Of a stretch of DNA of 64,000 nt, positions 1 through 64,000 are shown piece after piece. Within the stretch, counting starts at the first letter, position 1; every line of letters starts with the position of its first letter. Both the position numbers and the translations under genes were made by a program. The DNA is from Roseivirga ehrenbergii. Lineage in GTDB: Bacteria > Bacteroidota > Bacteroidia > Cytophagales > Cyclobacteriaceae. The notes under the pieces were generated by a model. That model had not been told where the DNA came from. It was given only the letters and a program-made list of their open reading frames with translations, and did no database searches. The stretch covers positions 744,001 through 808,000 of the forward strand of contig NZ_LQZQ01000045.1 of the NCBI RefSeq assembly GCF_001593005.1, in the 5' to 3' direction.

Positions 1-1410
1 ATCTGCAGGTTTGGATCCCACAAGTCCACCTTGTTTCCAAACACTGTTTAAAAAACTACTGATCATCGATTGAACATTAACCCAGGTATTCGCATCATTC
101 GGTTCAAAAACATAAGCTCTAATTGCCATTTTAATGGACTGTTCAAGCATAATCATCGTTCTACGTACATTAATATATCGCCAATCGCTGCTGTTACCCT
201 CAAGGGTTCTTGCCCCCCAAACCAAAACACCTCGGCCAATAAATAAACGCAATGCATTTACCGCTTTACCATCTGACGGAACATTCAAATCCTCTTGCAT
301 TCTATTATTTATATCCAGTGTGGGCTTAATTGCAGCACTTATCGACACATTTGCTGGGGGCACCCATACCCCTCTATTATTATCAACTACAGTGTATATG
401 CCCGCCATGGCACCACTGGGCGGAAGTACATTCACTTCCGACAACAAGCTATTAAACAGTTCTTTATAGACTTTACTCACAATCATCAAAGCCTGATTCA
501 TATCTCCAACATTTGCATCTGTTGATGCATTTTTAATTAGTGCTATGGCCTCTTCTAATGCAGGATTGGCTCCTTCTAAATTTTGTAATAGCGCAAATAA
601 AGCATCCGTATTTCCACCATTAAAATTAGTGTAACCTAACTCGCTACCTTGAGTAATGGTGGTTTTCAGAAACGGATAGTAAGCCACCCCATAACACAAT
701 CCCTTGCTACCAACGCCCTCTCTAAAACCCTCAATATCTTGGGTATAAAGCACAGGGTCAGGTGAGTGACCACCCAAAACATCTAAAATAGAAACTGCGG
801 TTTCCATTTCTTCACTCTGACCTAGCATGGCCTGCATTAAACTAGCATTGTCGTCCTTACTGAGCAAAGTCGCTTCGGGCACCACATACATAGTGGGTTC
901 TGTTTCTTTAGTAAGTGTTTGTAAGCCTGCCTTCAATTCCGAAAGCTTAATATTGGGGTTGACAATGTTTTCGTCATGCGCCATTGCAGCTTCAGAGGGA
1001 CTTCCATAACCGCCAACCGATACAATATAGGCCGTTCCCCCTCCATTCTGATAAAAGAGCCTTACACTGTTGTATAAATAGTAAATGGTATTCGGGTCAG
1101 GATCGAGCGTGTAGATTTTATTCTTTAAAGTGAGATAATCTCCGTTGGCTGGTGCTGCGCTCTGCTCAGTAATATAGTATTGCGGACTGTATGGTTGCGC
1201 TGGCCTGGCCGGCATAAAGTATTCCTCGAACTCTGAAAATGAATTCACTTTAACGGGTTTATTCAAATAATTCTTGCCATTATATTCTGCCTTAGGCGTA
1301 TAGCCAATAAAGGCAGGAACTGCGGTTGGAACTTGTACTATTGAGTTTGGAAAGGCATTTATTTCGTTAATATAAACGCCAGGGGTTTTTCCAGATAGTG
1401 GATCGGTCAT
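1..1410 (-). CDS. Contractile tail sheath protein (eCIS/phage-tail type), 3' end cut by the window edge
   Basis: I translated this frame by hand: 470 codons run open from an ATG at 1410 to the left edge. The N-terminus reads MTDPLSGKTPGVYINEI, then VPTAVPAFIGYTPKAEY, the classic start of phage-tail and eCIS sheath proteins. Near residues 416-470 come SSDWRYINVRRT and AYVFEPNDANTW, followed by WKQGGLVGSKPAD, which match the conserved C-terminal sheath domain. Only the last tens of residues should be missing. Such proteins assemble around an inner tube and contract to drive it through a target membrane. The closest resemblance I recall is to the Afp/PVC-type sheaths of Bacteroidota injection systems rather than T6SS TssB/TssC. 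It reads leftward, so the rest of the cluster (tube, baseplate, AAA ATPase, effectors) should lie outside. No Shine-Dalgarno is seen; the upstream sequence is A/T rich. Free-living prophage tail is the alternative. Confidence 0.92.
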   Translation of the reverse strand, partial: MTDPLSGKTPGVYINEINAFPNSIVQVPTAVPAFIGYTPKAEYNGKNYLNKPVKVNSFSEFEEYFMPARPAQPYSPQYYITEQSAAPANGDYLTLKNKIYTLDPDPNTIYYLYNSVRLFYQNGGGTAYIVSVGGYGSPSEAAMAHDENIVNPNIKLSELKAGLQTLTKETEPTMYVVPEATLLSKDDNASLMQAMLGQSEEMETAVSILDVLGGHSPDPVLYTQDIEGFREGVGSKGLCYGVAYYPFLKTTITQGSELGYTNFNGGNTDALFALLQNLEGANPALEEAIALIKNASTDANVGDMNQALMIVSKVYKELFNSLLSEVNVLPPSGAMAGIYTVVDNNRGVWVPPANVSISAAIKPTLDINNRMQEDLNVPSDGKAVNALRLFIGRGVLVWGARTLEGNSSDWRYINVRRTMIMLEQSIKMAIRAYVFEPNDANTWVNVQSMISSFLNSVWKQGGLVGSKPAD

Positions 1411-1586
1411 TTTTAAAAAAGTTAGACAGATGGATTGACCACAAACAATAAAGCTAAAACGGATCTGCCACCTGTAGGTGAAGTTGATGTAAGATAGCTT
1501 TTATTGGATAAAAATACTTACGGAAATAACTTTAACTGCAATAAATTAATAAGTGTACTCAAGATTTAGCCCAGTACTTATCTTGG

Positions 1587-1772
1587 TTACAATACATAAA
1601 TATCGGCTTTTAGTAAGCCCTTTGTCCTTATTTGCATGTATACATTTGACAAGGACGGTAAAAGGTCTCCATATACGTTAAAACAACCTCTCAAATCTTT
1701 GTGGTTAGAATAAAGTCTATTTAGTAAGTCATTCTGCAAGAATCCTTTCACGTTAAATATGTCATACCCCAC
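1587..1772 (-). other. Open frame of uncertain status in the gap upstream of the sheath gene
   Basis: The 454-bp gap 1411-1864 holds no convincing gene. One minus-strand frame is open from inside the DUF2130 gene down to a stop at 1587. It ends in protein-like sequence (FSNIEVGYDIFNVKGFLQ, then LLKADIYVL). It has no ATG, only a GTG at 1772, and upstream ATGs lie in another frame that stops quickly. It could be a small GTG-start gene or the 3' remnant of a decayed gene. I do not recognise the sequence. The promoter of the sheath gene should lie in 1411-1586, where I see only a weak -7-like box (TATCTTAC) on the minus strand. Confidence 0.25.
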
Positions 1773-1864
1773 TTCTATGTTGCTGAAAAAGATCCTTACG
1801 GGATAACTATTCTTGGCATTGTGTATAAACCTCCTCCCCTCATAGGTTAAAACAGACCTAGCCT

Positions 1865-3136
1865 TTATAGCTCCAGCTGTTCTTGGTCTTCCCCGTCTCC
1901 CGGTAGCTCTAGAGCTTTTACAGACTGAATGGCGTTGCCAGCAATGCCTTTGATTGAGCCGTACATGTCGATGGTATTGGTTACCACTTTGTCAATTTGT
2001 TTTTCGCGTTCTTTCCAGATGCGTTGCATGGCGCGTTTCTCACTGTCCAAACCATTTTTCATAGAAGTGAAACCTTCAACAATGGCTTCTACCTGCATAC
2101 GGAATGTATTACTGGTAAGGAAATCATAAAGCATATGCATTTTATCGCCTTTGTTTTCCTGTGAGCTTACCGCCATACTCAACTGCACAATGGATTCACG
2201 CAGCACTGCACAAAGGCCTTTAAATTCGTCATAATTACAAATCCATATGCCGTCTCTTAAGCCCATCCGGTCCATTCCTGCAGGCATTACCTCAGTCACT
2301 AAAACGCCCACATTGGCACCTCTTTCACGGATATCCGCTTTGAATTTTTCAATCCAGCTGGGCTGAAAATCTTTGGTACGTTTACTTTCGTAATATATGG
2401 TGCCGCAATTCTGGCGGGCGCGGGTATTCACTACTTGAATACAATCGCCTCCCCTTGCTCCTTTCTTAATTTCTTCAATGCTGTCTAAAGGAAATTGCCC
2501 CATCAACCATTCTTCAATGGCCAATTCTTGCACTTCGCCTTGCAACTGCATAGAGCCCTGCTCCTGCTTACGCTTCATTTCTTCGGTAAGCTTCTTTTGG
2601 TCTTCCAGCTGCTTCTGCATTTCTTTAAAACGCATTTCATTCTTCTCTTCCTCAACCTTCCTAATTTTCTCCCTTTCGGCAATTAATGTGGCATTCAGGT
2701 TTTTCTGAGCTTCAGCTTCTGCAATTTCCTTCAGCTCCGATTTCTCGCGTTTTAGCTTTTCTATTTCCGCTTTGGTGCGATTCAGCTCTTTAATTTGCTC
2801 TGATTTCTCGTTAAGTTCTTTTTGAAGTGTCTCAAATTGATCCAATTGCTCAGCCTGAAGTTGATGCTTCAACTTCTCTTCCATAGCCTTACGTTCTTCG
2901 CGCAGCTGCTTATCAAGTCGCTCTTTGAAAAGCTCATTGGCCTCCTTCTTCTTCTGTTCAAACTCCTCTTTCGCTTTGTTCAGTGTTTCAACCTCAGATT
3001 GGTACCGCTGCTTTTCTCGGGCCAACTGCGCCTGATACTTTTGTTTGATCTCATCTTCTAACTGATGAGCGAGGATATCTTGCACATCGATGCTAGTTCC
3101 ACAATTAGGACATTTGATCTGATTATTGTTCTGCAT
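1865..3136 (-). CDS. DUF2130 family protein (coiled coil plus nuclease-like core)
   Basis: The 423-aa protein starts with a half zinc ribbon (CPNCG, near residue 9) and continues with a long charged coiled coil (about residues 30-200, rich in E, K, Q). The C-terminal half has the conserved DUF2130 core, including GARGGDCIQVV, IYYESKRTKDF and GVLVTEVMPAG. The spacing of the Asp in GGDC and the E-x-K in YESK resembles a PD-(D/E)XK nuclease site. That is my inference; the family's activity is not established as far as I know. It is a soluble cytoplasmic protein with no signal peptide. It follows the rhlE-type helicase gene on the same strand after a 47-bp gap and could be co-transcribed with it. 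Family membership is confident, function is not. Confidence 0.85.
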   Translation of the reverse strand: MQNNNQIKCPNCGTSIDVQDILAHQLEDEIKQKYQAQLAREKQRYQSEVETLNKAKEEFEQKKKEANELFKERLDKQLREERKAMEEKLKHQLQAEQLDQFETLQKELNEKSEQIKELNRTKAEIEKLKREKSELKEIAEAEAQKNLNATLIAEREKIRKVEEEKNEMRFKEMQKQLEDQKKLTEEMKRKQEQGSMQLQGEVQELAIEEWLMGQFPLDSIEEIKKGARGGDCIQVVNTRARQNCGTIYYESKRTKDFQPSWIEKFKADIRERGANVGVLVTEVMPAGMDRMGLRDGIWICNYDEFKGLCAVLRESIVQLSMAVSSQENKGDKMHMLYDFLTSNTFRMQVEAIVEGFTSMKNGLDSEKRAMQRIWKEREKQIDKVVTNTIDMYGSIKGIAGNAIQSVKALELPGDGEDQEQLEL

Positions 3137-3183
3137 GAGCTTAAGCGTTCTTCAATTCCTTGTACTAATTCAATTAATGGCTT

Positions 3184-4437
3184 TTAGCGTTTCTTTTTTC
3201 TCCGTTTCGATCTCTTTGCTTCAAATTCAGCCTTTTCCTTATCGGCACCCTTAATCAACTGCTGCCAGTTATTGGCCTTTGCATCCGATATATCCAAGGT
3301 GTATTGGTAATCGTCATTGGTCACTTCCATGCGCTGAATAGGCTTGCCCAAGTTTTCTTCGATTTCGGCCAAAACAGTTTTTTCTTCTTCGGCACAAAAA
3401 GAAAGCGCCTGTCCTTTTTGAGAGCCTCGCCCCGTTCTTCCCACACGGTGCACATAGTTTTCTGCACTTTCAGGCATGTCGTAATTGATTACATACTCCA
3501 CATTCGGGATATCAATTCCCCTGGCACTTACATCCGTGGCAATCAGTACTTTTAGGTCGCCAGACCTAAAGCCTTGCATGACCGTTTTTCTTTCCTTTTG
3601 TTCTCTATCACTGTGAATGGTATCGGAGACGATGTCCACACGTTCCATGGCTTTCTTCACCCTTTCTGCCCTTACTTTGGTACGCACAAAGACGAGAATC
3701 TTTTGATCTTCGTGCTGTTTGATAAAACGCTCTAAAAAGAAACGTTTATCGTCCATTTCAATAAAAGCAATAGAGTGCTCGATATTCTTAGCAACGGGGT
3801 CTTTCGGGGAAATCTGAATGCGAATGGCACGAGTAACGAGCGAATAGGCCAAGTCCTTAATTTCTTCATTAATGGTGGCCGAGAAGAAAAGCGTTTGACG
3901 CTTCTTCGGCAAGTGCTTCATCAAATCACGAATGTCTTTGATAAAACCCAAATCGAGCATATGATCGGCTTCATCCAACACTAAGATTTCAACACGCTTT
4001 AAATTTAAAGCCCCCTGACTTACCAAATCAAACATTCTACCTGGAGTAGCAATCAATATATCGACTCCTTTTTCCAATTGCTTGATCTGAGGCTCTTGGT
4101 CTACCCCACCGTGAATACAATAAGTCACCACTCGGGTATGCTTGCCTAAAGTTTTGAAAGTCTGCTCAATTTGTAGAGCCAGCTCATGAGTAGGCGCCAT
4201 TACCAAGCATTTTACGCCATCGGGCCGGCTTCCCAGTTTTCTTTCCTGAAGAATATGTAGAATTGGAATAGCAAAAGCCGCGGTTTTACCCGTACCCGTT
4301 TGGGCAATGGCCAATACATCTTCTCCTTTTAATATTGGGGGAATAGATTTGTACTGAATATCGGTTGGTTTTTTATAGCCCAGCTTTTCAATACTGGTTT
4401 TAATGCCTTCGGCAATGCGGTATTCTTCGAATTTCAT
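3184..4437 (-). CDS. DEAD-box RNA helicase, RhlE type
   Basis: ATP-dependent RNA helicase that would unwind short RNA duplexes in ribosome assembly or mRNA turnover. Motifs run in order: Q motif (YKKPTDIQ), Walker A AQTGTGKT, TPGR, DEAD box in LVLDEADHMLDLGF, SAT, and the C-terminal lobe motifs ARGID and HRVGRTGRG. A short lysine/arginine tail (KRSKRRKKKR) follows, typical for RNA binding. I chose the ATG at 4437 (MKFEEYRI), because family members begin a few residues before the Q motif; an in-frame ATG at 4491 would add 18 residues rich in Ser/Thr/Pro that look unlike a helicase N-terminus. A csp gene and a second helicase lie upstream on the same strand. Paralogue assignment within the family is approximate. 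Confidence 0.9.
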   Translation of the reverse strand: MKFEEYRIAEGIKTSIEKLGYKKPTDIQYKSIPPILKGEDVLAIAQTGTGKTAAFAIPILHILQERKLGSRPDGVKCLVMAPTHELALQIEQTFKTLGKHTRVVTYCIHGGVDQEPQIKQLEKGVDILIATPGRMFDLVSQGALNLKRVEILVLDEADHMLDLGFIKDIRDLMKHLPKKRQTLFFSATINEEIKDLAYSLVTRAIRIQISPKDPVAKNIEHSIAFIEMDDKRFFLERFIKQHEDQKILVFVRTKVRAERVKKAMERVDIVSDTIHSDREQKERKTVMQGFRSGDLKVLIATDVSARGIDIPNVEYVINYDMPESAENYVHRVGRTGRGSQKGQALSFCAEEEKTVLAEIEENLGKPIQRMEVTNDDYQYTLDISDAKANNWQQLIKGADKEKAEFEAKRSKRRKKKR

Positions 4438-4761
4438 AAGTATTGTAGTTGTAGATGGGCTAAGCCCACTTGGAATAAAGCCTTTAGGCAAGGTACTTTT
4501 TAGCCGATGGCAATTTACGTAAAATATACTCCAACTTTATCAGATGAAGCAGTGGGTTTCAGTTGAGGTTGGGAACCTCTTGAGATTAGAATTTGGGATA
4601 GGGTGTTACTTTAAAGCATGACGTGATTAGCCACAAAAGGGCATAAAAAAACAAATCACATACTAGAGATTGAATTACCCTCGGGTTTTTCAGTGGTTTG
4701 GCTTAACACCAAAACCGTTCTAAGTATATAATTTGTCTTTCCTAATTAGGTATAAAAGAGA

Positions 4762-4953
4762 TTAATCGATTACAGTTACGTTAACTGCGTTCAATCCTTT
4801 TTTGCCTCTTTCTACTTCATATTCAACTTTATCGTTTTCACGAATTTCGTCAACTAGACCTGAAACGTGTACGAAAATATCGCTGCTTGAGTCTGATGGA
4901 GTAATGAATCCAAAACCTTTGGTTTCATTGAAGAATTTTACTGTTCCTTGCAT
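4762..4953 (-). CDS. Cold-shock domain protein, CspA family
   Basis: A 63-aa single cold-shock domain. It has both RNA-binding motifs: RNP1 as KGFGFIT (near residues 12-18) and RNP2 as DIFVHVSGL (near residues 25-33). It starts MQGTVKFFNE. These small beta-barrel proteins bind single-stranded RNA and DNA and melt mRNA secondary structure, in the cold or as general RNA chaperones. The gene lies between two DEAD-box helicase genes on the same strand. It is preceded by a long untranslated leader (separate entry), which fits post-transcriptional temperature control. No strong hairpin terminator is obvious in the 270 bp downstream (4492-4761). Confidence 0.95.
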   Translation of the reverse strand: MQGTVKFFNETKGFGFITPSDSSSDIFVHVSGLVDEIRENDKVEYEVERGKKGLNAVNVTVID

Positions 4954-5172
4954 TATTAATTAATCATTGTTATTAAAGCGGCTCTGAGTTAGCGTAAACT
5001 AAAGTGGCACTCAAATCCATGTTTTTATAGGGCCAAATCCTATTTTTTATCTTGTAACGGCCGTAAGCCGAAAAGGTCTTATTTGTGAAGTAAAAAAACC
5101 GAATTAAATTAATCTAGATGAGAACAAAGAGATAATCGAGGTGGGTTATTAACTTTTACAATGGCAAAGATA
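4954..5172 (-). promoter_or_regulatory. Promoter box and ~200-nt leader of the cold-shock gene
   Basis: On the minus strand a perfect Bacteroidota -7 box, TATCTTTG, lies at 5172-5165. No convincing TTTG -33 box sits upstream. Transcription from it would start near 5157 and give an untranslated leader of about 200 nt before the csp ATG at 4953. Long structured leaders are characteristic of cold-shock mRNAs. The leader contains a short GC-rich stem candidate around 5055-5075. Promoter and leader are inferred from sequence only. Confidence 0.45.
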
Positions 5173-5330
5173 CGGAATTAGTTGGTCTTTCATGTCTTTT
5201 TAATTAATTGGCAAAGAAATAGCCAATTAATTATGTTTGGCTTGTTTAAACGGTGAATTCCATTTCAGAATACTCTGATTTTCAAGCTTATCCCCCAATC
5301 TAAGTCGCATAACAAATTACAAAGCATAAA

Positions 5331-5357
5331 AAAACCCGCCACAAAATGGCAGGTTTT
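5331..5357 (-). terminator. Intrinsic terminator of the deaD-type gene
   Basis: On the minus strand an 11-bp stem (AAAACCTGCCA pairing with TGGCGGGTTTT, one mismatch) is followed by a run of T. It lies about 20 bp past the helicase stop codon. Confidence 0.75.
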
Positions 5358-5376
5358 CGATATCTCATAGAAGATC

Positions 5377-7122
5377 TTATAACCTTCTTCTTCTTTTTGG
5401 TCTTCCTTTATCTCGGTCAGGACGCTTGTCACGATCTGAGCGTTTACCTCGGCCTCCGCCACCATAACTGCTACCACCACCGTAACTACCTCCTTTGTTG
5501 AAGGAATCGCTACGCCTTTTACGAGGTCTTCCGTCTTCGTCTCTATTTACACGAATACTTCTGCCTTGAATTTCAGTGCCTTCAAAACTTTCACCAAAAC
5601 CTTTATCTTTAGTACTGTCTACATCAAAGTAAGAACAGTTTTTCTGAAGCGACAGATCGCCAAAGAATTTTCTGTCTACTCCAGACACGTCTGACAAGAA
5701 GTGAATAATATCGGCATTGGTCATGCCATCAATTTCTCCTACATTGATAAAGTAACGGTTAAAGCCGCTCTTATCGCGATTGGCAGGCGATCCACCGTGT
5801 GTTTCGTTCAAATTTACATCCTCGTCTGGTGTCATAATATGATCCAGTTGAGTTGTAATTAAACGTTTAAGTAAATCTTCTTTACTTAAATCGCTAAAGC
5901 GCTCACTTACGGTTTTTAGAATACTGTCTGCTTGGTCGTCTACTTTAGTATTGATGATTAAATTGGCCCAGCTGTTAATTCTGCTCGACTTCATTTCTTC
6001 TAAAGTAGGTACTTCAATACGTTCAAATTTTACTTTGATACGTCTTTCAAGCTCAGTGATTTTACGGCTTTCTCTTGGGTTAATAAACACCAATGAAGTT
6101 CCTTTATTACCCGCTCTACCTGTTCTACCACTTCTGTGCGTATAGCTTTCCAGTTGGTCCGGAATAGAATGATGTAATACGTGTGTTAAATCGTTTACGT
6201 CAATACCTCTTGCTGCTACATCAGTGGCAATTAACAATTGCATTGAACGCGTTTTGAAACGTTTCATCACGGCATCTCTTTGTGCTTGAGAAAGATCACC
6301 GTGAAGTGCCTCTACCCCATAGCCCATTTGGCCCAATTCGTCTGCAATCTCTTGTGTTTCGCGCTTAGTACGACAAAACATAATACCGCGCATGTCGGGC
6401 TGAATGTCTAAGAAACGCTTAAGCGAAGGTATTTTGTTAGAAGCTTTAGTAATTACATACTTGTGCGTAATGTCTACATTACTCTTCTGCTCAGTGTTTA
6501 CCGCAACCTCTAATGGGTTGTCCATGTACTTGCTTACAATTCTTCGGATCTCTTTCGGCATGGTAGCCGAGAAAAGCCATGTCACTCTATTTTCTAGCGT
6601 ATAAGATAGAATTTCATCTATGTCTTCTTTAAAGCCCATATTGAGCATTTCATCTGCTTCATCGAGCACGACATATTTTACATTTTCTAAATTCACCGCT
6701 TTCCTTTTGATCAAATCGATCAAACGGCCCGGTGTTGCTACAATAATCTGCGTTGGTCTCTTTAGCGCCTTAATTTGACCCATGATGGCCGCACCACCAT
6801 AAACCACTTCAATATTAAGGGCTCTATTATTTTTCGCAAAACTTACCAGTTGTTGCGCTGTTTGTTGCCCTAGTTCACGTGTTGGAGCCATTACAATGGC
6901 TTGAGTTGTAGGATCATCCAAATCGATTAAATCAATCAATGGGAGTCCGAATGCAGCTGTCTTACCTGTACCCGTCTGAGCCAATCCAATAAAATCTGTT
7001 GGGTCGTTTTGCAACAACATTGGAATGGCCTTTTCTTGTACAGGGGTTGGAGTATCGAACCCCAGTTGATCAAGAACTTCAATAATGGATTGAGAAAGTC
7101 CTAGTTTGCTAAAATTATTCAA
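5377..7122 (-). CDS. deaD: DEAD-box RNA helicase, DeaD/CsdA type with DbpA-like RNA-binding domain
   Basis: A 581-aa RNA helicase. The helicase core carries the Q motif (TPTPVQ), AQTGTGKT, PTRELGQQ, TPGRLIDL, DEAD in VLDEADEML, SATMP and HRSGRTGRAG. About residues 445-520 form a DbpA-type RNA-binding domain (FINVGEIDGMTNADIIHFL). The tail (about 520-581) is Gly/Arg/Ser rich with GGSYGGGSSYGG and ends in a basic stretch, consistent with disordered RNA contacts. This architecture matches DeaD/CsdA helicases of ribosome biogenesis and cold adaptation. It is monocistronic by appearance: a -7 box sits just upstream and a terminator just downstream. It lies two genes from the RhlE-type helicase, with csp between them. 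Confidence 0.92.
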   Translation of the reverse strand: MNNFSKLGLSQSIIEVLDQLGFDTPTPVQEKAIPMLLQNDPTDFIGLAQTGTGKTAAFGLPLIDLIDLDDPTTQAIVMAPTRELGQQTAQQLVSFAKNNRALNIEVVYGGAAIMGQIKALKRPTQIIVATPGRLIDLIKRKAVNLENVKYVVLDEADEMLNMGFKEDIDEILSYTLENRVTWLFSATMPKEIRRIVSKYMDNPLEVAVNTEQKSNVDITHKYVITKASNKIPSLKRFLDIQPDMRGIMFCRTKRETQEIADELGQMGYGVEALHGDLSQAQRDAVMKRFKTRSMQLLIATDVAARGIDVNDLTHVLHHSIPDQLESYTHRSGRTGRAGNKGTSLVFINPRESRKITELERRIKVKFERIEVPTLEEMKSSRINSWANLIINTKVDDQADSILKTVSERFSDLSKEDLLKRLITTQLDHIMTPDEDVNLNETHGGSPANRDKSGFNRYFINVGEIDGMTNADIIHFLSDVSGVDRKFFGDLSLQKNCSYFDVDSTKDKGFGESFEGTEIQGRSIRVNRDEDGRPRKRRSDSFNKGGSYGGGSSYGGGGRGKRSDRDKRPDRDKGRPKRRRRL

Positions 7123-7144
7123 TAATTCTTTGTTAAATGAGCCG

Positions 7145-7152
7145 CAAAGGTA
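7145..7152 (-). promoter_or_regulatory. Putative -7 promoter box of the deaD-type gene
   Basis: The minus strand reads TACCTTTG, a full match to TAnnTTTG, 23 bp before the helicase ATG. No good TTTG is found at the -33 distance, so the call rests on the -7 box alone. Confidence 0.4.
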
Positions 7153-7318
7153 GCTAGATCATTTTGGATTAGCGGTGTAATTGACGGGTTATTTGGTAGT
7201 TGACTACTGAGAATCTAACAAAGCCCCTTTTTTTGAGTTTAATGCGACTAATTTTACTGAAAGCCTTGAATTACAAACGACTAGCTACTGGTAAAATGAA
7301 CTCAATCTTAAGCTTTTA

Positions 7319-7354
7319 CAAAAAAGAGCCGGCTTCCAAAAGGAAAACCGGCTC
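7319..7354 (-). terminator. Intrinsic terminator after the lipoprotein gene
   Basis: On the minus strand GAGCCGG and CCGGCTC form a GC-rich stem, extended by GGAA/TTCC-type pairing, followed by a run of T. It starts 22 bp after the stop codon at 7377. Confidence 0.8.
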
Positions 7355-7376
7355 CGGTCAATCTCAAAACAACAAT

Positions 7377-7787
7377 TTATCTTCGATAGGCTACAGTATT
7401 ACAAAAATCGATGTAGCTGTTACTTCTTAAGTCTTCTACAGAATAGGTAAGCACGATGTCGCTATATTCTATATGGCCAACGCCTTTAATCAGATAGCCG
7501 TTTACTGTTTGACGAGGGATTCTTAATTCGTCACCATAAACATTGGCATATATTTCTATATCTGCTCCGTAAAAATTCCTTAGGTAGATCACGTTACTAT
7601 ACGGATCGCCACTTTTTACTATACGCATATCGTATAGTGTTAATTCATCGTAAGTCTCGCTATATTCTTCTACCTCATACCGACCAGTAAAAAGGTTTCT
7701 TGAATCTATAGGAGCTTCTTCTACATAAACAATATCACAACTGGATATTAGAAAGAGTAGGCTTAGACCGAGTAATGCTTTTTTCAT
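7377..7787 (-). CDS. Small predicted lipoprotein of unknown function
   Basis: A 136-aa protein with a lipoprotein signal: MKKALLGLSLLFLISSC, with the lipobox Cys at residue 17. The mature part is acidic and rich in Tyr and beta-strand-forming residues, with no family motif I recognise. The Asp right after the lipobox Cys (CDIV) is not read here as a retention signal, because Bacteroidota sorting rules differ from those of E. coli. The gene stands alone between a terminator and the repeat-bearing gap to its right. Confidence 0.7.
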   Translation of the reverse strand: MKKALLGLSLLFLISSCDIVYVEEAPIDSRNLFTGRYEVEEYSETYDELTLYDMRIVKSGDPYSNVIYLRNFYGADIEIYANVYGDELRIPRQTVNGYLIKGVGHIEYSDIVLTYSVEDLRSNSYIDFCNTVAYRR

Positions 7788-7917
7788 TTTGAGTTTTATT
7801 TGGTTGTACTAGGTACTTTTCCAAAAGCGTGCCAAAATGAAAATTTGCTTCTAACCGAGATGGACGCGGAGAGTCACAAAGGTATGAGTTTGCGAACATT
7901 TGCTCGCCCCTATTTTA

Positions 7918-7955
7918 GAAGAGATTGCTTCGTGACTCGTAATGGTGGTGACCGA
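7918..7955 (-). repeat. Partial inverted copy of the intergenic repeat family
   Basis: Read on the minus strand this segment contains GTCACCACCATTACGAGTC followed by ACGAAGCAATCTCT. That resembles the start (GTCATGGCGAACC) and the GAAGCCATCTCAC segment of the two direct repeats nearby, in the opposite orientation. It also resembles the CGTCATTGCGA...GAAGCAATCTC element found between genes in many Bacteroidota, from memory. Confidence 0.45.
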
Positions 7956-8002
7956 TGGAGCTACTCAAAAAACAAACATTTGTACTCCCAATATCTACTA
8001 CA

Positions 8003-8187
8003 TCGTCATGATGAACCTATCCATGCAAATTAAAAGGAAAGAACCAATGTGAAGCCATCTCACAGATTGTTTAACCGCAAAGAGCGCTGAGTTAGGCTAA
8101 GTAGGTAATGAGTTAAAGGCTTAAATAATACGGACAGAGTCCTCAAGCCCATAATGAGTCACAGGTTCGGAGAACCTGCGACAGTGA
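8003..8187 (+). repeat. Intergenic direct repeat, copy 1 (~184 bp)
   Basis: This segment and 8245-8428 align along their whole length with scattered mismatches, offset by 242 bp. Shared landmarks are CGTCATG near the start, GAACCTATCCAT, GTGAAGCCATCTCACAGATT, GTTTAACCGCAAAG, CCTCAAGCCCATAATGAGTC and GGTTCGGAGAACCTGCGACA at the end. The last element contains a small palindrome (GGTTCGGAGAACC). No open frame of note crosses it. It is the main content of the 7788-8686 gap. Confidence 0.8.
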
Positions 8188-8244
8188 CGTGGATCGATGC
8201 TTCAATACAACACCCAAACCTTTACAACACCAAAGCCAAATATT

Positions 8245-8428
8245 TCGTCATGGCGAACCTATCCATCTCAATTGTAAGGATAGCGCCAACGTGAAGCCAT
8301 CTCACAGATTGTTTAACCGCAAAGGGCACAGAGTTACGCTAAGTAGGTATGGAGTGAAAGGCTTAAATGATGCGGACTGAGTCCTCAAGCCCATAATGAG
8401 TCACAGGTTCGGAGAACCTGCGACAGTG
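8245..8428 (+). repeat. Intergenic direct repeat, copy 2 (~184 bp)
   Basis: Second copy of the repeat at 8003-8187, with the same order of landmarks and the same terminal GGTTCGGAGAACCTGCGACA. The copies differ by point changes and a few short substitutions, so the duplication is not recent, or each copy came separately from elsewhere in the genome. Open frames crossing it are not credible genes. Confidence 0.8.
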
Positions 8429-8686
8429 GGTTTCAGTAATTAGAGTCCGTTTTTTTACCATTAGAGTTTCTTTAATACAGACATCCCCCAACACTATTCC
8501 TCTCTCCCATACCTCTTTATAGGTATTGACAAGAACCGCCCTTTTAGGGTAACGCTTTACTATTACAGTTATCCAAATTTGAATTGACTTTGAAACTAGG
8601 CAACTCAAGATTACACTCTCGCTATAACAGTGTTAAAAACAGGAATCAAAAGTCTAACAAGCAGGAAACTAAACAAGTACATTTTT

Positions 8687-8974
8687 ATGAGAATACTTGA
8701 ACTTTATGCACGATTAGCTAAAGACACTTCACCCCAGGAATCCCTCTTTACAGGTAAATTTGAGGGGCTTAAAAGTATCAACATGAGGCTCTCCGAATCT
8801 GCAACAGGAACTGCCCATTTTGCCATATTTCAAAATGGCGTAGAGAAAATCAGTAAGAACATAACTGCTGGCCAAAGTATTAAATACACACACCCCTCAG
8901 GTACTACAGTAGAGTATTACATCAACAGTTACAGTGAAACTGACTTACCTAAGGTCCACATCATGATTTCGTAA
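8687..8974 (+). CDS. Small hypothetical protein
   Basis: A 95-aa open frame from the ATG at 8687 (MRILELYARLAKD). A TTG/GTG-type upstream start at 8630 would add 19 basic residues and is less likely. The product is soluble, with no signal peptide or membrane segment, and ends in HIMIS. I recognise no family. It is bounded on the left by the repeat-rich gap and on the right by a good hairpin terminator beginning 36 bp after its stop, which supports it being a real transcribed gene. Confidence 0.5.
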   Translation: MRILELYARLAKDTSPQESLFTGKFEGLKSINMRLSESATGTAHFAIFQNGVEKISKNITAGQSIKYTHPSGTTVEYYINSYSETDLPKVHIMIS

Positions 8975-9009
8975 AAAACGCTACTTTTGCCAAGGTTATA
9001 CAAACCAAA

Positions 9010-9042
9010 AACTCCAACCACTTTTCAGTAGTTGGAGTTTTT
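9010..9042 (+). terminator. Bidirectional terminator between the small ORF and yebC
   Basis: A 9-bp perfect stem, AACTCCAAC with GTTGGAGTT, closes a 12-nt loop. A run of T follows on the plus strand and a run of A precedes it (T run on the minus strand). It can serve both convergent genes. Confidence 0.8.
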
Positions 9043-9063
9043 GTTATAATATCACAGATGTTT

Positions 9064-9798
9064 TTACTCAGCTATATTGGTATACACCGCTTGTACATCA
9101 TCGTCTTCGTCAATTTTGTCAATCAACTTTTCGATTTCTTCCATTTGCTCTTCCGTAAATTCTACCGGAGTAGTAGGGAAACGCTTTAAGCTGGCACTCT
9201 TAATTTCTATCCCTTTTTCTTCCAAAGCCTTTTGTAACTGACCAAAGTTGGTATAGTCGCCATAAATGGCCACCATCATTTGATCTTCGTCTTCTTCAGT
9301 TGGGTATTCCTCAATTTCTTCGAGACCAGCATCAATAAATTCGAATTCCAGTTCTTCCAAATCCATATCGTCTGTTTTCAAAAATTCAAAAACCGACTTT
9401 CTATTGAACATAAATTCTAAAGAGCCATTAGGCACTACTGCCCCACCCGCTTTATTAAAATATGACTTCACATTGGCCACCGTACGGTTTTGGTTGTCGG
9501 TTGCACATTCAACAAAAACCAACACACCGTGTGGGCCTTTGCCTTCGTAGTTCATTTCGATATAAGCCTCAACATCTTTGCTTGTTGCCCTTTTAATGGC
9601 CGAGTCGATGTTGTCTTTAGGCATATTTTGCGCCTTAGCATTTTGAATGGCGGTACGCAATGCAGAATTCATATGGGGGTCGCCACCGCCCTCTTTAGCG
9701 GCCATGGTAATGGCTTTGGCTAGTTTTGGAAACACGCGAGACATCATGCCCCATCTTTTCATTTTTCTACCCTTACGAAATTCAAATGCTCTTCCCAT
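9064..9798 (-). CDS. YebC/PmpR family regulator (TACO1-like)
   Basis: A 244-aa protein that begins [17 protein letters not shown] and continues through [37 protein letters not shown] and [10 protein letters not shown], all hallmark YebC segments. The family has been described both as transcription regulators and as translation factors that relieve ribosome stalling; the sequence does not decide between these. Full length, acidic C-terminus ([16 protein letters not shown]). It is separated by about 150 bp from the response regulator upstream and is likely transcribed by itself. Confidence 0.93.
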
Positions 9799-9949
9799 AA
9801 TTTCAAATGCTTAATTCTACCCGAAGCCTAAAAATTAATATCAAAAACTGCTCGGGGTTTTAACAAAGGCAAAAATAAGAAGACTTGGGAATTAGGCTTT
9901 ACACAAGGCAGCTTTTTTTAGGGAGGAATTAATCCAACCCATTTCAGCC

Positions 9950-10648
9950 TTAACCAATCAACAACTTATAGCCCACTCCCCTTACATTGATGATGGTAAT
10001 GTCTGGATTGAGGCTCAAGTATTTCCGCAGTCGGGAAATGAAAACATCCATAGTACGTGAATTAAAAAAGGAATCATCCCCCCAAATAGCATGTAAAATG
10101 GCCTTTTTGGTGAGCAACTGGTTTTGGTGTTCGCAGAAAAGCTGAAGCAAGTCGGCTTCCTTAGAAGTCAATTTTTGTACTTTGTTTTCAAAATTCAACT
10201 CAAGTCTATTGTAGTCGAATTCAAAACCGCCAAAATCAAAGAAGGTCCTTTGCGCCTCCTCCACTTGGTCTAACAAACCAGAACCGCTGAGTAACACCTT
10301 CATTCTGATCAGCAGTTCTTCCATACTAAATGGTTTTCTAAGATAATCATTACCTCCCGATTCAAAGCCTTTTACAACGTCCTTGGCTTGAATTTTAGCA
10401 GAAAGAAAAATAATTGGTGTTTTCCGATCTAGATTACGAATGGTTTTGGAAACATTAAAGCCATTTAATTTTGGAATCATAATGTCCAAAATAACGATAT
10501 GAGGTTCAAAGCTGTGGAATGCTTTTAAAGCTTCATCGCCATTCATAGCCAACTCAACGTTGTAGTCATGTTGTTCAAGACTATCTTTAACCACCAATGC
10601 AAGCGAGGGCTCATCTTCTACCAATAAAACCTTAATGGATGTCTGCAT
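9950..10648 (-). CDS. OmpR/PhoB-family response regulator
   Basis: A 232-aa regulator. The receiver domain (about 1-120) has acidic residues EDE at 11-13, phospho-acceptor Asp55 in VILDIMIPKLNGF, the conserved Lys in LRKPFSMEELL and the SAK signature. The C-terminal winged-helix domain (about 135-230) reads LTSKEADLLQLF, then SRTMDVFISRLRKYL and VRGVGYKL, typical of OmpR/PhoB DNA-binding domains. Its start overlaps the end of the histidine kinase gene by 17 bp, so the two are translationally coupled partners. The signal and target genes are not shown by the sequence. Confidence 0.93.
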   Translation of the reverse strand: MQTSIKVLLVEDEPSLALVVKDSLEQHDYNVELAMNGDEALKAFHSFEPHIVILDIMIPKLNGFNVSKTIRNLDRKTPIIFLSAKIQAKDVVKGFESGGNDYLRKPFSMEELLIRMKVLLSGSGLLDQVEEAQRTFFDFGGFEFDYNRLELNFENKVQKLTSKEADLLQLFCEHQNQLLTKKAILHAIWGDDSFFNSRTMDVFISRLRKYLSLNPDITIINVRGVGYKLLIG

Positions 10649-12101
10649 TTTGTGGTTGATCTATTGTGATTTTAAAAGTACTTCCTTTTGGACTTGATTT
10701 TTCTAGTTTAATCGTGCCATTGAGCCGTGCCAAAATGGTTCGGACATAATATAGCCCTATACCGAGCCCTCCAACATCATGAACATCATCTTGGCTAACA
10801 CGGTGGAATTTATCAAAAATTCTCTCAGATTCCTCCTCTGGAATCCCTTTTCCGTTATCGCTAATTCTAAGTTCTAGGCGATCCCCAACCTTCTCTGCAA
10901 CAATGTCTATTTCACACGCCAAAGGATCCCCATACTTTATGGCATTATCAATAAGATTATGTAGAACGTTGATCAAATGTTGCTTGTCGGCATAAACAGT
11001 AAGGTTATCCTCACAGGTCACAGTAATCTTCAACGCCTTATCGGTCTTTTGAAGGTAATACAGCCTTACACCATCCATGAGTGATTTTAGGTCAAAATAT
11101 TTGAGTTTCAACTTTACCTGACCTTGGAAAGCAACACTAGATTGCAATACGCCTTTTACAAGGTTGGAAATATGATTGACTTCCTGCTTTACCAAAGCTG
11201 TATACTGCTTAATTTTTTGTGAATCTCCTTTCTCAAAATAGTTCTCCAAACTATCCATCCCTAATGTGAGGGTTGAAACTGGTGTAAGTAATTCGTGGGT
11301 CACATTATCTATAAAGTCATCTTTCAACCGAACCAGTTCACGCTGTTTCTTGATGGTTTTTAGCATTTGCCAAAACCCTAAGGCTATAAACATCAGAACG
11401 AATAAATTCACCAGCAAAACCAGTTTTATTTCATTCAGCACTTCCCAGAATGGTTGATGAAAATTAGCAGAAACATACTGACTCCATTTCTCCTCATTCA
11501 TTTGTATGGGCTGAATGGAGAAAAGGTCAGAGTTCGCTTCGGTTAAGATACTATCCTCTGACAAAACAATGTCAAAATCTGATGCGATAGAAAAAGTAGA
11601 AAGTTGATCTTTGAAGTTCTGCTTTAGTTGTTCGGGAGAGGTACGGATTGTGTCCTTATAAATTTGATACCTTGCATGAATAGTGTCTTGTAAAAACACA
11701 TAGCTATCTCCCATAGACAAAACGAATTTTCTGAATTTATCTCTTAGGAATTCATCTGTAACCGTATCTGGATATTCAGTACTCATAAGATTAAAAACCA
11801 ATTCTTTTTCATCCGTTTCCGGGTTTAATACAGTAATACTTAACTCACCACTTGGGCCTTTCTCTGCTTTGACTTTAACCAAGTTAGGATCATCCATATC
11901 CTGCATCCAATAAGCTCTAATTCGCGCTAACCGCTCTTCTTCTGTTTTTTGGACGGCAATTTCAAATACATGATTTGCATTTTTATTAAACTCCTTTGCC
12001 CTAAAAACATACTCTCTATAACTATAATAAATTAGAAGCATCACCAACGACACGAGCGCGGTGAACATGTACAGATTATTCCTTTTTTCCCATGTTCTCA
12101 T
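10632..12101 (-). CDS. Membrane sensor histidine kinase
   Basis: A 489-aa kinase. Transmembrane segment 1 is at about residues 9-26 and segment 2 at about 225-247; the ~200 residues between form a periplasmic sensor region I do not recognise. HisKA follows, with phospho-acceptor His269 in NVTHELLTPVSTL. The HATPase domain has the N box NLIDNAIKYG, G1 box SDNGKGIP and G2 box GGLGIGLYYV. It precedes and overlaps the response regulator gene. It is divergent from the thioredoxin-fold gene at 12228, so both may share the 126-bp control region. No HAMP domain is evident between segment 2 and HisKA. Confidence 0.92.
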   Translation of the reverse strand: MRTWEKRNNLYMFTALVSLVMLLIYYSYREYVFRAKEFNKNANHVFEIAVQKTEEERLARIRAYWMQDMDDPNLVKVKAEKGPSGELSITVLNPETDEKELVFNLMSTEYPDTVTDEFLRDKFRKFVLSMGDSYVFLQDTIHARYQIYKDTIRTSPEQLKQNFKDQLSTFSIASDFDIVLSEDSILTEANSDLFSIQPIQMNEEKWSQYVSANFHQPFWEVLNEIKLVLLVNLFVLMFIALGFWQMLKTIKKQRELVRLKDDFIDNVTHELLTPVSTLTLGMDSLENYFEKGDSQKIKQYTALVKQEVNHISNLVKGVLQSSVAFQGQVKLKLKYFDLKSLMDGVRLYYLQKTDKALKITVTCEDNLTVYADKQHLINVLHNLIDNAIKYGDPLACEIDIVAEKVGDRLELRISDNGKGIPEEESERIFDKFHRVSQDDVHDVGGLGIGLYYVRTILARLNGTIKLEKSSPKGSTFKITIDQPQNADIH

Positions 12102-12180
12102 GACCTAAATATATGGGGCATAATTGGCCTTAAAAACTGCATTAACAAACATTTACACTTCTTTTCAATACCATTAACTA

Positions 12181-12208
12181 TTGCCAACTATGATAGCCCA
12201 TACATTTA
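12181..12208 (+). promoter_or_regulatory. Putative promoter of the thioredoxin-fold gene
   Basis: TTG at 12181-12183 and TACATTTA at 12201-12208, spaced 17 bp, approximate the Bacteroidota -33/-7 consensus (7 of 8 in the -7 box). The ATG follows 20 bp downstream. Confidence 0.35.
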
Positions 12209-12227
12209 TCCAAAAAAACACCCACTT

Positions 12228-13421
12228 ATGAAAGCACTCTATTTCCCCCTTGCCTTCCTAGTCTTTACGGTTCAGGTTTTTGGGCAAACTCTAAAAATTG
12301 GCGACTCATCTTCAGACCTCAAATTGAGCTTAATGGATAAAAACAAAACATCTATTTCATTTTCCGAATTGGAAGGAAAAGTGGTAATGATTGACTTTTG
12401 GGCCACTTGGTGTTCACCATGTATTGCAGGCATGCCCCATCTCAACGATCTCCAAAATGAGTTCAACGAAAATTTGCAAATTATTGCAGTTAGTCACGAG
12501 TCAGAAGATAGAATTAAGCGATTTATAAATTCAAGGCCTCAAGCCTTTTTGTTTGGTTTAGATAACGCGAATAACCTACAAAAGGCCTTTCCACATAGCA
12601 TAATCCCGCATACGGTTTTAATCAATCCGAATGGCAAAGTAGTTGCAATTACAGCTCCTGAAAACATCAATTTAAAAGTAATTGAGCAAGTATTGAAAGG
12701 TGAGACGATAGATCTTCCCCTAAAAACAGACATTATAGATTTTGATTACGCAGATGATTATTTTAAAGTGGACAGCACTATTGCTGAGCACTTTGTAATT
12801 CAGCCTTACAATGCCAGCATACCTTCTTTTAGTAAAAGATCAGGTGGAATATTTGCTAATCGAAGATTGACTATTCATAATGCTCCTATTTCAAGTTTTT
12901 TCAGAGCAGCCTTTCAAGTGAGTTCTTATCGACTGGTTTACGAAGTGGATGAAACACAATTTGATTACGAAAACACGGACAACCTGTACAATTTAGATAT
13001 CATTGTTGCTCCAGAAGACAGGGATCAGTTTTACCCAATTTTTCAATCTAAGTTGAACGAATTACTGGAGGTGAAAGGTAGAATAGGAAAACAGGAAAAA
13101 GAGATTGCTGTACTCTATAAAATTGATTCTTTGGAATTCGGTTTAAACCCTGTTGAGGAACACACCAATTACTCAGGTAGAGGAGATTATTTTAAGAGCG
13201 CGGGTGCTTCAATGGATGATTTCCGCGAGTATTTAGAGAATTTCGGTCTATTCGGTTTACCAGTAGTGAACGACACAGGCATTGACGGCTACTTCTCTTT
13301 GGAATTCAGTTTTGATCCCGAAACCAAAGGCTCTTTTCAAGAAAATTTAAGGAAAATTGGCTTAGGTATCAAGAAAAATAAAAGAGAAATTGATGTGTTG
13401 ATTCTTTACACTGGCGCATAA
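12228..13421 (+). CDS. Secreted TlpA-like thiol-disulfide protein with C-terminal DUF3738-like domain
   Basis: A 397-aa protein with a Sec signal peptide (cleavage probably after VFGQ, about residue 20). Residues 25-155 form a TlpA/ResA-type thioredoxin fold with the redox motif WCSPC (Cys62, Cys65) in MIDFWATWCSPCIAG and the cis-Pro region IIPHTVLINP. About residues 190-395 form a second domain (RRLTIHNAPISSFFRAAF) that resembles DUF3738, a domain of unknown function. The first half should exchange disulfides in the periplasm. The fusion suggests a specialised substrate or a signalling role rather than general cytochrome maturation. The gene is followed by a hairpin terminator and is divergent from the two-component operon. 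Confidence 0.85.
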   Translation: MKALYFPLAFLVFTVQVFGQTLKIGDSSSDLKLSLMDKNKTSISFSELEGKVVMIDFWATWCSPCIAGMPHLNDLQNEFNENLQIIAVSHESEDRIKRFINSRPQAFLFGLDNANNLQKAFPHSIIPHTVLINPNGKVVAITAPENINLKVIEQVLKGETIDLPLKTDIIDFDYADDYFKVDSTIAEHFVIQPYNASIPSFSKRSGGIFANRRLTIHNAPISSFFRAAFQVSSYRLVYEVDETQFDYENTDNLYNLDIIVAPEDRDQFYPIFQSKLNELLEVKGRIGKQEKEIAVLYKIDSLEFGLNPVEEHTNYSGRGDYFKSAGASMDDFREYLENFGLFGLPVVNDTGIDGYFSLEFSFDPETKGSFQENLRKIGLGIKKNKREIDVLILYTGA

Positions 13422-13425
13422 ACTA

Positions 13426-13453
13426 AAAGCCCAACTCCTAAAAGTTGGGCTTT
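13426..13453 (+). terminator. Bidirectional terminator between the thioredoxin-fold gene and leuB
   Basis: AAAGCCCAACT pairs with AGTTGGGCTTT (11 bp, 6-nt loop). It lies between convergent stop codons at 13421 and 13483 and has A/T runs on both sides. Confidence 0.8.
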
Positions 13454-13482
13454 CGCTAATTAACAAACCACTTTTAACAAAC

Positions 13483-14595
13483 TCAGATGATGGTGCTAAG
13501 ACCGACCTGAATGTTATTTTGAGAGCCTGAGGCTTCACCGTCTAAAATATGGTTGACAATAAAATCGCCCACCCTGTCGGTGCCAAAGCCTTGGCCTTTT
13601 GATAAATCTTGTGTTACCATTCCATTGCGCAGCGAAGCATTTACTGCTTGCCTCACTTCTATGGCTTCATCGATTAAGTTCAGATGGTCCAATAACATGG
13701 CTACAGATAAAATTGTCGCAATTGGATTGGCAATATTCTGGCCTGTCGCTTGAGGGTATGAACCATGAATCGGTTCGAACATGGCTGTTTTATTTCCTAC
13801 CGAGGCAGAAGGCAATAAGCCCATGGAACCACCAATAACGGAGGCTTCATCAGAAATAATGTCGCCAAACATGTTTTCGGTGAGCACCACATCAAACTGC
13901 TTTGGGTTCTGAATCATTTGCATGGCCGCATTGTCCACAAACATGCACTCAACAGTTACATCAGGATATTCCTTGGCCATCACGGTTACTTTCTCTCGCC
14001 ATAAGCGGGAAGTTTCCAATACGTTGGCCTTGTCAATCAAAGTCAGTTTTTTCTTTCGATTTTGGGCAGCTTTAAACGCCAAGTGTGCTATACGCTCAAT
14101 TTCAGCATAGGAATATGTACAGTGATCGTAAGCAGCATCTTCTGTCCTTCCTTTTTCACCAAAATAAATCCCGCCTGTTAATTCTCTGTACACAACAAAG
14201 TCAACCCCTGTAATTCGATCAACTTTCAGTGGCGACATGTGCAAAAGACTATCATAAGCCGTTACAGGACGAATATTCGCAAAAAGCCCAAGTTCCTTTC
14301 TTAGTTTAAGTAAGCCCTGCTCTGGCCTGACTTTGGCCGAAGGGTCATTGTCATATTTTGGATGACCAATGGCACCAAACAAAAAGGCATCTGATTGTTT
14401 ACAAACCGCTAAAGTTTCATCGGGCAATGGATTACCCGTTTCGTCAATGGCTGCTGCTCCTACCAAGGCATATTCATAATCAAACTCGTGACCAAAACGC
14501 AATGCAATGGCATCGAGCACTTTGATTCCTTCTGCTACCACTTCTGGGCCTATGCCATCCCCCGGCAACACCCCTATTTTCTTCTTCACTCCCAT
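13483..14595 (-). CDS. leuB: 3-isopropylmalate dehydrogenase
   Basis: Oxidises and decarboxylates 3-isopropylmalate with NAD, third step of leucine synthesis. The 370-aa sequence has the family features GDGIGPEVVAEGIKVL, FGAIGHPKYD, the substrate-binding ELTGGIYFGEKG, NMFGDIISDEAS and the NAD-binding HGSYPQATGQNIANP. It is full length. The start codon overlaps the leuD stop by one base (TAATG), so translation is coupled. It is the last gene of the leuA-leuC-leuD-leuB operon and ends at a bidirectional terminator. Confidence 0.97.
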   Translation of the reverse strand: MGVKKKIGVLPGDGIGPEVVAEGIKVLDAIALRFGHEFDYEYALVGAAAIDETGNPLPDETLAVCKQSDAFLFGAIGHPKYDNDPSAKVRPEQGLLKLRKELGLFANIRPVTAYDSLLHMSPLKVDRITGVDFVVYRELTGGIYFGEKGRTEDAAYDHCTYSYAEIERIAHLAFKAAQNRKKKLTLIDKANVLETSRLWREKVTVMAKEYPDVTVECMFVDNAAMQMIQNPKQFDVVLTENMFGDIISDEASVIGGSMGLLPSASVGNKTAMFEPIHGSYPQATGQNIANPIATILSVAMLLDHLNLIDEAIEVRQAVNASLRNGMVTQDLSKGQGFGTDRVGDFIVNHILDGEASGSQNNIQVGLSTII

Positions 14596-15182
14596 TATAT
14601 TGTTACCGCCTGCTTCTCGAAGGCTTCTATTTCGTTCTTAATACTTACCAAATAATCAATATCGTCATAGCCATTAATCAGGCATTCCTTTTTATAGGAA
14701 TTCACTTCGAAGGACTCTTCAAACTCATTGAATGAAATGGACTGATTTACCAAATCCACTTCCACTTCAGTGTCGGGTCTCAACTTTACAGTCTCAATTA
14801 ATTCCTGAAGGAAATCTTCAGACACTTGAACAGGTAACAGACCGTTGTTCAGTGCATTGCCTTTAAAAATATCAGCAAAGAAGCTAGACACTACTACTCT
14901 AAAACCGTAATCATAGAGCGCCCAAGCCGCATGTTCACGGGAAGAACCACATCCAAAGTTTTTTCCTGCCACAAGAATACTTCCTCCATAAGTAGAGTTA
15001 TTCAGCACAAAACTAGTTTTTGGTGTATTGTCTGAATTATATCGCCAATCCCTGAAAAGGTTCTCTCCAAAACCTTCTCGGGATGTGGCTTTTAGAAAAC
15101 GGGCCGGTATGATTTGATCCGTATCAATATCTTCATTGGGCAATGGAACCGCCCTGCTGAGTACTTTTACAACTTTCTCCAT
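14595..15182 (-). CDS. leuD: 3-isopropylmalate dehydratase, small subunit
   Basis: Small, swivelling-domain subunit of isopropylmalate isomerase, which works with LeuC. The 195-aa sequence carries [15 protein letters not shown], the [17 protein letters not shown] loop that defines this aconitase-type subunit, and NNGLLPVQV. It begins one base after the leuC stop and overlaps leuB by one base, typical of tightly coupled translation. Usual length for the family. Confidence 0.97.
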
Positions 15183-15183
15183 C

Positions 15184-16578
15184 TCAATTCAAAAATTCAG
15201 TGATGTCAACAATTTTACCTTGGACTGCCGTAACCGCGGCCACCAACGGACTTGCCAATAAGGTTCTAGAGCCAGGGCCTTGTCGTCCTTCAAAGTTTCG
15301 GTTCGAAGTAGAAACACAATAAGCGCCCGCAGGAACCTTATCATCGTTCATGCCCAAACAGGCAGAACAACCCGGTTCGCGAAGCTCAAAGCCTGCTTCT
15401 TTCAATACGATATCCAACCCTTCGGCAATGGCTTGTTTTTCCACTTGTTTAGAGCCCGGAACAATCATGGCCTGCACATGATCAGCTTTTTTCTTGCCTT
15501 TCACATAATCAGCCACAATCCTTAAATCTTCGATCCTAGAATTGGTGCAACTGCCTATAAACACATGGTTAATTTCTTTGCCCATGAGCGATTCGCCCGG
15601 AAGAAAGCCCATATAATCAAGAGATTTACGATAGCTATCTTGGTTAGAAGCTGCCAGTTTCTCTGGAATATTATCTTTGATTTTAATGCCCATGCCGGGA
15701 TTGGTACCGTAGGTAATCATTGGTTCAATGTCGGCTGCGTCAAAATGATACTCCTGATCAAAAACGGCATCCGCATCAGAATGAAGGGTTTTCCAATAGT
15801 CAACCGCTTGTTCAAATGCTGCGCCTTTCGGTGCAAACTCTCTTCCTTCAATATAATCGAAAGTGGTTTCATCAGGCGCAATCATTCCGCCCCTCGCTCC
15901 CATTTCAATACTCATATTACAAATGGTCATTCGGGCTTCCATAGAAAGCGAACGAATGGCAGAACCTGCATACTCAATAAAGTAACCTGTACCTCCAGCG
16001 GCCGTCAATTCAGCAATAATGTGAAGGATGATGTCCTTGGCCAAAACGCCTTTATTCAACTCACCATCTACAGTAATGCGCATGGTTTTAGGCTTCGACT
16101 GTAAAAGGCACTGACTGGCCATTACTTGTGCAACTTGGCTGGTGCCAATACCAAAAGCAATGGCTCCAAAAGCTCCGTGGGTGGAAGTGTGAGAATCACC
16201 ACAGACCATAGTTCTTCCCGGCAGGGTAATTCCCAACTCAGGGCCAATTACATGAACAATGCCTTGAAAGGGATGTCCTAAGCCGTAAAGCTCCACATCA
16301 TATTTGGCGCAGTTTTCTAACAAACGATCTACTTGATGTTTAGACAATGCATCTTTAATCGGCAAATGCTGATCTTTTGTAGGAATATTATGGTCAGGCG
16401 TGGCCACCATTTTCTCCTTACGAAAAAGCGGCAAATTCCTTGTTTCCAGTTCCGAAAATGCCTGAGGGCTGGTGACCTCATGGATCAAATGGCGATCGAT
16501 GTACAATACATCCGTTCCGCCATCAATTTGTTTCACCACATGGGCGTCCCAAACTTTATCAAAAAGTGTCTTTCCCAT
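15184..16578 (-). CDS. leuC: 3-isopropylmalate dehydratase, large subunit
   Basis: Large catalytic subunit of isopropylmalate isomerase with a 4Fe-4S cluster. The 464-aa protein has the aconitase-family motifs [32 protein letters not shown] and [11 protein letters not shown], which supply the cluster cysteines. It also has the substrate-loop residues in [17 protein letters not shown]. It begins [15 protein letters not shown] one base after the leuA stop and is followed by leuD one base later. The four leu genes form one transcription unit. Confidence 0.97.
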
Positions 16579-16579
16579 A

Positions 16580-17743
16580 TTAAACTGCCATTTGATATTT
16601 CAAATCCGACAATTGATGTAAATCCTCATCAAAAACCTCTTTTTTACTGTCGGCTACCTGAAGGAAATTAGCGTAAACCACATCCAGTTCATCGCGGGTA
16701 AGTTCATAACCAATATTTTTCATTCGGTAAGCCAAGGCAGCCCTTCCGCTACGGGCAGTAAGCACGATAGAAGAGTGATCTACCCCAACATCTTTTGGGT
16801 CGATAATTTCATAAGTATCTCTTCGCTTAATCACACCATCTTGGTGAATTCCAGAAGAATGAGCAAAAGCATTTGCCCCTACAATGGCCTTGTTAGGCTG
16901 TACCGGAACCCGCATAGTTTCCGACACATACTTCGATAAGGCTGTCAATTGTTTGGTGTCAATTCCTGTGGTTTTTCTAAGGTAAGGATGTTGTTGCAAG
17001 ACCATCACTACTTCCTCTAAAGCTGTATTTCCTGCCCTTTCGCCAATACCGTTAATGGTACATTCAATTTGAGTAGCTCCATTAATTACGCCTGCAATTG
17101 AATTGGCCGTGGCCATGCCCAAATCATTATGACAATGAGTAGAAATGGTTACATTTTCTATACCTCTTACATTGAACTTGAGGTAGGCAATCTTCTCTCC
17201 ATATTCACTAGGCAAGCAATAGCCTGTAGTGTCAGGAATATTCACCACAGTTGCCCCAGCTTTTATGGCCTGCTCGCATACATAAGCCAAAAATTCATTG
17301 TCGGTTCTTCCTGCATCTTCTGCATAAAACTCCACATCTTCTACATACTTTTTAGCCAAAGACACTGCTGCTACTGCGCGTTCAACAATTTTCTCTCTGG
17401 TGGTATTGAGCTTGTATTTTATGTGTGATTCGGAGGTTCCAATTCCAGTATGGATTCTTGGTCGTTTGGCATACTTAACAGCTTCTGCAGCTGTAATTAT
17501 GTCCTTTTCAACCGCGCGGCTTAAAGCGCAAACCGTGGCGTTTTTCACCAATTTTGAAATAGCCTCTACTGACTCGAAATCGCCAGGACTTGAAATAGGG
17601 AAGCCAGCTTCAATTACGTCAACACCAAGAAGCTCTAGCCTTTCTGCTACTTCCAATTTCTCCTTGGTATTCAACTTACAGCCAGGCACCTGCTCGCCAT
17701 CGCGTAATGTCGTATCAAAGATTTGTATTTTCTGTCTATCCAT
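16580..17743 (-). CDS. leuA: 2-isopropylmalate synthase, short form
   Basis: Condenses acetyl-CoA with 2-oxoisovalerate, the committed step of leucine synthesis. The catalytic TIM barrel shows [15 protein letters not shown], the [13 protein letters not shown] metal-binding motif and [15 protein letters not shown], as in the DRE-TIM metallolyase family. At 387 aa it is about 130 residues shorter than E. coli LeuA (about 520 aa). It ends soon after the linker region, so the C-terminal allosteric leucine-binding domain is absent. It could therefore be insensitive to leucine feedback (inference). It is the first gene of the operon. I found no leucine-rich leader peptide in the 170 bp upstream on its strand. 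Confidence 0.92.
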
Positions 17744-17913
17744 CGTTTATTTGGGCTCTGTACTTTATTCTTTAAACACATTTTTATTCTTAATTGAAAT
17801 TAGTGGGCGCCTACTGCGAGGCCAAAACTGATGCTAGAGATTCTACTATTTTTATAGCGAACTCTGTATTTCTATGTTACTGTATATCAATTAATTGAAA
17901 AGAATAAAATACA

Positions 17914-19458
17914 ATGGCTAACCCTAAGCAGGATTCATTATTTGAGCTGATAAAATCGCTAACAAAATCAGAGAAGCGACATTTTAGGATGTTCGTCAAC
18001 CGTAGTGGAAATTCAGAAGGTGTGAAGTTTGTCAAGCTTTTCGATGTAATGGATAGCATCAAGCTCTACGATGACAAGCTGATTTTAGACAAAGTAAAGA
18101 GTATTAAAAAGGAACAACTGTCTAACCAAAAGGCAAACCTTTTTAAGCAAATTCTAGCAAGTTTAAAGCAATTCCATATTGGGCATCATGTAGATATGCA
18201 GTTGCGCGAAAGTCTAGATCATGCTAAACTTTTATACAACAAAGGCTTTTACAAACAAGCCTTAAAACTACTCGACAAAGCGAAAAATCAAGCCAAAGAC
18301 ACAAAACACCATGCATTGGTTTTAGAAATATTGGAGTTCGAAAAAATGATCGAGTCGCAGTACATTACTAGAAGTATTGAAACCCGTGCAGAGCAATTAA
18401 CTAATGAGGTAAATGAGACTTCCGATCTACTAGTTTCTACCCACCAATTGTCCAATTTAACACTCAACCTTTACAGCCTTTTCCTTCAAAAAGGTTATGC
18501 TAAAAATGAGGACGATTTTATTGAAGTAACAACCTACTTTAAGGCCAATTTTCCTGCTCTGGATATTTCTAACCTTAGTTTCTACGAGCAAATGTATTTT
18601 CACCAATGTCAGATTTGGTATAATAACATTGTTCAGAATTTCCCTAACTCCTATAAACATGCCAAGGCTCTGGTTGATTTGTTCAAGCAAAACCAAGACA
18701 TGGCCACCAAACAGCCCGTATTGTTTATCAAGAGTTATAGCAATTTGCTCACTGCCTTATTCCAGCTTCAGTATTATTCTGTTTTTTGCGAAGTATTGAA
18801 CGAAGTAGAGGAACTTTCGAAAAACAAAGAGATAGTAAAAGACCTAAATACCGAGGTTTTGATTTTTAAATTTATGTGGGTTTCAAAAATCAACAAAGCC
18901 TTTATGGAAGGTAATTTTGAGGAAGGAACGCACATGGTGCCAAAGCTTTTGAAAAAACTGAGTGAATATGAAGACAAGATCGATCCGGAGCGTGTATTGC
19001 TCTTTTATTATAAAATAGCCACGCTTTACTTTGGTTCAGGAAATAACCGAAAGGCAATTTTCTACCTCAATAAGATTATCTACTTTAAAGATATTAGCCT
19101 AAGAGAAGACATTCATTGTTTTGCTAGAATCCTTAACCTGATTGCTCATTTTGAGGATGGGCAAGATTTTCATTTGGAGTATCAAATCAAGTCTACTTTC
19201 CAGTTTATTGGAAAAATGAACGACCAACAGGCAGTTCAAAGAGAGATTTTCAACTTCTTAAGAAAAACAGGGAAAATTAAACCAGACCAACTGAAACATG
19301 AATTTCAGTTACTTTATGATAGACTGGAGATACTGAACAATAACCTTTATGAAAGGCGTCCTTTCCTTTATTTAGATATTCTTTCTTGGCTCAAGAGTAA
19401 AATTGAAAACCGACCAGTACAGGAAGTGGTACAAGAGAAATTTAAAACTTTAAAATAA
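17914..19458 (+). CDS. Conserved hypothetical protein with helical (TPR-like) repeats
   Basis: A 514-aa soluble protein, almost entirely alpha-helical by composition. It starts MANPKQDSLFELIKSLTKSE and contains degenerate TPR-like helix pairs (for example YNKGFYKQALKLLDKAKN near residue 110 and SGNNRKAIFYLNKIIYFKD near 370). There is no catalytic motif, signal peptide or membrane span. Similar proteins occur widely in Bacteroidota, to my knowledge without an assigned function. The gene is divergent from the leu operon and separated from it by 170 bp. Confidence 0.7.
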   Translation: MANPKQDSLFELIKSLTKSEKRHFRMFVNRSGNSEGVKFVKLFDVMDSIKLYDDKLILDKVKSIKKEQLSNQKANLFKQILASLKQFHIGHHVDMQLRESLDHAKLLYNKGFYKQALKLLDKAKNQAKDTKHHALVLEILEFEKMIESQYITRSIETRAEQLTNEVNETSDLLVSTHQLSNLTLNLYSLFLQKGYAKNEDDFIEVTTYFKANFPALDISNLSFYEQMYFHQCQIWYNNIVQNFPNSYKHAKALVDLFKQNQDMATKQPVLFIKSYSNLLTALFQLQYYSVFCEVLNEVEELSKNKEIVKDLNTEVLIFKFMWVSKINKAFMEGNFEEGTHMVPKLLKKLSEYEDKIDPERVLLFYYKIATLYFGSGNNRKAIFYLNKIIYFKDISLREDIHCFARILNLIAHFEDGQDFHLEYQIKSTFQFIGKMNDQQAVQREIFNFLRKTGKIKPDQLKHEFQLLYDRLEILNNNLYERRPFLYLDILSWLKSKIENRPVQEVVQEKFKTLK

Positions 19459-19485
19459 GCCCGAGCAGGCCTATAGAACAAAAAA

Positions 19486-19509
19486 GAGACTGCCTTTTAC
19501 AGCAGTCTC
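19486..19509 (-). terminator. Terminator shared by the TPR-like and FN3 genes
   Basis: GAGACTGC and GCAGTCTC form a perfect 8-bp stem around an 8-nt loop. A run of A on the plus-strand left side gives a T tail on the minus strand. It lies between convergent genes, 37 bp after the minus-strand stop. Confidence 0.75.
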
Positions 19510-19545
19510 CTATTGGAAAATTTAAAGTTGAGCTTAGGGTTTTGC

Positions 19546-19941
19546 CTATTCAATTGTTGTAGCACTTTTAACCGTTGATGGGGTTGAAGTGACTGTTCCT
19601 TTTTTAGCATACACTCTGTAATAGTATTTGGTTTTGGCAGTCAAACCAGTAACTGTAGCACTTGTTGTAGAGATTTCCTTTTTGTCGAAACCAGTAACCT
19701 TTGTGCCAAAGTGCGCTTCTTTAGAAACATCTAGTAAATACTTATCGGCTCCCGTAACCTCCGTCCAGCTCACCTTAAAAGTAGTGGCTGCAATTTCAGT
19801 GGCTGCATTAACAGTTGGTGTAGCCACACTTGGCGCTGGGTCGTCATCGTCTTTACAAGCGCTAACACTAAACAATACTGTAAGTAATAAAGCGAATGAA
19901 ATCAATTTCAATACGCTGCTCTTTTTGTTGATCATTTTCAT
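19546..19941 (-). CDS. Lipoprotein with a single fibronectin type III domain
   Basis: The start at 19941 (MKMINKKSS) or 19935 gives a normal lipoprotein signal, with the lipobox ending SVSAC and followed by the acidic KDDDD linker; the longer frame to 19986 adds an unlikely preface. After a Pro/Ala linker a single fibronectin type III domain covers most of the rest (TFKVSWTEVTGADKYLLDV to TKYYYRVYAKKG). It is likely surface or periplasmic and anchored by lipid; the acidic run after Cys resembles the export signal reported for surface lipoproteins of Bacteroidota. The ligand is unknown. The gap to the right (19942-20270) holds no gene, only the divergent promoter regions. Confidence 0.8.
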   Translation of the reverse strand: MKMINKKSSVLKLISFALLLTVLFSVSACKDDDDPAPSVATPTVNAATEIAATTFKVSWTEVTGADKYLLDVSKEAHFGTKVTGFDKKEISTTSATVTGLTAKTKYYYRVYAKKGTVTSTPSTVKSATTIE

Positions 19942-20270
19942 TTGTTTAAATATGTGTAACATGTTGTTTATGCCCCTTTGACGCACATATTTTGATTTCC
20001 GTTGGAATGAAAATTTCAGAATTGACTAAATATTTTTTGTGTATAAAATTTCGTTTTCCCAATACAATTAGGAGTAGATTATTTTCGTTTTAAACGGTTT
20101 GGTTGGCTACAGCCATTTACTTCAAAGCTGATTAAAATAGCTATTTCATAGCTCTATGTAACCCTCAGCTAAAGTTGCTTTGACAACATTCACGTTTCAA
20201 TCTTTACACCATCGGTAAACCTGAGTTTAATTTAGATTGATATCTTAGACCACAATCCAAATTAATAAAG

Positions 20271-21821
20271 ATGAAAAAAGCACTTAAATTATTTATGATT
20301 TTAGCGTTCTGCCTGAGTATCAATACCTATGCTCAAGACACGAAAGCTATTGTAGACAAAATCGTAGCCGAAGCCAATGATAACTCTCAATTGGAGAGAT
20401 TGGCTTATGAGTTACTTGATAAAAATGGACCCCGTTTGGTAGGTACTCCACAAATGAATTCAGCCAACGACTGGGCTGTCGAAACTTACAAAACTTGGGG
20501 TATTGATGCCCGCAACGAAAAATGGGGTGAATGGAAAGGTTGGGAACGTGGAATTACTCACGTAGATATGATTTCTCCTCGTGTAAAAACATTAGAGGCT
20601 ATGCAATTGGCATGGAGCCCTTCTACTAATGGTAAAGATGTAACAGGTGAGGTTGTAGTTATTCCTGATGTAGCTAACGAAGCTGAATTTCAAACTTGGT
20701 TAAAAGGCATCAAAGGAAAATTCGTAATGATCGACATGGCGCAGCCTACAGGTCGCCCAGACTATAACTGGGAGAAAAACGGTACTGAACTTTCTGTTGA
20801 AAACATGAGAAAAGACAGAGCCGAGCTATCTAGAGCATGGTCTCAAAGAGTTAGAAACACAGGTTTAACCTCACGTAGTTTACCTGCTGCTTTAGAAGAA
20901 GCTGGTGCGGCTGGTATTTTGATTTCTAACTGGTCAAGAGGTTTTGGTGCTAACAAAATTTTTGGTGCCTCAACTAAAAAAATCCCTACTATCGATATAG
21001 GGTTAGAGGATTATGGAACACTTTTCAGAATGACTGAATATGGTGACGCTCCAAAAATCACTGTAAAAACTACTGCAAAAGACCTGGGCATGATGCCAAC
21101 CTTCAATACAATAGCTGAAATTAAAGGTTCTGAGCTGCCTAATGAATATGTTGTGCTTTCTGCACACTTCGATTCTTGGGATGGCGGAACTGGTGCTACT
21201 GATAACGGTACTGGTACTTTAGTTATGATGGAAGCCATGAGAATCTTGAAGAAGGTTTATCCTAACCCAAAGAGAACTATCCTTGTAGGACACTGGGGTA
21301 GTGAAGAGCAAGGATTAAATGGTTCTTCTGCTTTTGTTCAAGATCACCCAGAAGTAATTAAAGGCTTACAAGCCCTTTTCAACCAAGACAACGGTACAGG
21401 TAGAGTAGTAAACATTAGCGGACAAGGTTTCCTTCACGCTTATGAGTTTATCAACAGATGGTTAGCTCCTGTTCCAAGTGCTATCAGAAGAGAAATTGAT
21501 ACTAACTTCCCTGGTTCTCCTGGAGGAGGTGGTTCTGACTACGCTTCTTTTGTAGCTGCTGGTGCTCCAGGTTTTAGCTTAAGCTCTACTAGCTGGGATT
21601 ATGGCGCTTACACTTGGCACACCAACAAGGATACTTATGATAAAATCGTATTCGAAGATGTAAGAAACAATGCTATTCTTACGGCTATCATGACATACAT
21701 GGCTTCTGAGGATGATAAATTCTTCCCAAGAGATAAAAGTGTGTTGCCTGTTAACCCAAGAAACGGTCAGCCAATGGAGTGGCCAAGCCCAAGAAACCCA
21801 AATAGAAAAGGAGGTGAATAA
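20271..21821 (+). CDS. Secreted M28-family zinc aminopeptidase/carboxypeptidase
   Basis: A 516-aa exported peptidase with a signal peptide ending near INTYAQ (residue 22). Residues about 60-280 include a PA-like insert domain. The M28 zinc ligands are visible: His and Asp in SAHFDSWDGGTGATDNGTG, Glu pair in HWGSEEQGLNGS, Asp in LFNQDNGTGR and the distal His in YTWHTNKDTYDKI. It would trim peptides in the periplasm or outside the cell. The nearest type is the carboxypeptidase Q/PGCP-like branch (inference). It has its own terminator, and a weak -7 box TATCTTAG lies at 20241-20248. Confidence 0.9.
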   Translation: MKKALKLFMILAFCLSINTYAQDTKAIVDKIVAEANDNSQLERLAYELLDKNGPRLVGTPQMNSANDWAVETYKTWGIDARNEKWGEWKGWERGITHVDMISPRVKTLEAMQLAWSPSTNGKDVTGEVVVIPDVANEAEFQTWLKGIKGKFVMIDMAQPTGRPDYNWEKNGTELSVENMRKDRAELSRAWSQRVRNTGLTSRSLPAALEEAGAAGILISNWSRGFGANKIFGASTKKIPTIDIGLEDYGTLFRMTEYGDAPKITVKTTAKDLGMMPTFNTIAEIKGSELPNEYVVLSAHFDSWDGGTGATDNGTGTLVMMEAMRILKKVYPNPKRTILVGHWGSEEQGLNGSSAFVQDHPEVIKGLQALFNQDNGTGRVVNISGQGFLHAYEFINRWLAPVPSAIRREIDTNFPGSPGGGGSDYASFVAAGAPGFSLSSTSWDYGAYTWHTNKDTYDKIVFEDVRNNAILTAIMTYMASEDDKFFPRDKSVLPVNPRNGQPMEWPSPRNPNRKGGE

Positions 21822-21847
21822 TTAACCTTCTGAATCTATAAAAACTG

Positions 21848-21876
21848 AAAGGCCTCGATAATTCGAGGCCTTTTTT
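21848..21876 (+). terminator. Terminator of the M28 peptidase gene
   Basis: AAAGGCCTCGA pairs with TCGAGGCCTTT around a short loop (TAAT), followed by TTTTTT. It overlaps the stop codon of the convergent arfB gene. Confidence 0.85.
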
Positions 21877-22294
21877 AATATTTAGGTGGCTTTCGCATTT
21901 CCTTTTTTTCGGAATGACTCTTTTTGCTTGTTAGCCGTTTTTCAATTGCTCCTTTAGAAGGCTTTGTTTTCTTACGAGGTTTGGGTTTGGTAAAGACCTG
22001 CTCCACCGCCTTTCTAAACTTAGCAATTACTTCATCTTTGTTCCGCAACTGGGTTCTATGTGCTTCGGAACTGATCAGTAAGTCACCTTCATTGGTCAAT
22101 TGTTTTTCCCACTTCTTAAGTAAAGTCTCCTTTTCCTCTTCTGAAAAAACATTGGAACTTTCAACATTGAAGCGCAAGGTTACTCGTGTTTCAAGCTTAT
22201 TTACATTTTGACCACCTGGCCCAGAGCTGCGCGAAGTCTGAAACTGAAGTTCAGGCAAAAAATCTCGTGAGGCTATGGTTTTTGGGTCTTTCAC
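21875..22294 (-). CDS. arfB: Ribosome-rescue peptidyl-tRNA hydrolase ArfB (YaeJ)
   Basis: A 139-aa class-I-release-factor-like protein. It has the catalytic GGQ motif (residues 27-29) in SRSSGPGGQNVNKLETRV. A long Lys/Arg-rich tail (KPRKKTKPSKGAIEKRL to the end) would enter the empty mRNA channel of stalled ribosomes. It lacks the codon-recognition domains of RF1/RF2, which defines ArfB. It releases nascent chains from non-stop ribosomes. It lies 12 bp downstream of yaaA on the same strand and may be co-transcribed with it. Confidence 0.93.
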   Translation of the reverse strand: MKDPKTIASRDFLPELQFQTSRSSGPGGQNVNKLETRVTLRFNVESSNVFSEEEKETLLKKWEKQLTNEGDLLISSEAHRTQLRNKDEVIAKFRKAVEQVFTKPKPRKKTKPSKGAIEKRLTSKKSHSEKKEMRKPPKY

Positions 22295-22306
22295 AATTTC
22301 TTAAAA

Positions 22307-23071
22307 CTAATCTCTTTTAAACAGCAAGTTACTTTCGTCAGAACCAGCTTCATCAAAATAGTAACCTTCGTAATCAAAGCCTTTTAATAGCTCTACTTCG
22401 TTAATTCTATTCTTAATAATGTACTGCGCCATTAAACCCCTAGCCTTTTTGGCAAAGAAGGAAATGATTTTGTACTGCCCATTTTTAAAATCCTTAAACT
22501 CAACGTTAATCACCTTGGCTTTGAGTGCTGGCCTGTCGATGGCTTTGAAATACTCTTGCGAAGCCAAATTGATGAGTACTTTATCGCCTTGCTTTTTCAA
22601 ATCACGATTGACCTGATTGGCAATGGTGTCTGCCCAATAATTATACAATGTGGTATAATCATCAAAAGCCAAACGAGTACCCATTTCCAAACGATATGGT
22701 TGAATCAAATCAAGTGGTCTAAGCAAACCATAAAGGCCAGAAAGAATGCGTAAATGATTTTGAGCATACAGAATATCTTCATTCGAAAATTCTTCGGCTT
22801 CTAAGCCAACATAGACGTCACCTTTAAAAGCATACACTGCTTGTTTGGCTACTTTTGGGTCTTTAGATTTCCTGAATTTGTTATAACGGTCCACATTCAG
22901 TTCTGCCAAATTCTCACTGATATCCATCAATTCTTGAATCTCCTCAGGCGTTTTCTTTTTCAATACACCAATCAATTCCAACGTTTCTTTCTGAAAACGA
23001 GGATAAGATTTTTCGGCATTACATGGGGTTTCGAAATCGAGGGTTTTGGCAGGAGAAAGTACAAATAACAT
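22307..23071 (-). CDS. yaaA: YaaA family peroxide-stress protein
   Basis: A 254-aa cytoplasmic protein with the full YaaA signature: MLFVLSPAKTLDF at the start, the conserved YDGLTY-like position here as VYAFKGDVYVGL, then LSGLYGLLRPLDLIQPYRL and NLASQEYFKAI. E. coli YaaA limits intracellular free iron and DNA damage under peroxide stress and binds DNA; the role here is by family. It directly precedes arfB. No OxyR-type site was identified. Confidence 0.92.
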   Translation of the reverse strand: MLFVLSPAKTLDFETPCNAEKSYPRFQKETLELIGVLKKKTPEEIQELMDISENLAELNVDRYNKFRKSKDPKVAKQAVYAFKGDVYVGLEAEEFSNEDILYAQNHLRILSGLYGLLRPLDLIQPYRLEMGTRLAFDDYTTLYNYWADTIANQVNRDLKKQGDKVLINLASQEYFKAIDRPALKAKVINVEFKDFKNGQYKIISFFAKKARGLMAQYIIKNRINEVELLKGFDYEGYYFDEAGSDESNLLFKRD

Positions 23072-23179
23072 AGTTGAAATTAAGCTTTATACAAACATAC
23101 CATTTGCAGCCCTGACTTGTTCGGGAAAAGTATTGAAAGTTTAAATAAGCGATTGAAAACTTAGAGCGGGCTACAAAAG

Positions 23180-23200
23180 AAAAAAGCCCTTTCGGGCTTT
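23180..23200 (-). terminator. Terminator of the GMC operon
   Basis: On the minus strand AAAGCCC and GGGCTTT pair around a 4-nt loop and are followed by a T run. It lies 10 bp past the rhodanese lipoprotein stop. Confidence 0.8.
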
Positions 23201-23209
23201 CTGATTGAT

Positions 23210-23596
23210 TTATCTTTGGATTTGTTTACCTCCAGCTTGCCAAGCAACAATACCTCCTTCAAGTTCATAGATTTTCTTAAAACCCATTTCCTTCATAATT
23301 TCAAAGGCTTGATTACTTCTAGCTCCTGAATGGCAATACACCGCCACAGCTTTATTCTTGTCCAAACCTTCTAGCTGTGTTTTAAAACTAGGGTTATTAA
23401 AGTTGATCAAAGTCGAATTTTTAATAAAACCTTGAGCGTATTCATCTGGTGTTCTAACATCAATAACCTGCACCGTAGCGTCATCAGCCATTAATGTCTC
23501 AAACTCATTGGCATCTACTTGCTTGGCCACTTGTTCGGTACACCCTAGGGTTAGAAAGGCCATTCCTAAAATAAAAAATATAGTTTTTTTCATCAT
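23210..23596 (-). CDS. Rhodanese-domain lipoprotein
   Basis: A 128-aa protein with signal sequence and lipobox (FLTLGC, Cys19), then one rhodanese domain. The active-site loop reads YCHSGARS, with a catalytic Cys that would carry a persulfide. Its start overlaps the end of the upstream subunit-3 gene by 4 bp, so it is the third gene of the GMC operon. It probably faces the periplasm. Coupling of sulfur transfer to the oxidoreductase is only suggested by the gene order. Confidence 0.87.
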   Translation of the reverse strand: MMKKTIFFILGMAFLTLGCTEQVAKQVDANEFETLMADDATVQVIDVRTPDEYAQGFIKNSTLINFNNPSFKTQLEGLDKNKAVAVYCHSGARSNQAFEIMKEMGFKKIYELEGGIVAWQAGGKQIQR

Positions 23597-24294
23597 GTCA
23601 GTAAATTGCCGTCATCGTCCCAAGTAGCAATATCCATTCGTTTTGATTGATCAACACATTTTGCCAGCCATTCTTCTTCATAAGCCAAGCCTTGTTGTTC
23701 CAGTACATCTTCTGGAATACCATCCCAAACACCCGGCATATTCCCTTTATAACCTAGGTCCTTCACACCCATTTCGGAAGTAAAGTAACCCGTCATAGTA
23801 AGGTTTCTCATGTTGGTAAAGAACCTTTCACCATGCTTTAACTCAGGAGCCGTTTTGCCCGGATAAGCAATGCTATCGCAAATGGCTTTGTGTTGTTCAT
23901 CATTCAGTTTTTTGAATTCCATTCCATATAATTTATTGGAATGAGAATCAAGCCAAGCCAAACCACCACGAATAGGCAATTGGTTATTCGGCATATCCTT
24001 GGCAATAAATTCAATAAACTCAGGAACACCTGCATCGCTTGCCGACCCAAATTCTGCATTTGCAGGAAGAATGATATCGCACAATACCGCAATGGTTTCT
24101 AATTCATGTTCGGTGAAGAATGTTTCTGAAAGCACTTTGGCATCGTGCTCCTTTTCTGCTTCATTTCTTCCATAACCTGGAAGTTGCGGCTTTTCAGGTG
24201 TTTCAACTGTGCTTTCTGGCGCACAACCAGTCACGAGCAGGCCACCTGCTACAGAACCGACCAATAAAGATTTTAATGATTCGCGTCTATCCAT
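23593..24294 (-). CDS. Gluconate 2-dehydrogenase subunit 3-like protein with Tat/lipoprotein signal
   Basis: A 233-aa protein whose N-terminus, MDRRESLKSLLVGSVAGG, has twin arginines followed by a hydrophobic stretch and a Cys (VTGCAP), a Tat-type lipoprotein signal. The body matches the gluconate 2-dehydrogenase subunit 3 family (TFFTEHELETIAVLCDIILP and a later FFTNMRNLTMTGYFTSEMG). These small subunits accompany flavin GMC dehydrogenases and are thought to aid their export or assembly. It starts 3 bp after the GMC gene. Because the GMC partner has no signal of its own, it may be carried out through Tat by this subunit (inference). Confidence 0.88.
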   Translation of the reverse strand: MDRRESLKSLLVGSVAGGLLVTGCAPESTVETPEKPQLPGYGRNEAEKEHDAKVLSETFFTEHELETIAVLCDIILPANAEFGSASDAGVPEFIEFIAKDMPNNQLPIRGGLAWLDSHSNKLYGMEFKKLNDEQHKAICDSIAYPGKTAPELKHGERFFTNMRNLTMTGYFTSEMGVKDLGYKGNMPGVWDGIPEDVLEQQGLAYEEEWLAKCVDQSKRMDIATWDDDGNLLT

Positions 24295-24297
24295 GAC

Positions 24298-26019
24298 TTA
24301 AATATTTCTTTGTTTTACTTGTTCAACTAAATAATCTGATGCTCTCCAAGCCAAGGCCAATATGGTCCAAGTTGGGTTTTTATCGGCTTGCGACACAAAC
24401 GGGCCTGCATCCATAACAAATACATTCGGGCAATCATGAAGCTGATTGTATTTATTGGTCACCGACTCTTTTTTGTCGTTACCCATTCTGGTAGTACCCA
24501 CTTCGTGAATAATTTCGCCAGGAGCGGTTAATCCATAATTTCGGTCTTTTCCAGGCTTATCGCCTAACAAAATACCTCCTGTAGCATCTAAAATTTGCTC
24601 GAAAGTATCTTGCATGTGTTTGGCTTGATTCACTTCATGCTCTGTCCATTGATAGTTGAACTTGAGTACAGGAATTCCCCACTCATCAACTACATTATTA
24701 TCAATCTCGCAGTAATTATTGCGTTGCGGAATGCTCTCTCCTCGACCTGACACTCCCAATACAGCACCATAGTACTTCTTAACATCAGCCCTAAGTGATT
24801 CTCCATAACCACCTACTTCGCCCCCCATTATCTTATTCAAATTATTTGGGTTGAAACCGAAGCCATAACTTGGCATTCCCATTCCGCCCCAAACCTCAAT
24901 ATGGTAGCCTCTAGGGAAATCTAATTTCTTATCATTTAGCCACCAAGGCGTGTAAACATGCATTCCACCTACTCCATCTTCATTATAAATCTTACGATCC
25001 ATCAGTTTTGGAAGGAATACAGAACGACTAGCTCCAGTAGAGTCGTGCAGGTATCTACCTACCAAACCACTGCTGTTGCCTAAGCCATCTTGGTGAACAC
25101 TGCTTTTTGAGTTCAGTAAAATTCGAGCCGAAGAACAAGCCGAAGCCGCCATTACTACCACTTTGGCTTTTAGGTGATATTCCTTTCTATCAAGCTTATT
25201 TACATAGTTTACACCTGTGGCTTTTCCTTCCTTATCTGTGGTTACTTCGCGCACCATAGAATTGGTAAATAATTCAATTTTTCCTCCATTCTTTTGGGCT
25301 GGAAAAATCAAGCAAGTTCCGGAAGAGAAATCGGCATAAGCTGAGCAAGCACGGTTACACTGACCACAATAAAAACAACTTCCTCGTTGGTTATTAATTC
25401 GTTTAGTAAGAATTGAAAGCCTTGAAGGAATTACAGGAATACCTGCTTTTCTGGCTCCATTAATATAGTATAGCTCGTGAAGCCTTGGTTTTGGCGGAGG
25501 CAAAAAGAAGCCGTCTGGTTCGTTGTGAATATTTTCTTTACTACCGAAAACGCCAATGAGTTTGTCCACCTTATCGTAATAAGGTTTTACATCATCATAG
25601 CCAATCGGCCAGTTGTCGCCAAGGCCATCAACGCTTTTTCGCTTAAAGTCTAAAGGCCCAAAACGAAGCGAAATTCTACCCCAGTGGTTAGTTCTTCCGC
25701 CCAACATTCTGGAACGGAACCAAGCAAAACGAGTTCCTGGCGCTTCGGTATAAGGTTCTCCGGCCAAATTCCAGCCTCCATAGGCGGCATCATAATCACC
25801 AAAAGACCTTCGGTCGGAGCTAGCACCGCGTCTAGGAGATTCCCAAGGCCAACGCAATTGGGTTCTATATTCGTCTTGTGCGGGGTCAAAAAATGGACCG
25901 GCTTCGAGTACTGCTACATCAAAACCCGCCTCTGACAATATCTTAGTTGCCATTCCCCCACCGGCTCCTGAGCCGACAATGACAACATCATAAACTTTTG
26001 AGGATTCTATAACTTGCAT
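24298..26019 (-). CDS. GMC-family FAD oxidoreductase
   Basis: A 573-aa flavoprotein. The N-terminal dinucleotide-binding motif is DVVIVGSGAGGGMATKIL (about residues 10-27). GGRTNHWGR is the second FAD signature. The region SCFYCGQCNRACSAYAD is a Cys-rich insert (four Cys within about 10 residues) common in gluconate-dehydrogenase-type GMC enzymes. The C-terminus has HEVGTTRMG and the NPTWTILALAWRASDY motif that contacts the flavin. It likely oxidises a sugar or alcohol; the substrate is not shown. First gene of an operon with the Tat-signal subunit 3 and a rhodanese lipoprotein. The divergent gap 26020-26327 holds no gene that I see. Confidence 0.92.
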   Translation of the reverse strand: MQVIESSKVYDVVIVGSGAGGGMATKILSEAGFDVAVLEAGPFFDPAQDEYRTQLRWPWESPRRGASSDRRSFGDYDAAYGGWNLAGEPYTEAPGTRFAWFRSRMLGGRTNHWGRISLRFGPLDFKRKSVDGLGDNWPIGYDDVKPYYDKVDKLIGVFGSKENIHNEPDGFFLPPPKPRLHELYYINGARKAGIPVIPSRLSILTKRINNQRGSCFYCGQCNRACSAYADFSSGTCLIFPAQKNGGKIELFTNSMVREVTTDKEGKATGVNYVNKLDRKEYHLKAKVVVMAASACSSARILLNSKSSVHQDGLGNSSGLVGRYLHDSTGASRSVFLPKLMDRKIYNEDGVGGMHVYTPWWLNDKKLDFPRGYHIEVWGGMGMPSYGFGFNPNNLNKIMGGEVGGYGESLRADVKKYYGAVLGVSGRGESIPQRNNYCEIDNNVVDEWGIPVLKFNYQWTEHEVNQAKHMQDTFEQILDATGGILLGDKPGKDRNYGLTAPGEIIHEVGTTRMGNDKKESVTNKYNQLHDCPNVFVMDAGPFVSQADKNPTWTILALAWRASDYLVEQVKQRNI

Positions 26020-26327
26020 AAGGTACGGTTGATTTCAGCTTAAAATTTAAGGAATTCAACTGTAACGAAGGCCTTTCGCCAAAGAAGTTTTTACAAATGG
26101 CTTATTTTATAGATAACAAAACACTGACTTTCAATAGTTTTAATAAACTAGACTGATTCTAAATTAACATAAGCGACTACAATCTATTAATTGCATACAT
26201 GTCCATACAGACAATTCTATTACCGTATAGTATATTCCTTTAATGTAAAACCACCTTCAAAGCTTCAATTAAATTTTTCGTTGTCGTTAAACTTTAATAT
26301 TTTCGATAAACACTTTGTACTCTCTTT

Positions 26328-27203
26328 ATGAAAAAACAACTTCTGTTTTGCATGGCTTTTAGTTTTTTAGCCTTCACAAGCTTTGCACAAACACCACCTC
26401 CCGACACAGAAATCTTTGTTTTCGACCTGAAAGAAAAAAAGGGAAATGTATCGATTGAAAAAGGTAAGAACGTAACAGAACGAAAGGGCTACGACAATCA
26501 ACCTTATTTTTATGGGGAAGATTATATGCTCTACACTGCCTACGAGAATGGTCAAACAGACATTATTATGTTAGACTTACTTGAAGGGAAGAAAACCAAC
26601 CTGACCAACTCTAAAGAAAGCGAATACTCTGCCGCAATGGTTCCGGGCTTCGAGTCGTTTGCAGCGGTAAGGGTTGAAGAAGATGGTACGCAAAGGCTTT
26701 GGTTGTTCCATTTAAACACAAAAAAAGCTCCGCAACTTGTATTTGAAGACATTGCTCCTGTTGGCTATCATGCATGGAGCGGCTCTAATGTAGCCATGTT
26801 TATTTTAGGTACACCCATAACTTTATTGATGGCCGATGCCCGACAACCTGGCGAAAAAAAAATTACTGACAACATAGGCAGAACTATAAAACTTATACCG
26901 GGTTCAGCCGACTTTGCCTTTGAAAGAACTGAAGAGAATGGTGATAAAAACATTTACCGTTTAAACTCAAAAACTGCAAGGTTTGATGTAACCGTAAAAA
27001 AACCTGATAATTCTAGTGATTGGACGATTACAAACGAAGGCACTTACGTAACCAGTGTGGACTCTAAAATACTGACCTTCAATCCGAAATATGATAAGGA
27101 CTGGAAGGAGGTTACAGACTTGAGTTCTATGGGGCTTTCAGGAATCACCCGAATGGCTGTGAATGAAAACAACACAAAAATTGCGATAGTAATTAACCGA
27201 TAG
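26328..27203 (+). CDS. Secreted TolB-like beta-propeller protein of unknown function
   Basis: A 291-aa exported protein; the signal peptide ends near FTSFAQ (residue 21). The rest consists of short blade-like repeats of the WD40/PD40 (TolB) type, such as YTAYENGQTDIIMLDLLEG and KNIYRLNSKTARFD. There are too few repeats for a complete six-blade propeller, so it may pair with itself or be a partial propeller. There is no catalytic motif. It stands alone between the GMC operon (divergent) and the actin-like gene, about 140 bp away. Confidence 0.6.
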   Translation: MKKQLLFCMAFSFLAFTSFAQTPPPDTEIFVFDLKEKKGNVSIEKGKNVTERKGYDNQPYFYGEDYMLYTAYENGQTDIIMLDLLEGKKTNLTNSKESEYSAAMVPGFESFAAVRVEEDGTQRLWLFHLNTKKAPQLVFEDIAPVGYHAWSGSNVAMFILGTPITLLMADARQPGEKKITDNIGRTIKLIPGSADFAFERTEENGDKNIYRLNSKTARFDVTVKKPDNSSDWTITNEGTYVTSVDSKILTFNPKYDKDWKEVTDLSSMGLSGITRMAVNENNTKIAIVINR

Positions 27204-27344
27204 CAGATTTTCAGTTTTTAAATCGAAAACTTTTTCAGAAATTCCAGCGATTTTTCAATGATACAGCCAAAAAAAAGCGATTAAATCGTATTATTGTCTT
27301 TCGTTCAAACCGCTCTAAAATATTTGCATACCAAATCATTAACT

Positions 27345-28400
27345 ATGTTCAAAACCTATACTTTCCCAAGTGTCTTTGAAGGAAATAATACTGACCTCAA
27401 AAACGTATCACCTGACCTGATCAATGGACTGAAAATTTTTCATAATGGTGAAGGTTATGTGATAGGCAACCTAGCCTTAACTGAAGGAGTTTCCCCACAT
27501 AAAAATATCAACAGTGCTCCAGATGAATTGGATTACCAAATTCTATTGAAGGCAGCACTACTTATTGCCAACCAAAAGTTAGGCAACCCAATTACAATCA
27601 CCACAGGATTTCCCTTTTCAACTTTTCAATTGAATAAAGAAAAGGCCACGCAACTTATTGATGGGCAACATACTGTTGAATATGATGCGGCAACCTACGG
27701 GGGTGGCATTAAAAAGAATGTTCAAGTTGAAGTAGCTGGAGCACAGGTAATACCTGAAGTTATTGGCTGTACGATTGCTTTGAGAAAAGGCATTACAAAA
27801 GCACAAGGCAACTTCTTTGTAATGAGTTTGGGTTACGGAACACTCGAAGGACTTTTGAGCACTGAGGGCGGAATTGTACAAAGAACTTCACTTTCAACTT
27901 ACGGCCTTCGTTACGCTATAAACTTGCTTGAGAAAGAATTAGCCAAGGAGCACTACTTAGAATTGAAAACAGAACATCAGATTGATGCTGCTTTCCAAAA
28001 AGGAGTGATTTTCTTGAACAGAAAAAGAATTGACATCAGAAGCATGCGCGATAGAGTGCTGAAGCAATATTACGAGGATGTAATATCACCAGCCATGCGC
28101 AAAGCATTTAATGATAATGACTTTATGGCAAGTCAGATTATGTATTTAGCTGGGGGTGGTGCTATATACACCGCGCTTGTAGATTGTTTTAAAGAAGAAT
28201 TCCGTGATGTACTTGACCTTGAAATCGCTCATGAGCCACAATCTTTGGCGAGCCGTGGCTATTGCATCAACTCTGCACAGCTCAATGGTGGTGTAAAAAG
28301 CACTGCAGTAGGTTTAGATATTGGAAATGCAACAACAGTCGTTTCAATTTTTGACGACAACAATACCGTATCTGAAACTTCAATTCCTTCTGAATATTAA
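27345..28400 (+). CDS. Actin-like ATPase (ParM/Alp type) with apparently permuted phosphate-1 motif
   Basis: The start at 27345 (MFKTYTFPSVFEGNN) is preferred over 27294. The 351-aa protein follows the ParM/archaeal-actin order: FPS strand at the N-terminus, GYVIGNLAL (38-45), ITITTGFPFSTF (83-94), a phosphate-2-like loop FFVMSLGYGTLEGLLS (157-172) and an adenosine loop MYLAGGGAIYTAL (266-278). The phosphate-1 hairpin that should open the protein is missing there. A good match, AVGLDIGNATTVVSIF (321-336), sits at the very C-terminus. This suggests circular permutation, or a hairpin swapped between subunits in a filament. The Asp normally opening phosphate 2 is replaced by Ser161. A bactofilin gene follows after 13 nt. 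Actin-like fold is confident; filament formation and role are inferred. Confidence 0.8.
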   Translation: MFKTYTFPSVFEGNNTDLKNVSPDLINGLKIFHNGEGYVIGNLALTEGVSPHKNINSAPDELDYQILLKAALLIANQKLGNPITITTGFPFSTFQLNKEKATQLIDGQHTVEYDAATYGGGIKKNVQVEVAGAQVIPEVIGCTIALRKGITKAQGNFFVMSLGYGTLEGLLSTEGGIVQRTSLSTYGLRYAINLLEKELAKEHYLELKTEHQIDAAFQKGVIFLNRKRIDIRSMRDRVLKQYYEDVISPAMRKAFNDNDFMASQIMYLAGGGAIYTALVDCFKEEFRDVLDLEIAHEPQSLASRGYCINSAQLNGGVKSTAVGLDIGNATTVVSIFDDNNTVSETSIPSEY

Positions 28401-28413
28401 TAAAGCATTATAA

Positions 28414-28866
28414 ATGGCTGCTATTACTCCATCTACGCATATCACTCAAATTAAGCAAGGTTCTATTATAACTGGAAACTTAAAGTCTAGTCAGAGTATA
28501 CGCGTAGATGGTAATATTACCGGAGATTTGCTCTCTGATGAAAAAATCATCATTGGTATTAATGGTGAAATTGGTGGGAACCTTAGAGGTATTGATATTA
28601 CTGTTGAAGGCTTTGTGAATGGAGATGTAATGTGTAAGGGCTTTTTACATGTTACAAAAAGTGCCAAAATTTTTGGTAAAATCTACGCCAAAGAAATCTC
28701 AATAGAAAAAGGTGCCGAACTGAACGGAAAAGTGAACGTAGGCAAGGAAATAGAAATTCCAGAGCTCAATACTTCATCCCCTTCTCGTTCTTCTAGCCAA
28801 GATAAAACCAAAAGTATTTCTTCTCCACCTGAGAAGAAGGATAATTACGGCTCTGTGGCTTGGTAG
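28414..28866 (+). CDS. Bactofilin (polymer-forming cytoskeletal protein)
   Basis: A 150-aa bactofilin. The central beta-helix shows the ~17-residue hydrophobic/Gly rhythm: GSIITGNLKSSQSIRVDG, NITGDLLSDEKIIIG, VEGFVNGDVMCKGFLHV, AKIFGKIYAKEISIEK. A short disordered N-terminus and a Ser/Pro/Lys-rich tail (about 120-150) flank it, as is usual. Bactofilins form nucleotide-independent filaments that organise cell-wall enzymes, stalks or chromosome segregation proteins. Its ATG is 13 nt after the stop of the actin-like gene on the same strand, so the two are almost certainly in one operon. Confidence 0.95.
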   Translation: MAAITPSTHITQIKQGSIITGNLKSSQSIRVDGNITGDLLSDEKIIIGINGEIGGNLRGIDITVEGFVNGDVMCKGFLHVTKSAKIFGKIYAKEISIEKGAELNGKVNVGKEIEIPELNTSSPSRSSSQDKTKSISSPPEKKDNYGSVAW

Positions 28867-28975
28867 CATAACTCATAAGAATTCATTGACTTTTAATCCC
28901 CTTCTTCAATTTCAATTGACAGATGGGGTATTCCTTGTTTCTTTCTGACGGCCACATTTATTTAAATCAAAGCAG

Positions 28976-29020
28976 TTTCACTTCATTCAGTGAAATTACT
29001 CTTTACTAAATGAAGTGAAA
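28976..29020. repeat. 12-bp perfect inverted repeat in the gap after the bactofilin
   Basis: TTTCACTTCATT (28976-28987) and AATGAAGTGAAA (29009-29020) are perfect inverted arms around 21 bp. The left arm can alternatively fold with the inner CAGTGAAA. No T run follows, so it is not a typical terminator, although it lies 110 bp after the bactofilin stop. The rest of the 329-bp gap (28867-29195) shows nothing I can name, apart from a weak -7 box TATCTTAG near 29120. Confidence 0.6.
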
Positions 29021-29195
29021 ATTGTGCTTAGCAAACAATTCAATTGGTTATTTCGAGAGTTTTTGGCAACTTAAAAGTGAATCTAAGAACATTCTAAAAA
29101 GGACATTTGGAAAACGACTATCTTAGGTAATCACTTTTAAGAATTAGATCTGAAATAAAAACTTAGAGTGTGACTAAACACACCCATAACCTCAT

Positions 29196-29903
29196 ATGAA
29201 GAATTGGACTCTCATATTACTACTCAGTTTTAATTTAACTTCCTATGCTCAAGAAAGTTCCCAAAACCTAGTTGATAAGGTTTTAACTATTTTGAAAATA
29301 GAGAAAGAGGCATGCCTAACGGATTTCATCATCGAAAAGCCCATTTCAGATTCCGAGTCCATTATTCTGATTCCTGAAGTCTTAGAAAAAGAGGAAGGGT
29401 ATATTTCTATTAACGCACATGTTTTGATAGTCAACCGCACAAATGCCGAGATAAAATCTCGTTTCTTCGAAAAGGAATCATGGTATAGTGACGCTATTAG
29501 GTTAAATAAGATCGAAGTCCTCTACCAGCCTTATATCATCTCACAAAATTATGAAACCGTAGGAATAGTAATTGATTATTATGGCAGCAGCAGGGTAAAT
29601 CCATATGAGTCAACAGAACTTTCTTTATTCGTTCGAAACGGAGCTACATTAGAGAGGGTACTTAAGGATTTCTCAATTTCTCAACTCAATGGAGAAACTG
29701 ATGGAATGAGTAGTGGAGAATATATAGAGCACGAGAAAACTATTAGTCCAATTATTAACTCGCTATCAGAATTTTACGATTTATCAATAACGGACACAAT
29801 TACCACAACGGTAATGGAAGACGGCACAGAAAAAAGTGTTAAAACAGTTACAACTACGGAAACTTTGAAGTACAAAAACGGTGAATACAAAAACAGTTTT
29901 TAA
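29196..29903 (+). CDS. Exported protein of unknown function
   Basis: A 235-aa protein with a signal peptide (MKNWTLILLLSFNLTSYAQ, cleavage near residue 19). The mature region mixes beta-strands and charged loops and ends in a Thr-rich stretch (TITTTVMEDGTEK, then VTTTETLKYKNG). I recognise no family, no cysteines of note and no sorting domain. It lies alone between the bactofilin and the cation exchanger on the same strand, about 114 bp before the latter. Confidence 0.6.
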   Translation: MKNWTLILLLSFNLTSYAQESSQNLVDKVLTILKIEKEACLTDFIIEKPISDSESIILIPEVLEKEEGYISINAHVLIVNRTNAEIKSRFFEKESWYSDAIRLNKIEVLYQPYIISQNYETVGIVIDYYGSSRVNPYESTELSLFVRNGATLERVLKDFSISQLNGETDGMSSGEYIEHEKTISPIINSLSEFYDLSITDTITTTVMEDGTEKSVKTVTTTETLKYKNGEYKNSF

Positions 29904-30017
29904 CCAAACCCCAATTCACTTAATATCCAATCCAAAACTTTAATTTTCGCACATTAAGATAATGAGAAACTGTTTTGAGCAAATTACGTTTGCAGAATTC
30001 CTTACTGACTTTAATTG

Positions 30018-30968
30018 ATGATTATTCAAGTTTTGTTGCTCATTTCAGGCCTGGCATTATTGATTACCGGAGCTCACGGTTTAGTAGATGGCGCCTCTGC
30101 CCTAGCCAAGAAATTCAAGGTTTCCGACCTAGCCATTGGGCTTACCATTGTGGCTTTTGGTACCTCTGCTCCTGAATTGGTAGTCAGTGTTTTTGCCTCA
30201 TTTCAGAGCCATCAAGATATTGTTTTTGGCAATGTCATTGGCAGTAACAACTTCAACCTCTTTATTATTTTAGGTATTACTGGCCTGATCGCCCCTATGG
30301 TAGTACAGTCAAGCACTATTTGGAAGGAAATTCCAATATCATTTTTAGGTATTGTACTCGTTTACATACTTACCAATCATATTTTTGGCACCGACCAAAA
30401 TATACTTACCCGCATAGATGGCTTAATACTATTAATACTATTTGGTTTCTTTCTCTACTATGTATACAACCAACTGAAATCCGACCCAGTTGCTATTGAA
30501 AATAAAGTAGTCGCTTATTCAAACCTTAAGACCCACAGTTATATCATATTTGGGCTAGCGGGGTTGGTAACCGGAGGTAGACTGTTGGTAACTACCGCGG
30601 TAGATATGGCTACCACATTTGGAATGAGTGAAAAATTGATCGGCTTGACCATTGTAGCAGCAGGTACATCATTGCCTGAATTGGCCACTTCTGTAGTGGC
30701 GGCATTTAAAAAGAACAGCGATATAGCCGTAGGTAACATTATTGGCTCAAACATCTTTAACCTATTTTTCATTTTGGCCACCTCGGCTGTAATTCGACCA
30801 ATAGCCTACGATACCGTTTTCGACCTAGATTTATACATTCTAGCTGGTGGAACCATATTCGTTTTCATGGCTATGTTTACGGGTAAAAAGAAAAAACTCG
30901 ACCGGTGGGAAGCTGCAATCCTTATGGTAAGCTATATTGCTTATTTGGTATATGTCATTCAGAAGTAA
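30018..30968 (+). CDS. Sodium/calcium exchanger family membrane protein (YrbG-like)
   Basis: A cation antiporter of the CaCA superfamily, 316 aa from the ATG at 30018; the TTG three bases earlier is not needed. It has about ten membrane segments in two inverted halves, each with the alpha-repeat: VAFGTSAPELVVSVFASF and GNVIGSNNFNLF in the first, VAAGTSLPELATSVVAAF and GNIIGSNIFNLF in the second. The acidic and Asn residues in these repeats bind the cation. It would exchange Ca2+ or another cation for Na+ or H+. A perfect 15-bp inverted repeat starts within its last codons. Confidence 0.93.
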   Translation: MIIQVLLLISGLALLITGAHGLVDGASALAKKFKVSDLAIGLTIVAFGTSAPELVVSVFASFQSHQDIVFGNVIGSNNFNLFIILGITGLIAPMVVQSSTIWKEIPISFLGIVLVYILTNHIFGTDQNILTRIDGLILLILFGFFLYYVYNQLKSDPVAIENKVVAYSNLKTHSYIIFGLAGLVTGGRLLVTTAVDMATTFGMSEKLIGLTIVAAGTSLPELATSVVAAFKKNSDIAVGNIIGSNIFNLFFILATSAVIRPIAYDTVFDLDLYILAGGTIFVFMAMFTGKKKKLDRWEAAILMVSYIAYLVYVIQK

Positions 30969-30991
30969 TGTCTACTTTACTTCTGAATGAC
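30954..30991. repeat. Perfect 15-bp inverted repeat overlapping the exchanger stop codon
   Basis: GTCATTCAGAAGTAA (30954-30968, including the TAA stop) and TTACTTCTGAATGAC (30977-30991) are perfectly complementary around an 8-nt loop. On RNA it forms a strong hairpin at the stop codon. There is no T run directly after it. It may act as a terminator of unusual form or as an mRNA 3'-end stabiliser. Confidence 0.75.
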
Positions 30992-31069
30992 CGAATACCT
31001 TTCTTCTCTTTATTTGCTTAGAATAGGTTTATTAGTGAGTTTTACGCAATTTTCGGAAAACGTAAATAA

Positions 31070-31642
31070 ATGAAAGAGGGCTTAATCAAAGATGCCTACG
31101 AAGCCATAATTAAGGAAATTCAAACTGTAATTACCATTTGTTATCTTTTAACCGTAGGCATCGGAATGCTTTTCAATTACCAACTCTATTCTGAGTTTGG
31201 TATCAATATATTTGATTATTCCGATGTGTTTGATTTTCTAATCGCACCCTTTGCCGATTTCAAGATTTTGCTCTTCTCCTTGGCTTCTATTGGAATTTCG
31301 TCCATTCTACTACAAATGGATGTCGTTTGGAAAAGGAAATTCCCGGTCTCCTATTCGAGATCTAATTTTGGTTGGGATAAAAAACCTTGGTTTAACAGAT
31401 ATCGCTATTTTGCTTTTGGCTTTCTCTTTATAACTTATTTATTCCTTTCAGCAGATTCATATGGCAGTTATGTGAGCAATCAAATTAAGGAACAATCACC
31501 TATTGAGATTCGATTTGCAGACAATGAAATTAAAACGGGTATTTTAATTGGTAACACGGCCAAGGTAATGTTCTTATTAAACGATGGAAAAGTGACCGCC
31601 ATTCCAGTTACTTCCATGGTAAAGGAATTTGAAGTCAAATAA
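31070..31642 (+). CDS. Integral membrane protein of unknown function
   Basis: A 190-aa protein with three clear hydrophobic segments (about residues 17-37, 62-83 and 113-130), basic cytoplasmic-side flanks (WKRKFPVSYSRSN) and a soluble C-terminal domain (about 135-190) ending KEFEVK. The tail reads like a small beta domain (EIRFADNEIKTGILIGNTAK). I do not recognise a family. It is followed 21 bp later by a small ORF, with which it may form an operon. Confidence 0.6.
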   Translation: MKEGLIKDAYEAIIKEIQTVITICYLLTVGIGMLFNYQLYSEFGINIFDYSDVFDFLIAPFADFKILLFSLASIGISSILLQMDVVWKRKFPVSYSRSNFGWDKKPWFNRYRYFAFGFLFITYLFLSADSYGSYVSNQIKEQSPIEIRFADNEIKTGILIGNTAKVMFLLNDGKVTAIPVTSMVKEFEVK

Positions 31643-31663
31643 AAATTGTTCTAAAATTAACTC

Positions 31664-31873
31664 ATGGAAAAGAGAGTAAAGTTTGATTTTGAGATTTATT
31701 TCTCAAATGGTGGCAGTTTAAAAGGAGAAGACTTTAGACTTGACATTGAAGGTGACTCCATTTCTGATGAAGCATTGGCAGATTATATTGTAGAAGACAT
31801 GCGATTGCTAATGGTTGGTGAGGTAAGAATACTTAGAAAAGAAATTTTTGAAGAAGCACATAAACGAAAATAG
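31664..31873 (+). CDS. Small conserved-looking cytoplasmic protein
   Basis: A 69-aa acidic protein. It has the motif-like stretch GGSLKGEDFRLDIEGD, then DEALADYIVEDMRLLMVG, and a basic end (EEAHKRK). The regular hydrophobic pattern and clean start MEKRVKFDF make it a credible gene. I recall similar short sequences in other Bacteroidota but cannot name a function. It lies between the membrane protein gene and yidD on the same strand, with short gaps. Confidence 0.55.
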   Translation: MEKRVKFDFEIYFSNGGSLKGEDFRLDIEGDSISDEALADYIVEDMRLLMVGEVRILRKEIFEEAHKRK

Positions 31874-31920
31874 GCTGTAAAGTACCCTAAGTGGAACCTT
31901 TCAATCCACTATCTTGCAAC

Positions 31921-32160
31921 ATGAAACGGATTTTAGCTGCCATTTTCATTTTTCCAATTCGGGTGTACCAATATGCCATCTCACCAATGTTAGGTGCTAA
32001 TTGTAGGTTTAGTCCCACATGTTCGGCATATACTGTGGACGCCATTAAAGAATGGGGCGCATTTAAAGGGCTTTGGTTAGGCCTTAAGCGATTTAGCAAA
32101 TGCCACCCTTGGGGCGGCCATGGTTATGATCCTGTTCCGAAAAAAGACCATAAGCACTAA
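31921..32160 (+). CDS. yidD: Membrane protein insertion efficiency factor YidD
   Basis: The ATG at 31921 ([17 protein letters not shown]) gives a 79-aa protein of normal YidD size; an in-frame ATG at 31891 would add ten residues. The family core is complete: [20 protein letters not shown], then [10 protein letters not shown], a conserved Lys/Arg region and a final [13 protein letters not shown]. YidD helps YidC insert membrane proteins. Its usual neighbours rnpA and yidC are not here. Its stop at 32160 nearly abuts the convergent HD-domain gene, which ends at 32163. Confidence 0.95.
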
Positions 32161-32162
32161 GA

Positions 32163-32747
32163 TTACAGTTTAAAATCCCCGTTCCTAAGTCCCTGATCAA
32201 TCATCTCTTCAGTATAGTCCCAGAGTGTGTTTGAGCCTTTCTGAATACCATTGATCTTCTTGATCACCGTTTCAAACTTAACACTAAATTCAGTCCAAGT
32301 ACCCCCACCATTCGAAAGGTTCTGCAAAACGGGTTGTAGTCTGTCGATTGCCTTAGCAAACTTAGCCTCGTTACTCTCACCTGCTTCAAACTCTTTCCAA
32401 ACCGCAATACACTCCTCCTCTTGATCATTTGGTAACAAACCAAAAATTCTTTCGGCTGCAGCAAACTCCTCATTCCAGTTATCATGACTTTTGGAAGTAT
32501 CGTATAAGAAGGTATCACCAGCGTCAATCTCCACGATGTCATGTAATAGTACCATTTTAAGTACTTTCAGAATATCAATTGGCGCATTCGAGTGTTCGGT
32601 CAATACCATCACCATCATGGCCAAATGCCAACTGTGTTCTGCATCATTTTCATGGCGATTGCTCCTGAACAACTTTGTTTTTCTCTGAATGTATTTCAGC
32701 TTATCTATTTCATGAATAAACTCAATCTGCTTTCTTAATCTTTCCAT
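32163..32747 (-). CDS. HD-domain hydrolase, YfbR/HDDC2-like
   Basis: A 194-aa metal-dependent phosphohydrolase. The HD metal site is visible: His in ENDAEHSWHLAMM, the His-Asp pair in LLHDIVEIDAGD and a downstream Asp in KAIDRLQPVLQN. That layout matches the YfbR 5'-nucleotidase/HDDC2 group, which hydrolyses deoxynucleoside monophosphates. It is divergent from the Crp/Fnr regulator, with only about 90 bp between starts and a perfect palindrome in that space, so the regulator may control it. Confidence 0.88.
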   Translation of the reverse strand: MERLRKQIEFIHEIDKLKYIQRKTKLFRSNRHENDAEHSWHLAMMVMVLTEHSNAPIDILKVLKMVLLHDIVEIDAGDTFLYDTSKSHDNWNEEFAAAERIFGLLPNDQEEECIAVWKEFEAGESNEAKFAKAIDRLQPVLQNLSNGGGTWTEFSVKFETVIKKINGIQKGSNTLWDYTEEMIDQGLRNGDFKL

Positions 32748-32812
32748 TCGTATTTGGTATTCTTATTTTAGATTTACTGTGCAAATAAACTCGGCCATTA
32801 TTTATTAAGAAA

Positions 32813-32824
32813 GGACAATTGTCC
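32813..32824. promoter_or_regulatory. Perfect 12-bp palindrome upstream of the Crp/Fnr-type gene
   Basis: GGACAATTGTCC reads the same on both strands. It lies 13 bp before the ATG of the regulator and about 65 bp before the start of the divergent HD gene. A dimeric regulator such as Crp/Fnr would fit a symmetric site. Operator function is inference. Confidence 0.4.
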
Positions 32825-32836
32825 CAATATGTCATC

Positions 32837-33409
32837 ATGATAAGAATCAATTACGAATTCCTTGATCTTATTGAAAATCTAAGAGAAAACCCTGATTATC
32901 AGGGTCTAATTACAGCGCACAATTTTAAATCTGGTCGTGTTATTTTAGATCAGAATAGCAAAGTGAATAATGTTTATATGGTCAAAGAAGGACTTACAAA
33001 ATGTTATCTAACAGAGGACACTGGAAAGGACTTTATTCAAGAGTTTTTTGGACCAGGTGAAATATTTGGTGAGGTAGAAATATTTAGCGAAACCTATAGT
33101 TTCTGTGCAATAGAGACTGTAAGTCAGGTTTCGCTATACAAAATCACACATAAAGGGTTTGTAGAACTGCTCAAGAAGCATAAAGAATTCAACTGGTTGA
33201 TGTTAAAATCACTAGCCTCAAAAGTGAAATATAAGGCTATTCGCCACTCATTTAACCAATCGCACAATACAGAGACCAACCTAATGCGACTCAAATCGGA
33301 ACACGAAAATATTTATAACCTAATTCCAAAGAAGGATTTGGCCAATTATTTAGGGGTCACGGAACGAAATTTAAATCGAGCAATCAATAGGCTTAAAGAA
33401 AGCGTTTAG
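32837..33409 (+). CDS. Crp/Fnr-family transcription regulator
   Basis: The ATG at 32837 (MIRINYEFLDLIENL) is chosen; a TTG at 32819 lies inside a palindrome and is unlikely to be the start. The 190-aa protein has a cyclic-nucleotide-binding-type beta-roll (about 15-120; VYMVKEGLTKCYL, FFGPGEIFGEVEIF) and a C-terminal helix-turn-helix (LIPKKDLANYLGVTERNLNR). It lacks the N-terminal Cys cluster of Fnr and the canonical Arg-Ser cAMP pocket is not evident, so the ligand is unknown. Its last four bases overlap the end of the convergent gene. Confidence 0.88.
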   Translation: MIRINYEFLDLIENLRENPDYQGLITAHNFKSGRVILDQNSKVNNVYMVKEGLTKCYLTEDTGKDFIQEFFGPGEIFGEVEIFSETYSFCAIETVSQVSLYKITHKGFVELLKKHKEFNWLMLKSLASKVKYKAIRHSFNQSHNTETNLMRLKSEHENIYNLIPKKDLANYLGVTERNLNRAINRLKESV

Positions 33410-34146
33410 TTCTTCTCAATAATTTCTCTTGGTGTCCAAACTTCGTAAATAGGATTTCCAGTACTGCTCAAACCACTATGGTGCCAAGCCTTATCAACTA
33501 CTTTATAATCAAACTCTAAAGAAGCCCCTACTCGGTTTACATCTCTTGAGAAGAACTCAATATTTTCAGTATACTTTCCATTGATGGTGGTGTAAGTTCC
33601 TCCGCCCGTTCCAGAAAACTCTCCAGTATCTACATTGTAGGCAATCCATTGAAATCTAGTTCCAGACAATATTTTCATGGTTTTTCTAGCCCTAATCGGA
33701 CGCTCTACAATTTCTCCATTCTGTTGTCTACCAGTAATAAGAAATGCATTAGCTAAATCACCACCTGTACCATTATCAATCCTTGTCCAAACTCTACTAT
33801 CTCCTTTAAAAGTCAGTTTATTTCCCTCAATCTTATATTCATTAGACTCTGATTTGCCTACCATCTCAGAGTTTTGGGTATTGAATTCATAAGTCTGAAC
33901 TATTTTATTCCCCTCAACCTTCCATGAGCCACCCATGGTATATAAAAACGAATTATCATCGGTATAATAAGCAGCAGAACTCACATAGCCACCACTCATT
34001 ATAGCAACTGCATGTACTTCCCCTCCATCATCATTTTTGAAAGTAGTTTCCCAAGCCCCAGTTAAGGCCTCTGGCGAAATAGAATTTCCAGTTGATGGAA
34101 ACAAACTAAACAAAACAGCAGCGATAGAAAGAAATAAAGTTTTCAT
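33406..34146 (-). CDS. Secreted protein of unknown function
   Basis: A 246-aa exported protein with signal peptide MKTLFLSIAAVLFSLFPS. It looks like two beta-rich halves: a first lipocalin-like stretch with ALTGAWETTF, GGSWKVEGNKIVQTYEF and YKIEGNKLTFKGDSRVW, and a second with a related pattern ending KAWHHSGLSSTGNPIYE. I cannot name a family with confidence. It is monocistronic by position and convergent with the Crp/Fnr gene, overlapping it by 4 bp. Confidence 0.65.
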   Translation of the reverse strand: MKTLFLSIAAVLFSLFPSTGNSISPEALTGAWETTFKNDDGGEVHAVAIMSGGYVSSAAYYTDDNSFLYTMGGSWKVEGNKIVQTYEFNTQNSEMVGKSESNEYKIEGNKLTFKGDSRVWTRIDNGTGGDLANAFLITGRQQNGEIVERPIRARKTMKILSGTRFQWIAYNVDTGEFSGTGGGTYTTINGKYTENIEFFSRDVNRVGASLEFDYKVVDKAWHHSGLSSTGNPIYEVWTPREIIEKN

Positions 34147-34285
34147 AGGTTCAAAATTTTGAGATATTACAAGATATTGAAGGGTATTGACATAACCAAT
34201 AGCGAAGTATATTGACGGTCAAATGAAGAAATTAATTTGAAGTTATGTTTTTAGAGAATTAGTGACTTGAACCGATGACACCTAT

Positions 34286-34313
34286 TTTGACAATAGTTTT
34301 AAAACATATTTTG
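34286..34313 (+). promoter_or_regulatory. Putative promoter of the four-helix-bundle sensor gene
   Basis: TTTG at 34286-34289 and TATTTTG at 34307-34313, spaced 17 bp, resemble the Bacteroidota -33/-7 pair (the -7 box is one base short). The ATG follows about 35 bp later. Confidence 0.4.
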
Positions 34314-34348
34314 TATCATAAGACGTTTTCTATTAAAAGCTCGGAATT

Positions 34349-35017
34349 ATGAAATGGACGTACAGCATAAAAAACAAAATAACTGCGGCAGTACTCCTTG
34401 CGGCAGTGCTCATTGTAACTTTAGCAAACAATTTAGTCGAAAGAAGTCATTTTAAGCAACTCGATGCATCTTTTGCATCGATGTATGAAGACCGAATGTT
34501 AGTAGAAAGTTATATTTTCAAGCTTTATGAAAACCTTCACCAACGTCAAGCTTTGATTCTGGCTTCTGATAATCAAAAAGGGTTCGATCACCTAAAAACA
34601 GCGTTTTTAAATTCTAAAAGTGAAAGAGAACTATTGATTCAAAAATACTCAACCACTTACCTTACTCCAGAAGAAGAAATTGAATTTGAAAAATTAAAAG
34701 AAATTGTTCAGCGCATAAATAACATTGAAAGTGGACTGACTCAAGGTCAAAGTACTGAAGACCAACTAAGTCGTTTTGTAAGTGATAATAACGAAGTTGC
34801 TTCTCGGGCCTTCGATAGCCTATCAGCCCTTTCCGCTATTCAAACTAGTGAGGCTCAAAATATTCGTGAAGAATCGGAAAAAATCATTTTAGGAAATATC
34901 TCTATTTCTCAATTGGAAATGGCCATTCTAATTATCATTGGCCTTGTTATTCAAGCGCTTATTTTCTCTTCCAAATCATTAAAAGCTACAGCAAAACAAC
35001 AGCCTCACTTAAATTAA
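34349..35017 (+). CDS. Four-helix-bundle (MCP-like) sensory domain protein without output domain
   Basis: A 222-aa protein with a transmembrane helix near the start (about residues 10-27; ITAAVLLAAVLIVTLANNL), an all-helical extracytoplasmic region of about 150 residues (YEDRMLVESYIFKLYENLHQ and later helices), and a second membrane helix near the end (about 188-207). This is the layout of the four-helix-bundle ligand-binding module of chemoreceptors. Here it stops after the second helix with about 15 residues inside. There is no HAMP, kinase or methyl-accepting domain. It may signal through a partner. It is convergent with surE. Confidence 0.75.
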   Translation: MKWTYSIKNKITAAVLLAAVLIVTLANNLVERSHFKQLDASFASMYEDRMLVESYIFKLYENLHQRQALILASDNQKGFDHLKTAFLNSKSERELLIQKYSTTYLTPEEEIEFEKLKEIVQRINNIESGLTQGQSTEDQLSRFVSDNNEVASRAFDSLSALSAIQTSEAQNIREESEKIILGNISISQLEMAILIIIGLVIQALIFSSKSLKATAKQQPHLN

Positions 35018-35036
35018 TTTCAATTAATGAATGGCT

Positions 35037-35825
35037 TTAAACATTGGTCATGAAATCCCAATCATCATTGATTTGGGCAATGCTGTGATAGGCTGTCATA
35101 TCGTACTGACAAGGCACTACAGAAACATAATTATGGTCTACCGCCCATACGTCAGTATCTTCACCTTTATCATTATTCACAAAATTACCTGCTAACCAAA
35201 AGTAAGGTCTTCCATAAGGGTCTTTTCGCTGATCAAATTCTTCCTGCCAATGTGCTTTGGCCTGTCGACAGACTTTAATCCCTCTAATTTTCTGGTTTTG
35301 CTTGGGTGGAATATTAACATTTAGGGCTACATTCTTAGCAAGTCCCTTATCCAAAACTTCTTTGGCAATATGAACAATGTGATCAATGGCGTGAGAAAAA
35401 TCAGCCTTTAAAGAGAAATCGGCTAAGGAATAACCAATAGATGGAAAACCTTCAATAGCTGCTTCAATTGCAGCAGACATGGTGCCTGAATAAAGTACAC
35501 TTATGGCTAAATTACTTCCGTGATTCACACCACTTACTACCAGATCCGGCACTCTATCTTTCAACACGTAGTGTTTGGCCAATTTAACACAGTCGGCAGG
35601 TGTACCCGAACACTTATAGGCAATCACACCTAAATCATTAAAGATATCGGTTTCTATCAACCTTAAAGTATTGCCAATCGTAATGGCATGCCCCATTCCG
35701 GATTGCGGACTATCGGGTGCTACAACAATTACTTCACCAACTTGACACATGGCTTCGATGAGCACACGAATACCTTTAGAGGTGATACCGTCATCGTTTG
35801 AAACAAGAATAAGGGGCTTGGACAT
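35037..35825 (-). CDS. surE: 5'/3'-nucleotidase SurE
   Basis: A 262-aa nucleotidase of the stationary-phase survival family. It opens with ILVSNDDGITSKGIRVLIE, whose Asp pair binds the metal. It also has VVAPDSPQSGMGHAITIG, the conserved YKCSGTPADCVKLAKHYV and SGVNHGSNLAISVLYSGT, all standard SurE segments. It hydrolyses nucleoside monophosphates. It follows the 36464 gene with no gap (stop and start adjacent), so the two are probably co-transcribed. Confidence 0.95.
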   Translation of the reverse strand: MSKPLILVSNDDGITSKGIRVLIEAMCQVGEVIVVAPDSPQSGMGHAITIGNTLRLIETDIFNDLGVIAYKCSGTPADCVKLAKHYVLKDRVPDLVVSGVNHGSNLAISVLYSGTMSAAIEAAIEGFPSIGYSLADFSLKADFSHAIDHIVHIAKEVLDKGLAKNVALNVNIPPKQNQKIRGIKVCRQAKAHWQEEFDQRKDPYGRPYFWLAGNFVNNDKGEDTDVWAVDHNYVSVVPCQYDMTAYHSIAQINDDWDFMTNV

Positions 35826-36464
35826 TTAGTTTACTTCTTGGTTAAAATATTGCACCAATTTCGCAACATCCTGTAAGCGATCAAGCTTTAATCTCTCTTT
35901 TTTAACGTACTTCTTCAGTTCAGAGCGAGCATTACCAAATTGATTAAGCACATCATTTGTTTTCCCCGAGGATTCCCTAATTACTCCATCTTCTTTTGCA
36001 AAAAACATTTTATGAGCCAAGTAACTTCTGCTCTCTCTAAAGTTCGGGTAGTTCGAATACCTATTTCTATTATTGAAGCTTGAAGTAGTGGGTGAATTTC
36101 TAATTACAACATACTCTCTAGCCAAAAGCGTCATTTTACCGGCAACCACTACCTCAAAAAACACTGGACGCTTATAATTATTTTGAATGGCATAAGGAAG
36201 AGCGTAAAAGGTTCTTCGCGCTTTAATAGACTCTTGCAAAAAAGAGAATGAAATTACTTGGCTGGCATCATAGGCCTGAGTCCGCTCACCAATCTGTAAT
36301 TGAACTGTTTGCCTATCCAAATCATATTTAATATTACCCGTTTTAACACTTCCATCGGTCAATCTAATTTCCCCATCATGCCATAATTCGGACGGAAAAG
36401 TTTGTGCATTAACCCCAAATGCCATAAAACTAAATATCACAAGAAAATAAATGTACAATTTCAT
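35826..36464 (-). CDS. Exported protein of unknown function upstream of surE
   Basis: A 212-aa protein with signal peptide (IFSFMAFGVNAQ, cleavage about residue 20). The N-terminal part has a beta-rich pattern (HDGEIRLTDGSVKTGNIKY, then VQLQIGERTQAYDASQVISF). The C-terminal part is helical and basic (ARSELKKYVKKERLKLDR). I know no function. Its stop codon directly abuts the surE ATG, giving an operon-like pair, but a functional link to the nucleotidase is unproven. Confidence 0.65.
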   Translation of the reverse strand: MKLYIYFLVIFSFMAFGVNAQTFPSELWHDGEIRLTDGSVKTGNIKYDLDRQTVQLQIGERTQAYDASQVISFSFLQESIKARRTFYALPYAIQNNYKRPVFFEVVVAGKMTLLAREYVVIRNSPTTSSFNNRNRYSNYPNFRESRSYLAHKMFFAKEDGVIRESSGKTNDVLNQFGNARSELKKYVKKERLKLDRLQDVAKLVQYFNQEVN

Positions 36465-36513
36465 ATCGCACAGAACATTTGTTTTGGGTTGAACGCTTTG
36501 TAAACCCTAATGT

Positions 36514-37668
36514 TTATTTTTTCTTTAACGTAACGTGCTCAACGATTTCAAGGCCATAACCAATAAGTCCAACACGTTTTGTAGGATGATTCGTAATCAA
36601 ACGGATTTTAGACACACCAAGATCGCGCAAAATTTGGGCGCCAATTCCAAAATCTTTCTGATCCATTTTCACTCCGAACTTACCTTCTTTTTGACCTGCA
36701 GCCTTGATGGCTTTAAGCTCATCTAATAAACGAGCGCCTCTAGCACCTTGGTTCATATAAAGTACTACCCCTTTGCCTTCATCTTCTAACATACAGAGTG
36801 CATGCTTTATTGGATTGCCAGTATCTCGATTAAAGCCGAATACATCACCTAAAGTGCTAGAAGAATGCACACGAACCAAAACTGGTTCATCTTCTTTCCA
36901 TTCGCCTTTTACAACGGCCAAATGCACTTCTTCAGTATTGGTTTGTTTGAAGGCCTGAAGGTGGAAATCACCGTAATCTGTTGGTAAATCCACAGAATCA
37001 ACACGTTCAATAAGACTTTCCTTTTCTAAACGGTACGAGATTAAATCCTCTATAGAAATCAGTTTCAAATTAAACTTTTCGGCTACTTTTTTTAGGTTAG
37101 GAAGACGGGCCATTGTACCATCTTCATTCAGTATTTCTACCAAAACACCACAAGCTTGGAAGCCCGCTAAACGTGCCAAGTCAATAGCAGCTTCAGTATG
37201 ACCTGTTCTTCTCAATACACCACCTCTCTTTGCTCGTAAAGGGAAGATATGTCCTGGTTTTCCAAGTTCTTCTGGTTTTGTATTTGGGTTTACCAATGCT
37301 TGAATCGTTTTGGAACGGTCGCTGGCAGAAATGCCTGTGGTACAACCGTGGCCAATTAAATCAATAGAAACTGTAAATGGGGTTTCGTAGGCCGCAGTAT
37401 TTGAGCCGACCATCATTTCAAGACCAAGCTCATCGCAACGGTCTTCAATCACTGCTGCACAAATTAATCCACGACCATGAGTAGCCATAAAATTGATAAC
37501 CTCAGGTGTTATTTTCTCTGCAGCGCAAATAAAATCACCTTCATTCTCACGGTCTTCATCATCAACCACAATAACTACTTCGCCATTTTTTATAGCTTCA
37601 ATGGCTTCTTCAATTGTATTTAATTGAATTTTATCTGTTGTGGTTTCCATTGTATTTGCTTCTGTCAT
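36514..37668 (-). CDS. RibBA-type protein: active-looking DHBP synthase fused to a degenerate GTP cyclohydrolase II domain
   Basis: A 384-aa riboflavin-pathway protein. The RibB half (about 1-215) is intact: [29 protein letters not shown], and the acid/His residues in [14 protein letters not shown]. It would make 3,4-dihydroxy-2-butanone 4-phosphate from ribulose 5-phosphate. The RibA-like half keeps the fold but lacks the zinc cysteines: the usual HSxCxTGDxxGSxRCDC region here reads [17 protein letters not shown] (residues 268-284). The catalytic RQEGRG loop reads NQGARG (306-311). It therefore probably lacks GTP cyclohydrolase activity, like the RibBX variants described in other phyla. A true RibA should exist elsewhere. 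It lies just downstream of dnaG. Confidence 0.9.
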
Positions 37669-37698
37669 GCTCTTTATTATAAGCGTATATAAATTCTT

Positions 37699-39618
37699 TT
37701 ACTTTGACACCACAATTCCCAATTCGGTGGTCACCTGATCGAAAAGTGTCTTTAAATGCTTTATCATTAGAAGGAGTTCGTCTTGCTCGTCTATACTAGA
37801 CGACTTCTTCAAAAGTTCTTCATTATGGTGAATCATCTCTTCGATTTTCTTTCGTTTCAATCGCAGAATGACTTTATAGGTTGCTTTTGATAAATCTTCC
37901 TTTTCATGGCTGGTACTAATTCTATGAAGTTCTTCCCAGCCATCGCTTATGAAATACTTCATATCCAAAAGGTCAATCACCAACTGACTCATTTTTGGAT
38001 GGTCTGGCCCAATAAACATATCGGGTTCTACCTTTTTACCTGCCCTAATAAATTCAGAAGCTTTAGAAATAGTTTCATTAATCAACAAATCATCAAATTT
38101 CAAATCAACGGTTTCATTCAAAATAAACTCCCCTATTTTCTGATGTTCATCAAATGGTTCGTTAGCATAATTAATGATCATTCTCAGGCATTCCCGTTCT
38201 ACATAAAATGGAGTATAACCGGGTTGTTCTTCTTGTTTTGCTTGTAGCGAGTTAGCCAACTGCTCATCTACCGCTGACACTCGTTCATCATGCTGCTTGT
38301 CCTTTTTTCGGTTTTTAATCAGAATTTTATTCAATTCCGAAATCAAAACCTGCTCATCAATTTCGAGCAAATTGGCACAAGACTTTATATAAACAGAGCG
38401 CTTAATCCCATCGGGAATTAGCGAAATACTTTCTACTACATCGCGAATAACGGCTACCTTTTTAACCGGATCAATATTTTTACCGCCTTCGGTAAGGATG
38501 TTCGTTTTAAAAGTGATGAAATCTTGAGCATTATCTTTCAGAAATTGCTGAAAGGCCTCTGAGCTCATACTACGCGAAAAACTATCAGGGTCTTCCCCCT
38601 CAGGGAAAACTACTGCGTGTACATCTAGATCATGCTCAAGAATTAAGTCAATACCTCTAAAGGAAGCTTTAATTCCTGCCGCATCTCCATCGTAAAGTAC
38701 CGTAATGTTCTTTGTGTATCGACCAATCAAACGTATTTGCTCCTTGGTTAAGGACGTTCCCGAAGAAGAAACCACGTTTTGAACACCTGATTGATGCATA
38801 GAAATCACATCGGTGTAACCTTCTACCAAATAACAAAGGTCTTCGTTCCGAATGGCTTGTCTGGCTTGGTGGATACCATAAACGATGTCACTCTTATGAT
38901 ACACCCCCGTTTCGGGCGAATTGATGTACTTAGGCTGCTTTTTATCTTTACGAAGTGTTCGGGCACCAAAGGCAATTACTTTTCCACCCACATTGTGGAT
39001 TGGGAACATTACCCTACCTCTAAACCTATCATAGGTTTTGTTCTCAGATTTAAGGATCAAGCCCGCCTTTTCTAAGATTTCTTCAGAATAGCCTTTTTCC
39101 AGTGCAGGCTTCATCAGCCCATCCCAAGCATCGAGGCTATAACCTAAATCGAATTTCTTTATTGTGGCTTCAGAAAAACCTCGTTCTTTAAAATAACTGA
39201 GCCCAATACTTTTCCCTTCGCTATGATTCCACAGGACATCTTGAAAAAACTCTCCGGCAAATTTTAGAGCAATAAAAAGACTATCTCGTTCATTCTGAGC
39301 AGTTATTTGCTCATCAGTCTGTTCCTCTTCTTGAACCTCAATACCATATTTATTAGCAAGGTACTTCAGCGCTTCAATGTAATTAATGCCTTCTACTTCC
39401 ATTACAAAAGCAATGGCATCGCCCCCTTTTCCGGAGCTAAAACATTTGAAAATATCTTTGGAAGGAGAAACGTAAAAGGAAGGACTTTTTTCGTTCGTGA
39501 AAGGGCTGAGTGCCCTATAATTCGATCCCACTTTTTTCAGCGACACAAAATCACTGATCACTTCGACTATATCGATGCGGTTCTTGATTTCCTGTATTGT
39601 ACTGTCGCTGATTGCCAT
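37699..39618 (-). CDS. dnaG: DNA primase DnaG with degenerate zinc ribbon
   Basis: The start at 39618 (MAISDSTIQEIKNRIDIVEV) is preferred over 39633: it matches usual DnaG N-termini, and a perfect -7 box overlaps the longer start. The ~639-aa protein makes RNA primers for replication. The TOPRIM core is intact (LVEGYTDVISMHQSG and LYDGDAAGIKASFRG). In the N-terminal CHC2 zinc domain three of four ligands are changed: the Cys-x2-His pair reads SPFT and the Cys-x2-Cys pair reads CFSS. The surrounding KSPSFYV and GKGGDAIAFVME are conserved, so the domain fold is likely kept without zinc. The C-terminal helicase-binding part is divergent. The gene is divergent from mrp. Confidence 0.93.
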   Translation of the reverse strand: MAISDSTIQEIKNRIDIVEVISDFVSLKKVGSNYRALSPFTNEKSPSFYVSPSKDIFKCFSSGKGGDAIAFVMEVEGINYIEALKYLANKYGIEVQEEEQTDEQITAQNERDSLFIALKFAGEFFQDVLWNHSEGKSIGLSYFKERGFSEATIKKFDLGYSLDAWDGLMKPALEKGYSEEILEKAGLILKSENKTYDRFRGRVMFPIHNVGGKVIAFGARTLRKDKKQPKYINSPETGVYHKSDIVYGIHQARQAIRNEDLCYLVEGYTDVISMHQSGVQNVVSSSGTSLTKEQIRLIGRYTKNITVLYDGDAAGIKASFRGIDLILEHDLDVHAVVFPEGEDPDSFSRSMSSEAFQQFLKDNAQDFITFKTNILTEGGKNIDPVKKVAVIRDVVESISLIPDGIKRSVYIKSCANLLEIDEQVLISELNKILIKNRKKDKQHDERVSAVDEQLANSLQAKQEEQPGYTPFYVERECLRMIINYANEPFDEHQKIGEFILNETVDLKFDDLLINETISKASEFIRAGKKVEPDMFIGPDHPKMSQLVIDLLDMKYFISDGWEELHRISTSHEKEDLSKATYKVILRLKRKKIEEMIHHNEELLKKSSSIDEQDELLLMIKHLKTLFDQVTTELGIVVSK

Positions 39619-39630
39619 CCCTTCTGGCCT

Positions 39631-39638
39631 CAAATATA
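39631..39638 (-). promoter_or_regulatory. -7 promoter box of dnaG
   Basis: The minus strand reads TATATTTG, a full match to TAnnTTTG, 12 bp before the preferred ATG at 39618. A T-rich stretch lies at the -33 distance. The leader would be very short. It also argues against the ATG at 39633, which overlaps the box. Confidence 0.45.
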
Positions 39639-39738
39639 GGGCATTGCTAAGGCTTGAAAAAGCACGGAACGAATTTCATTTAAAGCTGTTATTCAGACTA
39701 GACAAAAAGCCGTTAATTTGCAGCGGAATTAAAGAACT

Positions 39739-40836
39739 ATGGCAGCACTTACTAAAGAAAATGTAATCAAAGCACTTCGTCATGTTGATGACCCAGATAT
39801 TAAAAAGGATCTGGTTACGCTAAACATGATTCAAGAGATTGAAATTGAAGGAAATAAACTCTCCTTCACAGTGATGTTAACCACACCTGCTTGCCCATTG
39901 AAAGAAGTAATCAAAAACGATTGCTTAAAAGCCATTGAAGAGCATGTGGGCGCTGATATCGAAGTGAGCGTAAATATGAGTTCTCATGTAACCAGCACAA
40001 GAGATAATGCCCCTCTTCTACCTCAGGTAAAGAATATTATTGCAATTGCTTCGGGAAAAGGCGGAGTAGGTAAATCTACCGTTACTGCCAACCTTGCCGT
40101 TGCCTTGTCCAGAAGTGGTGCCAAAGTGGGCTTGATCGATGCCGACATCTATGGCCCGTCCATCCCAACTATGTTTAATTGCGAACATGAGCAGCCTAGC
40201 ATTAGAAAAGAAGGTGAAAGAAATTTGATCATTCCAATTGAGCAATATGGAGTGAAATTAATCTCAATTGGTTTCTTAACCCCTGCCGAAAACGCTGTGG
40301 TTTGGAGAGGCCCAATGGCCAGTAGCGCATTAAAACAGTTTATTGGCGATACAGATTGGGGCGAGCTTGATTATTTATTAATCGATCTTCCTCCTGGTAC
40401 TGGCGACATTCACTTGACTTTAGTGCAAACCGTACCGGTTACAGGAGTTGTTTTGGTAACTACACCGCAAAAAGTAGCTTTAGCCGATGCGCAAAAAGGA
40501 TTAACCATGTTTATGCAACCACAAATCAATGTGCCTATATTAGGTATTGTTGAGAACATGGCTTATTTCACTCCAGAAGAATTACCCGACAATAAGTATT
40601 ATATTTTCGGAAAAGATGGAGGAAGGAACTTAGCAGAAAAACATAAAGTACCTTACCTAGGTCAAATTCCATTGGTACAAAGTATTCGCGAAGCTGGAGA
40701 TATTGGTTACCCAGCGGTAATGCAGGATTCCGTTACTGCCAATGCCTTTAAATCACTTTCACAACAAGTTGCCCAACAGGTTGCGATAAGAAATGCGCAA
40801 TTAGCTGAAACAAAACGGGTAGAATTAAAAGTTTAA
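39739..40836 (+). CDS. Mrp/ApbC-type P-loop ATPase for Fe-S cluster transfer
   Basis: A 365-aa protein with an N-terminal MIP18/DUF59 domain (about 1-90; ALRHVDDPDIKKDLVTL and TTPACPLKEVIKNDC) and a deviant Walker A motif, ASGKGGVGKST (about 104-114), followed by LIDADIYGPSIPTMF and DLPPGTGDIHLTL. Mrp/Nbp35 proteins load or carry Fe-S clusters. The Cys-x2-Cys that bridges clusters in many members, after the ENM motif, is absent: the sequence reads ENMAYFTPEELPDNKYY, a variant I recall in other Bacteroidota. The next gene, 15 bp later, is a NifU-type scaffold. Confidence 0.93.
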   Translation: MAALTKENVIKALRHVDDPDIKKDLVTLNMIQEIEIEGNKLSFTVMLTTPACPLKEVIKNDCLKAIEEHVGADIEVSVNMSSHVTSTRDNAPLLPQVKNIIAIASGKGGVGKSTVTANLAVALSRSGAKVGLIDADIYGPSIPTMFNCEHEQPSIRKEGERNLIIPIEQYGVKLISIGFLTPAENAVVWRGPMASSALKQFIGDTDWGELDYLLIDLPPGTGDIHLTLVQTVPVTGVVLVTTPQKVALADAQKGLTMFMQPQINVPILGIVENMAYFTPEELPDNKYYIFGKDGGRNLAEKHKVPYLGQIPLVQSIREAGDIGYPAVMQDSVTANAFKSLSQQVAQQVAIRNAQLAETKRVELKV

Positions 40837-40851
40837 CGTACATTTATACCT

Positions 40852-41088
40852 ATGAAACAAAGAGTTGAAGCAGCTTTAGAGAAGATCAGGCCATTTCTTT
40901 TGGCTGATGGTGGTGATGTGAAAGTGCTTGAGATCACAGACGACATGATTGTAAAGCTTGAATTACTTGGGGCTTGCGAAAGTTGCCCAATGTCGCATAT
41001 GACGATGAAAGCTGGAATTGAAGAGGCAATAAAAAGAGATATCCCAGAAATAAAGGGCGTAGTTGCTATAAATGCAGCAACGGTATAG
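40852..41088 (+). CDS. NifU C-terminal domain Fe-S scaffold protein
   Basis: A 78-aa single Nfu domain: RPFLLADGGDVKVLEI near the start and the cluster-binding Cys-x2-Cys in LLGACESCPMSHMTMKAG (about residues 43-46). Two such subunits would share a 4Fe-4S cluster and pass it to target proteins. It sits 15 bp after the mrp-type gene and is followed by a hairpin terminator, so the two form a bicistronic Fe-S assembly unit. No A-type carrier N-terminal extension is present. Confidence 0.95.
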   Translation: MKQRVEAALEKIRPFLLADGGDVKVLEITDDMIVKLELLGACESCPMSHMTMKAGIEEAIKRDIPEIKGVVAINAATV

Positions 41089-41114
41089 TTTTCTCAACCA
41101 ACACCTAATAAATG

Positions 41115-41144
41115 GGCATAGTGTAAAAGCATTATGCCTTTTTT
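41115..41144 (+). terminator. Terminator of the mrp-nifU operon
   Basis: GGCATA-G-TG pairs with CA-T-TATGCC around a short loop, followed by TTTTTT at 41139-41144, about 27 bp after the stop. Confidence 0.75.
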
Positions 41145-41209
41145 GATTTTTTGGCCAATGGTAAAGCTCAATAAAAAATAACTTGTTGTGTTCATGCTAT
41201 TATTAAACA

Positions 41210-41239
41210 TTTGACCGTTTTCTTAATTGATTATCTTTG
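41210..41239 (+). promoter_or_regulatory. Strong consensus promoter of the PASTA operon
   Basis: TTTG at 41210-41213 and TATCTTTG at 41232-41239 match the Bacteroidota -33 and -7 boxes exactly, with an 18-bp spacer. It is followed by GCGGACGAAG and the ATG 61 bp after the -7 box. This is the best promoter match in the window. Confidence 0.65.
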
Positions 41240-41299
41240 CGGACGAAGTAACCTAGGAACCATTGCATTTTTAACCTACTTCAACCAATATCAAACCTT

Positions 41300-42109
41300 A
41301 TGAGTGACAAATCTTTTACGTTTAGCAGATTTTTGAAGAATGTATTGATCATGGCCGGTATCGGAATCGTTTTCGTGCTGTTCTTTTTCTATATCTACCT
41401 TCCTTCTTCTACCAATCACAACGAAACTATTACTGTGCCTGAACTGATTGGCTTGACCTATGAAGATTTAGACGAGTTTGTAATCAAAAGAGACTTGAGG
41501 TATGAAATTGTAGAAGACTCAGGTTATTCAGAATCGGCCGCTCCGCTTTCTATACTTAGCCAAAACCCAAAGCCTGGTTCGAAAGTAAAAATGAACCGCA
41601 AAATATATATCGCACTGAACGCTAAGGTTCCACCAAAAGTAAAAATGCCAAACCTTATTAATACTGATGTTCAAAACGCTGAAGACATTTTAAATACCAA
41701 TGGTTTAAAACTCGGTTCATTAACCTACGAACCGAACCTTGCAAATAACGCAGTATTGGCACAAACACTAGATGGAAAACCTATAGAAGCAGGAACCTCT
41801 ATTTTCAAAGGCTCTTCTATTGATTTAGTAATTGGCGATGGCGAAGGCATGCAGCGTTTTCTTGCTCCCAACTTTATTGGAAAAACTTTAGAAGACGTAA
41901 AGTTTCAGATTAATGCATCAAAACTTAAACTCGATGTAATCAACTTTATTCAGGTAGACAGCGTAGCTGAAAACACCGTATATAAGCAATTGCCTCCAGC
42001 CGGAAGTATGATCAGATCGGGAAGTTTGGTAGAAATATGGGTCAACAGCAAGGAAACTAATGGTGAAGAGCCAGAAGATTCACCAGAGGGAGATGTTAAA
42101 ATGCAATAA
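41300..42109 (+). CDS. Membrane-anchored protein with three PASTA domains
   Basis: A 269-aa protein: short cytoplasmic start, one membrane anchor (about residues 15-35; VLIMAGIGIVFVLFFFYIY) and three periplasmic PASTA repeats (about 43-110, 113-180 and 185-252). Each has the ExxxP/L-like pattern of the family: ITVPELIGLTYEDLDEFV, VKMPNLINTDVQNAEDIL, FLAPNFIGKTLEDVKFQI. PASTA domains bind peptidoglycan fragments or muropeptides. No kinase domain is attached, unlike PknB-type proteins. It is first in an operon with a T9SS cargo gene 6 bp later and a rhodanese gene. An acidic tail (GEEPEDSPEGD) follows the last repeat. Confidence 0.9.
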   Translation: MSDKSFTFSRFLKNVLIMAGIGIVFVLFFFYIYLPSSTNHNETITVPELIGLTYEDLDEFVIKRDLRYEIVEDSGYSESAAPLSILSQNPKPGSKVKMNRKIYIALNAKVPPKVKMPNLINTDVQNAEDILNTNGLKLGSLTYEPNLANNAVLAQTLDGKPIEAGTSIFKGSSIDLVIGDGEGMQRFLAPNFIGKTLEDVKFQINASKLKLDVINFIQVDSVAENTVYKQLPPAGSMIRSGSLVEIWVNSKETNGEEPEDSPEGDVKMQ

Positions 42110-42115
42110 TAGTTA

Positions 42116-43996
42116 GTGAAGAAACTACTGGTCATATCGTTCGTTTTTTTTGCCATGCAAACCATGGCTCAGATTACCGAGCTACCCCTACCTATTAAAG
42201 CTAAACCAAAAAGCAGCAATAACCTTGTTTCAGCAGCGGCAGGACTTAACCAAACCCAAGCCAGTTTAACCCTGCCTTTTTGGGATGATTTTTCACAAGC
42301 GAATACTTCTCCTAACCCTGCCTTATGGAAATCGGGAGAGAACGTGCGTATTAGTAGCTCAATTGGTAAATCTGCACCTACTTTAAATGTTGCTGTATTT
42401 GATGGTGTTGATGCCACAGGAAGACCATACAACGCGACCAGTTTGCTAAATGGCGCGACAGACAGTCTGGTCTCTCAGCCCATTGACTTAAGTACTTTAC
42501 CCGTAAATCAAGCCGATTCGGTTTACATCAGTTTCTTTTGGCAGGCCACAGGAAACGGAGAATTACCTGATAGGCAAGACTCACTGGTGCTTCAATTCAG
42601 AAAGCCCAATGGCAGCTGGCAAAGTGCATGGCGGCAGATTGGAGGCATTGACAATCAATCAGAAGAATTTAACCAAGTAGTTTTAAAAGTTGATTCCGAG
42701 TTTTTCTATGATGGCTTCCAATTTCGTTTCAAATCATTTACTCGTTTAGCAGGGGCATACGATACTTGGTTGGTAGATTATATTTATCTAAACGATAGCA
42801 GATATGAAGGTGACGTGGCTCATGTAGACCGTGCACTCACAAGAAAACCATCGTTTTTGATTGCCCCATATTCTGCTATGCCTACCGAGCAATTCTTTGC
42901 TAACCCAACAAAATACTTATCCGAAACCAATACGGAGTTCTACAATCTCAACGACTTCTTTCAACCCATTCAATTCACTACAACTGTAAAAGACCTTGGC
43001 ACAGGAAACCAATTGGAGGTATTGAACAATGAAAGTGTAGCCAACCCTCCACCAGGACCTTATGCTCGAAGAACTTTCACTTCGCCAATACTCTCTATGG
43101 CCAACATTGACACTGATGCAGACTCACTTTGGCTGGAAACCACCTATTATATTAAATCAGGAGATAATTTCTATGTGGAAAATATTTCGAATACGAACGA
43201 TACCACATTCAGTACCAACCTTGATTACCGTGTAAACGACACAGTTAGGGTGGTAACTAAGATTGATGATTTCTTTGCATACGATGATGACGATGCAGAT
43301 TTCGCTGCTGGAATTAACCAAAATGGGGGCAAACTTGCCTATGAGTTTTATGCCGAAGAAAGGGCTTTGCTTACTCATATCGATATCAATTTTCCATTTA
43401 TCCAGCAAGCTGGTGAGCCTATTGAGCTGTTTGTTTGGACGAATATTGAAGAAGAAGGCAGATCTGAAGAAATACTGTTTCAAGATTCCTACAGTGTTTT
43501 ACGCCCTACTTCCATTGGCGCAATGACCACCTATGAATTGGACACGCCCGTTTTTGTTCAAGACACTTTTTTCATTGGTTTTCAGCAAGCTACAAATGAG
43601 TTTCTAGCTGTGGGGCTTGATAAAAATCAAGATTCAGGAGACAAAATGTTTTACAATGTTGATGGCACATGGAGAAAAAACGAAAATGTAAAAGGCAGCT
43701 TCCTTATGCGTCCTAGGTTTGACACATCCGTTGCTTCAACTTTTGTACCCGGTAAAGTAGCTCCAGAAGTTCGCTTGGAGGTATACCCAAACCCTAGTGA
43801 AGGTGAGTTTAACATTAAAGGCCAAGTTGAGCATATCCGGCTTTTCGATAGCTGGGGAAAGGAAGCACAGTTTTCCGTAGAAGAAACGGAAACTGGCCTA
43901 AAAGTTCTTTTCGGAAAAAATCAAAAAGGCATATATTTGCTCCACGTTAAAAAAGAAGGTAAAATCATCACAAAAAGGTTGATTCTAAACCACTGA
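42116..43996 (+). CDS. Secreted protein with T9SS type A sorting domain
   Basis: A 626-aa exported protein that begins at a GTG (GTG-AAG-AAA, read MKKLLVISFVFF), 6 bp after the PASTA stop; no closer ATG gives a signal peptide. The signal ends near MQTMAQ. The body is beta-rich with no enzymatic motif I recognise. The C-terminal ~75 residues form a T9SS type A domain: LEVYPNPSEGEFNIKG, then a strand-rich core and the ending KGIYLLHVKKEGKIITKRL. It is therefore carried by type IX secretion and probably attached to the surface. It lies between the PASTA protein and a cytoplasmic rhodanese in one operon. Confidence 0.9.
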   Translation: MKKLLVISFVFFAMQTMAQITELPLPIKAKPKSSNNLVSAAAGLNQTQASLTLPFWDDFSQANTSPNPALWKSGENVRISSSIGKSAPTLNVAVFDGVDATGRPYNATSLLNGATDSLVSQPIDLSTLPVNQADSVYISFFWQATGNGELPDRQDSLVLQFRKPNGSWQSAWRQIGGIDNQSEEFNQVVLKVDSEFFYDGFQFRFKSFTRLAGAYDTWLVDYIYLNDSRYEGDVAHVDRALTRKPSFLIAPYSAMPTEQFFANPTKYLSETNTEFYNLNDFFQPIQFTTTVKDLGTGNQLEVLNNESVANPPPGPYARRTFTSPILSMANIDTDADSLWLETTYYIKSGDNFYVENISNTNDTTFSTNLDYRVNDTVRVVTKIDDFFAYDDDDADFAAGINQNGGKLAYEFYAEERALLTHIDINFPFIQQAGEPIELFVWTNIEEEGRSEEILFQDSYSVLRPTSIGAMTTYELDTPVFVQDTFFIGFQQATNEFLAVGLDKNQDSGDKMFYNVDGTWRKNENVKGSFLMRPRFDTSVASTFVPGKVAPEVRLEVYPNPSEGEFNIKGQVEHIRLFDSWGKEAQFSVEETETGLKVLFGKNQKGIYLLHVKKEGKIITKRLILNH

Positions 43997-43998
43997 CC

Positions 43999-44301
43999 AT
44001 GGCTGACATTACGGTAAAAGAACTCAAAGAAATAATGCTCAACGGAGAAGTTAAAAACTTTATTGATGTTAGAGAAGAGTGGGAATATGACGAAGATAAC
44101 CTAGGCGCCAAATTAATTCCCCTTGGTGATATTCCTCACAGAGTTGCTGAAATTGAAGACCTAAAAGAATCTGAACTTATCATCCACTGTAAGTCAGGTG
44201 CAAGGGCAGGCCGAGCTCAGAAATACCTTATTTCTAGAGGCTTCACCAATGTAAGAAACCTCGTTGGCGGTATTGAGGCTTTCAGAGCCGATCAAGACTA
44301 G
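43999..44301 (+). CDS. Single-domain cytoplasmic rhodanese
   Basis: A 100-aa rhodanese without signal peptide. The catalytic loop reads IIHCKSGARAGRAQKYL, with Cys near residue 64. The N-terminal IDVREEWEY and the end VRNLVGGIEAF are typical of this family. It transfers sulfur as a persulfide. It is 2 bp after the T9SS cargo stop, so it is the last gene of the PASTA operon; a functional link with the secreted protein is not evident. Confidence 0.93.
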   Translation: MADITVKELKEIMLNGEVKNFIDVREEWEYDEDNLGAKLIPLGDIPHRVAEIEDLKESELIIHCKSGARAGRAQKYLISRGFTNVRNLVGGIEAFRADQD

Positions 44302-44329
44302 TACAAAGCCCAAATTACCGTTTATTCAA

Positions 44330-44440
44330 CGCGTCATTCCTAAAGATTTCGCGCAGGGATTCCTTTTTCAGGTGACCGCAGGAATCCTTCGGTTCAAACC
44401 CACTCATCCTCGTTACTACCTTAAATCCGCAGGTCACCAT
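44330..44440. repeat. Hairpin-forming intergenic element
   Basis: The gap between the rhodanese and TspO-like genes has CGTCATTCC near 44330, then GGATTCC (44357-44363) and GGAATCC (44381-44387) as inverted arms, and GGTGACC (44371-44377) with GGTCACC (44432-44438). It resembles the CGTCATTCC...GGAATCC type of intergenic repeat seen in many bacteria. A plus-strand frame crossing it is not a credible gene. Confidence 0.4.
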
Positions 44441-44479
44441 TATTCATTGACACTTTGTCGAAATTTATCCTTTGGGTGG

Positions 44480-45277
44480 TCAGTTAGACGAAACTTGAGG
44501 CTGCTTTTTAAATGGATTGGTTTTACGGTTTTTATAGCCATGAACACTTACTACAATTAACAGGATAACCACCCAGAAAACGGATGTCCATTGCAATAAT
44601 GGTATTTCATTCCAATGCCGGACGGCAATGGCGGTAATAGCCCATACGCCCACCAAAGCAAACTCACGCATATTTCTGGTGTAAATCATAAAAAGATTTA
44701 GAAGCCCAGCAATACTTATCATTATCACTGCCCATTGCTCGGCAGAAAAAAACACTTCCCATTCTATCTTACCCAAATAGGCCGCAATATTGGCGATGGT
44801 TGCTACGGCTATCCAGCCACTATAAGCGCAAATTGGCCACCAAACCGTTGCTATTACTTTTAAAGGTGCGTCCCATCGTTCCATGTTCAACCTAAGAATC
44901 ATCTGAATTAGTGAAAACAGAATTACAAGCATTACGATTACGCTGATCCCCGTTTGTTCATTCAACCAAAACCACAACCAAGCAGCGTTACCAACATTCG
45001 CAATAATTAACCAAGGCCCTATTTGAAGAATACTTTCACTGTGTTTCGCATTTGAAAAGGCCAATTTGACTTGGTTTACCCCTAATACAATCAAACCAAT
45101 GAAAATAATACCCCAAATAGAAAACGCATAGCCTGCTGGTGTAAAAAGATTGAAATACTCACTACTTAGTTCGCCTACGGTTTTACCATTTACGCCTCTG
45201 GTATTACTCCAATAGTTCCAAAAAATTACTGCAAGTATTACCAGCAGGTTGAGTACAGCATAAAGTTTTTTCATCAC
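44480..45277 (-). CDS. TspO/MBR-like tryptophan-rich membrane protein
   Basis: A 265-aa integral membrane protein with about seven hydrophobic segments and many Trp residues. The conserved N-terminal block NGKTVGELSSEYFNLFTPAG followed by YAFSIWGIIFIG matches the extended TspO-like 'tryptophan-rich sensory protein' group. Later blocks NAAWLWFWLNEQTG and WWPICAYSGWIAVA fit this too. Ordinary TspO has about 160 aa and five helices; this group is longer. Binding of porphyrins or other ligands is assumed from the family. A soluble basic tail (KNRKTNPFKKQPQ) ends the protein. The gap to the right, 45278-45584, shows no gene. Confidence 0.75.
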   Translation of the reverse strand: MMKKLYAVLNLLVILAVIFWNYWSNTRGVNGKTVGELSSEYFNLFTPAGYAFSIWGIIFIGLIVLGVNQVKLAFSNAKHSESILQIGPWLIIANVGNAAWLWFWLNEQTGISVIVMLVILFSLIQMILRLNMERWDAPLKVIATVWWPICAYSGWIAVATIANIAAYLGKIEWEVFFSAEQWAVIMISIAGLLNLFMIYTRNMREFALVGVWAITAIAVRHWNEIPLLQWTSVFWVVILLIVVSVHGYKNRKTNPFKKQPQVSSN

Positions 45278-45584
45278 AAGTATTTATCAATTGTATCGGG
45301 TTAACAAATAATATGGCGCTTGTGTTTAAAGCTAGAATAAACTTGATGACTTGCCATTATATTGTTCTGACTGTTTCAGCTTTGGTCATACCTTGATTGG
45401 CGGTTTTGTCTATACTTTCTCTTTTTATTCTAGTGGGAAAAGTCAAAAATAAAAACTACCAAACAGAGGTCTTATTTTTAAATAATTATAATCAATATGC
45501 TTTGATTATAATTTTCTAGCACTGATATTCAAAACGCAATCATTGATGTGCTCATTACTTGAGTATTTAAACTATAAAACGAAT

Positions 45585-46253
45585 ATGAAACTCTCGCTTT
45601 CCCTACTCCTATTAATCATTTCGCTTTCCGCAACCGCTCAAACTTGGGCAGTAACTCAAAAGGGCGATACCATATACATTTATGACGATGGAACTTGGAG
45701 CTTTGACAGGGACGACAGACCTCAAGAAATAGGCATTCTAGATTATCTCAAAACATCGTTTAAATATGATACCCTTTCAACCCCTTATTCTGTTTCACCA
45801 AATGCTAAAAAGAACATAACGAGCAAATACGGTTTTTTTGAAGTGTTTTACGATGAAAATGTTTGGAGAAGAGTGCCACCTGCCCAGCTTAATGATGAAG
45901 CAGAATTCGCTTTTATGGGAAAAGACAATGACATTTATGTAGCTATTCTATCTGAAGAGATAGAAATTGGACTTGATAATATTTATAAGATTGCCAAAAA
46001 CAACATCGAAGAAAACTTAAACACTGAGGTCGACATCCTTAAATCTGAAATAAGAAACGTGAATGGTTCTGATTTAATACGAGGAGTAATGAGTTTCGAT
46101 TTGAACGGATTAGACTTAGTTTTTGATTCTTATTACTACTCTGATGAAAGAGGAACCGTTCAGTTTACTACATGGACAGCCACCAATTTGCACGCAAAGT
46201 ATGAAACCAAAATTCTCGAGTTATTAAATGGAATTGTAATTAAGAAGAAATAG
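45585..46253 (+). CDS. Exported protein of unknown function
   Basis: The ATG at 45585 gives a clean signal peptide (MKLSLSLLLLIISLSATAQ); the frame open from 45543 has an implausible preface. The 222-aa product has the motif-like TWAVTQKGDTIYIYDDGTWS at the mature N-terminus, a phrase I recall in other Bacteroidota secreted proteins. The remainder resembles a small alpha/beta domain. No catalytic residues are recognised. It is convergent with menC, with a 14-bp gap. Confidence 0.65.
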   Translation: MKLSLSLLLLIISLSATAQTWAVTQKGDTIYIYDDGTWSFDRDDRPQEIGILDYLKTSFKYDTLSTPYSVSPNAKKNITSKYGFFEVFYDENVWRRVPPAQLNDEAEFAFMGKDNDIYVAILSEEIEIGLDNIYKIAKNNIEENLNTEVDILKSEIRNVNGSDLIRGVMSFDLNGLDLVFDSYYYSDERGTVQFTTWTATNLHAKYETKILELLNGIVIKKK

Positions 46254-46267
46254 AGTCGCTTTTTAGA

Positions 46268-47350
46268 TTACTTTAGGAAGATATCCCAACCCTTTACCTT
46301 ATTATAAAGCAGCTCGCCTTTTCTGATTTCTAAGGGAGAACCTATGTTATTATGATAGAGTTGGCCTGTACCTAAACCTTGCGGTAAGATGGATTGGTAC
46401 TGAGCAGTAAATTGCGCAATGGCATTTAAACCAATATTTGCTTCAAGCATAGAGGTCATCCACCAGCCAATATTTAGGCTTTCGGCTATTTCAATCCATT
46501 CTTGGCAAGAAAGAATACCACCCAATAAAGCGGGTTTTAAAATGATATACTGGGGTTGAATGCGTTCTAAAAGCCTTCTTTTATCTTCTTTGGCATTTAC
46601 ACCAATAAGCTCTTCATCTAAAGCAATATCCAAGGGACTTTCATCACAAAGCCTTTTCATGAGCTCATATTGATGAGGCTTTACAGGTTGTTCAATCGAG
46701 TGGATTTCCAAAGCAGCCAATTCCTCCAACTTATGCATCGCATCAGCCTCGGTGAAAGCACCATTGGCATCTACTCTTAATGTTATGTCATTGGCAGAAT
46801 ACTGTTCTCTAATACCTTCTAATAAAGCCAATTCAGTAGCAAAGTCAATCGCTCCTATTTTTAATTTGATGGTATTATAGCCGTCCCTCAGCTTTTCATC
46901 AATTTGCTTTTGCATAAAGGACTTCTCTCCCATCCAAATCAAACCATTGATAGGAATTCGGGTTTTTCCCTGCGCAAATGGAGTATCAAAAATAATTCGT
47001 TTGCCTCCATTATGCAGATCGAGCAAGGCAGTTTCTAAGCCAAAGCGAATGGAAGGTTTTTCAGTTGGTGTATTGGCGGAAATGAACTCAAGCAGTTCTC
47101 CAGCTTCTTCGGGAAAATCTAACTCCGAAAGGGTATTCAGCAAAGTTTGAAGTTCGGTTTCGTAGTTAGGGCTATAGTCTATGCTCAAACCTTTAAGCGG
47201 ACTGGCTTCGCCCCAACCTACGCAGTCAGGATTTTCCTTTTCCCAAACCTTGATGAACCAAGTTTCCTTTTCGGTAAATGAACCCCGGCTGGTACCAGCT
47301 TCGAAGCGAAACTTTAAAAGGTGCGGAATAACTTCAAACTGTAAACGCAT
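46268..47350 (-). CDS. menC: o-Succinylbenzoate synthase (enolase superfamily)
   Basis: A 360-aa enolase-superfamily enzyme, most like MenC of menaquinone synthesis, which dehydrates SHCHC to o-succinylbenzoate. The superfamily residues are present: catalytic Lys in TIKLKIGAIDF, metal-binding Asp in LRVDANGAF, Glu in IEQPVKPHQ and LALDEELIG-like IALDEELIG, and the second Lys in ILKPALLGG. An early FEAGTSRGSFTEKETWFI is typical of MenC in Bacteroidota. A dipeptide epimerase is the main alternative, but the KPALLGG motif favours MenC. It starts 2 bp after ribE and is last in a minus-strand gene run. Confidence 0.88.
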   Translation of the reverse strand: MRLQFEVIPHLLKFRFEAGTSRGSFTEKETWFIKVWEKENPDCVGWGEASPLKGLSIDYSPNYETELQTLLNTLSELDFPEEAGELLEFISANTPTEKPSIRFGLETALLDLHNGGKRIIFDTPFAQGKTRIPINGLIWMGEKSFMQKQIDEKLRDGYNTIKLKIGAIDFATELALLEGIREQYSANDITLRVDANGAFTEADAMHKLEELAALEIHSIEQPVKPHQYELMKRLCDESPLDIALDEELIGVNAKEDKRRLLERIQPQYIILKPALLGGILSCQEWIEIAESLNIGWWMTSMLEANIGLNAIAQFTAQYQSILPQGLGTGQLYHNNIGSPLEIRKGELLYNKVKGWDIFLK

Positions 47351-47352
47351 TA

Positions 47353-47934
47353 CTATCCTAATAAGCGCTTGACGTACTTTCCTATAATGTCGAACTCAAG
47401 GTTTACCTTGTCACCCGCCTTCAATTGGTGGAAACAAGTATGTTTGTAGGTATATGGAATAATGGCCACTCTAAAGCTTCCTTCTTCTGAATTGAAACAG
47501 GTCAAACTTGTGCCATTCACACAGATAGAGCCTTTTTCTACGGTAACATTCCCTAAACTAGGGTCATACTCAAAATCGAAAAGCCAGCTTCCATCCTGTT
47601 CCTGCACTTGGGTAACTGTACCAATTTGATCCACATGCCCCTGCACTACATGCCCATCAAAACGGCCATTAGCCACCATACAGCGCTCTAAATTGACAAC
47701 CGTTCCTGTTTTCCAGCTGGCCAAGTTTGTCTTTTGAAGTGTTTCATCAATGGCGGTTACCACATGAATACCGTCCTTCACCTCTACTACGGTTAGGCAA
47801 ACACCATTGTGTGCTACACTTTGGTCTATTTTTAATTCACCACTCAGACTACTTTCTACAGAAAAATGAGCGTTGGTGCCCTCTTTTTCAACCTTAGTAA
47901 TATTGCCTGTAGTTTCTATAATTCCTGTAAACAT
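47353..47934 (-). CDS. ribE: Riboflavin synthase, alpha subunit type
   Basis: A 193-aa enzyme that dismutates two 6,7-dimethyl-8-ribityllumazines to riboflavin. It has the two tandem lumazine-binding halves: MFTGIIETTGNITKVEKEG opening the first with VAHNGVCLTVVEV, and DGHVVQGHVDQIGTV opening the second with CVNGTSLTCFNSEEG. Length is normal. It lies in a minus-strand run between an acyltransferase gene and menC, with gaps of 11 and 2 bp. The RibBA-type gene is 10 kb away. Confidence 0.95.
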   Translation of the reverse strand: MFTGIIETTGNITKVEKEGTNAHFSVESSLSGELKIDQSVAHNGVCLTVVEVKDGIHVVTAIDETLQKTNLASWKTGTVVNLERCMVANGRFDGHVVQGHVDQIGTVTQVQEQDGSWLFDFEYDPSLGNVTVEKGSICVNGTSLTCFNSEEGSFRVAIIPYTYKHTCFHQLKAGDKVNLEFDIIGKYVKRLLG

Positions 47935-47945
47935 TGCTTTCTATT

Positions 47946-48509
47946 CTATTTTACACCTAGCTCTGGGTATTTACCTGTTTTGGTACGGTAAAATGTCTTC
48001 ATTTTTTCAATATCCTCTTCCACATTTCCCGAAGGGTAAATGGTTGGTCCAATACCGGCTATTTTATGCTTGTAATCTAAAAAGCCCAAAACGATTGGTA
48101 CTCCACCTTTAATTGCGGTATAGTAAAAACCGGTTCTCCATTCGGGAACATATTTTCTGGTTCCTTCTGGCGTAACCATAACCGCCAACTCATCTCGGCT
48201 TTGAAACAAACCAGCCATAGCGTCTACTGTGCTCTGGCGTTTTTCTCCTGGCTTTTTAGGAGAACGGTCTATTGGTATGGCGCCCATACTTTTGAGCATC
48301 CAGCCCAGCGGCCCCACCATAAATTCCTTTTTAATAGTGTAATTCAATGGTACTTCCAACAAATAGAAAGCAGCCCTAGCATATACAAAATCCCAATTGC
48401 TTGTATGTGGTGCTGCCGTAATTACCACCTTCTTTACTCCTTCAGGAAATTTCCCTTCAAGCTTCCAGCCCGTAATCCAAAACAAAAACCTAGAGAGTAA
48501 TTTCATCAT
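47946..48509 (-). CDS. Lysophospholipid acyltransferase (PlsC family)
   Basis: A 187-aa acyltransferase. The catalytic HX4D motif appears as HTSNWD (about residues 34-39) in VVITAAPHTSNWDFVYA. The downstream substrate motif is MVTPEGTRKYVPEWRTGF. This points to acyl transfer to glycerophospholipid or a related lipid at the inner membrane. It overlaps the upstream patatin gene by 4 bp (ATGA), so the phospholipase and acyltransferase are coupled in expression and could form a lipid remodelling pair. Confidence 0.9.
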   Translation of the reverse strand: MMKLLSRFLFWITGWKLEGKFPEGVKKVVITAAPHTSNWDFVYARAAFYLLEVPLNYTIKKEFMVGPLGWMLKSMGAIPIDRSPKKPGEKRQSTVDAMAGLFQSRDELAVMVTPEGTRKYVPEWRTGFYYTAIKGGVPIVLGFLDYKHKIAGIGPTIYPSGNVEEDIEKMKTFYRTKTGKYPELGVK

Positions 48510-49315
48510 GAGGCAGTAGTTGAAGTTTGTGTTTTGGCCTTGGTTAAGAGTTTAATTACAACAGGGTCGTCTTGATGAGTATCAAAATAGTGATAAGCCG
48601 ATTCGTAACCAATCTTATAAATTTCGTGCGCTTTCTTCATATCAAAAGTAGAGTATTTTCTTAATGAAGTGGGTTCAATCAGAATATCACAATGCTCTTT
48701 ACTTGCCGACACATTGGCGTTTATGCCTACCATTGAAATTCTTTCAATCATACGCTTTGGGCCTCCCAACTCATTTTCGCGAATGACTGGCGCTACGCTT
48801 ACTCCAATCACGATATCACAAGTGGAACGTAAAACCTCAGCAGGCAAATTATTTACAATTCCTCCATCTACATAAGCTTCATCTCCAATTCTTACGGGAT
48901 CGAAAATAAAGGGAATACAGCTAGATGCCATCATGGCTCTTACCAACGGGCCTGTTGAAAACACATGTTTTCTGCCTTCATTTAAGTTGGTAGCAATTAT
49001 TTGTAAAGGAATTTGAGCATTATCGAAGGTGTCTTCTTTAAAGAATTTCTTAAAAACATCTTCACTTTTACTCATATTGATCAGGCCAGAAAGACTAAAA
49101 GCAGGCCAGATAATCTTAAAAAGATTAGTTTTAGAAATCAGTTCCAAAGCCTCAGTAGGCTTATAACCATGGGCATAAAAAGCGCCAGCAATAGAGCCCG
49201 CACTGGTGCCTGAAACTGCATTAATCTCTATACCGAGTTCATCTAAGGCTTGTAAAACACCAAAGTGGGCAAATCCTCGAGCACCTCCGCCCGATAAAGC
49301 AATTCCTGTTTTCAT
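48506..49315 (-). CDS. Patatin-like phospholipase
   Basis: A 269-aa hydrolase with all patatin signatures: the oxyanion-hole GGGARGFAHFGVLQAL at the start, the nucleophile Ser in VSGTSAGSIAGAFYA, and the catalytic Asp in YVDGGIVNNLP. It resembles RssA-type patatins, is soluble and lacks a signal peptide. It follows the MBL-fold gene with a 1-bp gap and overlaps the acyltransferase gene by 4 bp. The substrate is likely a phospholipid or lysophospholipid (family-based). Confidence 0.93.
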   Translation of the reverse strand: MKTGIALSGGGARGFAHFGVLQALDELGIEINAVSGTSAGSIAGAFYAHGYKPTEALELISKTNLFKIIWPAFSLSGLINMSKSEDVFKKFFKEDTFDNAQIPLQIIATNLNEGRKHVFSTGPLVRAMMASSCIPFIFDPVRIGDEAYVDGGIVNNLPAEVLRSTCDIVIGVSVAPVIRENELGGPKRMIERISMVGINANVSASKEHCDILIEPTSLRKYSTFDMKKAHEIYKIGYESAYHYFDTHQDDPVVIKLLTKAKTQTSTTAS

Positions 49316-49316
49316 T

Positions 49317-50165
49317 TTATAATACTTCTGACAATGGAAAAGTACGATCTAATCTTACTCCTTTTTCCGTGTTTTTGACAGTACAACACTCGTTCACTGA
49401 ATCGTGTTCAAGAAAAAGGATGTATTCGTTATCGGCCGCTTCTTTCAAGAATTTCTCCTTTTCTGAAAGTGTGAGCAACGGACGCGTATCATAACCCATA
49501 ACATAAGGTAATGGAATATGGCCAGTAGATGGCAGCAAATCAGCCATAAAAACAATGGTTTTGTCTTTATACTTGATTTTAGGAATCATCTGCTTGTCGG
49601 TATGGCCATCGGCAAAGAAAATATCGAACTGAGAAAAGGGAGATTTTCCATCCAAAGGAACCTGATTCAAATGTCCGCTTTCTTGAATGGGCAGAATGTT
49701 TTCTTTTAGAAATGAAGCCTTCTCACGTGCATTAGGTTCAGTAGCCCATTTCCAATGATCAGCATTGCTCCAATATTTTGCGTTAGGAAAATGCAATTGA
49801 AGCTTATCCTTGTTGTCACCCACATAATCAACTCCACCACCGCAGTGATCGAAGTGCAAATGGGTTTGAAACATGTCAGTCACATCATTGGGTGAAAAAC
49901 CAGCTTTCTTTAATGAGCTGTCTAAACTGGCATCTCCGTGTAAATAATAATGGCTGAAAAACTTTGCGTCTTGTTTGTTACCAATACCATTGTCAATCAA
50001 AATCAGTTGATTTCCATCTTCAATTAAAAGGCAACGCATGGCCCAAGTGCACATATTATTTTCGTCCGCTTCGTTGGTTCTTGTCCAAAGCGATTTGGGC
50101 ACAACACCAAACATGGCACCACCGTCAAGTTTAAAAAAGCCTGTATCTATAACGTGTAATTTCAT
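49317..50165 (-). CDS. MBL-fold metallo-hydrolase (lactonase-like)
   Basis: The ATG at 50165 (MKLHVIDTGFFKLDGG) is preferred over a TTG two codons earlier. The 282-aa protein has the zinc-binding HxHxDH motif (THLHFDHCGGGVDYVG), a later His in FFADGHTDKQMIP, Asp in VFMADLLPSTGHIP, and YILFLEHDSVNE near the end. This spacing resembles AHL lactonases and other small MBL hydrolases; the substrate is uncertain. It is the first gene of the run MBL-patatin-acyltransferase-ribE-menC, all nearly abutting. Confidence 0.88.
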   Translation of the reverse strand: MKLHVIDTGFFKLDGGAMFGVVPKSLWTRTNEADENNMCTWAMRCLLIEDGNQLILIDNGIGNKQDAKFFSHYYLHGDASLDSSLKKAGFSPNDVTDMFQTHLHFDHCGGGVDYVGDNKDKLQLHFPNAKYWSNADHWKWATEPNAREKASFLKENILPIQESGHLNQVPLDGKSPFSQFDIFFADGHTDKQMIPKIKYKDKTIVFMADLLPSTGHIPLPYVMGYDTRPLLTLSEKEKFLKEAADNEYILFLEHDSVNECCTVKNTEKGVRLDRTFPLSEVL

Positions 50166-50294
50166 AAGCAATGGATTTCAATTCAAGCAGGGCGCTCATG
50201 TACCTGCGATTTACTGCAAGGTCGTTTAATTCAAATATTTGCCCAAATGGAATGATAAATTTAAGCTAGCTCCGATGGGACTGGTTGGTATAAG

Positions 50295-50651
50295 TCATTT
50301 TGGAATATATACCTTCATTTCAACAATACTGCCCTTATTTAAAAATGTATCTTCTAATGTCAATTTAAGAGTGTCACCAGAACCAAACTCATAACTATTA
50401 AGTACATCAAACCTCTCAAAAACGGCCAAAGAGCTTTCTCCAGATACTTCTTTCAACATTACTACAATGGATCTTTCAATAGTAGCATTTGATGGAGAAT
50501 AGTAAATTCTGATTGTTTTACCTTCATGATTTAGTTCCTCTAGTAACACCGATTCATTTTCAAACAATTCAAAATTAGCCAAGAAAATCAACGCAATTAC
50601 CACTCCTGTGAAAAACAAAATGGAAAGCCATTTCACAACTTTATGAACCAT
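50295..50651 (-). CDS. Small membrane-anchored protein of unknown function
   Basis: A 118-aa protein with one N-terminal hydrophobic segment (about residues 9-26; ILFFTGVVIALIFLANF), more likely an anchor than a cleaved signal, and a small beta-rich domain after it. No motif is recognised. It follows the ArgE-like gene 25 bp downstream on the same strand and may be co-transcribed. Confidence 0.55.
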   Translation of the reverse strand: MVHKVVKWLSILFFTGVVIALIFLANFELFENESVLLEELNHEGKTIRIYYSPSNATIERSIVVMLKEVSGESSLAVFERFDVLNSYEFGSGDTLKLTLEDTFLNKGSIVEMKVYIPK

Positions 50652-50676
50652 TTCAAAAGATTAAAAGTGAAAATCT

Positions 50677-51828
50677 CTAACTCAACTTCTCTATCAATTT
50701 ATCCATAAACTCCATACCCTGGATCAGTTGGTCTTTATGAATAAACTCGTTCGCACGGTGGGCCTGAGCGATATCACCCGGGCCACAGATTACGGCCTGA
50801 AAACCACCTTCTGCAAACTGGCCTGCCTCGGCAGCGTAGGACACTGCATCCAGTTTGGGGTTTCTCACCAAATCTTTCACTAAAGCCACAACCTCTTGAT
50901 CATTAGCAGTATTTAAGCCCGGCACAGCTGGATGCACATTGCTGGTCGAGATTTTAAAATCAGGGTGAATTTTTCTTAACTCAGCCTCTCGCTGCCTACA
51001 ATAGAGATCGAATTCCGCTTTGATTTCTTGTGGTGTTTCCGATGGAATGGTGCGCACATCCCAACTGAATTTACATTCTTGGGCAATTACATTGGGAGCA
51101 ATTCCACCCTTCACCATTCCAATATGAATTGAAGTGTGATTAGGAGTAAAACGATCATCGGTCCTTCCTGCTTCAATCAGTGAATTCATTTTGTTTTCGA
51201 GCCAAAGGATTAAACGCATGGCTTCGTGAATGGCGCTTACTTCTTGCTTAATTCGGCTACTATGGCCTTCAGAACCGCTCACGGTAGTTTCAAAAATACA
51301 GATGCCTTTTTGCCCTGTTACTGGTCGCATCATGGTCGGTTCTCCAATAATGGCGAACTTAGGTTTTACTTTGTAATGGACGTTGATGGCTTTCACCAAA
51401 TCGGGAGCGCCTAAGCAGCCAATTTCTTCATCGTATGAAAAGGCAAAGTAAATTGGTGCCTTTAAGTCGGCCTTAAGCATAGCAGGTAAAGCAGCTAAAC
51501 AGCAAGCCACAAAGCCCTTCATATCGCATGAACCACGACTGTACAGTTTACCATCTTCCTTGTCAGTCAATACCCATGGATCGGTATCCCAAGCTTGACC
51601 TTTTACGGGCACAACATCCATATGCCCAGAGAGAATCACTCCACCTTCCACTTCTGAGCCAATGCGGCAATGGAGGTTCGCTTTGGTTCCGTCTTCATTT
51701 GGCACACGGTGATGTTCTACCCCATGTTTATCGAGGTACTCTTCAATCCAACTTAAAATAGAAAGATTGCTTTCGCCCCCTAATACCGGGAATGAAACGA
51801 GTTTGGTTAGTATTTCTTCTACGGTCAT
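50677..51828 (-). CDS. ArgE/M20-family deacetylase (acetylornithine deacetylase-like)
   Basis: A 383-aa M20 metallohydrolase; start chosen at 51828 (MTVEEILTKLVSFP), six codons inside a longer frame. The metal ligands and catalytic acids are visible: GHMDVVPVKG, SRGSCDMKGFVACCLAA, YDEEIGCLGA (Glu pair) and the dimerisation-domain His in GSEGHSSR. The ending EFIHKDQLIQGMEFMD includes the last His ligand. This matches ArgE, which removes acetyl from N-acetylornithine. The lack of other arg genes here, and the neighbouring YfcC carrier, leave room for another N-acyl amino acid or dipeptide substrate. Confidence 0.85.
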   Translation of the reverse strand: MTVEEILTKLVSFPVLGGESNLSILSWIEEYLDKHGVEHHRVPNEDGTKANLHCRIGSEVEGGVILSGHMDVVPVKGQAWDTDPWVLTDKEDGKLYSRGSCDMKGFVACCLAALPAMLKADLKAPIYFAFSYDEEIGCLGAPDLVKAINVHYKVKPKFAIIGEPTMMRPVTGQKGICIFETTVSGSEGHSSRIKQEVSAIHEAMRLILWLENKMNSLIEAGRTDDRFTPNHTSIHIGMVKGGIAPNVIAQECKFSWDVRTIPSETPQEIKAEFDLYCRQREAELRKIHPDFKISTSNVHPAVPGLNTANDQEVVALVKDLVRNPKLDAVSYAAEAGQFAEGGFQAVICGPGDIAQAHRANEFIHKDQLIQGMEFMDKLIEKLS

Positions 51829-51912
51829 AATTTGGTCGTTAGTCACTTGTCATTGGTCATGGGTATATGAGCTTCTCAATACTCAATACCTAATACTCAC
51901 TTATCCTATACC

Positions 51913-53307
51913 TTAAAAAGGTCCCCAGTCGATGCTCACACTGAAGAGCAAAAATAGCCATGAAACCACCAGAATCACACCCACAACAGGCATAATAAAT
52001 CTGAGCCAGCGGTCAAAGGAAATTCGGCACATGGCGAGCATGGCAATTAAACCACCCAAAGTTGGATTGAAAAGGTTGGTTACTCCATCGCCTATTTGAA
52101 AAGCGAGAATAGTGGTTTGCCGGGTTAAGCCTAAAACATCCCCCAGTGGAATCATAATGGGTAAAGTGGCAAAGGCTTGTCCACTGCCCGAAGGAATTAA
52201 GAAATTGATACCGCACTGCGCCAAAGACATGGAGACAGCAGAAGCATAAGTGGGTAAGTCACGAAGCGTTTCAGCCAAATTGAAAGCGATGGTATCGGAG
52301 ATATTGCCCATTTCCATGGCTACCTTAATGGAAGTCGCTAAACCCACCATAAAAGCTCCCGGAGCGACTACGGCTACGGAAGATAAAACGGTCTCTCCTA
52401 TTTCTGTCCCTGACATTCGGGCAGCAAGTGCCGCCACGATGGAGATAATAATGAACATGGCGCTGATTTCGGTAAGGTACCAACCATGGGTGAATACGCC
52501 ATAAAGCATCACCACCAAACCACCAACGAAAATGATTAACATTAACCAATCTTTGCCTGTCATTCCATAAGTATCCAGTGGTTTAGAAAGTTGAAAACCT
52601 TTCGTGTCTAGCCCAATGGAAAGGCTCTTTTCTGGATTCTTTAATGTTTTTCTGAAGTAACGAACATTGACATAAGCCAAAGCGCTAAGCGCTACAAAAC
52701 AAAGCACGGAACGTAAGAGCCAACCCGAAAACATGGGCATTTCAGCCAAAGAATGACCAGTACCAACGGTGTACGGATTGACAGGCGAAAGACCAAAACC
52801 CACCGTAACTCCTCCTACGGCAATTCCTGCAGCCAACATTAAATCTCCACCTAAAGCCAAGCTGGCAATGGCCGCAATCGGAATCATGGCGATGTTATTT
52901 TCATAACCTACAAAAACACCCAATGCCCCAAAAAGGTAGGTCATTATTACAACCAGCAGTATTCTTCTTTCGAAGCCCATTTTCTTAACGAAAGTACCGA
53001 CTGCGTTTTCGATCATTCCAGTCTTTTCCAAAACCCCGAACATAATACCGCTGGAAAGCACAACAAAAATGATAAGAATGGCAGAAGAGAAACCGCCTGG
53101 AATGGCCCTAAACATGTCTAGAAAAGACAAAGGTGTTGGGTCGATTTGATGATATGAGCCCGGTTCTACCATTTGGCGGCCATCTATTTCTACTCTATCG
53201 TATGTTCCGGCTGGAATAAAGTGGCTTAATAAAGTAATGAGGATCAGAATACCGAAGAGCATCACAACTGGATGTGGGATACTCGAATACCATTTCTTCT
53301 TTTCCAT
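51913..53307 (-). CDS. YfcC-family (DcuC superfamily) carrier
   Basis: A 464-aa inner-membrane carrier with about 12 hydrophobic segments. Diagnostic stretches include HPVVMLFGILILITLLSHFI at the start with PAGTYDR, GGVTVGFGLSPVNPYTVG in the first half, and QCGINFLIPSGSGQAFA in the second half, a signature of the YfcC/C4-dicarboxylate-anaerobic-carrier-like group. Some members move arginine, ornithine or peptides; the substrate here is unknown. It precedes the ArgE-like gene by 85 bp, suggesting uptake and hydrolysis of an acylated amino acid (inference). Confidence 0.85.
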   Translation of the reverse strand: MEKKKWYSSIPHPVVMLFGILILITLLSHFIPAGTYDRVEIDGRQMVEPGSYHQIDPTPLSFLDMFRAIPGGFSSAILIIFVVLSSGIMFGVLEKTGMIENAVGTFVKKMGFERRILLVVIMTYLFGALGVFVGYENNIAMIPIAAIASLALGGDLMLAAGIAVGGVTVGFGLSPVNPYTVGTGHSLAEMPMFSGWLLRSVLCFVALSALAYVNVRYFRKTLKNPEKSLSIGLDTKGFQLSKPLDTYGMTGKDWLMLIIFVGGLVVMLYGVFTHGWYLTEISAMFIIISIVAALAARMSGTEIGETVLSSVAVVAPGAFMVGLATSIKVAMEMGNISDTIAFNLAETLRDLPTYASAVSMSLAQCGINFLIPSGSGQAFATLPIMIPLGDVLGLTRQTTILAFQIGDGVTNLFNPTLGGLIAMLAMCRISFDRWLRFIMPVVGVILVVSWLFLLFSVSIDWGPF

Positions 53308-53513
53308 AGGCTATTTTGGTAGAAGCTAGCTGAATTATGGATTAGGCTTTCTATTCCATAGATAAATCACTTCAGAAGAGTCACTTAACATGAATATATT
53401 GATTCACCATAGCGGTGCTATGCCTCTTCAATATAAGCAACTCTTTCTTTGCGCTTTATCTCTTCATTACGAAACCTAATATATAAATCAGGTTAAAAAA
53501 AAAGAACCCTCCA

Positions 53514-53538
53514 AAAATTCGAAGCTTTTGGAGGGTTC
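53514..53538 (-). terminator. Terminator of the BNR-propeller gene
   Basis: On the minus strand GAACCCTCCAAAA and TTTTGGAGGGTTC form a near-perfect 12-13-bp stem and are followed by a long T run. It is 18 bp after the stop. Confidence 0.85.
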
Positions 53539-53555
53539 ACTTAAAAGGTTGATGT

Positions 53556-56500
53556 TTATTTCAATTCTTCTAAAGCTTTTTTAATTGCGTTGTATTCTGC
53601 TTTAAGCTCTTCTAAACGTTCGTAAACATCTTGTCCTGGCGCTTGGTCTGCTCTGCTCAACATACCATTTAGGTAGCCTAGCTGACTTTGAAGCATTCCC
53701 TGCATGTATGTGCCTGGAGGAGTTACAATTCTATAGTAAAGTGCTTCAAGCTTATCCTTTTTCTCTTGTTCTTTTTTACTGATTTTCTCCTTGTTCAATG
53801 AGTTATCCAAAGCTTCTCTAGCTTCAGTAACACTGATTAACAAGCGAGTAACATCCTCTGAAAAATCCTGAAGTAATAGCGCTACTCTTTCTTGTTCCTT
53901 CACATCAGCATCGGTTACCAAAGTAGCTCTCGGGTCTAAACTCAAAGTAAACTTCTCTGTTAATACCTTATCGCCTACTTTTAATTTTACAGTAAACTCA
54001 CCTGTTGACACCATTGGACCAAAACCTTGGTAAGACCTTCTTGGGTTGGCATCCCAGCCACCTGCATTACGCATGTTCCAAGTGAATCGATTCAATCCTT
54101 TGTCTTTACTCAAACCAGAAGATGGAGGAGGCATAGAGAAACCAGTTGCCATATCAACTTCAAGGTTTTCAACTGGAGCTGGTCTACCACTGGTAAATGA
54201 CTTCACGATTCGACCTTCTTCGTTAATAATATCCAATTGAACTTCTTCATCAGTGTCGTTCAAGTAATAGTCAATCGCTACTGCAGAGCTTGGGTATTGA
54301 GGAACACCTCTTCCTCCACGATATCTAAATCTATAAGTATCTTTTGGTTTGAATAGGAAGGCATCAGCTTTAACAGCTGCTTCCATATTGTAAAGACTAG
54401 TGATGTTATCTAAAATCCAGAAACCTCTACCCATAGTAGACATTGCTAGGTCATTCTTATAAATCTTAAGGTCTGTAATTGGTGTAACAGGAAGGTTGTT
54501 TTGGAATGTTACCCAATCCTTTCCATCATTCATAGACATAAACAAACCAAATTCAGTACCTGCAAACAGAAGCCCCTCTTTGGCCGGATCTTCTCTTACC
54601 ACTCTTACTGGATGATCATTAGGAATACCTTTGGTAATTAGCTCCCAAGTTTTACCATAATCTTCTGTTTTGTAGATATACGGTCTGTAGTCATCTAATT
54701 GATATCTCAATACAGTAATAAATGCTTTTGCCGGGTTATGTGGTGAAGGTTCTACTGAATCCACACGGCCATCCTTCGGCATGTTAGGTGTTACGTTCGT
54801 CCAGTTTTTACCGCCATCGCGTGTTACATGCACAGGGCCATCATTGGCTCCAACCCAAATTAATCCAGGTTGAATTCTTGACTCCTGAATAGAATAAATC
54901 GTACTGAAATACTCTTCACCTGTAACGTCTCTTGTTATTGGTCTACCTGCAGAAACTTGCTTAGTTGGATCGAAAGCGGTTAAATCTGGAGAAATGATTT
55001 CCCAAGTTTTACCGTTATCTGAAGTTTTATGTAGGTATTGAGAACCATGATAAACTACATTGGGGTTATGCGGAGAAACGGTAATTGGCGCTACACGCTG
55101 GAACCTAAACTTTAATTTATCACCATCGTGACCATAAATATTCATGGCACCTACGCTGTACTGCATTTCTTGTCCTGTACGTTTATCGTACACTCCAAAA
55201 TTTCCTTTACAGTTTGAATATACGATATCTGGATTACCTGGCTTTGGTACTGCAGGACCAGTTTCGCAACCGCCTAAGTTAAAGATTGGGAAATCGTTTG
55301 AACCTGTTGGTAAACTAGGTACAGCCAAAGTAGCATTGTCTTGCTGACCTGCATATAACCAATAAGGCTCTTGATCATCAATATCTACTTGGTATAGCTC
55401 AGCCGTTGGTTGGTTCAATTGTGTGGACCATGTTTTACCATTGTTGATGGTTACGTTTGCACCACCGTCATTTCCTTGTACCCAAATTGAAGTATCATTT
55501 GGGTTAATCCAAATGTCATGGTTATCACTGTGAGGTGTTGAAACGCTTTTCCAAGTTTTACCTCCATCAGATGACTTAATAAAACGTAATGCACTGTTAT
55601 ATACTACATCGGCATCTTTTGGATTAGCATAAATGTTAGTGTAGTAGAATGGTCGGTTAGTAAGATTTGAATTATCGCTTACAAACTCCCAAGATGCACC
55701 ACGATCATCTGATCTGTAAAGCCCGCCTTTGTCATCTCCTGCTTCAATATTTGCATACACTCTATTTGGGTTCGCAGGTGAAACAGCAAAATCTATCTTA
55801 CCGATAAGTCCATTTGGCAATCCGTTGGTTAATTTCTTCCAAGTTTCACCACCATCAGTAGACTTGTATACTCCACCTTCCATAGACCCAGAAATGATAT
55901 CCCAAGGTTTTCTTTCAGCACGCCACGCACCAGCATAAATAGTGTTTGGATCATCCGGAGCAAATTCTAAATCAGAGAAACCAACACTATCAGAGTGATA
56001 AAGCACTTTATCCCAGTTCTTACCACCATCTTTGGTTCTAAAAATACCACGCTCAGTATTTCTACCAAACGCGTTACCAATAGCGGCTACAAAAACTACA
56101 TCAGGATTGTTTGGATGAATTTCTACCGCACCAATTTGGCCAGTTTCTTTCAGTCCAATAAACTCCCATGTTTTACCAGCATCTGTAGATTTATACATTC
56201 CTTTACCGGTAATAACGTTCGATCTTAATCCGTCAGAACCAGTTCCTACATAAATAATATCTGGCTTCTTTTGGTATACCGAAATGGCACCAATTGAAGG
56301 GGTTGAAAAATATCCGTCCGAAATATTTTCCCATGAATTTCCATAATCATCAGTTTTCCAAACGCCTCCACCAGTAGCACCCATGTAGAAAGTAGAGGGT
56401 TGTGATTCCACACCCATAACGGCTGTTACACGGCCACCACGGTTTGGACCTACATTTCTAAATTGAAAGGCATCGAGTTGAGGGTTATCCTGCGCTTGGC

Positions 56501-56558
56501 CGAAATTAAAAATCAGCAAAAAAAGCGCGGAAAGGGTTAGTAATCTAGTTTTTCGCAT
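53556..56558 (-). CDS. Large secreted BNR/sortilin-type beta-propeller protein
   Basis: A 1000-aa exported protein; signal peptide ends near FNFGQAQ (residue 22). It has many BNR/Asp-box blades, each with S-x-D-x-G-x-x-W: KSTDAGKTWEFIG, RTKDGGKNWDKV, KSTDGGETWKKL, RSDDRGASWEF, KSSDGGKTWKSV, THDGGKNWTNV-like and KTEDYGKTWELI. These fit two propellers like VPS10/sortilin and XyGULs-type 'glycosyl hydrolase' annotations. The last ~250 residues form a beta-sandwich then a helical stretch ending KKALEELK. There is no T9SS sorting domain, so it probably stays in the periplasm or on the outer membrane. Many homologues exist, with no firm activity known to me. It is monocistronic with its own terminator. 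Confidence 0.85.
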   Translation of the reverse strand: MRKTRLLTLSALFLLIFNFGQAQDNPQLDAFQFRNVGPNRGGRVTAVMGVESQPSTFYMGATGGGVWKTDDYGNSWENISDGYFSTPSIGAISVYQKKPDIIYVGTGSDGLRSNVITGKGMYKSTDAGKTWEFIGLKETGQIGAVEIHPNNPDVVFVAAIGNAFGRNTERGIFRTKDGGKNWDKVLYHSDSVGFSDLEFAPDDPNTIYAGAWRAERKPWDIISGSMEGGVYKSTDGGETWKKLTNGLPNGLIGKIDFAVSPANPNRVYANIEAGDDKGGLYRSDDRGASWEFVSDNSNLTNRPFYYTNIYANPKDADVVYNSALRFIKSSDGGKTWKSVSTPHSDNHDIWINPNDTSIWVQGNDGGANVTINNGKTWSTQLNQPTAELYQVDIDDQEPYWLYAGQQDNATLAVPSLPTGSNDFPIFNLGGCETGPAVPKPGNPDIVYSNCKGNFGVYDKRTGQEMQYSVGAMNIYGHDGDKLKFRFQRVAPITVSPHNPNVVYHGSQYLHKTSDNGKTWEIISPDLTAFDPTKQVSAGRPITRDVTGEEYFSTIYSIQESRIQPGLIWVGANDGPVHVTRDGGKNWTNVTPNMPKDGRVDSVEPSPHNPAKAFITVLRYQLDDYRPYIYKTEDYGKTWELITKGIPNDHPVRVVREDPAKEGLLFAGTEFGLFMSMNDGKDWVTFQNNLPVTPITDLKIYKNDLAMSTMGRGFWILDNITSLYNMEAAVKADAFLFKPKDTYRFRYRGGRGVPQYPSSAVAIDYYLNDTDEEVQLDIINEEGRIVKSFTSGRPAPVENLEVDMATGFSMPPPSSGLSKDKGLNRFTWNMRNAGGWDANPRRSYQGFGPMVSTGEFTVKLKVGDKVLTEKFTLSLDPRATLVTDADVKEQERVALLLQDFSEDVTRLLISVTEAREALDNSLNKEKISKKEQEKKDKLEALYYRIVTPPGTYMQGMLQSQLGYLNGMLSRADQAPGQDVYERLEELKAEYNAIKKALEELK

Positions 56559-56692
56559 ATCCTATAATTCTTGAATGGGAAGATAATAAACTAAGGTTTA
56601 GAACCCTTCAAAAATTGGTTGACTGGTAATATGCTTATGGTTATGACATGAAAAGGGCTAATTATGCGGTTGAATGCACAGTCAATTAAAGA

Positions 56693-56720
56693 AAAGGCCA
56701 AACTCGGATAATTGACCTTT
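56693..56720 (-). terminator. Terminator of the adhesin-PorP operon
   Basis: On the minus strand AAAGGTCAA pairs with TTTGGCCTTT (9 bp, one G-T pair) and is followed by a T-rich tail, 31 bp after the PorP-like stop. Confidence 0.6.
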
Positions 56721-56750
56721 CTTCATTCACCAGATTATAATTTCTCTGTT

Positions 56751-58304
56751 TTACTTCTCTAAGCTCAATCTTACAATATGGACCCAACTATCAGAGAAAT
56801 TATTTTCCTTTTTCAGTGCCAACATGGCCTCAATTGCTTTATCGAAATTTGAGAAAGCCATAATATAAACATAATCGTAGCCGCGCTTTTTACTCTTGAA
56901 AATTCCGGAATTGGGATATGCCGCTTTTAAGCTATTTAGATTTTTTACTGCCAAAGGACTATTATATGTAAATGAATTCACTACTAAAATGTAATCTCCA
57001 TTCACCTGATTATCATCTACTTCCTCTTTGATTACTGATTCTCCCTCTAATAATTTACGTTCGGCCAAAGCTTTATCCTTGGCTTCTTGAGCTAAACGAT
57101 CCTCTTGTTCTTGGGCTTTCCGCTGAGCTTCCAATTGCGCTAATCGCTCTGCTTCCTTTCGTTCATTAGCCTCTGCTTGTAATCGCGCCAAACCTTTGTT
57201 CTTTATTGCTGAAAGGATGTCTTCAAAAGCTTCATTTCCTTTTACTTCCCTTTCTTTCTTATTCCCCTTTTCTAATGATGATAAGTAAGCAAGCACCGCT
57301 TCCTGATCTGGAGTGCTGATGAGCTTACGCTCATAAATTTCATCTTTCTGGATCTTATCAATGATGGTAAGCGCCTCAGTTTCTAACTTAAGACTTTTCT
57401 CTTTCTTATTCTGAAAGGTGAAATGCAACCCTATTTCGTTGAACCCATCAGAAATAAAAGGCACATCGCTTTTACCAAAGTCATAATTGTAAGTAAACAA
57501 CATGTTTGACTTTAATTTGACGCCAATCCCTGCTGTTGCTCCGTAGTTTTCTCTATAACCAGTACTAAGCTGAAATTTATCATTCAAATCTAGCTTAGCA
57601 GCCAAATCAAAAGTACCACCCAGTACTTCCTTATATCGCCACGTAATAGTTGGAGTGAAAACGATTTTATTTATGGAGTTAATTCGAAATGCATACCCTA
57701 ATGCCGCCATGTAATCGGCTCTATTATTATCATTTAGTTCTACAAAGTCATCGTTTGAAAGGCTTTCATCTATTATATTAAGTGCAGAAAAATGAGCCAG
57801 CAATGACTTGTATTGATAAGAGAGTGAAAGGTTCATATTTAAAGCACTACCATTTCTGCCCAATAGGTTCTGAATCAATTCATCATTCAAGCTTTCAATA
57901 CTAATTTTCGATTCATTTAAACGATAAAGAGAAGCTCCTATTTCAGCACCTAATGAAAGTTTATGAGCTTTTAAATTAAACGCTTTAGAAAACCCCGCAG
58001 CCAAATAAGTCTGTTTTAAAAAACCAAACTCAAAACTATGTACATTGACATTGTAGCCCCATTTATTCTTTAATGGATTGGAAAAACTCAAAGCGAATAT
58101 TTCTGGTGCTCCTTCTAACCCCGACCACTGCCCTCTATACAATAAGCTTAGTTGAGGACGCTGCGAAAGCACACTTGCTGAAGCATAACCAAGTGAAGGT
58201 TGTGTAAAATACTGGTTGAACAAAGGTGCTTGTTGTGCGCTCATTGTATTGAACAACCCAAATAAACCACATGCTAACAACACGATTTTTATTCTATTCA
58301 TCAT
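56751..58304 (-). CDS. PorP/SprF-family T9SS membrane protein with coiled coil and SPOR-like domain
   Basis: A 517-aa protein. Residues about 25-310 form a PorP/SprF-type outer-membrane barrel: QAPLFNQYFTQPSLGYASA at the start, later WGYNVNVHSFEFGFLKQTY and GFNEIGLHFTF. Ordinary family members end here, at roughly 300-350 aa. This one continues with a charged linker, an Ala/Glu/Gln coiled coil (about 375-440; KEAERLAQLEAQRKAQEQED) and a C-terminal ~75-residue domain (GDYILVVNSFTYNSPLA to DSWVHIVRLSLEK) that looks like a SPOR domain. SPOR domains bind bare glycan strands, so it could anchor the barrel to peptidoglycan. It begins 7 nt after the adhesin gene's stop and is likely its dedicated partner. 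Confidence 0.88.
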   Translation of the reverse strand: MMNRIKIVLLACGLFGLFNTMSAQQAPLFNQYFTQPSLGYASASVLSQRPQLSLLYRGQWSGLEGAPEIFALSFSNPLKNKWGYNVNVHSFEFGFLKQTYLAAGFSKAFNLKAHKLSLGAEIGASLYRLNESKISIESLNDELIQNLLGRNGSALNMNLSLSYQYKSLLAHFSALNIIDESLSNDDFVELNDNNRADYMAALGYAFRINSINKIVFTPTITWRYKEVLGGTFDLAAKLDLNDKFQLSTGYRENYGATAGIGVKLKSNMLFTYNYDFGKSDVPFISDGFNEIGLHFTFQNKKEKSLKLETEALTIIDKIQKDEIYERKLISTPDQEAVLAYLSSLEKGNKKEREVKGNEAFEDILSAIKNKGLARLQAEANERKEAERLAQLEAQRKAQEQEDRLAQEAKDKALAERKLLEGESVIKEEVDDNQVNGDYILVVNSFTYNSPLAVKNLNSLKAAYPNSGIFKSKKRGYDYVYIMAFSNFDKAIEAMLALKKENNFSDSWVHIVRLSLEK

Positions 58305-58311
58305 CTTTGGG

Positions 58312-61300
58312 CTATTTGGTAAGGATTAAAAGTATGCCTCTTATTATGGCCCTTCCGTTAGAAATATTAATGTCGTAGTAATATGTACCGGTTGGCAATA
58401 ATTGACCCTCAAACTTTCCTCCCCAATCATTTTGATAGGACTTCGCACTAAAAACAACCTTGCCATTTTGCGCAAACACTTTTACTTCATTTTCGGGGTT
58501 ATCGATAATATCTTCGATAATCCATACATCATTTACTCCATCACCATTTGGTGTAAAGAAATTCTTGATACGAGCGCTTGGTTTATCTTTAGTAAAGTCT
58601 CGAATCTCTTCATTCACTACATTATTAACCGCAATCTCAAAAGGTTTTTCAAAGGTCAAACCACCCGCATCAATCACTCTTACACGGATTGAAAGTAGTT
58701 CATGAGTCTCAAAATTTATGGCTTGAGAAGTATGTAATTCGTTATTAATAATCTTAAAGAAGCCGTTATTATCATCTCCGTTTCCGCTCACTAATTCATA
58801 GGTAAAACTTTCTCCATCATCCTGATCTTCCGCAGCAAACAGACCTACCAATATGTCTGTTTCATCAGTTTCATCAATCAAAGTATTGCTTAGGCTAATA
58901 TTAGTAGGTTGCTCGTTTAAGTCATTAATGGATATTACAAAGGTCTTTTCAAAGACACCTCCTCTTCCATCATCTGTTTTAATTCTAATATTGTATATAG
59001 ACTTGATTTCAAAGTCGAAAATCGATGCCGCCCTAAGCATATTAAAAGTGATACTGAATTTATCGTTATCTTCTGAACCTACCCCTGCTACCAAGCTATA
59101 GGTCTGAACATCACCAACATCAGCATCGGCTGTGGTAAATTGCCCAATTTCAGCCGCTAGTGAATTGTTTTCGTCAATACTCAACGAAGACAAAGAAATA
59201 TCCATTGGCAAACTATTGAAGGAAATATCTACAACGGTTTCAGTAGTGTTGGCATTCGTTGCCAAGTCATAAACTGTATTAGCAGGTAGTGTTAATCTTA
59301 CTTCTTGGTTCGACTGTGCCTTAAAGCTGACATTATAATTGATATTATCAGTAGTACTAAAATCTACCAATTGAGCATTTACCAACTGAAAATCAGTACC
59401 AGCAAAGCCCGTCACTTTTTCCGAAAAGGAATATATAATGGTAAAAGGCTCGAAATTATTCAGCTCAATAGGAATACCTGACATGCTTACCTCCGGGTCA
59501 GTCAAATCTGCAATAATACTGAATTGTGTTGCTGCTACATTTCCATTTCTAGCTACATCTTGAGCAATATTTTCAGGAACATCCACAGTTACGACCCCAT
59601 CAGCTGTTGGGCTAATAGAGGTCGTGTAAACTGATGGATTGATTGAGGTAAAGTTACTTGTTGTACCATTTACAACCGAAATATCTCCTATCGTAAAACC
59701 TGTAACTGCTTCACTGAAAGTGAAAGTTGTAGTAAATGCGCCATCAATTGGATCAGCCGCAGTACTTGTGATTGCCACGGTTGGACTGGTCAAGTCAGCT
59801 GTAGTACTAAACTGAGCGGCAGCAGTATTTCCATTCGTAGCAACATCTTGTGCTACATTTGCAGCTACATCAATCGTTACAGCACCATCGGTAATTGGGG
59901 TAAGGATAGCAGAGTAAGCATTATTACTAATTGCCAAAAAATTACTCGCTACCGCATTACCCAAAACAATATCACTTACATCAAAACCCGTGACAGCTTC
60001 ACTGAAAGTAAATGTCGTTGTAAATACTCCATCAATTGGGTCAGCTGCTGTGCTTGTAATTGCCACGGTTGGACTGGTCAAGTCAGCTGTAATACTAAAT
60101 TGAGTTGCTGCTGTATTTCCGTTCGTTGCTGCATCTTGGGCTACATTGGCGGCTACATCTACTGTCACTGCACCATCAGTAGTTGGAGTGATAAGGGTTG
60201 TATAAACAGAAGCACTTGTTGCATTGAAAGCACTTGCAGTGCCGTTGCCTACATTGATATCCCCTACTGCAAAGCTTGTTACAGCTTCGCTAAAAGTGAA
60301 GGTAGCCGTAAATGCACCGTTAATTGGATTGGCTGCTGTGTTTGTGATTGCCACGGTTGGACTGGTCAAGTCAGCAGTAAGGCTAAACTGAGCGGCAGCG
60401 GTGTTTCCATTCGTTGCTGCGTCTTGAGCCACATTCGCAGCTACATCCACAGTTACTGCACCGTCCGTAGTTGGAGTTATTAATGCAATATAAACCGTTG
60501 CACTGATGGCTGTAAAGTTCGAAGCCGAAGCATTATTTAAAGTAATATCTCCTATCGTAAAACCCGTAACAGCTTCCCTGAAAGTAAATGTCGTTGTAAA
60601 TGCACCATTGATTGGATTAGCTGCGGGGCTTGTGATTACCACGTTTGGGTTGGTCAAATCAGCATCAATACTAAACTGAGCAGCAGCGGTATTTCCATTC
60701 GTTGCTGCGTCTTGAGCCACATTCGCAGCTACATCCACAGTTACTGCACCATCCGTAGTTGGAGTAATTAATGCAGTGTAAACAGAGGGACTTGTTGCAT
60801 TGAAAGCACTTGCAGTGCCATTGCCTACATTGATATCTCCCAATACAAAACCCGTAATAGCTTCACTAAAAGTAAAGGTTGTTGTAAATGCTCCGTTGAT
60901 TGGATTGGCTACTGTGCTTGTGATTGCCACGGCTGGACTAGTTAAGTCAGCAGTAATACTAAACTGAGCGGCTGCAGTATTTCCGTTCGTTGCGGCATCT
61001 TGTGCTACATTCGCGGCTACATCCGCAGTTACAGCACCATCAGTTGTAGGAGTAATTAATGCAGTATAAATCGTTGCACTAGTGGAAGCGAAGTTACTTG
61101 CCGTACCATTTGCAACCGTAATATCTCCTATGGCAAAACCCGTGACAGCTTCACTGAAAGTAAATGTCGTTGTAAATGCTCCATCAATTGGGTCAGCTGC
61201 CGTGCTTGTGATTACCACGGTTGGACTGGTCAAATCAGCAGTAAGACTAAACTGAGCGGCAGCGGTGTTTCCATTGGTTGCTGCGTCTTGAGCTATATTG

Positions 61301-64000
61301 GCGGCTACATCTACTGTCACTGCACCATCAGTTGTAGGAGTAATTAATACAGTATAAACCGTTGCGCTGATGGCTGTAAAGTTCGAAGCCGAAGCATTGT
61401 TTAAAGTAACATCTCCTACTACAAAACCAGTTACAGCTTCGCTAAAAGTGAAAGTTGTAGTAAATGCACCGTTGATTGGATTGGCTGCGGTGCTTGTAAT
61501 TGCCACGGTTGGACTGGTCAAATCAGCAGTAAGACTAAACTGAGCGACAGCGATATTTCCATTGGTTGCTGCGTCTTGAGCTACATTCGCGGATACATCC
61601 ACAGTTACTGCACCGTCAGTAGTTGGAGTAATTAATGCAGTATAAACCGTTGCACTAGTGGAAGCGAAGTTACTTGCCGTACCATTTGCAACCGTAATAT
61701 CTCCTACTACAAAACCGGTTACTGCTTCACTAAAAGTGAAAGTAGTCGTAAAAGCTCCGTTGATTGGATTAGCTGCTGTACTTGTGATTGCCACAGTTGG
61801 ACTGGTCAAATCAGCAATAATACTAAACTGTGTGGCAGCCGCATTGCCATTCGTAGCGGCATCTTGGGCTACATTTGCAGCTACATCAATCGTTACAGCA
61901 CCATCAGTTGTAGGAGTAATTAATACAGTATAAACCGTTGCACTAGTGGAAGCGAAGTTACTTGCCGTACCATTTGCAACTGTAATATCTCCCAATACAA
62001 AACCAGTTACATCTTCGCTAAAAGTGAAAGTTGCAATAAATGCACTGTTGATTGGATTAGCTGCTGTGCTTGTGATTGCCACGGTTGGACTGGTCAAGTC
62101 AGCTGTAATACTAAATTGAGTAGCTGCTGTATTTTCGTTGGTTGCTGCGTCTTGAGCTACATTCGCGGATACATCCACAGTTACTGCACCGTCCGTAGTT
62201 GGAGTAATTAATGCAGTATAAACCGTTGCACTAGTGGAAGCGAAGTTACTTGCCGTACCATTTGCAACCGTAATATCTCCTATGGCAAAACCAGTTACCG
62301 CCTCGCTGAAGGTAAATGTCGTTGTAAATGCTCCATTGATTTGATTGGCTGCTGTGCTTGTAATTGCCACGGTTGGACTAGTTAAGTCAGCAGTAATACC
62401 AAACTGAGCAGCAGCGGTGTTTCCATTCGTTGCTGCGTCTTGAGCCACATTCGCGGCTACATCCACCGTTACAGCACCATCCGTAGTTGGAGTAATTAAT
62501 GCAGTATAAACCGTTGCGCTAGTGGAAACGAAGTTACTTGCCGTACCATTTGCAACCGTAATATCTCCTATGGCAAAACCCGTGACAGCTTCACTGAAAG
62601 TAAATGTCGTTGTAAATGCTCCATCAATTGGGTCAGCTGCTGTGCTTGTAATTGCCACAGTTGGACTAGTTAAGTCAGCTGTAAGGCTAAACTGTGTGGC
62701 AGCGGTGTTTCCATTCGTTGATGCATCTTGGGCTACATTTGTAGCTACATCCACCGTTACAGCACCATCCGTAGTTGGAGTAATTAATGCAGTGTAAACA
62801 GAAGGACTTGTTGCATTGAAAGCACTTGCAGTGCCGTTGCCTACATTGATATCACCAACGGTAAACCCAGTCACATTTTCACTGAAGGTAATCGTTATAT
62901 CAAAACCATTTGTCGGTGAGGTGGCTAGGCTGCTCAATGAAACTGTTGGAGCCACTGGACTTGAAATTACGGTAGTATTGGCGTCTGTGTCATTTCGTTC
63001 ACCATCACTCAGTTGAATAGTAAAAGTTGTTTTCTCAGTACTTCCTGAGGCAACCCTATTATCCGTTGGGTTAAATACCAAAGCTCTTAAACTGGCCTGT
63101 AAACTGGCAGCATCCGTGCTTGCTAAGGTATATGGCCCCGAACCCGTAAGACCTGTTCCTGACAAGACTCCTTTGGCATTGTCGTCTAAGGCTATGGTGG
63201 CTGAAACATTGTCTCCATTAGGGTCGGCTATTGTAATTGCAGAAAATGGACTAATTGTAGCATTATCGTTTACCGCTTGATTAGCAACAGCACCAGTAAT
63301 TACAGGGACAGCTAGGGAGTATTCGTTGATATCTTTTCCTTCAAAACCTAGTACAAACATTTTGGTACCATCAGAATTGAAAGTAACTGAATTAGGTTGA
63401 CCATCTTGTGAAGCTACAGAAAAACGTGCTGCATTACCTGCAAAAGCAGCAGTAGACAAATCAAAAGCAGTAGTTAGTGTGTATTGGTTAATATCATCAC
63501 CAGAGGAACCCATCAATAACAAATTGAAGCCGTTGTTCACAAACACAATGGACTGAGGAAACAATTCTTGCGTTCCTACGAGCAACCTTTTGCTGTAAGT
63601 AGCAGAAGAAACATCAAAGGCCTCTGAAAGTATATACTCATTCACTGCATCATTATCGCTGCCAGCCACATACATTTTAGTGCCATCATGATTGAATGTG
63701 AGCGATGTTGGATAGGTTTCTTGAGCTGCCACCGAAAAACGTTGTGCGTTTCCGGCAAAAACTGCCGTAGAAATGTCAAAAGCAGTGGAAAGATTATATT
63801 CATTAACATCGTCACCAATTGTTCCAATTACAAACATTTTGGAGCCATCATTATTGAAAGCAAAAGAGCGTGGATTAGTTTCTTCTAGAGCCACTGAAAA
63901 TCGCTCGGCATCCCCAGCATAAACTGATGAGGTAACATCATAAGCAACAGACAGATTGTATTCATTAATATCATCACCACTACTCCCCATTACGTACAAC
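58312..64000 (-). CDS. Giant T9SS-secreted repeat adhesin, 5' end beyond the window
   Basis: At least 1895 codons are open to the right edge; the true start lies outside. In order from the visible N-terminus: ~five ~50-residue blade-like repeats (FNSDGTKMFVLGFEG type, about 63300-64000), a linker domain, about 13 Ig-like repeats of 96 aa (59480-62960), two cadherin-like domains (SIDENNSLAAEIGQF and LIDETDETDILVGLF), then the gliding-motility/T9SS type B C-terminus, NFFTPNGDGVNDVWIIED, at about 58500-58580. The order of modules is that of large surface adhesins of gliding Bacteroidota. It is secreted by type IX and should stay attached through a PorP/SprF protein, whose gene follows directly. 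Repeat units have many conserved Thr and Asp, possible Ca2+ sites in the cadherin parts. Confidence 0.92.
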   Translation of the reverse strand, partial: LYVMGSSGDDINEYNLSVAYDVTSSVYAGDAERFSVALEETNPRSFAFNNDGSKMFVIGTIGDDVNEYNLSTAFDISTAVFAGNAQRFSVAAQETYPTSLTFNHDGTKMYVAGSDNDAVNEYILSEAFDVSSATYSKRLLVGTQELFPQSIVFVNNGFNLLLMGSSGDDINQYTLTTAFDLSTAAFAGNAARFSVASQDGQPNSVTFNSDGTKMFVLGFEGKDINEYSLAVPVITGAVANQAVNDNATISPFSAITIADPNGDNVSATIALDDNAKGVLSGTGLTGSGPYTLASTDAASLQASLRALVFNPTDNRVASGSTEKTTFTIQLSDGERNDTDANTTVISSPVAPTVSLSSLATSPTNGFDITITFSENVTGFTVGDINVGNGTASAFNATSPSVYTALITPTTDGAVTVDVATNVAQDASTNGNTAATQFSLTADLTSPTVAITSTAADPIDGAFTTTFTFSEAVTGFAIGDITVANGTASNFVSTSATVYTALITPTTDGAVTVDVAANVAQDAATNGNTAAAQFGITADLTSPTVAITSTAANQINGAFTTTFTFSEAVTGFAIGDITVANGTASNFASTSATVYTALITPTTDGAVTVDVSANVAQDAATNENTAATQFSITADLTSPTVAITSTAANPINSAFIATFTFSEDVTGFVLGDITVANGTASNFASTSATVYTVLITPTTDGAVTIDVAANVAQDAATNGNAAATQFSIIADLTSPTVAITSTAANPINGAFTTTFTFSEAVTGFVVGDITVANGTASNFASTSATVYTALITPTTDGAVTVDVSANVAQDAATNGNIAVAQFSLTADLTSPTVAITSTAANPINGAFTTTFTFSEAVTGFVVGDVTLNNASASNFTAISATVYTVLITPTTDGAVTVDVAANIAQDAATNGNTAAAQFSLTADLTSPTVVITSTAADPIDGAFTTTFTFSEAVTGFAIGDITVANGTASNFASTSATIYTALITPTTDGAVTADVAANVAQDAATNGNTAAAQFSITADLTSPAVAITSTVANPINGAFTTTFTFSEAITGFVLGDINVGNGTASAFNATSPSVYTALITPTTDGAVTVDVAANVAQDAATNGNTAAAQFSIDADLTNPNVVITSPAANPINGAFTTTFTFREAVTGFTIGDITLNNASASNFTAISATVYIALITPTTDGAVTVDVAANVAQDAATNGNTAAAQFSLTADLTSPTVAITNTAANPINGAFTATFTFSEAVTSFAVGDINVGNGTASAFNATSASVYTTLITPTTDGAVTVDVAANVAQDAATNGNTAATQFSITADLTSPTVAITSTAADPIDGVFTTTFTFSEAVTGFDVSDIVLGNAVASNFLAISNNAYSAILTPITDGAVTIDVAANVAQDVATNGNTAAAQFSTTADLTSPTVAITSTAADPIDGAFTTTFTFSEAVTGFTIGDISVVNGTTSNFTSINPSVYTTSISPTADGVVTVDVPENIAQDVARNGNVAATQFSIIADLTDPEVSMSGIPIELNNFEPFTIIYSFSEKVTGFAGTDFQLVNAQLVDFSTTDNINYNVSFKAQSNQEVRLTLPANTVYDLATNANTTETVVDISFNSLPMDISLSSLSIDENNSLAAEIGQFTTADADVGDVQTYSLVAGVGSEDNDKFSITFNMLRAASIFDFEIKSIYNIRIKTDDGRGGVFEKTFVISINDLNEQPTNISLSNTLIDETDETDILVGLFAAEDQDDGESFTYELVSGNGDDNNGFFKIINNELHTSQAINFETHELLSIRVRVIDAGGLTFEKPFEIAVNNVVNEEIRDFTKDKPSARIKNFFTPNGDGVNDVWIIEDIIDNPENEVKVFAQNGKVVFSAKSYQNDWGGKFEGQLLPTGTYYYDINISNGRAIIRGILLILTK
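59480..62960 (-). repeat. Tandem 288-bp repeat array inside the adhesin gene
   Basis: The landmark ATTGCCACGGTTGGACTGG (and close variants) recurs every 288 bp, at about 59771, 60059, 60347, 60635, 60923, 61211, 61499, 61787, 62075, 62363 and 62651. More divergent units flank it on both sides, giving about 13. The period equals 96 residues, one Ig-like domain (DLTSPTVAITSTAANPING at its start). Nucleotide identity between units is high, so slippage or recombination is likely. Open frames on the opposite strand here are shadows. Confidence 0.95.

Follow-up and report, generated by a model that had tools for sequence, protein, structure and literature searches.

A bacterial actin-like protein family, very probably circularly permuted in nature, usually encoded next to bactofilins

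The phosphate-1 hairpin, which contributes to the ATP site, is the first element of the polypeptide chain in canonical actins, Hsp70s and ParMs. Among the actin-like proteins of bacteria, one from a filamentous cyanobacterium plays a role in cell shape, according to the accessible text of PMC12645912. For the bactofilins, the consulted sections of PMC12448750 report that BacP of M. xanthus binds PadC via the BacP C-terminal tail and that most bactofilin C-terminal tails are short and poorly conserved. Term searches in the accessible text of the papers on the ParM protein Dh-cParM1 (PMC12270681) and on the cyanobacterial protein FcmB (PMC12645912) found neither permutation nor bactofilin. Likewise, neither a permuted actin-like protein nor an actin-bactofilin operon was found in the titles and the beginnings of the abstracts among the literature matches listed, in a corpus that leaves bioRxiv preprints and most subscription papers outside. 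Both uses of "circular permutation" in the accessible text of PMC1079889 concern kinase fold groups in general, and the single "circularly permuted" in PMC7203096 is not within the first 300,000 characters of that paper.

Here we analyze an actin-like gene of the marine bacterium Roseivirga ehrenbergii (genome size 4.24 Mb) that is located in a window of 64,000 nucleotides, the whole stretch of DNA considered (contig NZ_LQZQ01000045.1, positions 744,001 to 808,000), and for which the features discussed below are collected in Table 1. The chain of the 351 amino acid protein starts with MFKTYTFPSVFEG and ends with STAVGLDIGNATTVVSIFDDNNTVSETSIPSEY (ORF translation, 27345-28400, plus strand); the closest named relative found, from Roseivirga seohaensis, is 99% identical. 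The sequence-only reading held that the N-terminus of this protein opens directly at the strand that normally follows the phosphate-1 hairpin, and this is borne out, with no D-x-G pattern just upstream of the gene and no D-x-G followed by T or S near the N-termini of the relatives. The notion that a misread start or a frameshift masks a normal N-terminal motif has nothing in its favor and a negligible probability: the D-x-G pattern is absent from every forward frame of the 141-base gap that separates the ATG from the upstream gene, the alternative in-frame TTG at 27294 would add just 17 residues devoid of a motif, and the same chain ends recur in 53 aligned rows from many genomes; on these grounds, a misannotated start was rejected. 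The gene located about 140 bases upstream (26328-27203, plus strand) encodes a protein with a signal peptide, as judged by eye, and a weak similarity to TolB propellers (19.8 bits, E 3e-4, far under the cut-off); farther upstream, the minus strand (23593-26019) encodes, again as judged by eye, a small partner subunit together with its GMC-type oxidoreductase.

Table 1. Features of the actin-like gene and of the adjacent bactofilin gene (positions within the window)
Feature	Position	Strand	Basis
Actin-like protein, very probably circularly permuted, 351 aa	27345..28400	+	ORF, relatives, predicted fold
New N-terminus, residues 2-14, matching strand 3 plus the PSV segment in canonical actins	27348..27386	+	structural alignment; P8, S9, E12 invariant
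E138, candidate catalytic Glu	27756..27758	+	invariant 53/53; alignment with the DnaK NEPTAAA Glu
Phosphate-2 motif SLGYGT, Ser in place of Asp	27825..27842	+	alignment of 53
Adenosine motif LAGGGA	28146..28163	+	GGG[AS] in 53/53
Residues 314-320, joint between the old C-terminal helix and the displaced strand 1	28284..28304	+	predicted secondary structure; constant length
Displaced phosphate-1 hairpin, residues 321-336	28305..28352	+	AlphaFold strands; rotated-profile test with shuffled control
Phosphate-1 motif D325-I-G-N-A-T-T331	28317..28337	+	D325, G327, N328, T331 invariant 53/53
TSIPSEY tail, low predicted confidence, limited to the genus; not a conserved strand-3 repeat	28377..28397	+	
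Bactofilin paralogue, 13 bases downstream of the actin gene	28414..28866	+	PF04519 77.7 bits, cut-off 27.9
Bactofilin C-terminus YGSVAW, terminal Trp	28846..28863	+	

Relatives were gathered by protein or profile search, and the R. ehrenbergii gene was aligned with them in 53 rows, with a minimum pairwise identity of 36%; one further relative (L059), which was missed by the search pattern and is outside the alignment, ends with LGMDIGNSTTVVTLFPKKTDAVN and shows the same arrangement. The hairpin is C-terminal in every aligned row. Because D325, G327, N328 and T331 are invariant in all 53 proteins, near the C-terminus or, in three of these, about 100 residues before it, the C-terminal motif is conserved beyond chance. 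Three residues of the new N-terminus, P8, S9 and E12, are likewise invariant (53/53), and none of the 53 proteins has a D-x-G followed by T or S (pattern D.G.{2,3}[TS]) within its first 60 residues. The spacing between the GYC sequence (or its equivalent) and the Thr of the motif is nearly constant, at 27 residues in 48 rows and 26 in the remaining five, and the motif is followed by 6-13 residues in 34 of the 53 rows and by about 100 residues of another kind in three. The same rearrangement is common to relatives in other classes of the phylum.

The rotated profile supports the displacement of the hairpin. In their native order, four diverse relatives, each scanned singly against the Pfam ALP_N domain (PF17989), match from position 17, 18 or 19 to positions 145-147, all above the gathering score of 26.3 bits; among eight relatives, six match ALP_N at E<1. 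When the hairpin is moved to the front, the match in the same four proteins starts at position 1 and the scores increase from 41.5 to 51.4, from 34.5 to 47.2, from 53.6 to 63.4 and from 47.5 to 53.4 bits. Control constructs with shuffled tails and shortened cores (six in total) match from positions 6-16 at 44.3-45.8, 40.1, 56.6-56.8 and 49.8 bits; thus, shuffled tails, too, score above the native order (40-57 bits), perhaps in part owing to the shortening of the cores, which leaves 3.6-7.1 bits as the gain attributable to the real hairpin. The portion of the domain that these proteins lack at the N-terminus is thus located at their C-terminus. The R. ehrenbergii protein itself, whether native or rotated, does not match ALP_N at E up to 1; it likewise lacks a match to MreB (PF06723) at E up to 1 and reaches 26.7 bits against MreB-like_C, just under the cut-off of 27.8; PF06723 is weakly matched by four of eight relatives (best E 0.0072; the three scores shown are below the 27-bit cut-off). 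In a sequence-profile search of the PDB, rotation gains little (8x1i, E 1.8e-4 in the native order and 9.2e-5 when rotated), the second match in both orders being an unrelated ribosomal protein, and therefore the case rests on ALP_N, conservation and the fold.

The predicted structure agrees with the placement of the hairpin at residues 321-336 in the sequence-only reading. The AlphaFold monomer model (pTM 0.90) contains strands at 321-326 and 330-336 within a confidently modeled hairpin (block-mean pLDDT 93 for residues 321-330 and 83 for residues 331-340), and the tail beyond it has a block mean of 51, falling below 50 at residues 348-351. By structural comparison, the fold is actin-like, with two domains; residue 1 of the model aligns with residue 24 of actin, residues 21-23 of ParM and residue 19 of Ta0583, and in 50 of the 50 structural-match rows the residues that precede the aligned range are the canonical place of the phosphate-1 hairpin. 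The best explanation is that the protein belongs to the ParM/Ta0583 side of the actin family. The earlier reading had left a choice between a permuted fold and a hairpin donated to a neighboring subunit. Under the latter scheme, the C-terminal hairpin would complete the ATP site of the next subunit, coupling folding to filament growth; the location of the hairpin at the chain end and the geometric feasibility of domain swaps are compatible with such an exchange, but the confident placement of the hairpin in the monomer and the constant length of the linker argue against it. Moreover, the TSIPSEY sequence, which had been taken for a strand-3 repeat suited to a swap, has similar counterparts in the 16 rows of the host genus alone and is modeled with low confidence, so the swap loses its main support and appears improbable. 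We consider a natural circular permutation, with the hairpin completing the ATP site in cis, to be very likely: the permutation is apparent from conservation, from the rotated profile and from the comparison of predicted folds, and docking in cis is suggested by the confidence of the monomer model together with the constant length of the linker.

The distribution of the gene was assessed in draws of genomes that overlap and mostly include the R. ehrenbergii genome: the permuted actin is present in 44 of 295 genomes of the family, in 5 of 241 genomes drawn across the order, in 5 of 395 drawn across the class and in 19 of 296 drawn across the phylum, and 15 of its loci are in named genomes. It is also encoded in 24 of 195 genomes from the class of G1041, presumably a Salinibacter-like genome. 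These data bear on the possibility that a plasmid-partition ParM was captured by the chromosome and still functions in DNA segregation. The nearest structures are indeed ParMs, one of them genome-encoded, but searches of 72,556 plasmid and 50,697 phage records gave no match, the conserved neighbor is a bactofilin rather than a DNA-binding adaptor, and 16 genomes of the host genus, R. ehrenbergii included, carry the gene, with one genome lacking it among those listed (84% complete); we deem this scenario highly improbable. An alignment-based scan of viral contigs gave 41 pattern matches, none of them to a relative.

The recurrent genomic neighbor of the permuted actin is a bactofilin. With a neighbor defined as a bactofilin on the same strand in an open frame that starts less than 1500 nt downstream (distances being measured to the open frame, not to the start codon), 51 of 66 actin rows have one within 420 nt and four more at 1.0-1.2 kb, in a set where L105 repeats the L059 gene and L136 and L139 are two pieces of one fragmented genome. 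A downstream bactofilin is absent in 11 of the 66 rows, one of which is cut by the contig end, so the pairing is not universal. When open frames of at least 100 amino acids from 20 loci (about 6 kb per side, shorter in three) were clustered by BLAST, the bactofilins of 11 loci grouped together and no other plausible gene family was common to three or more lineages; the sole other cluster of at least three lineages overlaps the actin and bactofilin genes in antisense orientation, and a pair of clusters with two lineages each resemble response regulators. Among the genomes of the host family tested for bactofilins, the number per genome is 2, 3, 2, 2, 2 and 3 in six genomes with the permuted actin and 1, 0, 1, 1, 1, 1, 1 and 4 in eight genomes without it. 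The R. ehrenbergii genome also encodes a normal MreB (E 1.5e-125). Two genomes, G1041 (L057/L071) and G1001 (L060/L070), encode a second permuted actin at a locus apart from the first, and every one of these actins has a bactofilin of its own downstream; the bactofilins of one pair end with VDW or IDW, those of the other with IEW.

A distinctive feature of the neighbor bactofilins is a C-terminal tryptophan. A Trp is found among the last two residues of 49 of the 54 complete neighbor bactofilins (four cut by a contig or locus end being left out) and of none of the 27 complete bactofilins encoded elsewhere, which were drawn from genomes with and without the permuted actin; the sample is phylogenetically clustered and kinship is ignored, the host genus and its nearest relatives contributing 18 of the 54 and the rest of the host family another 15. 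Beyond the host family, the Trp end is present in 16 of 21 neighbors. The ends vary (VAW, PRTW, GGWI, IEW, VDW, KLW, RFW and others), and the five exceptions are L068 (SLLF), L069 (SLIF), L080 and L081 (both 1.2 kb from the actin) and L139. In one family (L049-L051), there is no adjacent bactofilin, and the actin itself is about 100 residues longer and ends with FLKTGMW or FLISGTW; this tail is of low complexity, and its end is cationic and Trp-terminated (RLGKFLKTGMW, RIHKFLISGTW), possibly forming an anchor to a membrane or a partner. The Trp-ending tail on one partner or the other points to a putative docking peptide that may bind the actin, some other protein or the membrane. The actins of L052, L054-L056, L058, L066 and L133 lack both the Trp tail and a bactofilin downstream; by eye, L056 and L066 encode a secreted, apparently OmpA-like protein about 350-430 bases after the actin. 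A loss of the N-terminal membrane peptide in neighbor bactofilins was considered and rejected: by eye, it holds for the R. ehrenbergii pair (MAAITPSTHI in the neighbor, MFTSKESKK in the other copy), but L020 retains MFSKREK.

The remaining landmarks of the nucleotide-binding site follow the normal order, and the GYGT (phosphate-2) and AGGGA (adenosine) sequences previously noted were recovered; the former is, more exactly, SLGYGT, with a Ser where the superfamily has Asp. This Asp position is occupied by Ser in 50, Gly in two, Asn in one and Asp in none of the 53 rows, with G[YF]G[TS] retained, and the adenosine GGG[AS] is present in all. E138, likewise invariant (53/53), aligns with the Glu in the NEPTAAA segment of DnaK and, going by ParM and actin biochemistry, is a candidate catalytic residue. 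In ParM and actin, the equivalent of the phosphate-2 Asp contributes to metal binding, and hydrolysis slows when it is lost; slow turnover and long-lived filaments are therefore predicted here by analogy. The replacement of the Asp in all 53 rows is also what would be expected if the permuted protein, still completed in cis, were a scaffold, nucleotide-binding or dead, that forms no polymer by itself and only decorates or regulates bactofilin filaments; the conserved bactofilin neighbor and the ability of bactofilins to polymerize without nucleotides (available portions of PMC12448750) fit this possibility as well. However, the invariant phosphate-1 Asp, the candidate catalytic Glu and the GGG[AS] motif argue for nucleotide use, and the titles of the PDB entries describe several of the nearest folds as filaments. 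We regard such a scaffold, which competes with the mechanism outlined next and not with the permutation, as unlikely, albeit worthy of serious consideration.

The mechanism that we propose starts from the permuted chain, in which strand 3 would come first, followed by a normal core and, last, by strands 1 and 2; about seven residues would link the old C-terminal helix to strand 1, the new termini would lie at the turn between strands 2 and 3, and the phosphate-1 loop at the chain end would fold back onto its own subunit, completing the ATP site. The actin would work with the bactofilin paralogue encoded next to it, forming ATP-dependent filaments, perhaps with slow hydrolysis given the Ser in place of the phosphate-2 Asp, and the bactofilin polymer, via its tail and the terminal Trp, would dock the filaments to one another or to a shared receptor at the membrane or wall. 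In one of the lineages that lack an adjacent bactofilin, such a Trp-ending tail is borne by the actin itself, at the terminus that the permutation made. We give this filament-and-docking mechanism roughly an even chance. More tentatively, and with slightly greater doubt, an old family of permuted actins from this phylum and its dedicated bactofilins might constitute a composite cytoskeleton, in which loss of the phosphate-2 Asp yields long-lived filaments, permutation frees a terminus at the strand 2/3 turn, and the Trp peptide, on either partner, ties the two polymers together or to one receptor.

A whole family with the hairpin at its end would imply that the actin core tolerates permutation in nature and would provide a ready system for asking what the termini do in filaments. 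A conserved actin-bactofilin pairing would connect nucleotide-driven and nucleotide-free cytoskeletal polymers in a genome that keeps MreB (as observed in R. ehrenbergii), and the Trp-ending tail offers a small, testable handle on how the two polymers connect.

Compared with known systems, the order of actins and other ASKHA proteins, in which the phosphate-1 hairpin comes first, is not the one found here, the hairpin being C-terminal in 53 of 53 proteins. For Dh-cParM1, a genome-encoded ParM of Desulfitobacterium hafniense (PDB 8x1i; accessible text of PMC12270681), the aligned range leaves out the residues before 23, the canonical place of the hairpin, and the archaeal actin homolog Ta0583 (PDB 2fsj, 2fsn; Pfam PF21522) is aligned from residue 19, before which the hairpin that is C-terminal here belongs. 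CorM of Anabaena (PDB 9rmi) is aligned over residues 60-378, so that any hairpin of CorM precedes this range. Against the profile of FcmB, the actin-like protein of a filamentous cyanobacterium (NCBIfam NF052678), the R. ehrenbergii protein scores 19.7 bits, with a cut-off of 300. Plasmid partition by ParM involves a plasmid or phage location and a ParR-like adaptor, whereas this gene has no plasmid or phage match and its recurrent neighbor is a bactofilin. With the BacA and BacP bactofilins, as described in the consulted sections of PMC12448750, the system shares a bactofilin polymer that has disordered tails and recruits clients; unlike in those cases, the conserved neighbor here is an actin-like protein and the bactofilin tail ends in Trp.
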